A DNA stretch of 29,366 bases from a virus (IMGVR_UViG_3300034103_001463:1-29366), one strand, 5' to 3'. Numbered from the stretch's first letter, positions 1 through 29,366 are shown. Program-made: numbers and translations. The notes: a model not told the origin generated them from the letters alone.

Positions 1-21
1 TGACGAACCTCAGGTTCGTCA
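1..21. repeat. Perfect inverted repeat at the window edge
   Basis: Bases 1-10 (TGACGAACCT) are the exact reverse complement of bases 12-21 (AGGTTCGTCA), with a single C between them. The right arm reads in frame as part of the Gly-Ser/Thr-Ser repeat of the tail fibre. The left arm places an in-frame TGA at 1-3 and breaks the repeat. A perfect palindrome with a one-base centre at a sequence end is typical of a fold-back assembly or amplification artefact. A genuine hairpin cannot be excluded. Confidence 0.75.
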
Positions 22-3000
22 GGTTCTGCTGGTACGTCAGGAAGTTCAGGTTCAAATGGAAGTAGTGGCACCTCAGGGTCGTCAGGTACATCAGGTGTTG
101 CAGGTTCATCAGGGACAAGTGGCACGAGTGGCAGTAATGGTAGTGATGGTTCATCAGGTACGAGTGGTCAAGCAGGTTCATCAGGAACAAGTGGAACATC
201 ATTTGAAAGTCCATATACAGGAAATATAGTTGTAACAGGTTCAATAGATATAACAGGTCAATACCTTGTTAATGGTGTTCCTGTTAGTGGTGATAGAAAT
301 GGTTTAATCACAACAGGTAGTGTTAGTTCAACACAACAAATTACAGGTAGTTTAATATTAGGTGACTTAATAGTTAGTGGAAACTTAGTTGGTAACGCAG
401 TAAATCAGGGTTTAATTAAAATTAAAAGTGAAGCGTACGAAAGTGGGTCAATTCAATTTGAAAATTATATTACATCGTCAGCACCAATATCACAATCAAA
501 CTTTATTTTTGGTAGTCCAAATGGCGCACCATCAGCAGCCTTTACAGGTTCAGTTATTATATCAGGTTCAAATAATATTATTTTTAATGGTTCAAGAACA
601 AGTACATTAGGACAAGGAACATTAGGTTATATCGGTGGTAATAATAATATTATTAATACTATACCTGTAATTTCAACATCATCATTTTTAAATAGTAATA
701 TCTTTTTTAGTAATGCTAATACTCATAATTCAACATTTACAATAGATGCACCTGCAACTGGTGCAATAACAGACATTAACTATTTTAATCAAATTTCTAA
801 TAATTATTTAGGTAGTCCTGTTACATTAAGACATAAGAGTGGTTCATTTAATATGACCAATAACAATTCACAAGGTACTATAAATTCATTTGCAACACAA
901 TCTGTTTTATTTACGTCAGGTTCAGTAAGTGGACCAACTATAAATGGTAACGTTCACGCTGGTAGTACAACCACATTATCACACATTAGTAGTTCAATTT
1001 TATATAGTAATAATATAAGTAATTCAGGTAATTTACTTATTAGAAACTCAGCAACACATCCTGCGGCAACAAATGGTTCAGGTTCAGTTTCTGTAGCTAA
1101 TAACATATTTGGTGGTGGTGTAACAACATTAACAATATCAGGTAGTGGTGCACAATTTTCAAAAGGTGTAAATAATAATATTATAGTTGGTACTACAAAT
1201 GAATTAAATGTTATTAGTAGTGGTTCAAACGCTTTTGTGTCAAACACAGGTATAATAGGAAATAGTTTAATAGTAAGTGGTTCTAATGGAAGTGCTACTG
1301 TAGGTGGTTCAACATTTGTTGGTAGATTTAACGCAACAGGTTCATTACAAGAAAGTACAAATGAAACAGTATTTGTAGTAGGAACAGGAACGGCAGCAAA
1401 CAATAGAAGAAACGCTTTACGTATTGATAGTAATAATAACTCAAACTTTACAGGTTCAGTTAATATATCAGGTTCATTAAGTGTTAATGGTGTTCCAGTT
1501 AGTGGTGATAGAAATGGTTTAATTACAACAGGGTCAGTAAATGGAACACAATCAATTACAGGTTCATTAGTATTTGGTAATAACACTAACGCAGCACACT
1601 CTACTATATTACAAGTACGTGCGTTTGATAGTTCTAATCAAGCCTTATCAGTTACAGGTTCAGCAAATTTTAATACTAATAACGTAACAATAACAGGAAC
1701 CCAACCTAATAACGCTTCTAATACTTTTGTTATAGTTTCAGGTTCAATGAAAATGAGTGACCCATCAGGTTCACTTAGAATTGCAACTGCAAACAATCAA
1801 CCTCAATTATTTTTTAATCCGACAAGGAAAGTTGGTTTCTTCTTAGGTCAATCAAATATGGACCAGGTTAATACACAATTTGGTATTACCGATGATAGCA
1901 CTGACAACTACACAATGGGTGGTAACTTTAATAACTTTAGAACAGGTTCAAATAACTTGATGTTAGGTGTTCAGAATATTAGTTTAAGGTCAGGTTCTAA
2001 TAATATAATTTTTGCACGTGACACACAATACAATACAGGTTCTAATAACTTAATATTAGGTAAAGGACCGAGTGGTATTAATGAATGTCAAGAATATTTC
2101 AACTTACAATTACCTAATAGTAACGACCCTATTATGTTTAAGAGTGGTAGTGCTAACCCATTAACGTTGAATAGTAATACAGTAATATCAGGTTCATTAT
2201 TAGTAACAGATAAAATAAACAATCTAAAAATATGGACTGGTAGTGCTAATGTTAATAGTATTGGTATTGGTAATAATACATTAAACTCTCAAACAGGTTC
2301 ATCATTAAATAATATTGCAATTGGTGGTGGTGCTTTACAAACTAATGTAACTGGTGCTAATGTTGTAGCAATAGGTAATGATGCTTTAAGAAATAGTGTA
2401 GTAGGGTTTAATTTAGCAGTAGGTGCGTCCGCACTAAATGCAAACACCACAGGAGAATATAATATTGCAATAGGTCAATCATCAGGTCAAGCAAATACAA
2501 TTGGTCAAAAGAACACATCAATTGGTTGGAATAGTTTTGTTAATAATACAACAGGTTCAACCAATACAGCAATAGGTGCACAATCATTACAGAATAACAT
2601 TAGTGGTTCAGGTAATGTTGCAATAGGAAATAGTGCAGGTTATTACTCAACAAGTTCAAATGAGTTTTTTGTTGGTAATGATAATTATGGTAGTGTTAAT
2701 ACTGAAAGAAGTGGTTCATTATTTTGGGGTCAATTTAATAGTACCACAGCGAACCAAACATTACAGATTAATGCACAAACAAATATTAAAGGTTCATTAA
2801 CAGTAACAGGTGGAATTAATTATTCATCAGGTTCTAACACAACAGTAGGAACAGCAGTATTAGATGGTGCAAACCCTGCTACAGTTACAGTTTCTAATAG
2901 TTTAGTTACAGCTAATAGTTTAATATTCTTAACCAAACAAACTAACAATCATCCTAATGCAGGACCTGTTGTTGTAAGTTCAAAAGGTAGTGGAACATTT

Positions 3001-3066
3001 ACAATAACATCAAACCATAACGGTGACACAGACATTGTTGCTTATCAAATCATTAACCCTGCGTAA
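4..3066 (+). CDS. Tail fibre with collagen-like GTS/GSS repeats and YadA-head-like repeats (5' partial)
   Basis: Probable receptor-binding or side tail fibre, trimeric and exposed on the virion. The frame is open from base 4 with no stop, so the ATG at 853 is internal and the true start lies outside the window. Domains in order: Gly-X-Y triplets rich in Ser and Thr (4-210), which resemble collagen-like phage fibres; a long beta-rich region with recurrent TGSL/ISG strands; and at about 2257-2650 repeats of the type N-x-A-I-G-x-x-A-L-x-N, like trimeric autotransporter head repeats and phage fibre beta-rolls. A module reading VNGVPVSGDRNGLITTGSV occurs at 268 and again at 1483. Composition is dominated by Ser, Asn, Thr and Gly. 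The C-terminus contains no recognised peptidase or chaperone motif. The next gene starts inside the stop codon (TAATG). Fibre role is confident; host target unknown. Confidence 0.85.
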   Translation, partial: RTSGSSGSAGTSGSSGSNGSSGTSGSSGTSGVAGSSGTSGTSGSNGSDGSSGTSGQAGSSGTSGTSFESPYTGNIVVTGSIDITGQYLVNGVPVSGDRNGLITTGSVSSTQQITGSLILGDLIVSGNLVGNAVNQGLIKIKSEAYESGSIQFENYITSSAPISQSNFIFGSPNGAPSAAFTGSVIISGSNNIIFNGSRTSTLGQGTLGYIGGNNNIINTIPVISTSSFLNSNIFFSNANTHNSTFTIDAPATGAITDINYFNQISNNYLGSPVTLRHKSGSFNMTNNNSQGTINSFATQSVLFTSGSVSGPTINGNVHAGSTTTLSHISSSILYSNNISNSGNLLIRNSATHPAATNGSGSVSVANNIFGGGVTTLTISGSGAQFSKGVNNNIIVGTTNELNVISSGSNAFVSNTGIIGNSLIVSGSNGSATVGGSTFVGRFNATGSLQESTNETVFVVGTGTAANNRRNALRIDSNNNSNFTGSVNISGSLSVNGVPVSGDRNGLITTGSVNGTQSITGSLVFGNNTNAAHSTILQVRAFDSSNQALSVTGSANFNTNNVTITGTQPNNASNTFVIVSGSMKMSDPSGSLRIATANNQPQLFFNPTRKVGFFLGQSNMDQVNTQFGITDDSTDNYTMGGNFNNFRTGSNNLMLGVQNISLRSGSNNIIFARDTQYNTGSNNLILGKGPSGINECQEYFNLQLPNSNDPIMFKSGSANPLTLNSNTVISGSLLVTDKINNLKIWTGSANVNSIGIGNNTLNSQTGSSLNNIAIGGGALQTNVTGANVVAIGNDALRNSVVGFNLAVGASALNANTTGEYNIAIGQSSGQANTIGQKNTSIGWNSFVNNTTGSTNTAIGAQSLQNNISGSGNVAIGNSAGYYSTSSNEFFVGNDNYGSVNTERSGSLFWGQFNSTTANQTLQINAQTNIKGSLTVTGGINYSSGSNTTVGTAVLDGANPATVTVSNSLVTANSLIFLTKQTNNHPNAGPVVVSSKGSGTFTITSNHNGDTDIVAYQIINPA

Positions 3067-3719
3067 TGGATATAGAAACTATAACAACTATAATGGATGA
3101 TGTGTTGAAAGGGGTATTGGACCTTAAAGAATATCCTTACTCCGCTAAACAACGATTTGGAACTGGCAATAAAGTTGCTACAGGCTCTTTACGCGCATCT
3201 ATTATGGTAGTCCCTACATCACGTAAGGGTGTTATTAGTTTCCAAATATTCGCTAACGATTATTTTCAGTGGGTGCAGTCAGGAAGGAAACCAAATGACA
3301 CACCAGGTAAAGCAGTTCCAATTGATGCAATATTAGATTGGATGAGTGCAAGAGGAATATTTGCAACAGATAGACAGAATAATAATTTCGGTGCATTACA
3401 ATCTCAAGTTTCTACTGCGTATATTATAAACAAATCACGTATTAAGAAAGGAAAGAAAGCACTACCGATGAAAGTGTTGCTTGATTGGATTAAAGAAAAG
3501 AATGTAAAGTTCAATATTGACTTACAAAAAGGTATGGCGTTCGCTATACAAAAGAATATAAAAGAGTTTGGTATTTTACCAGCAAATATAGAAGATAAAT
3601 TTTATGATAAATTAGAAAGTAGTCCAGTGTTTATTGATGCGTTAGAACAATATACGTTCCAACAATTTGAAGCAATGGTTGAAAATATTTTTATCAGCAC
3701 TAAAAAAGAAACAATATGA
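3066..3719 (+). CDS. Putative tail completion / neck protein (HK97 gp10-like)
   Basis: 217 residues. The segment TGSLRASI followed by a beta-rich stretch and DYFQWVQSGRKP resembles the HK97 gp10 type of head-tail joining or tail-completion protein, in which a small basic protein caps the tail or neck. The remainder is mixed helical, with a Lys-rich stretch near residue 130 (KSRIKKGKKALP) that could contact DNA or partner proteins. The start overlaps the fibre stop by one base (TAATG), and its own stop overlaps the next ATG (ATGA), so it is translationally coupled on both sides. Its position among tail-tip genes fits a structural role. The family assignment rests on a short motif and could be wrong. 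Confidence 0.5.
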   Translation: MDIETITTIMDDVLKGVLDLKEYPYSAKQRFGTGNKVATGSLRASIMVVPTSRKGVISFQIFANDYFQWVQSGRKPNDTPGKAVPIDAILDWMSARGIFATDRQNNNFGALQSQVSTAYIINKSRIKKGKKALPMKVLLDWIKEKNVKFNIDLQKGMAFAIQKNIKEFGILPANIEDKFYDKLESSPVFIDALEQYTFQQFEAMVENIFISTKKETI

Positions 3720-5272
3720 GTTTTGGATATGGAGCAATAACAAGCGGTAGTCCCATTAATAGCTACTCACAAGTAAGAAGGTCCGTTGATATGATTTATC
3801 AACGTGGAAATACCTATAACATAAACCTAACAGGAACAACATACGTCCCTTCAATGGAAATGGCTGTTGATTTATATGCTGACGATATTAAGGTCGGTAA
3901 TATGACTGTAGTACCGTATAACGTGTCACAAAATGGTGCAGTATTTACGTACAACTTTAACGTGAGACCATATGACTATCTATCTAATTATATTCAATCA
4001 GAACATTATAGATTTTATTGGTTAAACGATTGGCAATCAACTGCAAATCAAATCAATGTTAATAACCCATATAAGAATGAGATTAAAGCAAACTTTAAAT
4101 ATGGTTATAGATATTTGAGTGGAACTACAATCGTTACAGAATGGACAGGTGCAACGCCAACAAATGATTTTGAACACTATTCACCAATACCTGATTGTCC
4201 TACAGTATATGACACGTTTAGTGGCTATACAAATACAGGTAAGTATTTTGATTTAGTTGGTGGAGCATTCCAATTAGATGAGAAATATATATTACCTAAC
4301 TACGACCAAACGGTAGGACAGGTTGCTGAATTGAATGGTGGCTATACTGCAACAATTGATAGTAATTTAAACTTAGCACCGATTAGTCAATTCTTAATGA
4401 GTGGACCTACACTACCTGAAGCAAGTGAAACATCAAGATTTTTAACTGATGCACCACGCATTCAAACTATACAAACTAATGAAAATTATGTATTATATTA
4501 CTTAAACGGATTAACAGGTGATAGACAATATACTGAAACAGATTATTGTTACTTCCAATTTTATGATGAGAATAATAATCGTGTACAATACTTTTCACAA
4601 CCATTGAATTATGCAGCTACATACGCACAACCAACAGGATATACTGATAATTTAACTATCAATGCACTTCCTTGTGGACCTGTAGATATTAATAACATAT
4701 TTGCAACAATAGATTTTTCAACGATTGCATATTATACAGTTCAATTATGTTATGGTACTGGTACTCCAGCGGGACCGATTAGTGAGTTATTCTATTTTTA
4801 TGTGGAAACAAACTGTCTACCACAAAATGTTAGAGTAGCGTTTTTAAATAATAGAGGTGGATTTGACTACTACACATTTACTGCGTATAGACAAGACACT
4901 AAAAAAATAACAAGACAAACATATGATAGTAGATATTATCAAACCAATCCTAATACTCCCGATAGAGATATGGGTAGAACCGTTAAAACGTTTGCTACTG
5001 ATGTTGAACAAGAAATAGAATTAGAAAGTGATTTTATTTCAGTAAGTATTGGTCAATGGTTGGAACAATTATTCTATTCACCACAAGTGTATATTATGAA
5101 GCCTGATTATATTTCACCTATTGATAGACAAGATAAAGTGTACAAGGATTTACAGCCAGTGCAAATACTATCAACTGAAGTACAAACAATTACTAAGAAG
5201 CACCAAAAATTAAATAAATACAAAATCACAATGAAGGTGGCAAACAACTTTTTTGTGAATAAAGGTTTCTAA
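3716..5272 (+). CDS. Putative tail / baseplate structural protein
   Basis: 518 residues, rich in Tyr, Asn and Thr and predicted mostly beta. No catalytic motif is visible. The C-terminal third (RVAFLNNRGGFDYYTF, then SPQVYIMKPDYISPI and a closing KMAN segment) resembles proteins I recall from tail modules of Bacteroidota phages, usually labelled only as structural. The N-terminal half contains two or three Ig-like or jelly-roll-like stretches. It begins in an ATGA overlap with the upstream gene and ends four bases before the next start, so it is part of the same tail-tip unit. The function inside the tail (hub, distal tail or fibre adaptor) cannot be decided from sequence alone. Confidence 0.55.
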   Translation: MSFGYGAITSGSPINSYSQVRRSVDMIYQRGNTYNINLTGTTYVPSMEMAVDLYADDIKVGNMTVVPYNVSQNGAVFTYNFNVRPYDYLSNYIQSEHYRFYWLNDWQSTANQINVNNPYKNEIKANFKYGYRYLSGTTIVTEWTGATPTNDFEHYSPIPDCPTVYDTFSGYTNTGKYFDLVGGAFQLDEKYILPNYDQTVGQVAELNGGYTATIDSNLNLAPISQFLMSGPTLPEASETSRFLTDAPRIQTIQTNENYVLYYLNGLTGDRQYTETDYCYFQFYDENNNRVQYFSQPLNYAATYAQPTGYTDNLTINALPCGPVDINNIFATIDFSTIAYYTVQLCYGTGTPAGPISELFYFYVETNCLPQNVRVAFLNNRGGFDYYTFTAYRQDTKKITRQTYDSRYYQTNPNTPDRDMGRTVKTFATDVEQEIELESDFISVSIGQWLEQLFYSPQVYIMKPDYISPIDRQDKVYKDLQPVQILSTEVQTITKKHQKLNKYKITMKVANNFFVNKGF

Positions 5273-5275
5273 TAT

Positions 5276-8200
5276 ATGCAACAACAAACAGTATTAAGGG
5301 TTCAAACAAATATACCATCACTAACTTTATCGGGTACAACCACGTATGAATTTTTAGATTTGTACGATGATATACCTATCAAGATAAATAAATCATTTGC
5401 TGAGTTACAGGACATATCAAAAAAGAACACTGACTTTTCAGTAAATCTTTCTTTACCAGGTTCAAAAAGAAACAACAGATTTTTTGAAAGTTTCTTTAAC
5501 GTGGATATAGATGCGTTGTATTTCTTTAGCAATAAGAAGACACCTTGTGATGTATTGATTGACGACCAATCTTTCTTTAATGGTTATATGAGGTTGAATA
5601 AAGTGTCAGTGCTGGATAGTAAGGTAGAGTATGACGTAACATTATTTAGTAGTGTAGCTAATTTATTCGGTGATATAGGAAACAAGCTATTAAAAGATTT
5701 AGATTTTAGCGACCCTGATTATACTTTTAACCACACATTCAATATAAATAATGTATTTGAACCATCGCAAGACCAGGAAACAAATTTTGGTTTAAATCGT
5801 GAAGCACCTTATATGTATTTCTATCCTATTGTTCACAATGGATATGAATATTCAGGCTCAACACTTAATGTTAGTGGTGGTACAACAAACGAACAGACAA
5901 GATTTTATACATCAACAGGACCAATATCAGGATGGACAACTGAAGCAGCAATGTTTGCAGCAGGTGTTCAGCATTATAGAATTAATACACCAGGTGAAGG
6001 TTTATATGACAATCAATTAAAACCTGCATTAAGTATGTGGGGTTTATTGAAATTGATATTCAAGACATACGGATATAGTATTACATCAGACTTTATGAAC
6101 ACGCCGTGGATGAAGACCTTATATATGTATGGTTATTTCAGTTCAAGTGCAACAAAATTCAGTTACAATATAAGTACAATTGATTATCTACCACTTGAAG
6201 GTGTTGAATTAATTTATAGTGGTAGCACAACACCAGGTAGTCCATTAGATATTATTGTTTGTAAAAGAGGTACAGGTGTTCCTGTATATTGTTCTGAGAA
6301 TATTAATTATGGGTTCGCAAATATGTTCCCTTATAGTGAGTTTGGTACAATACCAACAGGAACGAGTGGTAAAACAATTACTGCAGTTGAGGGATTTGAT
6401 TTTGGATTTGAAGTAGATGGTGTACCTGTTGCGCCACTAAGTACGTTGAAGTATTTACCTAAATCAGTAGGTCAACCAGTAATATTTCAAGAAGGTGATG
6501 CAGTTAATTTTAACTTAGTGGTGGACCAAAACATCAAACAGATAGATATTATATCATCAATAGCTAAGAAGTTTAACTTAGTATTTATACCTAACCCTAA
6601 TAATCCACGTGATATTATTATTGAGCCTTATTCTTATTATATTGGTACAGGTGTAATACACGATTGGACAAGTAAATTATCTTACGATAAAGGATTTTCA
6701 GTTGAACCTGCACTTAATTTTATTGATAGTAACTTAATTTTTACTGATGCGGAAGATGGTGATTATGGAAATAAAGAATTTAAGGATAGGGACAAGCAGG
6801 TTTATGGAACGCAATTGTTTTATGGACCAACAGATTTTAAATCACAAACAGGTGTTACAGAAACAATCTTTTCACCTGAGGTATTAAGACAGTGGGACAC
6901 AAGAGACCAACCGAATAATGGTGGTATTAAATTACCATTAGGTATTAATTATGTCGGTTCATCAACAACCGAAGAAACTGCTGGTCTTAGTCAAACATTT
7001 TACGCTTATAAGGGATTAAAAACAAAACCAAAACTATTTTGGTTCTTAGGTTGTCATAACTTATTCTTAGACACGTTAGGTGAGACATATACTGGTCCTT
7101 ATAAAACATATCAAATAGGTGTTTTATCATCAGATAATTTAACGCAAATAACATCACCAACAGCACCAATCATTTCACACACGATGCCGATGGGTATGGC
7201 TGATGCTGATAAGATTAATAATGATAGTGCGTGTATATTGTTCCAATCTGAGTTACCAGTAGATATTGGTGTGCAGACATATAACGTATATACAGAAAAT
7301 GATGCGTATAGTTTATTTTACGATAATAGAATTAGTAATTTATATAACTCAAATACAAGATTTGTTAATGGATTTTTTGATTTGAAATATTCAGACATTA
7401 TCAACTTAGAACCAAAAGATATTATTAAAATACAAGAACAATACTTTTACGTTAATAAAATATCAGAATATAATTTGGTTAATCCTGAATTGACAAGGGT
7501 TGAATTGGTGCAGACAAATTTAAATCCACAAACATATCCAACAAGATATTTCAAATATCAGTACTGCGACCAAACAGGTTATACATTTGCAATAGCTACA
7601 GATTTTACTAACCCTAATTTAAGGGACACAAGTTTTGGTTGGAGTATATGGTATGACCAAATGATTGGAATATTAGGAAATACATATTCAGGTGTAACAT
7701 CATCGTTAAGAAATAATAGGGACACTGGTACTTACTATATTCCATTTACAATGAATGAAATTAGTGAGAGTGAATATAAAAACTCAGGCTACATAAATTG
7801 GACTGGTGACACAATGTTAGAAGAAGTTTGGAATTACGTAAATCCAATCTTCCCAAATACAACTTATGCATTTGGTTTAGGTCTACCTGCTTTTTGGAAT
7901 AGCAATATTGATAGCACAACAGGATTAAACTTATTTACAGGATGTACGCAGTTTTTTAGCTACGCATCAACATACACAATATTAACAGGTTCATCACAAC
8001 ATTATGGACCACCATTAACAGGAAGCTGCTTCAACTACTACACACACTTCCAAACATCAGGTAATACTGAAGGAGTTATAAGGGAAGTATTAATAAATGA
8101 CGACTTTACAACTTATGTTGGTGGTCAATTTAGAAAATATAATGGAATAACATATGGCGGAATAACAGGTGAAACTGGACCTAATATGATTAAATTAAAT

Positions 8201-9688
8201 TATAATGGTTCGGTAGACCCATCATTTACAAATTATGGTTTTACAGGGGGAACTGGAACAGGGGTATTTACAATTAAAAAACAATCAACAGGTAAATTAA
8301 TTGTAGGTGGTAATTTCACATCATATAGTGGAAACACAAGACAGGGTATATTAAGATTAAATACAAATGGAACATTAGACACAACATTTAACGCAACATC
8401 AATAATAAGTGTATTTGTTGGTGGTGGAGGTATAAATGATGTAGAAATATTAAGTGATGATACTATTATTGCAGTGGGTGGATTTACAATATCTGGTTCA
8501 AGTCAAACATCAATTGCTAAATTTAATAATACTGGTGGATTAGCAACAGGATTTACAAGAAACCTTGTTAATACAGGTGCAACAATATATGACGTTGAGG
8601 TATATGGCGAACAATTAGGTGGTGCGTTAAGAGGTAAAATTGTAGTTTGTGGTAACTTTACAACGTGGGGTGGTGTGACAAGAAATAGAATTGCGGTATT
8701 AAATAGTGATGGAACTTTATTTACAACATTTAATCCTGGTACAGGTTTTACAGGAGGTACAATATCAAATGTGGAAATACAAGAAGATGGAAAGATTTTA
8801 GTTGGTGGTCAATATACATCATATAATGGAACAACAGGTCTACAAGGTATTTGTAGATTGAATTATGATGGCACATTAGACACAACATTCCAAACATCAT
8901 TTACAGGTGGAACAACATATAGTTGTTATAGACCTTTATATTTACAAACAGGACAAATATTAACAACGTTTAGTTATTTTAGTGGTACAACCATATATAA
9001 ATTTGTTAGATTAAATAGTGATGGTTCAATAGACCCAACATTTAATACGGGAACTTATGATAATTTTAATTTTAGTACAGAAAATGCAACCGCAGTACAA
9101 GAAGATGGAACAATATATTTTGGTGGTACATTCCAAACATATAATGGTAAAGATTTGTGGAGTATAACTAAACTAACCCCTGATGGATATTTTGTAGAGT
9201 GTCCTGAAGATGCACCAGCAGATTTACCAAATACACCTGCAATACAACCTTTAAATTCAAACTCAAGAACTGTTAATTTAACATTAACCAAAACTCCTTT
9301 TTACGACACTCAATTCCCTGACCTAACATATGTATTATTAGCAGGACAACGTTACACTGAAATTGATAATTTATATCAATATACATTTACAGGTACAACT
9401 ACTTTAACAATGTTAGCGGTAATTGGTCCTGTCTTAGGTACAAAACGTGCAAGAATTGATATATATCAAAAATATTTTACTCAAGATGAGGAAAATGGTG
9501 ATAAGGGTATTGTTAGAGAATTAATAGAAAGCACAACTGCTCTCTTATTTCAAGCTCCTTATGGTTATATAGTTCCTGTAATAGCTAAAACTTTACCTGA
9601 CGTTACGCCACCATTACCACCAGCAGGACTTAGAAATACAGTATATCGTTTTGAATTTGATGTGGAGGTTTCATTCTATACTGTATAA
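5276..9688 (+). CDS. Large tail-tip protein with an internal seven-repeat delta-60 propeller
   Basis: 1470 residues. The first ~750 residues look like a distal-tail/tail-associated (Tal-like) structural protein: beta-rich, with an early segment on wall-like packing (SLPGSKRNNRFFESFFNVDI) found in Bacteroidota phage tail proteins. Residues ~938-1306 hold seven recognisable delta-60-type repeats, each with the pattern G-K-I-x-V-G-G-x-F/Y, then R-x-N-x-D-G-T-x-D-x-T-F. Clear examples are LIVGGNFTSY/GTLDTTF and ILVGGQYTSY/GTLDTTF. Seven units fit a single seven-bladed beta-propeller, plausibly for glycan or surface binding. The last ~160 residues return to non-repeat beta sequence. No peptidoglycan hydrolase motif was seen. 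It sits between the upstream baseplate-like gene and the Pro-Thr linker protein. The structural role is secure; the receptor role is inferred. Confidence 0.7.
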   Translation: MQQQTVLRVQTNIPSLTLSGTTTYEFLDLYDDIPIKINKSFAELQDISKKNTDFSVNLSLPGSKRNNRFFESFFNVDIDALYFFSNKKTPCDVLIDDQSFFNGYMRLNKVSVLDSKVEYDVTLFSSVANLFGDIGNKLLKDLDFSDPDYTFNHTFNINNVFEPSQDQETNFGLNREAPYMYFYPIVHNGYEYSGSTLNVSGGTTNEQTRFYTSTGPISGWTTEAAMFAAGVQHYRINTPGEGLYDNQLKPALSMWGLLKLIFKTYGYSITSDFMNTPWMKTLYMYGYFSSSATKFSYNISTIDYLPLEGVELIYSGSTTPGSPLDIIVCKRGTGVPVYCSENINYGFANMFPYSEFGTIPTGTSGKTITAVEGFDFGFEVDGVPVAPLSTLKYLPKSVGQPVIFQEGDAVNFNLVVDQNIKQIDIISSIAKKFNLVFIPNPNNPRDIIIEPYSYYIGTGVIHDWTSKLSYDKGFSVEPALNFIDSNLIFTDAEDGDYGNKEFKDRDKQVYGTQLFYGPTDFKSQTGVTETIFSPEVLRQWDTRDQPNNGGIKLPLGINYVGSSTTEETAGLSQTFYAYKGLKTKPKLFWFLGCHNLFLDTLGETYTGPYKTYQIGVLSSDNLTQITSPTAPIISHTMPMGMADADKINNDSACILFQSELPVDIGVQTYNVYTENDAYSLFYDNRISNLYNSNTRFVNGFFDLKYSDIINLEPKDIIKIQEQYFYVNKISEYNLVNPELTRVELVQTNLNPQTYPTRYFKYQYCDQTGYTFAIATDFTNPNLRDTSFGWSIWYDQMIGILGNTYSGVTSSLRNNRDTGTYYIPFTMNEISESEYKNSGYINWTGDTMLEEVWNYVNPIFPNTTYAFGLGLPAFWNSNIDSTTGLNLFTGCTQFFSYASTYTILTGSSQHYGPPLTGSCFNYYTHFQTSGNTEGVIREVLINDDFTTYVGGQFRKYNGITYGGITGETGPNMIKLNYNGSVDPSFTNYGFTGGTGTGVFTIKKQSTGKLIVGGNFTSYSGNTRQGILRLNTNGTLDTTFNATSIISVFVGGGGINDVEILSDDTIIAVGGFTISGSSQTSIAKFNNTGGLATGFTRNLVNTGATIYDVEVYGEQLGGALRGKIVVCGNFTTWGGVTRNRIAVLNSDGTLFTTFNPGTGFTGGTISNVEIQEDGKILVGGQYTSYNGTTGLQGICRLNYDGTLDTTFQTSFTGGTTYSCYRPLYLQTGQILTTFSYFSGTTIYKFVRLNSDGSIDPTFNTGTYDNFNFSTENATAVQEDGTIYFGGTFQTYNGKDLWSITKLTPDGYFVECPEDAPADLPNTPAIQPLNSNSRTVNLTLTKTPFYDTQFPDLTYVLLAGQRYTEIDNLYQYTFTGTTTLTMLAVIGPVLGTKRARIDIYQKYFTQDEENGDKGIVRELIESTTALLFQAPYGYIVPVIAKTLPDVTPPLPPAGLRNTVYRFEFDVEVSFYTV

Positions 9689-9713
9689 AACTAAAAGACA
9701 ATAACAAATAATT

Positions 9714-9721
9714 TATATTTA
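9714..9721 (+). promoter_or_regulatory. TATATTTA motif 13 bases before a start codon
   Basis: TATATTTA lies in the short gap before the gene at 9727, with its first base 13 bases upstream of the ATG. The same octamer at the same distance precedes the gene at 14581. It could be a phage-specific promoter core or a translation-initiation element. No -33 TTTG is present at the usual spacing. Confidence 0.3.
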
Positions 9722-9726
9722 ATAAT

Positions 9727-11055
9727 ATGGGTAGAAAATATATAGGACAGGTAAATAATCAGAACTTCGTATATCCAAATTACGAGATGACTGAGTATGA
9801 TGCAGAAATTGTACACAATATTAATAACAACTGTATATCAGGTACGGTAACAAGTTTTAGTGCAACCACTATATCAAGTTCAAGTATTACTTTTACTTAT
9901 AATGGTTCTTATAATTTTAACGGTGCTGACCCATTTAAAGGTGCTATATTAACACCATTAATAGCTACAAATTATTTATCGGTGCACTGTCAAGTTCCAG
10001 GTAATACATATATGAACACGTGGAGGGTCGTAGACACAAGAAGTACGACTTATAACCCACCAACTTTACCTACGTCAGGTTCGTGGACAGGAGACACATT
10101 TACAATCACACCTGCAACATTTGGTTTAGCAAGTTTCACAAGTGGTACGTATTATTTTGAGTTTAGATTTATAGCTGAAAAATGTTTATATAAAATATGT
10201 TCAGCAGTAAGTGTTACAATAACTACTCCAACTCCCACTCCTACAAGAACCGCTACTCCAACCCCTACGCCAACTGCAACTCCTACGCCAACTGCAACTC
10301 CTACGCCAACTGCAACACCTACAAGTACACCTACACCAACAGGACCAACTGCTACGCCAACTCCTACAGCAACACCATCTAACCCTTGTTATTGCTTTCC
10401 AATTGTGGTTACAGGTAGCACATTACCACCACCTGAAGGTGGCGTTATTGCAACATTAGTATATAACGATTGTTTTGGTACACAAATAGCACGTGCTTTT
10501 ACAGTAGGACCTGGCACATATTATCAGTGCATACAAGTTATAAGTAGTGTCGTTCAATATGACCCAGTTGGAACGCAAGGAATAGACCAATCTTATTTAA
10601 CATTAAGTTATTTAACAGGTGATTGTAGAACTGGTTATGTATGTACAGGATATACACCAGCAAGTACAGCAACTCCTACTCCAACTCCAACTGCAACAAG
10701 TGTAGGACCAACGGCTACGCCTACTCCAACACCAACTGCTACAAGTGTAGGACCAACTGCAACTCCAACCCCTACGCCTACGGTTACTCCTACGCCTACT
10801 CCAACTGCAACAGTAGATTATGATTATTATACTGCGGATGTATATCCTTGTAGTGGTTGTGGTGCTTCAATAGACACTATATTGGTAGCGTTTCCTGCAG
10901 GTTCGTCAGTAACAATAAATAGATTTTATTTACCTGTAAGTGGACCTGATGGTAATTCATATAGAATTGCGGCGTCAGCAAGTCCAGGTATTGCTTTCTT
11001 ATTAACAACATCATTCGGCTCATTTACAACTTGTGCATTAGCTTGTGTAGTATAA
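9727..11055 (+). CDS. Virion-associated protein with two Pro-Thr linkers joining three beta domains
   Basis: 442 residues arranged as domain A (1-165), a Pro/Thr/Ala linker (166-218), Cys-containing domain B (219-309), a second linker (310-362) and Cys-containing domain C (363-442). The linkers are runs of PT, PTA and GPTA, resembling the extended linkers of secreted carbohydrate-active proteins. Domain B has several Cys residues (NPCYCFP, CFG, YQC, DCRTGYVC) and domain C has PCSGCG and CALACV. I do not recognise any of the domains. No signal peptide is evident. It lies between the large tail-tip gene and the tape-measure region, so a fibre-like, decoration or surface-adhesion role on the tail is likely. 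The simple repeats make linker length liable to change by slippage or recombination. Confidence 0.6.
   Translation: MGRKYIGQVNNQNFVYPNYEMTEYDAEIVHNINNNCISGTVTSFSATTISSSSITFTYNGSYNFNGADPFKGAILTPLIATNYLSVHCQVPGNTYMNTWRVVDTRSTTYNPPTLPTSGSWTGDTFTITPATFGLASFTSGTYYFEFRFIAEKCLYKICSAVSVTITTPTPTPTRTATPTPTPTATPTPTATPTPTATPTSTPTPTGPTATPTPTATPSNPCYCFPIVVTGSTLPPPEGGVIATLVYNDCFGTQIARAFTVGPGTYYQCIQVISSVVQYDPVGTQGIDQSYLTLSYLTGDCRTGYVCTGYTPASTATPTPTPTATSVGPTATPTPTPTATSVGPTATPTPTPTVTPTPTPTATVDYDYYTADVYPCSGCGASIDTILVAFPAGSSVTINRFYLPVSGPDGNSYRIAASASPGIAFLLTTSFGSFTTCALACVV
10222..10380 (+). repeat. Simple-sequence Pro-Thr linker repeat 1
   Basis: A short-period DNA repeat built from cctacgccaactgcaact-like units encodes residues 166-218 of the gene at 9727. 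Several perfect copies of a 12-18 base unit follow each other, so this stretch is prone to copy-number change and misassembly. Confidence 0.85.
10654..10812 (+). repeat. Pro-Thr linker repeat 2 with a 45-base direct repeat
   Basis: This encodes residues 310-362 of the gene at 9727. The 17-mer ACAAGTGTAGGACCAAC occurs at 10696 and at 10741, exactly 45 bases (15 codons) apart, inside otherwise Pro-Thr-Ala coding sequence. The frame-preserving spacing points to in-frame duplication. Confidence 0.85.
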
Positions 11056-11069
11056 AATAAAAATAGAAT

Positions 11070-11267
11070 ATGATAGTAAAGATAAACGGTATAGAAACAG
11101 AAATTAGCAACTCATTATTTAGTTATGGTGAGATGATAAAAAAGAGGGACGAAATAAACTACATTAGTATAGATTTTTCATCAATCAATCAATTGAAGGG
11201 TGATAAGAACATACTAACAACTTGTTTTAAAGAAACAAAAAAAGAATTATTAGCAAATGGCGAATAA
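11070..11267 (+). CDS. Small protein upstream of the tape measure, possible tail assembly chaperone
   Basis: 65 residues (starts MIVKINGIETEIS), mixed charge, with no recognised domain. It starts 14 bases after the Pro-Thr protein and overlaps the tape-measure start by 11 bases, so the two are probably coupled. The position immediately before the tape measure is where siphoviruses keep the tail assembly chaperone (lambda G/GT or functional equivalents), but this protein is much shorter than usual. A run of seven A (within aca-aaa-aaa-gaa) lies near its 3' end. A -1 slip there would add only about a dozen codons, and the tape measure is in the +1 frame. Function unknown; the chaperone role is positional inference. 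Confidence 0.6.
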   Translation: MIVKINGIETEISNSLFSYGEMIKKRDEINYISIDFSSINQLKGDKNILTTCFKETKKELLANGE

Positions 11268-14200
11268 GAAACTTATAATAGAAACTGAGGTTAAAACCGA
11301 TGGGATTGATAAAGCTGCTGCAAAATTAGGTGAATTAAAAAAAGTAAGCAATAAAATATCTATCCAATATGATATTAACGGGAAACCGTTGGATGTTGTT
11401 ATTGATAAATCATTAAACCTTAGGAAACAAGTTGCTGAATTAACTAAAGCGTTAAGAAGTGTTAGAGAAGGTAGTGATGAATTTAGAGTTTTGGCATCAG
11501 CGTTAGGTGGTGCACAAGACCAACTTGCTGCGTCTAATGCTAAGTCAAGAGACTTATTGGGTTCGTTACAATTAATTCCTGGTCCTATTGGTCAGATTGC
11601 ATCGCAATTAAACGGTGCAATTAGTGCGTTGAAGTTATTCTCAGGATTTAGTTTAAAGGATATTGGGTTTCAATTTAAAGAATTAAATGACGACCTTAAT
11701 GATATTGTTAAAAACCTATTTGGTGTAGGTGGCGCAGCTAATAAAGCTAAAGCAGAATTAGCAGACACTGGCGCAACAGCTCTTAATACAGTAGCAGAAA
11801 TAGAAAATACTGCTGCAACAGGAGAAAATACTAAAGCACAATTAGGTAGTGCTGATGCAAAAGGATTAGATGTAGTTGCAACTAAAAAAGACACACTTAC
11901 TACATTAGAAAATAGTTTAGCGGAAATTGAAAATACAATTGCAATTGAAAAATCTACTTTAGCTAAGAGTAAAGATTTGATGATGCAGTATAATGCAATT
12001 GCTGCAACAGGTGGTGCAAGTAATGCTACGTTAGAACAAGCCATTGCTAATGATATAGAAACTTCATCCGAACGACTTAATACTTTAGAGAAACAAAAAA
12101 ATATTGTAGCTACTGAAATTAGTACAACTAAAACTCAACTTGACACACTTACAAAAGAAGCTAATATAGGTGTAACTGCAAGATTAAGTGCGGCAGTAAG
12201 AGCATTAGCTGGTTCAGTATTATTTTGGGTTGGGGTATTAGCAGCAGCAGGATTTGCGGTATATAAATATCTTTCAGCACAAGAAGAACTTAATAAAGAG
12301 GAACAACAAGGATTAGATATACAGAAAAAATCTGTAGAAGTTGGACAGGAGAACTTAGGTTTATTAAAGAATTTAATTGTTACAGTAAATAAGAGTGGAC
12401 TAACTCAACGTGAAAAGAATAAAGCTGTAAATGAATATAATGAAAAGTTAGGTGAAACATTAGGTAAGGTTAAAACTTACGAAGAATTAGAAAAGAAATT
12501 AATAACTAATGGTCCAAATTATGTAAAGTATTTGGAGATTAAAGCTAAAGCGGAAGCTGCATACGCACTATCTGTTGAAGCTACAAAAGCAGCGTTACTT
12601 AAAGGTGCAGAAGACCCATCAGCAAATGCTACATTTTTTGATAGATTATCAGGTATAGTTGAAAGTAAAAATTATGGTGAAACAGTTAAAAAACAAGGTG
12701 CTGTAAATAGGGATATTCAAAAGAAAGAACTTGAAAAAACTGCAACTGATTATTTTAACTTATTCACTGGTTTCCAAAAAGAAGCAAATACTTTAGCGGA
12801 CCAACTTAAGCTACCTGTTCCTGAAATTAAAATTGACGACAAAAAAACAGACCTTAAGAAGATTGAGAATGATAATAAAGCTGCAAACGCATTATTACTT
12901 AAACTTCAACAAGAAAATAGTGTTAATATATTAAATGAGGAAAGAAAAAGACAGGACGCACAATTAAAGATAGATAAGGAAAATGAGGAAAGGGAAGTAA
13001 ATAATCTTAAATTATCAAAAGATAAAGAGGGATTAAGGGCGCAATTACTTGAACAAATTAGAGTTAAATACGGAATTAAAGTAATTGAACTTAACAAGAA
13101 AAGACAGGAAGAAGATAATAAGACGTTTGATGAAAGTCAAAAGAAAGTAAAAGAATATCAAGATAAGATATTTGAAATATTCAATCAGGCTGATGCGGAT
13201 GAATTATCAAGAAATAAAGCTGCAAGAACTAAGAAATTTGAGGACGATAAAAAAGCAATACAGGATGACACTAACTTCCAAAAACAATCGTTAGAGGAAA
13301 AGATTAGAATATTATTAGCGTTAGAAAAAGCATTCAATCAAGATATTGAAAAGTTAGACGAAGATGAAGCGCAGAAGAACAGGGATAAAAATATTAAGAA
13401 GTTAGAAGATGAATTGAGGTTCTTACAGATTAGAGGTGAGGCATTAAGAGAAGGTACTAAATCATTTTTTGATAATCAACGTGCAATACTTAAAGCTGCA
13501 GAACAGAAAGAATTAAAAGATTTAGAAGATAGAGCAATAAAAGAAAAACTTACAGTAGAACAAGTTGAAAAGGAAAAGTTAGCTATTAAAGAAAAGTATG
13601 CTAAAGCAGGTAAGGATATTGCTAAACAAGAGTTAGACCAATACCTTCAATTTGCTACTGCAATATTAGGTGCAGCACAAAATATTGTAAGTAACTTAAA
13701 TCAAATCAATCAATTACAACAACAGGTTGCAACAGAAAGATTAACTAAGGCGTATATAGAACAAAATGAGCTTGATAAAAAGACCATTACCAATGCAGAA
13801 CAACAAGAAGCTAAGTTATTAGCTAACAAAAAGAAGTTCGCAAAAGATGAAGATGCGTTAAAGAAAAAAGCGTTTGAAGATAATAAGAAAATACAGATTG
13901 CACAAGCGATTATCGGTACATTACAAGGTGCTGTTCAAGCATTCCAATCATTAGCAGTTATTCCTGTTGTAGGTCCTGCATTGGGTGCTGCTGCTGCGGC
14001 TGCTGCTTTAATATTTGGTTATAAGCAAGTTGATTTAATTAAAAAGACACAATACCAATCACAATTAGCATTAACTGAAAGTGAAACTGTAAGTGCACCA
14101 AAATCAAATCCTGGTAGAAACTACGAGAAGGGTGGAATGATTGGTGGAAGAAGACACGCAGAAGGTGGAACGTTGATTGAAGCGGAAAAAGGGGAGGCTA

Positions 14201-14433
14201 TTATGACCCGTGGCGCAGTTGCTACATTTGGTCCTTTATTATCATTAATGAACCAGGCAGGTGGTGGAGTGGCATTTAATTCAAACTTAACAACAACAAG
14301 ACAAGATAATCCAATTGTAAATAAACCTGCACAAGAACAAGCACCATTAATAGTAAAGACATATGTGGTTTCACAAGAATTAACGACTGAAGCACAACGT
14401 CAAGCAAGATTAAAAAACCTATCAACAATTTAA
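11257..14433 (+). CDS. Tail tape measure protein
   Basis: 1058 residues that set tail length and probably enter the host envelope at ejection. Long helical, Lys/Glu-rich coiled-coil regions dominate (about 170-310, 350-480 and 520-880). Two hydrophobic segments are visible, at about residues 321-338 (VLFWVGVLAAAGFAVYKY) and 899-921 (an Ala-rich stretch beginning AVIPVVGPALG). The C-terminal region at ~954-1000 has the tape-measure signature GGMIGGRRHAEGG, then EAEKGEAIMTRGAV, seen at the C-terminus of many phage tape measures. At roughly 1.5 angstrom per residue the tail would be about 150-160 nm, an estimate from the known ruler relation. It is followed by a TAATATG junction to a 41-residue gene. 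No lytic transglycosylase or peptidase domain was seen. Confidence 0.9.
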   Translation: MANKKLIIETEVKTDGIDKAAAKLGELKKVSNKISIQYDINGKPLDVVIDKSLNLRKQVAELTKALRSVREGSDEFRVLASALGGAQDQLAASNAKSRDLLGSLQLIPGPIGQIASQLNGAISALKLFSGFSLKDIGFQFKELNDDLNDIVKNLFGVGGAANKAKAELADTGATALNTVAEIENTAATGENTKAQLGSADAKGLDVVATKKDTLTTLENSLAEIENTIAIEKSTLAKSKDLMMQYNAIAATGGASNATLEQAIANDIETSSERLNTLEKQKNIVATEISTTKTQLDTLTKEANIGVTARLSAAVRALAGSVLFWVGVLAAAGFAVYKYLSAQEELNKEEQQGLDIQKKSVEVGQENLGLLKNLIVTVNKSGLTQREKNKAVNEYNEKLGETLGKVKTYEELEKKLITNGPNYVKYLEIKAKAEAAYALSVEATKAALLKGAEDPSANATFFDRLSGIVESKNYGETVKKQGAVNRDIQKKELEKTATDYFNLFTGFQKEANTLADQLKLPVPEIKIDDKKTDLKKIENDNKAANALLLKLQQENSVNILNEERKRQDAQLKIDKENEEREVNNLKLSKDKEGLRAQLLEQIRVKYGIKVIELNKKRQEEDNKTFDESQKKVKEYQDKIFEIFNQADADELSRNKAARTKKFEDDKKAIQDDTNFQKQSLEEKIRILLALEKAFNQDIEKLDEDEAQKNRDKNIKKLEDELRFLQIRGEALREGTKSFFDNQRAILKAAEQKELKDLEDRAIKEKLTVEQVEKEKLAIKEKYAKAGKDIAKQELDQYLQFATAILGAAQNIVSNLNQINQLQQQVATERLTKAYIEQNELDKKTITNAEQQEAKLLANKKKFAKDEDALKKKAFEDNKKIQIAQAIIGTLQGAVQAFQSLAVIPVVGPALGAAAAAAALIFGYKQVDLIKKTQYQSQLALTESETVSAPKSNPGRNYEKGGMIGGRRHAEGGTLIEAEKGEAIMTRGAVATFGPLLSLMNQAGGGVAFNSNLTTTRQDNPIVNKPAQEQAPLIVKTYVVSQELTTEAQRQARLKNLSTI

Positions 14434-14434
14434 T

Positions 14435-14560
14435 ATGGCTAAGAGTAAATCATCAAACAACAATAAAGTAACATTTGGTAAAAGAAAATGTGGGTCTGCA
14501 AAAAAGTCCTATAATAAACATACACCAAAACCTAAACCTTATCGTTCACAAGGACGTTAA
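14435..14560 (+). CDS. Very small, strongly basic protein (41 aa)
   Basis: The reading frame runs from the ATG in the TAATATG junction with the tape measure to a TAA 20 bases before the protease gene. The product is full of Lys, Arg, Ser and Asn, with motifs TFGKRKCGSAKKSYNKH and a C-terminal KPYRSQGR. I recall similar mini-proteins with a GKRK...YRGQGR pattern next to structural genes in other Bacteroidota phages, but cannot verify this here. The charge suggests nucleic-acid or capsid-interior binding. One Cys, no domain. Confidence 0.6.
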   Translation: MAKSKSSNNNKVTFGKRKCGSAKKSYNKHTPKPKPYRSQGR

Positions 14561-14567
14561 AAATATA

Positions 14568-14575
14568 TATATTTA
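14568..14575 (+). promoter_or_regulatory. TATATTTA motif 13 bases before the protease start
   Basis: Same octamer and same 13-base distance to the ATG as at 9714. It lies in the 20-base gap between the small basic gene and the protease gene. If it is a promoter core, the resulting transcript would be nearly leaderless. Confidence 0.3.
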
Positions 14576-14580
14576 TCAAT

Positions 14581-16074
14581 ATGATTAAGAAAGACAAATT
14601 ATTTGAATTAAAAATTGAGGAGGACGATGACGTTAGTGGTATAGATAGTATATCATTGGTGGATGAACCTGCTATTGAAATTAATTGGATGTACTTCAAC
14701 AAGGTGAAACAACAAGAATTTCATATTCCTGATAATGAGGATGACAAGTATTTAGAAAAATTAAAATCAATTGCACAAGACGAACAGGAATTATTTGACG
14801 AAGGTTGGGTAGTTTCAAAAGTAACTCCAATGGGTAAGGAAGGTTTTATTACTGCACCAGACCCAAACGCAGCATCAGTAGAAAATGAGAAGGAATATAG
14901 AGTTAGATATAAGTACGTATTAAACCCTGCAGCAGGTACTAATCCTGTTATACCAACTACAAGAGATTTTTGTAGGGAATTGGTGCAAAAGAATTACGTA
15001 TGGAGGTTAGAAGATTTGGATGCATTAACAAACGATGAAGGTGACCCTGCAATAGTGTGGCGTGGTGGCTATAATTGCAGGCACTTATGGGCGAGAATAG
15101 AATATAACTACGATGACACCATTAGAAATAAAGCGTCCGTAAATAGGGGTAAAATTGACCCACAAGCACCACTTGACACAAGGGTATTAGGAATGGAGCA
15201 ACCATCAACAGTTGTACCATCGCATCCATCGTTCAGTAAAGTTAATATGGAAAGCGTTAGTGACTATCCTGAAAGTATTAGTAATGCGGCTAAAAGAGGA
15301 ATTAAATTAAATGAAGAAAATGGAAATAAATGCGCCACTCAGACAGGAAAGGTTAGGGCGCAACAATTAGCACAAAAAGAACCTATTAGTTTAGACACCA
15401 TTAAAAGAATGTATAGCTATTTGAGTAGAGCTGAAACATATTATGATGATGCTGACGAAAATAGTGATTGTGGTTACATATCATTTTTGTTATGGGGTGG
15501 TAAGTCAGCATTAAGTTGGGCGGAAAGTAAGTTGAATGATTTTGGTTATGACGTTTCAACTATTGGTGGATATGAAGACCCTGGTGTTAAGAAGAAAAAG
15601 AAAGAAAAGAAGTTTGCACAAGATGAAGAAAAACGTATTATAGTTGGACCTGCGATGGTACCTGATTTAGAAATACCACGTCGTACAAAAGACGGAGAAA
15701 GTTATTCAGTTTATTTTAGTGCTGAGACCATCAAAATGATAAGTGAGAAGTATATGAAGAACCAATATACACGTAACAACGATTTGATGCACGATGGTAC
15801 AGCAGTAAAAGATGTGTACGTAATTGAAAGTTGGATTAAGGAAGATATGGAAGACAAGTCAAACAAGTATGGTTATAATGACCTACCAATCGGTACGTGG
15901 TTTGTTGCAATGAAGGTAGCTAAAACTCCTGAAGGTGATAGAGTGTGGGAAATGGTAAAATCAGGCGAGCTTGCTGGCTACTCGGTCAGCGGATGGTTTG
16001 AAGAAGTGGCTGCGTTCTGTCGTGAAGAAATGTTCCTACAGAAAGTAGTAGAAGTACTTAAAAAATATAAATAA
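14581..16074 (+). CDS. Fused prohead protease: MuF-like segment plus XkdF-type (S78_2) protease domain
   Basis: 497 residues. Residues 1-35 carry the opening typical of XkdF-like prohead proteases (DSISLVDEPAIEINW). Residues ~126-170 hold TTRDFCRELVQKNYVW and GGYNCRHLW, resembling the end of MuF-type minor head proteins. Residues ~228-320 form a third block (SDYPESISNAAKRG, KVRAQQLA, LLWGGKSALSWAESKL) that I recall as a stand-alone conserved region in phage head proteins. After a Lys-rich linker (~335-342), residues ~350-480 match the XkdF protease core (RIIVGPAMVPDLEIPR, H404 in LMHDG, S468 in GYSVSG as likely catalytic pair). Family role: maturation cleavage of scaffold and capsid. The catalytic core is thus separated from its usual N-terminal segment by inserted modules. 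A bidirectional terminator follows. Bases 15961-16020 are visibly less AT-rich than the rest. Confidence 0.8.
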   Translation: MIKKDKLFELKIEEDDDVSGIDSISLVDEPAIEINWMYFNKVKQQEFHIPDNEDDKYLEKLKSIAQDEQELFDEGWVVSKVTPMGKEGFITAPDPNAASVENEKEYRVRYKYVLNPAAGTNPVIPTTRDFCRELVQKNYVWRLEDLDALTNDEGDPAIVWRGGYNCRHLWARIEYNYDDTIRNKASVNRGKIDPQAPLDTRVLGMEQPSTVVPSHPSFSKVNMESVSDYPESISNAAKRGIKLNEENGNKCATQTGKVRAQQLAQKEPISLDTIKRMYSYLSRAETYYDDADENSDCGYISFLLWGGKSALSWAESKLNDFGYDVSTIGGYEDPGVKKKKKEKKFAQDEEKRIIVGPAMVPDLEIPRRTKDGESYSVYFSAETIKMISEKYMKNQYTRNNDLMHDGTAVKDVYVIESWIKEDMEDKSNKYGYNDLPIGTWFVAMKVAKTPEGDRVWEMVKSGELAGYSVSGWFEEVAAFCREEMFLQKVVEVLKKYK

Positions 16075-16078
16075 AAAT

Positions 16079-16105
16079 AAACCCCTCAATTACGAGGGGT
16101 TTTTT
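16079..16105. terminator. Bidirectional intrinsic terminator between convergent genes
   Basis: A perfect 9-bp stem, AAACCCCTC (16079-16087) with GAGGGGTTT (16094-16102), has a six-base loop and continues into a T run to 16105 on the plus strand. On the minus strand it is followed by T-rich sequence complementary to 16069-16081. It sits between the protease stop and the stop of the minus-strand gene, so it serves both. Confidence 0.9.
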
Positions 16106-16106
16106 G

Positions 16107-16388
16107 TTATACTACTTCTTTATAAAGTTCCAACATAAACTCAAATAAGTCATATTTTTCTTGATGGTCTTTCCATCTATCTTTTAGCAACTCATAATTT
16201 TCACCAACCCAATTGTACATATCATTTGCGTATGGTTTTTTACCACTATCACAAATTGCTATAACAAACAACTCGTAAGGAATATCCTTTCTTTTGTGTG
16301 TGTTAGTGTCTAAATAATCGTTATAAATACCCTCTTTATTAGTTGAATAAAAGGTAGTTACATTTTCAAGGTAGTTTCTTAATTTCAT
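16107..16388 (-). CDS. Hypothetical 93-aa protein on the opposite strand within the structural block (moron-like)
   Basis: Product starts MKLRNYLENVTTFY and ends ELYKEVV. It is acidic/aromatic, predicted helical, with no recognised family. It is the only minus-strand gene between the tail fibre and the HNH gene. It has its own terminator and a good Bacteroidota-type promoter (-33 TTTG at 16468, -7 TAATTTTG at 16440), giving a leader of roughly 45 bases. Independent transcription with host-type signals inside a virion gene block is the hallmark of a moron, a gene expressed apart from the lytic programme, often affecting host fitness or superinfection. That role is inference; only the arrangement is seen. 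Confidence 0.7.
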   Translation of the reverse strand: MKLRNYLENVTTFYSTNKEGIYNDYLDTNTHKRKDIPYELFVIAICDSGKKPYANDMYNWVGENYELLKDRWKDHQEKYDLFEFMLELYKEVV

Positions 16389-16439
16389 CTTATTTGGTGT
16401 TCAGATTATGACCTGTTCCCGTATTTAATTATTGTTCCA

Positions 16440-16471
16440 CAAAATTAAATAACTTTTACCAAACCACCAAA
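16440..16471 (-). promoter_or_regulatory. Host-type promoter for the minus-strand gene (TTTG-N20-TAATTTTG)
   Basis: Read on the minus strand, TTTG (16471-16468) is followed by 20 bases and then TAATTTTG (16447-16440). This matches the Bacteroidota consensus of a -33 TTG/TTTG and a -7 TAnnTTTG at normal spacing. A second TTTG at 16463-16460 is only 12 bases away and is probably incidental. The start point would be about 16434, upstream of the ATG at 16388. Confidence 0.65.
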
Positions 16472-16477
16472 AAAAAC

Positions 16478-16498
16478 TTTTCCACATACTTATCCACA
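16478..16498 (+). other. Two DnaA-box-like 9-mers in an AT-rich gap
   Basis: TTTTCCACA (16478-16486) and TTATCCACA (16490-16498) lie 12 bases apart in the same orientation. The second is an exact match to the consensus DnaA box. AT-rich sequence surrounds them. They could mark a DnaA-responsive origin or promoter, or be chance; a further TTTTCCACA is seen at 25413. The rest of the gap 16389-16590 holds promoters only and no gene. Confidence 0.3.
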
Positions 16499-16544
16499 TT
16501 ATTTTAACTATTTTGGGGAAAAAGTGGGAATATATACATAAATG

Positions 16545-16552
16545 TATATTTA
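16545..16552 (+). promoter_or_regulatory. TATATTTA motif upstream of the scaffold-capsid cassette
   Basis: The octamer lies 46 bases before the scaffold ATG, downstream of a terminator, where a promoter for the capsid cassette is needed. A transcript from here would have a leader of about 35 bases. The upstream TTTTGG (16511-16516) is too far away for a normal -33 element. Confidence 0.35.
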
Positions 16553-16590
16553 GTAATAGAATTAATAAACAAATAAAAATTAAATAGATT

Positions 16591-17346
16591 ATGTCTAATC
16601 CAAAAAACGCTATTAACGAGATTAAGAAATTAATGGTTCAGTTTGGTTTTATGACCGAAGAAGCTACACCTCTATCATTCAAATTAGTGGACGGAACAAG
16701 TATAAACGCTGAGGCGTTAGAAGTTGGTAAGTCAGTTGTTAAAATCAGCGAACAATTTGAAGCAGTGTCTTTAGAAGACGGTACTTACCGCACTAAGGAC
16801 AATTTTGAGATTGAAGTTTCTAACGGTGAAATTACTGCTGTTAAAGAAATTTTCGTTGAAGCAAAATTAAAAGATGGTACTATCGTTAAGGTTGAAGGTG
16901 AAGGTTTAGCTGAAGGTGCTGCTGTAAAAGTAATTACCGAAGATATGCCTGATGGTATTGCTGCACCCGATGGTCTCCATATGTTAGAAGATGGAACTGA
17001 AATTGAAACTAAAGAAGGTTTAATCGTTTCTATTAAAGAAGCAATTAAAGAAGGTGACGCTGAAGTAGATGCTTCAGAAGATGCAATGCCAGAAGGTGTT
17101 GACGGTGGTGACCCAATTCAAATTGAATTAATAGAAATGTTAAAGGACTTTATGAAAAAAATGGCTGAGAAAATGTCTCAAATGGAGAACAAAATGTACT
17201 CAGTTGAAAATGAATTTAACGCATTTAAAAAAGAACCTGCTGCTAAGAAAATAGCTGACGGTAAAACAGAATTTAATAATGTTTCTAATGGTGCTGATGA
17301 TAAAGTGTCATCAGTATTAGCTTTTAGAAACGCAAATAAAAAATAA
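16591..17346 (+). CDS. Putative scaffold / capsid assembly protein
   Basis: 251 residues, acidic, located immediately before the major capsid gene, the classical scaffold position. Residues ~25-155 contain four or five repeats of a short beta unit of the form L-x-D-G-T-x(n)-E-x-x-x-x-I (LVDGTSINAEALEVGK, LEDGTYRTKDNF, LKDGTIVKVEGEGL, LEDGTEIETKEG). A Met/Lys/Glu-rich helix follows at ~178-215 (LIEMLKDFMKKMAEKMSQME), probably a coiled coil. The tail is polar and ends in RNANKK. In family terms, scaffolds guide capsid assembly and are degraded by the prohead protease, here encoded just upstream. The repeated beta units are unusual for a scaffold and may reflect a fused decoration-type domain. 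The assignment rests on position and composition. Confidence 0.6.
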   Translation: MSNPKNAINEIKKLMVQFGFMTEEATPLSFKLVDGTSINAEALEVGKSVVKISEQFEAVSLEDGTYRTKDNFEIEVSNGEITAVKEIFVEAKLKDGTIVKVEGEGLAEGAAVKVITEDMPDGIAAPDGLHMLEDGTEIETKEGLIVSIKEAIKEGDAEVDASEDAMPEGVDGGDPIQIELIEMLKDFMKKMAEKMSQMENKMYSVENEFNAFKKEPAAKKIADGKTEFNNVSNGADDKVSSVLAFRNANKK

Positions 17347-17368
17347 TTAAAAAACAAAAAAACGAATT

Positions 17369-18337
17369 ATGAAAATTTATTCAAAAGACGAATTTAACTA
17401 CGTAGTTTCAAGTATTACTGGTTTCACAGACCAATCATCACAAGAAATTGTAGCTAAAGCACTTATCGGTGCAACAACTCCATCAGCTTTAACTGTGAAG
17501 CTCGGGGTCCGCGGAACCCAACAAATCCAATTGTTAAACTCATCACCAGTCTTCCAAACAGGACAGTGTGGATGGGATGCAAGTGGTACAACAACTTTTA
17601 CACAAGTTAGTTTATCTTCTCAACACGAGAGAGTAAATGAAGAATTATGTTTCCAACAATTATGGGACACATATCAATCATTGTTATTACCAGCAGGTCA
17701 AGACCCTGAGACTGTACCTTTCTTAAATCAAATTATTGATTTAAAAGTTAAGCAAATTCAACAACGCATTGAAACAAAATTATGGACTGCAACAACTGCA
17801 GGTGGTGATAGTTTTGATGGTTTTAGTAGCTTAATCGTAACAGGTGCAACATCAGTAGCAGCTTCAGCATCAGGTACAACATTCTCATCAACTGCAGCAT
17901 ACGGTACTAACGGTAACCCAATCACTGAAGTAGATAAATTAATTTCTGCTTTATCTGATGATGCTTTAGTTTTTGACGATTTGGTAGTTTTTATGAGCTA
18001 TTCCAACTTCCGCCTTTACAATCAGGCTTTAGTAAAAGCGAACTTCTTCCAAAACTATATTGGTACAACTAACGTAACAGGAAATATGAGTGCAATCCAC
18101 CCATCAACTAACGTTAAAGTGTTACCTACATTAGGTTTGGCAGGTTCTAATAAAGTTGTAATTATGCCAGCACAACTGTCATTCGTAGGTTTTGATTTAA
18201 TGTCCGACCACGAAAAGATGGATGCATTTTGGTCAAGAGATTTTGACGTATTAAAAATACGCGCAAATTATTCTTACTCGGCTAATATCGCAACATTTGC
18301 AGGAACAAATTATTTCGCAACAAATAACTTAGCGTAA
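17369..18337 (+). CDS. Major capsid protein
   Basis: 322 residues with features of HK97-fold capsid proteins of Bacteroidota phages: a helical N-arm, a central helix with IIDLKVKQIQQRIETKLW, and the C-terminal part MPAQLSFVGFDLMSDHEKMDAFWSRDFDVLKIRANYS, where the major capsid binding core usually ends. It follows the scaffold gene by 22 bases and is downstream of the protease and upstream of the tail-tube-like gene. A hairpin after the stop (18364-18384) may adjust readthrough. Bases 17501-17520 (codons for LGVRGT in the N-arm) are strikingly GC-rich compared with everything around them and use codons rare in this window. Identification is by motif recall and context, not by alignment. Confidence 0.8.
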   Translation: MKIYSKDEFNYVVSSITGFTDQSSQEIVAKALIGATTPSALTVKLGVRGTQQIQLLNSSPVFQTGQCGWDASGTTTFTQVSLSSQHERVNEELCFQQLWDTYQSLLLPAGQDPETVPFLNQIIDLKVKQIQQRIETKLWTATTAGGDSFDGFSSLIVTGATSVAASASGTTFSSTAAYGTNGNPITEVDKLISALSDDALVFDDLVVFMSYSNFRLYNQALVKANFFQNYIGTTNVTGNMSAIHPSTNVKVLPTLGLAGSNKVVIMPAQLSFVGFDLMSDHEKMDAFWSRDFDVLKIRANYSYSANIATFAGTNYFATNNLA

Positions 18338-18363
18338 TTTAGAAACCTAAAAATATAAAAACA

Positions 18364-18384
18364 AAAGGGGTGAAAGTCCCCTTT
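18364..18384 (+). terminator. Hairpin after the capsid gene (partial terminator or stability element)
   Basis: A 7-bp stem AAAGGGG/CCCCTTT (18364-18370 with 18378-18384) has loop TGAAAGT. It is followed by only a weak T run, so it may let part of transcription through to the next gene and protect the abundant capsid mRNA. Confidence 0.55.
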
Positions 18385-18417
18385 AACATAAATTAAAAAA
18401 AAATAAATTAAAATATT

Positions 18418-18987
18418 ATGAGTTGTTTTATTTCAAGTGGAGTAGCAATTGGTTGTTCTGATAGTATTGGTGGCGTGAAAAAAATATACGTTGGTGGTCA
18501 ATCTGGTTACACATCAGGTTACACTTACAACGTTGCTGGTTCAGTTACTGGTGCAACAGATAGTGGTGATGTTTCTTATTATGCTTTTGATATGAAAAGA
18601 GGCGTTTCAAGCTATGTGCAGACTACCACAAAAAATTATGAGAACGGCACCGTTTATTGGGAGCAAGTTCTTACTGCAGTATTAAATAAAATGGATGCTG
18701 AAAAGCGTAACCAATTAAAAATCTTAGGTCAAAACGACACTTTACAGATTTTAGTTGTGGACCAAAATGATAATGTGTATGTAATGGGTCAAGTGAACTA
18801 TTCTTACTTATCAGGTGGTGATGCACAAACTGGTTTAGCGTTGGCTGACAGAAATGGTATGACATTAATTTTCACGGCGCAAGAACAAGAGCCGAGTAGA
18901 TTATTAGCTGCACCATCAGGTTATACAGGTAATACTCCAGAAGCATTAATCGCTGCTGTATTTACAGGTTCAACGATTGTAGGATAA
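18418..18987 (+). CDS. Putative major tail tube protein
   Basis: 189 residues. The N-terminal SCFISSGVAIGCSDSIGGVKKIYVGG and the central ENGTVYWEQVLTAVLNKMDAEKRNQLKIL resemble structural proteins I recall from Flavobacteriia phages, where they are placed as tail tube or as an abundant virion protein. The second half (LQILVVDQNDNVYVMGQVNYSYLSGG and MTLIFTAQE) is beta-rich as in tube proteins. It shares a cassette with scaffold and capsid, and a strong terminator follows. Location between the capsid and portal genes is unusual for a tube protein and consistent with the inverted order here. A capsid decoration protein is the alternative. Confidence 0.55.
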   Translation: MSCFISSGVAIGCSDSIGGVKKIYVGGQSGYTSGYTYNVAGSVTGATDSGDVSYYAFDMKRGVSSYVQTTTKNYENGTVYWEQVLTAVLNKMDAEKRNQLKILGQNDTLQILVVDQNDNVYVMGQVNYSYLSGGDAQTGLALADRNGMTLIFTAQEQEPSRLLAAPSGYTGNTPEALIAAVFTGSTIVG

Positions 18988-19030
18988 ATGTTCGTCCTTT
19001 AGGACAATTTCTATATCTAAATCTAACGAA

Positions 19031-19056
19031 AAGAGGGTCTTATGACCCTTTTTTTT
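19031..19056 (+). terminator. Strong intrinsic terminator closing the capsid cassette
   Basis: Stem AGGGTC (19034-19039) with GACCCT (19044-19049) has loop TTAT, extended by A/T pairs at its base, and runs into a T tract to 19056. A smaller GTCC-TTTA-GGAC hairpin lies just before it (18994-19005). Confidence 0.9.
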
Positions 19057-19084
19057 ATATATACACTTCCAACTTGATTTTTTT

Positions 19085-19092
19085 TATATTTA
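19085..19092 (+). promoter_or_regulatory. TATATTTA motif after the terminator, before the portal operon
   Basis: The octamer begins 15 bases before the ATG at 19100 and directly follows the terminator, where transcription of the next operon must restart. It is one of five exact copies found in gaps of this window. Confidence 0.35.
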
Positions 19093-19099
19093 GTATTAT

Positions 19100-19471
19100 A
19101 TGATAATATTACAAAAGGGACAAGTTAATGAGTTGGTGTTAAACATCAACAATAACTCAAGAACCGACTTTTCGGGTTATACCCTAACATTTTTACATAT
19201 TCTATCACAGGAAGAAAAATCCTATACTGTTAGCACGTCTAATCCACTGCAGTACGCAGAAAATATTAGGTACTGCGAAATAGTATTAGATTTTTATACT
19301 GATGATTTAAACTACGAAGGACAATATCAATTAGAAATATTCGGTAATGGTACACAAAAAGTATTTACGGGTATGGCGAGATTGAATGGTACTACAGAAA
19401 AAGGAAACACATTTACTTCATACGCATCTCCTGATGAAGATAATAGCAATTACATATACATACAAGATTAA
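19100..19471 (+). CDS. Small beta-rich structural protein of unknown function
   Basis: 123 residues starting MIILQKGQVNELVLNINN. It is beta-rich (FSGYTLTFLHILS, YCEIVLDFYTDD, GQYQLEIFGNG), like an Ig-type or jelly-roll domain. I recall similar short proteins opening with M-I-x-L-x-K-G-Q-V-N in Bacteroidota phage structural modules. It is the first gene after the capsid-cassette terminator and lies two bases before the portal gene (stop-TT-ATG), so it is probably coupled with the portal. A head- or tail-joining or decoration role is possible, but there is no direct evidence. Confidence 0.6.
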   Translation: MIILQKGQVNELVLNINNNSRTDFSGYTLTFLHILSQEEKSYTVSTSNPLQYAENIRYCEIVLDFYTDDLNYEGQYQLEIFGNGTQKVFTGMARLNGTTEKGNTFTSYASPDEDNSNYIYIQD

Positions 19472-19473
19472 TT

Positions 19474-20646
19474 ATGAGTGAAGAAAAAATAGAAAAACAA
19501 AAATACAAATTAGCAAAATCAGACTTTAGACAGGAACCATTATTACCAATATTTTCTGAGGTAATTAATCGTTTGGATTTTGTACTCTACGGAGAAGGAA
19601 ATTTGATGCCACAATATCTTATATCAAGATATAACAATTGCGCAATCCATAAAGCAATCATAACCTCTAAGAAAGAACAAATATTAGGTGATGGTATTGT
19701 TAGTATGAACAACCCAATGGTTACTATCAATTTAATTAATGATAGTGAGGATGTTTCTGACGTACTTGAAAAGTGTGCGTTGGATTTAGTATTGTTCGGT
19801 GGATTTAGTTTAAACGTAATATGGTCAAAAGATAGAAAAAGTATTGCAGAAATATACCACATTGATTTTAGTAGAATTAGAAGTGGTAAGATTAATCCTG
19901 AAACAGATAAGATTGAAAAATATTATTACTGCGCAGATTGGTCTAATACTAAGAAGTTCAAGGTAGAAGAATATCCTTGTTTCAGTCAGAAAGAAAGTGA
20001 CCCAAATCAAATCTATTACTACAAACAATATTCACCATCACAATCGTACTACCCACACCCTGATTATAGCGGTGGACTTAGTGCAATTGAAATTGATGTG
20101 AACATAAAAGAATTTCACGCTAATAATTTAAAGAATGGTATGTTACCTTCTTTATGGATTAATATGAATAACGGCATTCCTGGTGAGGAAGAACAACGTT
20201 TGGTTACACGTGCATTAGAAAGCCAATTTACGAGTGTAAATAATGCAGGTAGACCAATCATCAGTTTCAACGAAAGCAAGGAATTATCCCCTGAAATAAC
20301 GCAAATAGCTACATCAGGTAATGACCAATACTATCAAACAATTTATGACGATATTGTACGTTCTATTTTGTCTGCACATCGTATTTCAAGTGGTGAGTTA
20401 TTCGGTATTAGCACTGCAAACAAGTTGGGTAGCAAGGATGAAATAAATACGCATATTGAATATATACGTAAGTCAGTAATACAACCATATCAAAAACAAT
20501 TGTTGGGTGTATTTGACAAGCTATTGACCCTTAAAACAGGTGTCCCAACAACATTAGAAATTAAACCAATGAGCATATATGAAGTAGGTGATATAGAACA
20601 ACAACCTACCGTAGTAGACACTCCTGAAAATCCAACACAAATATAA
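19474..20646 (+). CDS. Portal protein
   Basis: 390 residues. Portal-type features: N-terminal helices with CAIHKAIITSKKEQILGDG, a conserved VLEKCALDLVLFGGFSLNVIW segment, a beta-rich wing region, then ITQIATSGNDQYYQTIYDDIVRSILSAHRIS with SGELFGISTANKLGSKDEI, the typical portal stem/clip region in which the portal selects hairpins near a helix and an S/G-rich turn. The family forms the dodecameric ring at one capsid vertex, through which DNA is packaged by terminase. The C-terminus is Pro-rich. It leads straight into the connector gene through TAATATG. The terminase genes begin 8 kb downstream rather than directly upstream, an altered order. Confidence 0.85.
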   Translation: MSEEKIEKQKYKLAKSDFRQEPLLPIFSEVINRLDFVLYGEGNLMPQYLISRYNNCAIHKAIITSKKEQILGDGIVSMNNPMVTINLINDSEDVSDVLEKCALDLVLFGGFSLNVIWSKDRKSIAEIYHIDFSRIRSGKINPETDKIEKYYYCADWSNTKKFKVEEYPCFSQKESDPNQIYYYKQYSPSQSYYPHPDYSGGLSAIEIDVNIKEFHANNLKNGMLPSLWINMNNGIPGEEEQRLVTRALESQFTSVNNAGRPIISFNESKELSPEITQIATSGNDQYYQTIYDDIVRSILSAHRISSGELFGISTANKLGSKDEINTHIEYIRKSVIQPYQKQLLGVFDKLLTLKTGVPTTLEIKPMSIYEVGDIEQQPTVVDTPENPTQI

Positions 20647-20647
20647 T

Positions 20648-21277
20648 ATGGCTAACGTACTACTCGTCTCAGAAAATAAAATAAAAGCATTCACAAATTT
20701 AAATAAAAATTGTGATATTGATGCTATACGTGCTGAAATTGGAATAGCGCAGGATATTCATCTCCAACCATTATTAGGAACATTATTCTATACTCATTTA
20801 TTAGACCAGGTTAGCGCAACAGGAAATACTTTTAACGCTGATGAATTAATCCTTGTCAACGATTATATTTCCAACTACCTCATACAAATGAGTTACTACG
20901 AAATTATACCTTCACTACATTTACGTTCAATGAATGTTGGTGTTGTTAAAGCAGGTGCAGTTGATGGTGGACGTGATGGTGTAGATATTGAAACGATGAA
21001 GTACCTACGTAACATTCAAAAACAACGTGCAGACTTTTATATGATGCGTCTACAAGATTATCTTATCACAGGACGTGGGCAAAACAAATTCCCTCAATAC
21101 AATAGTCAAACTACTATTGATGGTATGATTGCAAACAGGTCAGAAAAGTACAACTCTCCTATATACTTAAACCACACATCAAGGTACGGTTATAGTTTAG
21201 CGCAAACAATGCGTAATTTGGATGTATATTCAGACCAGGCACACTATAACCCTCCTTGTACTGATTGCGGATATTAA
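20648..21277 (+). CDS. Head-tail connector (adaptor) protein
   Basis: 209 residues directly after the portal, joined by TAATATG. The segment IAQDIHLQPLLGTLFYTHLLDQV is the characteristic start of adaptor-type connectors in Bacteroidota phages, which bind beneath the portal. The middle contains LVNDYISNYLIQMSYYEIIPSLHLR. The C-terminus ends in PPCTDCGY, a small Cys pair that I also recall in relatives. The family is predicted all-helical. Role: seals the head and links it to the neck. Confidence comes from both position and motif. Confidence 0.75.
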   Translation: MANVLLVSENKIKAFTNLNKNCDIDAIRAEIGIAQDIHLQPLLGTLFYTHLLDQVSATGNTFNADELILVNDYISNYLIQMSYYEIIPSLHLRSMNVGVVKAGAVDGGRDGVDIETMKYLRNIQKQRADFYMMRLQDYLITGRGQNKFPQYNSQTTIDGMIANRSEKYNSPIYLNHTSRYGYSLAQTMRNLDVYSDQAHYNPPCTDCGY

Positions 21278-21287
21278 AACTATTTAA

Positions 21288-21548
21288 ATGAACGACACAA
21301 TTATATTACTCATATCAAACGTATTAACAGGAGCTGTAGGATTTTTTGCAGGTAAAAGACGCAGTGATGCAGAAACAGATAATCAGGTGCTACGCAATCT
21401 TGAATTATCTATCAACCTTTACAAACAAATGATTGATGACCTTAAAGCTGAAATACACGAACTAAATAATAAGGTGCAGCACCTACAAAAAATGGTGGAT
21501 GAACTTATGGCTGAGAATAAAAAATTAAAAAAACATAACGGATTATGA
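21288..21548 (+). CDS. Small membrane-anchored coiled-coil protein
   Basis: 86 residues. The N-terminal hydrophobic segment (IILLISNVLTGAVGFFAG) is followed by a basic KRR and then a long heptad-rich helix (LELSINLYKQMIDDLKAEI to the end), predicted coiled coil. The topology (one N-terminal anchor, cytoplasmic or periplasmic coiled coil) resembles inner-membrane spanins or holin-accessory proteins, but no lysozyme or partner gene is seen nearby. I recall near-identical architectures in Flavobacteriia phages. It starts 10 bases after the connector and ends in an ATGA overlap with the next gene. A lysis role is only inferred. Confidence 0.65.
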   Translation: MNDTIILLISNVLTGAVGFFAGKRRSDAETDNQVLRNLELSINLYKQMIDDLKAEIHELNNKVQHLQKMVDELMAENKKLKKHNGL

Positions 21549-21823
21549 AATTAGAACAGATTGTAAAATTGAAATTTGGTAATGCACCAAAAGCAGAAAT
21601 GGAAGCGTACCCGTGGGATGAATGTATGGCAGACCAAATGGAAAGATATGGTGATGAAGAAACAGCTAAGAAAGTGTGTGGAGCAATTAAAGCAGGAATG
21701 AAAAAATCTTTTGCTGAGGGTGATGATTTGGAAAATGCTTGTTGGGAAGGTTACGAACCAATAGGTCTAAAAGAAGTAGATGGTCGTATGGTGCCAAATT
21801 GTGTGCCAATTAAAGACAAATAA
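21545..21823 (+). CDS. Small protein with conserved Cys/Trp motifs, also seen in phage head genes
   Basis: 92 residues. Two motifs stand out: YPWDECMADQMERYGDEETAKKVCGAIKAG, which looks like a compact helical unit, and GYEPIGLKEVDGRMVPNCVPIK at the C-terminus. I recall both in association with phage prohead proteases, where a GYEPIG-x-VPNCVP tail is common. Here they form an independent protein. It starts inside the previous stop (ATGA) and precedes the small membrane gene. Function unknown; a head-maturation accessory is the best guess. Confidence 0.6.
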   Translation: MKLEQIVKLKFGNAPKAEMEAYPWDECMADQMERYGDEETAKKVCGAIKAGMKKSFAEGDDLENACWEGYEPIGLKEVDGRMVPNCVPIKDK

Positions 21824-21830
21824 TCATCAA

Positions 21831-21980
21831 GTGAATAGTTCTATCAAAAAGAAATTAGAGTGTCTTAAATGGTCTGCATTTGAGGTTTATGTGCGTTTAG
21901 CATTAGCGTGGGTTATAGTTGCGTTGGGATTTGAGATTGTTATGCTTCTTATAGAACTTCAAAAGGAATTGATAGGATAA
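21831..21980 (+). CDS. Putative single-pass membrane protein with GTG start (holin-like)
   Basis: 49 residues if started at the GTG at 21831, eight bases after the previous stop. An ATG at 21780 in the same frame lies inside the previous gene and is less likely. The product has a basic N-terminus (SSIKKKLECLKW) and one hydrophobic helix (VRLALAWVIVALGFEIVML), then a short charged end. Size and topology fit a small holin or holin-antiholin, but many small phage membrane proteins look alike. Its last 78 bases overlap the 3' end of the convergent HNH gene. Confidence 0.4.
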   Translation: MNSSIKKKLECLKWSAFEVYVRLALAWVIVALGFEIVMLLIELQKELIG

Positions 21981-22283
21981 AGTATTAGCACTCCTGTAAT
22001 AGCAATTTTCCTCACCTGTTACCCACTGCAGATTTTCTACCCTATTGTCGTGTCTTATATGGTTGATGTGATGCACTTGTTCCTTACCCCTTACCTTAGG
22101 GATGAACGCTGCTGCAACCAACCTGTGGACCCTAAAAAACACCTGCTTCTTATCCTTGTGCAGACCAATACGTTTGTAGCCATTATCAGTTTTTTCTTTT
22201 AGGATTTTGCCAGACAAATTCCGTACACGACCAGCACTGCTAACTTCATAATCGTAACCCTTAATTCTTTTCCATTTTTCCAT
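21903..22283 (-). CDS. NUMOD4-HNH homing-type endonuclease
   Basis: 126 residues. Residues 4-22 show the NUMOD4 signature (W-K-x-I-K-G-Y, then YEVSSAGRVRN), a DNA-binding motif of homing endonucleases. Residues 53-89 form the HNH domain: HRLVAAAFIP, then H71-H72-I-N, D79-N80, and the closing E-N-L-Q-W-V-T. Such free-standing enzymes nick intronless sites in related phages and spread themselves. It sits alone on the minus strand at the end of the structural block, convergent with it, and the coding DNA is visibly less AT-rich than its surroundings, a sign of recent transfer. The final ~25 residues overlap the opposite-strand membrane gene and may be non-essential. Downstream terminators in 22311-22414 lie upstream of it, so it is probably expressed weakly or from its own promoter. 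Confidence 0.85.
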   Translation of the reverse strand: MEKWKRIKGYDYEVSSAGRVRNLSGKILKEKTDNGYKRIGLHKDKKQVFFRVHRLVAAAFIPKVRGKEQVHHINHIRHDNRVENLQWVTGEENCYYRSANTLSYQFLLKFYKKHNNLKSQRNYNPR

Positions 22284-22310
22284 AACACTATTATAGAAAA
22301 AATAAATGAC

Positions 22311-22349
22311 AAAAAAAAACCCCGTAGCCTCAGTGAAAAGCTACAGGGT
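22311..22349 (-). terminator. Minus-strand intrinsic terminator, distal copy
   Basis: On the minus strand a stem of about nine pairs, with one C/A mismatch, combines GTAGC (22324-22328) with GCTAC (22340-22344) and flanking GGG/CCC. It runs into nine T residues (complement of 22311-22319). It ends any leftward transcript before the HNH gene. It shares the 16-nt motif with the copy at 22377. Confidence 0.85.
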
Positions 22350-22420
22350 ATATCCGACATTAAAAAAGAAACGTTTTAAAAAACCCTGCAGTGAACCTTA
22401 TAAAGCTGCAGGGTATATCC
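22340..22420. repeat. 16-nt direct repeat embedded in the two terminators
   Basis: GCTACAGGGTATATCC (22340-22355) and GCTGCAGGGTATATCC (22405-22420) differ at one base and are 65 bases apart. Each forms the distal stem arm of its terminator plus five conserved bases beyond it, so the similarity extends outside the stem. Confidence 0.85.
22377..22414 (-). terminator. Minus-strand intrinsic terminator, proximal copy
   Basis: A perfect 9-bp stem ACCCTGCAG (22383-22391) with CTGCAGGGT (22406-22414) is followed on the minus strand by T6. It is the first strong stop after the leftward operon (22565-25335). Confidence 0.9.
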
Positions 22421-22445
22421 AACCGTATAAAAAAGAAATTGATAA

Positions 22446-22513
22446 AAGAAGGGTGGCTGTATAACAAACTATATGAAATGGCACTATCAAAATAATAAAT
22501 CACCACCCTTCTT
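22446..22513. other. Long hairpin with 11-bp perfect stem and 46-base loop
   Basis: AAGAAGGGTGG (22446-22456) pairs perfectly with CCACCCTTCTT (22503-22513). On the minus strand T-rich sequence follows. It could be a third terminator, an mRNA 3' stabiliser or a small RNA. The gap 22284-22564 otherwise contains no gene. Confidence 0.6.
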
Positions 22514-22564
22514 ATTATAAATATAGGAAAAGCACACCACAATTCCAAATATTTATAATTATTT

Positions 22565-22882
22565 TTATAAATTAATTTCTGTACGCAAGGTAAAGCCATT
22601 ATCATCCTGCGACACAATTGTCTGCGTAACCAATCCATTATCAAACATACGTTCAATTAAAAGCATACGCTGCGCTTTACATATGTCCTCATACAATCTA
22701 TCATTCATTTCGTTACGATTGGTTGGAAACGAAATAAACAGACAAGGCATCCCGTGTAGTTCAGGGTCGTAACGTGTTGTTAATGCTTGTGGGTCAGGTA
22801 GACCTTCAGAAGGAAAGTGTAGCTGCAACAATCTTTCAAACTCATCATCCTCATTTTTTCCAAAAAATTTAAAGTCTGCCAT
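22565..22882 (-). CDS. Hypothetical protein, last gene of the leftward operon
   Basis: 105 residues starting MADFKFFGKNEDDEFERLLQLHFP. The N-terminal half is acidic, and a helical centre (NEMNDRLYEDICKAQRMLLIERMF) is followed by a beta end (TQTIVSQDDNGFTLRTEINL). No known family. The start is in a TAG-T-ATG junction with the previous gene, so translation is probably coupled. Hairpins and two terminators follow, closing the operon. Possibly an early-phase host-modulating protein; no functional evidence. Confidence 0.6.
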   Translation of the reverse strand: MADFKFFGKNEDDEFERLLQLHFPSEGLPDPQALTTRYDPELHGMPCLFISFPTNRNEMNDRLYEDICKAQRMLLIERMFDNGLVTQTIVSQDDNGFTLRTEINL

Positions 22883-22883
22883 A

Positions 22884-23096
22884 CTAATAATAAATTTGTA
22901 ACCAATCTAATGGTGGGTGCTTTAATTTAATTACCAACTCAGTCCACACTTCAATCAATTCCTTCTTGTTTAGCGGCATTAGTGACTTGATGTAGTCGCA
23001 GTCAAAATCGTCCCCTGTTTCGTTCTTTAACCATTCAATCTGTTGGATGATTAGTTTCTTGTTGTCGCGTTGTAGCTTGTAGCTTTTTAGTTTCAT
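22884..23096 (-). CDS. Hypothetical small helical protein
   Basis: 70 residues starting MKLKSYKLQRDNKKLIIQQIEWLKN. Basic N-terminal half and an acidic middle (ETGDDFDCDYIKSLM), predicted helical throughout. No family recognised. It begins inside the stop of the upstream gene (ATGA overlap, 23093-23096) and is followed by a TAG-T-ATG junction, so it is expressed as part of the operon. The size and helix pattern would suit a small protein-binding inhibitor, but this is unsupported. Confidence 0.6.
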   Translation of the reverse strand: MKLKSYKLQRDNKKLIIQQIEWLKNETGDDFDCDYIKSLMPLNKKELIEVWTELVIKLKHPPLDWLQIYY

Positions 23097-23359
23097 ATTA
23101 TTTCTATATTTGTTTTTTTATTAACCCACTCGTAATTAAACCCCTCGTGATAATATCCACTCACATCAGAAATATAATCTGATATACTATCTTCTATCCA
23201 ATCTTCCTGTAAATGTTTTTCATCCCAATCGGTAGCATCAATAATAATTTCAGTTGGTTCTGCGTTGAAGGTTTTATCATATTCCTCTTTTGTTTGGTCG
23301 TCCATATGGTCTTCGTAATTGTAATACCATTTAATATCGTACACTCTAATTTGTTTCAT
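23093..23359 (-). CDS. Hypothetical acidic protein with a D-Y-I-S-D-x-S-G-Y motif
   Basis: 88 residues, strongly acidic (DDQTKEEYDK, DATDWDEKHLQEDWIEDSISDYISDVSGY). The pattern Ile-Ser-Asp, x, Ser/Thr-Gly-Tyr/Phe, then H-E-G-F resembles a motif I recall in small phage and Bacteroidota proteins (xxAISDxTGFxHxGFxYE), with no assigned function. Both ends are ATGA overlaps with neighbours. The layout (MKQ- start, short strand, acidic helix) resembles the gene at 23698-23937, so the two could be distant paralogues. DNA-mimic or inhibitor roles are conceivable given charge. Confidence 0.6.
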   Translation of the reverse strand: MKQIRVYDIKWYYNYEDHMDDQTKEEYDKTFNAEPTEIIIDATDWDEKHLQEDWIEDSISDYISDVSGYYHEGFNYEWVNKKTNIEII

Positions 23360-23529
23360 ATTGCTTTTTCTATTTTATCTAATACGTTATATAATTGTTT
23401 GAATAAATATTCTTTTTGTGGTGCAAGGTCTGCAGGTTCAGTTGCTGCGTTAGCACACACCCTTTCAAAAAATTCTATTACTCCTACGATTGCGTTCAAT
23501 TCTTCCTTGTTAAACTTTAAGTTAGGCAT
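23356..23529 (-). CDS. Hypothetical small helical protein (57 aa)
   Basis: The frame is open to 23574, but the ATG at 23529 (MPNLKFNKEELNAIVGVIEFF) is preferred. It lies just after the preceding gene's stop, and the upstream extension overlaps that gene. The protein is two helices: ELNAIVGVIEFFERVCANAA and KEYLFKQLYNVLDKIEKAI. A parallel layout (E-x-N/T-x-L, helix, polar loop, K-E helix) is shared with the gene at 24620, suggesting related small dimerising helical proteins. Its stop overlaps the next start (ATGA). Function unknown. Confidence 0.6.
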   Translation of the reverse strand: MPNLKFNKEELNAIVGVIEFFERVCANAATEPADLAPQKEYLFKQLYNVLDKIEKAI

Positions 23530-23534
23530 ATTAT

Positions 23535-23696
23535 TTATTTTTGAAAGGTTGCTGTATAAAACATCTTTACACAAAATTCATCAAACGTCATTTCCTCCTG
23601 ATTTATTTTGGTAGTGTATATTTCGTATAGTCCGTTATAGTTGTCTGTAACAAACTTGAGGATGTGCGGTTTTAAATACTCGTCTATTTCTTTCAT
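23535..23696 (-). CDS. Hypothetical small acidic protein (53 aa)
   Basis: This fills a gap between two longer genes. ATG at 23696 follows the upstream TAA by one base (TAATATG). The product starts MKEIDEYLKPHILKFVTDNYNG and ends FYTATFQK, acidic and helical. It is too short for most gene finders, but junction type and tight packing (five bases to the next ATG) argue that it is real. No family recognised. Confidence 0.55.
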   Translation of the reverse strand: MKEIDEYLKPHILKFVTDNYNGLYEIYTTKINQEEMTFDEFCVKMFYTATFQK

Positions 23697-23697
23697 A

Positions 23698-23937
23698 TTA
23701 TTTATAATTTATATCGGTTTGTGAATAGGTTTTGACTACGGTTGTTTCAATATCTTCTTCACCCAACCAATCGTACAGATAGGATGCACCAATTTCTGCA
23801 AGGTCTTCTACTTCCTGTTCATCATAACCTTGACTGTCAATCAACCATTTCTTAAACTGCATTACTTGTTCATCAGTAAGTTCTACTGTTTCGTAGGTAA
23901 CAATATCACGTGCTACCCTAATGTTAAACTGTTTCAT
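23698..23937 (-). CDS. Hypothetical acidic protein (79 aa)
   Basis: Starts MKQFNIRVARDIVTYETVELTDEQVMQFKKWL. A beta N-terminus is followed by an acidic helix (EQEVEDLAEIGASYLYDWLGEED). The charge is very negative overall. The architecture, a strand pair then an acidic helix ending in aromatic-rich sequence, is like that of the gene at 23093-23359. The start overlaps the upstream stop by four bases (ATGA), and the stop is followed by TAATATG. Unknown function. Very acidic small phage proteins include DNA mimics that block host DNA-binding enzymes, but no such match is claimed. Confidence 0.6.
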   Translation of the reverse strand: MKQFNIRVARDIVTYETVELTDEQVMQFKKWLIDSQGYDEQEVEDLAEIGASYLYDWLGEEDIETTVVKTYSQTDINYK

Positions 23938-24266
23938 ATTTCTTTATTTATTTTTTTGATGATGCGTGGCGTAAGGTCGTAGTGCTTAGTGAACATCTTT
24001 CGTGAGTTTCCTTGTAGCCTATCGCTATTAAGAACCGCAAGTCCAACACCCTCATACCAAAAGTTAATAGCGTCAACTAAAACGTCGCTGCAACCTCTTG
24101 AAAATTCAAATTGTGTTTCACCAGCATCAAGTGCGTCGTGTAAGTCAATCAACATTTGTGCAGTATTAGCTTCTTGTTGTGTTCTTATTGTTTCGTGATA
24201 AACGTAACTAATTAGTATTGCGGTTATATTACGTAAAGCGTGTGCTTCACTTACTGTTAATTTCAT
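23934..24266 (-). CDS. Hypothetical protein (110 aa)
   Basis: Starts MKLTVSEAHALRNITAILISYVYHE. Predicted largely helical; the middle contains LIDLHDALDAGETQFEFSRGCSDVLVDAINFWYEG, and the C-terminus is basic (RKMFTKHYDLTPRIIKKINKEI). The SEAHAL-type opening resembles small helical early proteins. The N-terminal helix is amphipathic and could be membrane-associated only weakly. It is 10 bases from the upstream gene and overlaps the next by ATGA. No family recognised. Confidence 0.6.
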   Translation of the reverse strand: MKLTVSEAHALRNITAILISYVYHETIRTQQEANTAQMLIDLHDALDAGETQFEFSRGCSDVLVDAINFWYEGVGLAVLNSDRLQGNSRKMFTKHYDLTPRIIKKINKEI

Positions 24267-24276
24267 ATTATTTAAT

Positions 24277-24618
24277 TTAAGGGATTTGAAATGAATAAAC
24301 GGTGTCAGGCTGCCATCTTACCACATCAAAAACAATCCACTGCCTTTCTTGTTCTTCTTCGTATGGGTCTGCAATCAATCTGAAGTTCCATAACGGCTGC
24401 AGGTTCAAACCTTCCTTGTAGCGTTCAAGACCTACCACGATTGTTCTGCTGTCTTCGTAGTAACCTTCCACGTACCAATCAGGTGGTAAGAAATAGTGGC
24501 ACTGTTCATTAGCAGCTAAGATAAACTCAATTTGTGCAATTGGATTTTCTAATCCATAAGGGTAGTCGTTAAAGTCAAATATGACTGCACGACCCTCGTA
24601 CATTTTTGTTGTTGGCAT
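24277..24618 (-). CDS. Hypothetical protein (113 aa), aromatic-rich
   Basis: Starts MPTTKMYEGRAVIFDFNDYPY. Rich in Tyr, Trp and Pro (HYFLPPDWYVEGYYED, LNLQPLWNFRL, RWQPDTVYSFQIP), suggesting a compact beta-fold rather than a helical protein like its neighbours. No known family. Its ATG follows the upstream stop by one base (TAATATG). The composition differs from the rest of the operon, but the coding strand and spacing are the same. Confidence 0.6.
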   Translation of the reverse strand: MPTTKMYEGRAVIFDFNDYPYGLENPIAQIEFILAANEQCHYFLPPDWYVEGYYEDSRTIVVGLERYKEGLNLQPLWNFRLIADPYEEEQERQWIVFDVVRWQPDTVYSFQIP

Positions 24619-24619
24619 A

Positions 24620-24802
24620 TTAATTGGTTGTTGGGTTATGTAATTCGGTGTGGAGTTTATCCAATATACTTGTCATTACCGCAGTGGTACGTTCTTTATT
24701 TGGTAACTGCAATTCAGATTTTTCTTCTACTACTTCTAATACACCATATATAAACCCGTGCAGTGTAGTAGCTTCTTGTGGTGTTAAATTAATTTGTGGC
24801 AT
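24620..24802 (-). CDS. Hypothetical small helical protein (60 aa)
   Basis: The open frame extends to 25003, but that part is read through the upstream gene in another frame. The start at 24802 (MPQINLTPQEATTLHGFIYGVLE) is chosen because it leaves a 14-base overlap and the product is regular. It is two helices joined by a polar loop, similar in plan to the 57-residue product of 23356-23529 (M-P-x-L/I opening, a first helix ending before a Glu/Pro-rich loop, KL/DK-rich second helix). Possibly a paralogue. Function unknown. Confidence 0.55.
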   Translation of the reverse strand: MPQINLTPQEATTLHGFIYGVLEVVEEKSELQLPNKERTTAVMTSILDKLHTELHNPTTN

Positions 24803-25112
24803 CGTCAGATAATTTTGATAGTGAATAAAATAGCACCGTGTAAAGGTTGGGGTCATTTTCATACCACGCAATTTGTTCCTCACGAATATCGTGCAGCAAA
24901 TAGCTACCGAATATTGAGGTGATAAACGCACCGCCAAAATTATTGGTAGGTTCGTCACTTGCATAATGTACTTCAAAATCCTCAGGGTCTGCCATCGGTG
25001 CATTCTCGTGCGTCATAATAAAATCAAACGCATCTAACATAATTTCTTTTACTTGTGGTACGCAGTCAGCAAAATTGATTGCTGCATCTTTTTTAATTAA
25101 CTCTACTTTCAT
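24789..25112 (-). CDS. Hypothetical protein (107 aa)
   Basis: Starts MKVELIKKDAAINFADCVPQVKEIML. Acidic, mixed alpha/beta, with segments FDFIMTHENAPMADPEDFEVHYAS and FGGAFITSIFGSYLLHDIREEQIAWYEND. No hydrophobic stretch is long enough to span a membrane. One A separates it from the upstream stop (TAA-A-ATG), and it overlaps the next gene by 14 bases. No family recognised. Confidence 0.6.
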   Translation of the reverse strand: MKVELIKKDAAINFADCVPQVKEIMLDAFDFIMTHENAPMADPEDFEVHYASDEPTNNFGGAFITSIFGSYLLHDIREEQIAWYENDPNLYTVLFYSLSKLSDDATN

Positions 25113-25113
25113 T

Positions 25114-25335
25114 TTAATTGTTTTTTAATTGTTTTTGAATGTGATTGGAAAAGTTTTTAAGGTCTTCGTTAGTGGTGTCCCAATTGAAGATAAACTCAGT
25201 TAGGATTTGGGATAGACGGCACACTTCCTGTACTGATGGTTTAACACCTAATAATGTGTACAGTTCAATTGCACGTTCCATTTGTGATTGACGGACGATA
25301 AGTTCATCCTTGTCTTTTGGACATTTGATAGCCAT
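25114..25335 (-). CDS. Hypothetical small helical protein, first gene of the leftward operon
   Basis: 73 residues starting MAIKCPKDKDELIVRQSQMERAIELYTLLG. Helical, with conserved-looking ELYTLLGVKPSVQEVCRLSQILTEFI. No recognised domain; the pattern would suit a small DNA-binding or protein-binding helix bundle. Being first in an eleven-gene operon and next to 12-bp-phased repeats at 25364-25384, it could be an early regulator acting on its own promoter. That is conjecture. Confidence 0.6.
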   Translation of the reverse strand: MAIKCPKDKDELIVRQSQMERAIELYTLLGVKPSVQEVCRLSQILTEFIFNWDTTNEDLKNFSNHIQKQLKNN

Positions 25336-25363
25336 TTTTAAAGTTTTTAATTGTTAATACTAA

Positions 25364-25384
25364 CACTAATATACGCACTAATAT
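25364..25384. promoter_or_regulatory. 12-bp-phased direct repeats upstream of the leftward operon (operator candidate)
   Basis: CACTAATAT occurs at 25364-25372 and 25376-25384, exactly 12 bases apart, with a degenerate third copy (TACTAAC) just before. They lie 29-49 bases upstream of the leftward ATG at 25335. The phasing near one helical turn fits a repressor operator or iteron. No TTTG/TAnnTTTG promoter was found here; TATATTAG on the minus strand is the nearest -7 candidate. Confidence 0.4.
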
Positions 25385-25807
25385 TGGTAAAAAAAAATGT
25401 GTAGCTAACTATTTTTCCACACCCGTCTTATAACTTCATTTACGAAATACGGAAATTATTTTAAGATTGTTTGGATTTACCGATTTTTTCCCTTATTTAT
25501 TAAATGTACTATCAGCGACAGGACAAGTTGATATTGGTACCCTGAGGGTTTTTAGTTAGCTGCGTTAGTCATTTTCCGCACGACAGTAAGGGATATACAG
25601 GTGGGGTAATCTGCAAATAGCAGTAGGCGTACCTGGTACAAAAAAGGTCAATAGGTCTAAAGAAGATATGGGGAACAAGTAAAGTAGTTCACACGATTTT
25701 ATAAAACTGGTCTTCTGAAACTTATTGGGTGTGTTTAAAACAAGGGTAGCCAGAAGTGTGCCTAATACAAACCACAAGTGTTGAGGACTTAATTAAAACA
25801 ATATACA
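25385..25807. other. Unexplained divergent intergenic region, candidate structured RNA or DNA site
   Basis: No credible gene is present; a minus-strand frame at 25565-25777 is hydrophobic and unlike any protein. From about 25510 to 25790 the DNA is visibly less AT-rich than ordinary gaps in this window, which is often true of structured RNAs in AT-rich phages. Local pairings include ACCC-TGA-GGGT followed by T5 (25539-25554), CTGC-AAATA-GCAG (25611-25623), CACAC with GTGTG (about 25691 and 25729), and CTTCTG with CAGAAG (25712 and 25751). A weak plus-strand promoter is TTTG (25470-25473) with TATTTATT 20 bases later. It does not match any RNA class I can recognise (not tRNA, tmRNA or RNase P). 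Confidence 0.4.
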
Positions 25808-26011
25808 ATGGGAAGTAATATTACAGGGTGGAAGTGGAGGAATGAAGAAATTAGTATGAAAGAATTTTATTTATTACCACAAGAAAAAAAAATTGAGTAT
25901 ATTTGTTCTATTGAAAAACTACCAGCAGTTGAAAGAAGTAGTATGGATGAATTACTACTCAACAGATTTGGTAATACCAAAAAAAACAATTATTTTACAT
26001 TAGAGGATTAG
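25808..26011 (+). CDS. Hypothetical small protein (67 aa), first gene of the rightward operon
   Basis: Starts MGSNITGWKWRNEEISMKEFYLL. Mostly polar and helical, with a Trp pair near the N-terminus. An internal ATG at 25857 (MKEFYLLPQEKK) is an alternative start. No family. TAG-T-ATG joins it to the next gene. It begins after the ~470-base intergenic region, so its mRNA may have a long leader. Confidence 0.55.
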   Translation: MGSNITGWKWRNEEISMKEFYLLPQEKKIEYICSIEKLPAVERSSMDELLLNRFGNTKKNNYFTLED

Positions 26012-26012
26012 T

Positions 26013-26495
26013 ATGGAAACACAAGAACAATTAGACAAGTGGATATATTCCTGTCTAAATTATTATAACAAAAAATCAATTTTCAAAATGAAGACAAACG
26101 AAGAAAGGTTCCAGCAGTTGGAATTAGCACACGCAAGATTGTACAATCAGTACCAAAATCTAATTGAGGATTTTGATAATCTTAAAGAACAATTGGATGA
26201 AAGGTTTAGTGACTTAAAATCTTTTATTGTAGCATCCTCAACGGAAGAAGTAGTAGACCTACCTGAAACCTTAGTACACAATAAAGATTATACTGGTGTA
26301 ATATCTGCAGTATTAAAATCTACTCCAACCAAATGGAATAACAATGACTGGACTAATTGGGAAGTAAAGTTAGAAGGTAAAGATGATTATGCCTACATCG
26401 CTTTCATTCCATCAGAACATATTTTAGCAGCAGGTGACAAGGTTAGGTTCCAGTATGTACATCCATTCCAATTAAAGAAATTAAAACAGATATAA
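26013..26495 (+). CDS. Hypothetical protein with coiled coil and beta C-terminal domain
   Basis: 160 residues. Residues ~25-75 form a coiled coil (NEERFQQLELAHARLYNQYQ, then EDFDNLKEQLDERFSDLKSF). Residues ~90-160 are beta-rich (DYTGVISAVLKSTPTKWN, TNWEVKLEGKDDYAYIAFIPS, AGDKVRFQYVHP), which could be a small OB-like or SH3-like nucleic-acid-binding fold. A homo-oligomeric single-strand-binding or tether role is possible but not shown. Joined to neighbours by TAG-T-ATG and TAATATG. Confidence 0.6.
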   Translation: METQEQLDKWIYSCLNYYNKKSIFKMKTNEERFQQLELAHARLYNQYQNLIEDFDNLKEQLDERFSDLKSFIVASSTEEVVDLPETLVHNKDYTGVISAVLKSTPTKWNNNDWTNWEVKLEGKDDYAYIAFIPSEHILAAGDKVRFQYVHPFQLKKLKQI

Positions 26496-26496
26496 T

Positions 26497-27006
26497 ATGA
26501 AATTAAAGATGAATGACGACTACAGATATGATGTAGATATGGCGCAAATGGATTGGCAGGTAGAGGATAGCAATCCATTCTCAACAAGAGAGTTACCGAG
26601 TATTAACTTGTTCAACGCAATCATAAGAGGTAAGATTGAAATGAAAAGTCATATGCAGACCTTGAAGACAGGTAACCTGTTTATTGAATATCAAATAGAC
26701 AACAAGGGTGATGGTGTTCTTGTACCATCAGGTCTATCCAAAAGCGAAGCTAACTTTTGGTTCTTGAACATTGGTGATATGGGACTATTCCTGTCTGATG
26801 ATTTTCTGCAGTGGATATTTAAACATCAAGATAAATTAGAAATAGAAACTAAGACCAACGAGAAGACTGCAGTGGACCACATTGGTCACGGGTTGATAAT
26901 TCCATTCAATAGAATATTAGAACTACAAATAGATTATTACAGACAGATTGAAGCAGCAGCAGTTCAACTAAGATTAAGAGAATTAAATTTACGTAAGAAC
27001 ACTTGA
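26497..27006 (+). CDS. Putative nuclease-like protein (PD-(D/E)XK-type pattern)
   Basis: 169 residues. The stretch E48-M-K50, then T58-G-N60-L-F-I-E64-Y and, after a loop, P77-S-G79-L-x-x-x-E-A-x-x-W88 matches a pattern I recall from restriction-endonuclease-fold proteins in phages (EIK...TGNLFIEYE...KPSGL..T.ADYW). In these, acidic residues bind metal. Here the usual catalytic set is only partly clear: the position of the Asp in ADYW is Asn. Downstream is helical (LQIDYYRQIEAAAVQLRLREL). It follows the coiled-coil gene by TAATATG and is the last before a terminator. Could serve recombination or host DNA degradation. The family call is tentative. Confidence 0.45.
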   Translation: MKLKMNDDYRYDVDMAQMDWQVEDSNPFSTRELPSINLFNAIIRGKIEMKSHMQTLKTGNLFIEYQIDNKGDGVLVPSGLSKSEANFWFLNIGDMGLFLSDDFLQWIFKHQDKLEIETKTNEKTAVDHIGHGLIIPFNRILELQIDYYRQIEAAAVQLRLRELNLRKNT

Positions 27007-27067
27007 TAAATTAGCTGCGCTATATTATATTTATTGTTAGTGAGAATTTGATTTTTCCTCTAACGTG

Positions 27068-27110
27068 ACCCCTGCATCTTTACTCCCATTTAGTGCAGGG
27101 GTTTGCTTTT
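27068..27110 (+). terminator. Intrinsic terminator after the 25.8-27.0 kb operon
   Basis: A perfect 9-bp stem ACCCCTGCA (27068-27076) with TGCAGGGGT (27094-27102) has a 17-base loop, then TTTGCTTTT. A weaker hairpin (GTTAG/CTAAC, about 27036-27064) precedes it. TATATTTA at 27026-27033 could start a transcript of about 70 bases ending here. Confidence 0.8.
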
Positions 27111-27133
27111 GATAGAAACGATGATATTTATAT

Positions 27134-27907
27134 ATGAAGATATGTTCCAAATGTAAAATAGAAAAAGGTGCAGACCAATACTACACCTACTATCACTCAA
27201 CATTAAAGAAGCACTACACAAGGGGTGTATGTCAAGAATGTATGAAGGTACAAGCTAAACAGGTCAAGTTAAGAATAAAGGAACGTAAAGCACGTTTAAA
27301 GCAGGAAAGAATAGAAATGATAGAAGTACTCGCAGAACAGAATAAAGTCCCTACAATAGTCCCTAATGAATTAATAGAGGATTTTAGTACCAACCCTGAC
27401 TACAAGAGTTGTACTGCGTGTCAAAAATACAAACCACTTTCCGCTTTCTATCAAAATAAAAATACATTATATTATCATTCAAGGTGCAAGGATTGTCATC
27501 GTGATTATTCCAATGGTAAGTTGATAGACTACTATCAGGAAAAGTATAGGACAAAAGGTGGTAGCGAACGTATTTTACCGAAGGCAGGAACTTTCGTTGA
27601 TATTTATCAAGAGGAACAGGTTACGTGGCTCCTGCAGCTAATTGGATGGCGTAAAGAAAATGAGGTGTGGGTCAAGGAAGGAATAAAGAAAGTAGTGGAT
27701 GGAAAAATTGTGTGGGATAAAATACTAACAAAAGAAAAGAAGAAAAAGGAAAGACCTAAACACCCACGAGTATATGATGTAGAAAGAATAGTTCAATTAA
27801 GAAATAGTGGACTACTACTCAGGGAAATAGGTTTTATAATGAAGATTAGTAGACAAACCATAAAGAAGATATTAATTAAAGCTGATGAAGAAAAAAGAAA
27901 TGGTTAA
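27134..27907 (+). CDS. Zinc-finger and HTH protein, probable DNA-binding regulator
   Basis: 257 residues. Two zinc-ribbon-like modules are visible: C4-x2-C7 with C33-x2-C36, and C93-x2-C96 with C118-x2-C121. Each resembles the C-x2-C-K-x(3)-F...C-x2-C ribbons of phage HNH and regulatory proteins. Between and after them are Lys/Arg/Glu-rich helices. The C-terminal ~40 residues (YDVERIVQLRNSGLLLREIGFIMKISRQTIKKIL) form a helix-turn-helix of the resolvase/sigma type. No HNH catalytic His-Asn-His is present, so a transcription or replication regulator is more likely than a nuclease. GATATTTA lies 11 bases upstream. It overlaps the next gene by 23 bases (or 8 if that starts at 27900). Confidence 0.65.
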   Translation: MKICSKCKIEKGADQYYTYYHSTLKKHYTRGVCQECMKVQAKQVKLRIKERKARLKQERIEMIEVLAEQNKVPTIVPNELIEDFSTNPDYKSCTACQKYKPLSAFYQNKNTLYYHSRCKDCHRDYSNGKLIDYYQEKYRTKGGSERILPKAGTFVDIYQEEQVTWLLQLIGWRKENEVWVKEGIKKVVDGKIVWDKILTKEKKKKERPKHPRVYDVERIVQLRNSGLLLREIGFIMKISRQTIKKILIKADEEKRNG

Positions 27908-28148
27908 GATTGGACACTTAGATGTACCTGTAGGATATTTTACATTACCTGTGGATGAAAAGGAAATAATATGCAATTCAATATTGGAAAGTATGTTATA
28001 TATTCTTGAAAAACATACAGACCCTGAGGTGAATAGATTTGAAATACTCAATAAGATAATAGACAGCAGCATACTAATGAACGAACACGATGAGAATTAT
28101 GAGGTAGCAGGTGTTCTATTTGACATACGAAAAATGATTAATGAATAA
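27885..28148 (+). CDS. Hypothetical helical protein (87 aa)
   Basis: Starts MKKKEMVKIGHLDVPVGYF. An alternative ATG at 27900 gives the shorter overlap of 8 bases with the zinc-finger gene and is equally likely. Contains LPVDEKEIICNSILESMLYILEKHTDPEVNRFEILNKIIDSSI, a helix-rich region of the kind found in small regulatory or adaptor proteins. No family recognised. The stop overlaps the start of the sigma-like gene (28141) by 8 bases, so the three genes probably act together. Confidence 0.6.
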   Translation: MKKKEMVKIGHLDVPVGYFTLPVDEKEIICNSILESMLYILEKHTDPEVNRFEILNKIIDSSILMNEHDENYEVAGVLFDIRKMINE

Positions 28149-28662
28149 AGATATAGAAACGTTCCTTGCAAAAAATTATTACCTATTAGAAAGTATAGCT
28201 AATAAATTAACGAAGGGTGACCCACTAACAAAAGATTTGCTGCACGAATGTATTTTGCAGGTGTTAGAAAAAGATAAGATTGTTCTACACAAGAATGATG
28301 ATAAGACCATAACATATTACTTCACTGCTATAATGCGTATTAATTATTTTAGTAAGACAAGTCCATTCCATTATAGAATAAGAAGGGAAAGACAAATAAT
28401 GAATGTAGATGTTGCAACGTGTTGGGATATATCATACGAACAACAAGAATTTGAAACAGAAAGAATATATCAACTATTGGAGGAGAACTACGCAGAACTT
28501 GATTGGTTCAAGAAGAGCCTGTTAGACCTTTATCTTTCTCTCAACAGTAGTATGAATGCGGTAAGTCGTAAAACAAATATTCCCAAAACAAGTATTTCTC
28601 GTTATATTAATGAAATAAGAAAGATAGTCAAGGAAGACATAAAGATAAAATTAAACAGATAA
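28141..28662 (+). CDS. Sigma-70-like factor (ECF-type), possible late-gene regulator
   Basis: 173 residues. Residues ~10-45 (ESIANKLTKGDPLTKDLLHECILQVLE) resemble sigma region 2, a helix pair with L-L-H-E-x-x-x-x-V-L. Residues ~115-170 end in a region-4-like helix-turn-helix (SSMNAVSRKTNIPKTSISRYINEIRKIVKE), with R/K-rich recognition helix. The link between is short and Tyr-rich. I recall sigma-like proteins of this size and layout in Flavobacteriia phage genomes near the terminase. It lies between a helical protein and a small Cys-rich gene and upstream of the terminase small subunit. A role in transcribing the structural block from TATATTTA motifs would fit, but there is no direct evidence. 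Confidence 0.6.
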   Translation: MNKDIETFLAKNYYLLESIANKLTKGDPLTKDLLHECILQVLEKDKIVLHKNDDKTITYYFTAIMRINYFSKTSPFHYRIRRERQIMNVDVATCWDISYEQQEFETERIYQLLEENYAELDWFKKSLLDLYLSLNSSMNAVSRKTNIPKTSISRYINEIRKIVKEDIKIKLNR

Positions 28663-28665
28663 ACA

Positions 28666-28791
28666 ATGCCTTGTGGATGCAAACAACCAGTGGTAAGAAA
28701 CCCTAAACCAACCCCTGAGGTAATTAAAATAGAAACGGATGGCGAAAGCGAAACAAGTAGTACAGAAACAACAACAACCGATAGTGAGTAG
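28666..28791 (+). CDS. Small Cys-starting, Thr/Glu-rich protein (41 aa)
   Basis: ATG at 28666, three bases after the sigma-like stop. The product begins MPCGCKQPVV and continues with KPTPEVIKIETD, then a Ser/Thr/Glu-rich low-complexity tail. The CGC opening looks like the short Cys-x-Cys N-termini seen in some tiny phage proteins. It overlaps the next frame by 53 bases. Either frame could be the only real one; the Cys-rich start and tight spacing favour keeping it. Confidence 0.4.
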   Translation: MPCGCKQPVVRNPKPTPEVIKIETDGESETSSTETTTTDSE

Positions 28792-28981
28792 TATATCCAA
28801 TGAGGATATATTATTTGCACATATGGTTTTAAAAGCGAGTGGTGCTACACAAGAATATAAAGATAAAGCGAACAATATATACAAACTTATATTTAATGAG
28901 GATGTAGTATATGGATGCTGCAAAAATAAAGCGTATATAAAGTTAGACCATTATATACGTAACACATTAAAACTATTATAA
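28739..28981 (+). CDS. Hypothetical small protein (80 aa)
   Basis: Starts MAKAKQVVQKQQQPIVSS, overlapping the previous gene by 53 bases. Alternative starts such as 28823 (MVLKASGATQEYKDK) shorten the overlap. The C-terminal part (FNEDVVYGCCKNKAYIKLDHYIRN) has a Cys pair and basic residues. Its stop overlaps the next ATG by one base (TAATG), which supports the 3' part. No family recognised. Confidence 0.5.
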   Translation: MAKAKQVVQKQQQPIVSSISNEDILFAHMVLKASGATQEYKDKANNIYKLIFNEDVVYGCCKNKAYIKLDHYIRNTLKLL

Positions 28982-29366
28982 TGGAAAAGAAAGGACGTAA
29001 GACCGATGAGTTGGAGTTTGAACAGGTAATGGAACGAGTGTACTATATGATGCTGTACGAACATTTATCTTATCGTGAGTTTGCAAGTAAAGCTGCGAAG
29101 GAATTTAAAATAACAGAACGTCACGCAGAAAGATTATGGAAAGAAGGGAGAGATAGATTAAAAGAAAGGTTTAAAAATAATCAGGAAGAAATATTGGAGA
29201 ACCATCTAAATCAATTATACGATTTGTTAAAGAGATGTAGAGATGATAATAACAAACGCACAGAACGTGAGGTACTTGCAGACATTGCTAAGGTATATCA
29301 ACTTGAAGTGAAGAAGGTAGACATTACAAGTGGTGGAACACCAATAGCAATAAACATAAACTTAGA
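28981..29366 (+). CDS. terS: Terminase small subunit (3' partial)
   Basis: 128 residues visible before the window ends. Residues ~25-60 form a helix-turn-helix (LSYREFASKAAKEFKITERHAERLWKEG) typical of small terminase DNA-binding domains. A long helix follows (LENHLNQLYDLLKRCRDD, then REVLADIAKVYQLE), and the end has the KVDITSGGTPIAININ motif, like the C-terminal KVEITxxG-x-I-x-I of small terminases. Role: recognises the packaging site and recruits the large subunit, which is expected just past the window end. The gene starts in a TAATG overlap with the upstream gene. Confidence comes from fold pattern and motif. Confidence 0.75.
   Translation, partial: MEKKGRKTDELEFEQVMERVYYMMLYEHLSYREFASKAAKEFKITERHAERLWKEGRDRLKERFKNNQEEILENHLNQLYDLLKRCRDDNNKRTEREVLADIAKVYQLEVKKVDITSGGTPIAININL

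Follow-up and report, generated by a model that had tools for sequence, protein, structure and literature searches.

A fixed-site leftward cassette in a likely Bacteroidota-infecting phage group, with a conserved small gene and a covarying hairpin RNA

Do eleven small, tightly packed genes without recognised relatives form one system, or are they loosely joined parts that happen to share a place in a phage genome? The question is raised by the minus strand between positions 22565 and 25335 of IMGVR_UViG_3300034103_001463, an IMG/VR record whose entire 29,366 bases make up the window analysed here. An initial annotation had described this block as a leftward cassette of unknown, often acidic proteins with internal look-alikes, and had proposed it as a candidate undescribed system with a possible role in host takeover or counter-defence.

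The window is a fragment of a tailed phage, in which the genes for the portal, capsid-maturation protease, tape measure, and terminase are oriented rightward; the phages with this cassette are probably tailed and lytic. Their host likely belongs to the Bacteroidota, as the start regions of the eleven ORFs are A/T-rich and lack Shine-Dalgarno sequences, and as the only relatives of the portal among isolated phages are those of P12024S/L, from a marine Persicivirga/Nonlabens host (29.6% identity). Searches of bacterial genomes for g11 and the portal gave no match that would indicate a host, and a megablast search with positions 20000-29366 matched no phage record.

Eleven small genes in a slot of high turnover

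All eleven ORFs start with ATG and were numbered from g1 (22565) to g11 (25335) (Table 1). The identical set was returned independently by a gene caller that had learned codon usage from the structural genes, and the close packing reported initially was recovered as well: neighbouring ORFs are separated by 1-10 bases or overlap by 4 or 14. In the nearest relative (L003), ten of the eleven genes were found in identical order, and dN/dS values against this locus lay between 0.09 (g2) and 0.59 (g7) for nine genes and at 0.81 for g1. The conserved order and these values indicate that the ORFs are real rather than chance occurrences and, as judged by dN/dS, most of them are under purifying selection.

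Table 1. Features of the leftward block and its surroundings, in positions of the window.
Feature	Position	Strand	Length	Remarks
g1	22565..22882	-	105 aa	Terminal cassette gene; begins M..FKFF
g2	22884..23096	-	70 aa	Accessory; in L124 also adjoins g11
g3	23093..23359	-	88 aa	Acidic accessory; missing in L003
g4	23356..23529	-	57 aa	Two-helix accessory protein; resembles g9
g5	23535..23696	-	53 aa	Accessory gene of widest spread among the eleven
g6	23698..23937	-	79 aa	Acidic accessory; unrelated to g3
g7	23934..24266	-	110 aa	Accessory
g8	24277..24618	-	113 aa	Acidic accessory
g9	24620..24802	-	60 aa	Two-helix accessory; N-terminal LTxxE motif; resembles g4
g10	24789..25112	-	107 aa	Accessory
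g11	25114..25335	-	73 aa	Conserved core gene; promoter-proximal
g11 -7 element TATATTAG	25366..25373	-		Precedes g11; differs from TAnnTTTG at one position
RNA promoter TTTG-N20-TATATTTA	22518..22549	-		Predicted; motif enrichment upstream of RNAs
Structured small RNA	22443..22515	-		Covariation; covariance model built without the window
RNA stem	22513-22503 with 22456-22446	-	11 bp	Long AU-rich loop, then U-run
Loop motif GCCAU	22478..22482	-		In 44/45 distinct RNAs
Stem then T-run, terminator-like	22377..22413	-		Read directly in sequence
Intrinsic terminator-like hairpin	22319..22349	-		Predicted

The description of the proteins as acidic and without recognised family was borne out. Eight of the eleven had a pI of at most 5.1, and neither Pfam nor PHROGs returned a trustworthy match for any gene. 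For g1-g10 the same was true of PADLOC, which covers defence, not counter-defence, and gave a single weak match (g2, E 0.0056); for g11 it was true of NCBIfam and PDB sequences. Homology to structural phage families, which the initial annotation had named as evidence against its proposal, was found for no cassette member in Pfam or PHROGs. The structural model of g10 was poor (pLDDT 65.6), and its structural matches were uninformative.

Two pairs of look-alikes had been proposed within the block. When the eleven families were compared among themselves and against 71 further cassette families by profile-profile alignment (hhalign), the g4/g9 pair ranked first among 836 pairs (probability 69.7, E 4e-5), aligning over nearly the full length (positions 1-55 versus 1-52), whereas the g3/g6 pair received a probability of 0.2 and its kinship was rejected. 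Judged from sequence profiles, paralogy within cassettes is real, and only g4/g9 of the two pairs holds; a cassette of another locus (L075) carries two g10 paralogs. An 'LTxEE' motif was enriched in cassettes (20/113 versus 8/342), which is only suggestive, since the pattern was composed after the sequences had been seen.

The related loci L002-L128 came from the viral collection, which was scanned with g8, the portal, g10, and g11. Wherever covered, the order was the same: capsid, portal, and small genes running rightward, then the leftward cassette, followed by r67, endonuclease VII, sigma, and terminase genes running rightward. In every relative covered, a leftward cassette of 1-15 genes occupied the slot that the portal block bounds on one side and the endonuclease-VII/sigma/terminase block on the other, and the 327 cassette proteins fell into 101 families. 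This combination of constant flanking core genes with differing gene content is that of an accessory hotspot. The ten genes other than g11 were sporadic, occurring in 2-17 loci each, whereas g11 was present in 81 and is close to universal; the next most common families were a winged-helix gene (27 loci), which is not present in the window, g5 (17), and g8 (9), with others in a handful. Relatives of g1 (about 30% identical) were located in other cassettes, and g3, which at first seemed unique, had homologs in L129/L135 (79% identity, 156 aa, with an extended C-terminus) and in L136. The recognisable cargo of other cassettes consisted mostly of homing endonucleases, GNAT, AAA, SprT-like, and DruA proteins, and an AbiEi-like winged helix; no cargo protein had a known counter-defence relative. 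In its sequence anatomy, the cassette is a known kind of phage region with mostly exchangeable content, and the block does not hold together as one eleven-part system: ten of its genes are loose cargo.

The head and portal genes, encoded on the other strand, are neighbours of the block, and g1 and g7 are weakly constrained, as might be expected if the cassette were late or structural, or an accumulation of non-functional debris. We consider this highly improbable in view of the purifying selection on most of the ORFs and the missing matches to structural families, and since identical cargo families recur across different cassettes.

The g11 gene and a hairpin RNA

The homologs of g11 comprised 53 distinct sequences, and in L078, L079, L081, L083, L085, L086, L109, L111, L114, and others g11 was the only leftward gene. 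Its product was confidently modelled as a three-helix protein (pLDDT 87.6), for which no fold in the PDB matched with E <= 0.001. The best viral structural matches were uncharacterised phage proteins (TM 0.67-0.82), and searches of isolated phages gave nothing better than E > 0.1. A histone-fold-like reading was rejected, as its Z-scores (<=4.5) were within the range of common arrangements.

Downstream of g1, just outside the block and on the same strand, lies a structured RNA that the initial annotation did not contain. Blast searches across the fetched loci showed that the arrangement of promoter and hairpin recurs in cassettes with unrelated cargo. In a set of seven sequences, the 11-bp stem was 96.1% paired, with six double-change pairs, and a covariance model built from this set (R1) found many further RNAs. 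An alignment of 25 sequences, which was fitted to the covariance model and is hence biased towards it, had compensatory changes in 11/11 stem pairs, 74 double-change cells (20.4 +/- 3.7 in shuffles), and a covariation score of 0.775, compared with 0.238 +/- 0.027 for shuffled and 0.08-0.21 for slid controls; RNAalifold predicted the identical helix from it. A second model, which left out the window, L003, L010, and L011, recovered the copy in the window at 76.3 bits (E 4e-13). The bases of the stem vary freely, while the loop of 45-55 nt retains its GCCAU motif (GCCAT in the DNA) in all but one of the distinct RNAs. No Rfam 15 family reached its gathering score in the window and ten relatives; weak hits near the RNA (the trpB motif and others) were below gathering scores, lay mostly on downstream terminators, and were discarded. 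The RNA is uncatalogued and strongly covarying, and the core that it forms with g11 is the new part of this finding.

The RNA was detected in 49 of 60 complete cassettes, in every case on the strand of g11. Where no gene intervenes, it starts 34-107 nt past the g11 stop codon; elsewhere, cargo genes lie in between (ten in the window, nine in L003, and seven each in L011 and L013). By manual inspection, two loci with a shortened stem (L079 and L081) were added, as was L075, a less certain case that has GCCAA in place of the motif. The RNA was also found in L132-L134, loci fetched via a divergent g11 subfamily, while g11 occurred without a recognisable RNA in L033 and L127. In a reciprocal scan, the whole viral collection was searched with a DNA pattern of promoter and loop motif that was blind to g11. 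Thirty of the 76 hits were real, of which 14 were in contigs known to carry the RNA and 16 were identified as new by the model, and 14 of these 16 contigs encoded a g11 homolog. The other 46 were taken as chance hits, as they had neither a model match at the site nor g11. One locus combined the RNA and g5 without a recognisable g11 (L201), and a more distant phage gave a borderline hit (L141, 30.7 bits). The scan of the viral collection found no RNA clearly outside this kind of phage.

An AT-rich element that usually occurs once per genome, in a fixed place and with a promoter, could also be a DNA or primer-RNA signal, such as a replication origin with a priming transcript, and no replication genes were recognised from the portal to TerS. 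This is quite unlikely, as the element shifts by up to 2.6 kb relative to g11 and can be situated inside the cassette, its stem drifts in sequence but its loop motif does not, and no iteron-like array was found in the region.

Promoters and a candidate mode of action

The primary-sigma consensus of Bacteroides combines TTTG at -33 with TAnnTTTG at -7; this type of motif is functional in Flavobacterium too (PMC7366714, PMC2483708). Motifs of this host type stand before both g11 and the RNA. TATATTTA was found upstream of 42 of the 49 distinct RNAs (1.8 +/- 1.2 in shuffled sequences), in 28 of them with TTTG 17-22 bases farther upstream (2.6 +/- 1.5 shuffled), and the stem starts a few bases past the -7 box. 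Similarly, TAnnTTTG preceded the first cassette gene in 21/53 cases (4.3 +/- 2.0 shuffled), with a usual spacing of 22-25 nt to the start codon, whereas at the capsid (MCP), protease, sigma, and TerS genes it was not above chance. The rightward divergent genes carry the motif too (12/49 versus 4.4 +/- 1.6), so that it is by itself no marker of early genes; the promoters are compatible with early transcription. The RNA shows the covariation-supported secondary structure of a small-RNA gene and, in the form of motifs, a promoter and terminator of its own.

In 40 of the 45 distinct sequences the stem is followed by a U-run, and short cassettes have the hairpin at their end, so it could simply terminate transcription of the g11 operon or mark its transcript for processing, with no regulatory RNA involved. 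We find this distinctly unlikely. The hairpin has its own promoter, placed for transcription to start at the stem, and the stretch from g11 to this promoter often contains a separate terminator (L133, L134); in the window, two more terminator-like hairpins follow the RNA. Furthermore, a terminator would need neither the long loop nor the near-invariant GCCAU, and in L011 and L013 the hairpin is located mid-cassette.

We consider it moderately probable that, taken as a whole, the locus is a fixed-site cargo cassette with a g11/RNA core, early transcription by the host RNA polymerase, takeover cargo, and a trans-acting RNA. Cargo genes come in and drop out either in the interval from g11 to the RNA or next to these two, in a cassette running leftward against the structural genes. 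Host RNA polymerase with its primary sigma factor would transcribe g11 and the RNA soon after infection, and cargo proteins would singly block or retune host or defence proteins. The RNA would act in trans by base-pairing through UGCCAUUU, lowering the translation of host and/or phage mRNAs, among which g11 mRNA is one possible target. Such a core of g11 and a small RNA with interchangeable cargo would probably be an early host-takeover or counter-defence module. The function suggested initially is thus supported in part: the fixed slot, fast gene turnover, small ORFans of acidic character, and a promoter of host type that is absent from the tested structural genes speak for it, but no match to a known defence or counter-defence family was found.

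The antisense counterpart of UGCCAUUU is AAAUGGCA, in which the start codon precedes an Ala codon, as in AUG-GC start regions. The start of g11 is ATGGC in 36 of 51 distinct contexts, compared with 13% of genes genome-wide, and cognate pairing between the RNA and the g11 start was slightly better than that of random loops (p = 0.022); gp209 showed no such effect. These observations would suit an antisense RNA that regulates g11 alone, in cis or locally, and serves autoregulation of the module rather than acting on the host. This is unlikely: the 15 contexts without ATGGC belong to genomes that mostly keep GCCAU in the RNA (e.g., L018, L026, L043, and L054), and the g11 contexts are not independent, as the start is inherited by common descent. 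A single universal phage mRNA target was looked for, and none was found. Together, the g11 start data and the pairing results make trans pairing plausible, with g11 perhaps one target and host mRNAs the likelier main target; the idea of start codons as targets is a weak one. Its most far-reaching form is that an undescribed RNA family and g11 are the host-takeover core of a large uncultured clade of Bacteroidota-type phages, in which GCCAU would pair with AUG-GC starts and dampen the translation of many mRNAs in hosts whose initiation does without Shine-Dalgarno pairing. We consider this unlikely.

Comparison with known systems

Translation start and RNA chaperones of Bacteroidota differ from those of E. 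coli. Hfq is not evident in Bacteroides (PMC7366714). The RNA differs from phage trans-acting small RNAs, such as VpdS of phage VP882 (review PMC12197685), in having no homology to any Rfam family, and neither Bacteroidota nor Flavobacteria turned up in a text search of that review. It resembles them in being short and free-standing, with its own promoter, a stem, a U-run, and a conserved single-stranded stretch, features that are here read from sequence alone. If it is expressed, phages of a widespread, uncultured group would share a fixed RNA family that is missing from the catalogues and whose motif is sharp enough to test. An RNA of a type III toxin-antitoxin system, which consists of tandem repeats immediately upstream of the toxin gene, does not fit a single hairpin downstream of g11 in a region with no repeat array.

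Nonlabens phage P12024S (Inhavirus) shares with the window phage a related portal, a sigma factor near the terminase genes, and a leftward block of small genes. However, it lacks g11 and the RNA, and its leftward block is positioned differently. The portal identity and the megablast result do not place the window phage within Inhavirus.

Accessory and early host-takeover regions are known from other phages, including the early region of T7 and other hypervariable loci. The g11/RNA finding may offer a handle on how Bacteroidota phages take over their hosts, and the pair can serve as a marker for locating more cassettes of small phage proteins and for sorting core from cargo. With T7-like early and hypervariable regions, the cassette shares a fixed slot, packed small ORFans, high turnover among close relatives, and a host-type promoter of its own; unlike them, it belongs to a Bacteroidota-type phage and is anchored by a conserved 73-residue gene and a structured RNA.

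Module copies and cargo-gene variation

Two complete modules of g11, the conserved first cassette gene, and the structured small RNA were found on one contig, the 57,002-base contig of L041 (L130, L131/L132). The modules differ in g11 subfamily and there are two sets of flanking genes; either the assembly joined two phages, or the region was duplicated. In the cassette at L201:9210-10203, the RNA and the accessory gene g5 are present, while the g11 position is occupied by a gene for an unrelated 96-residue protein.

Among the other accessory genes, two g10 paralogs were encoded within the single cassette of L075 (2278-2595 and 2758-3063), where a relative of g2 lies on the opposite strand. The carboxyl-terminal extension of a g3 relative (L129:756-1226) resembles a separate two-helix cassette protein, suggesting that cargo genes were fused, or that read-through occurs between them.

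Further genes in and around the cassette

Genes similar to the winged-helix-like gene of L019 were detected in 27 loci, and the gene is absent from the window. Its product is likely a regulator of the cassette, and may account for the weak hits to AbiEi that the batch scan gave. As the endonuclease ORF was not picked by the codon-usage caller, trained on the window's structural genes, it is probably a recent arrival.

Positions of further features
Feature	Position	Strand	Remarks
Winged-helix-like protein, ~150 residues	L019:7567-8028		directly upstream of g11
NUMOD4/HNH homing-type endonuclease	21903-22283	-	directly past cassette terminators, on cassette strand
Sigma-factor-like protein	28141-28662	+	phrog_1740, E 1e-7; terminase genes downstream
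Long TPTPTPTATPT repeat protein	9727-11055	+	G+C locally raised

The sigma-factor-like protein may drive the late genes.
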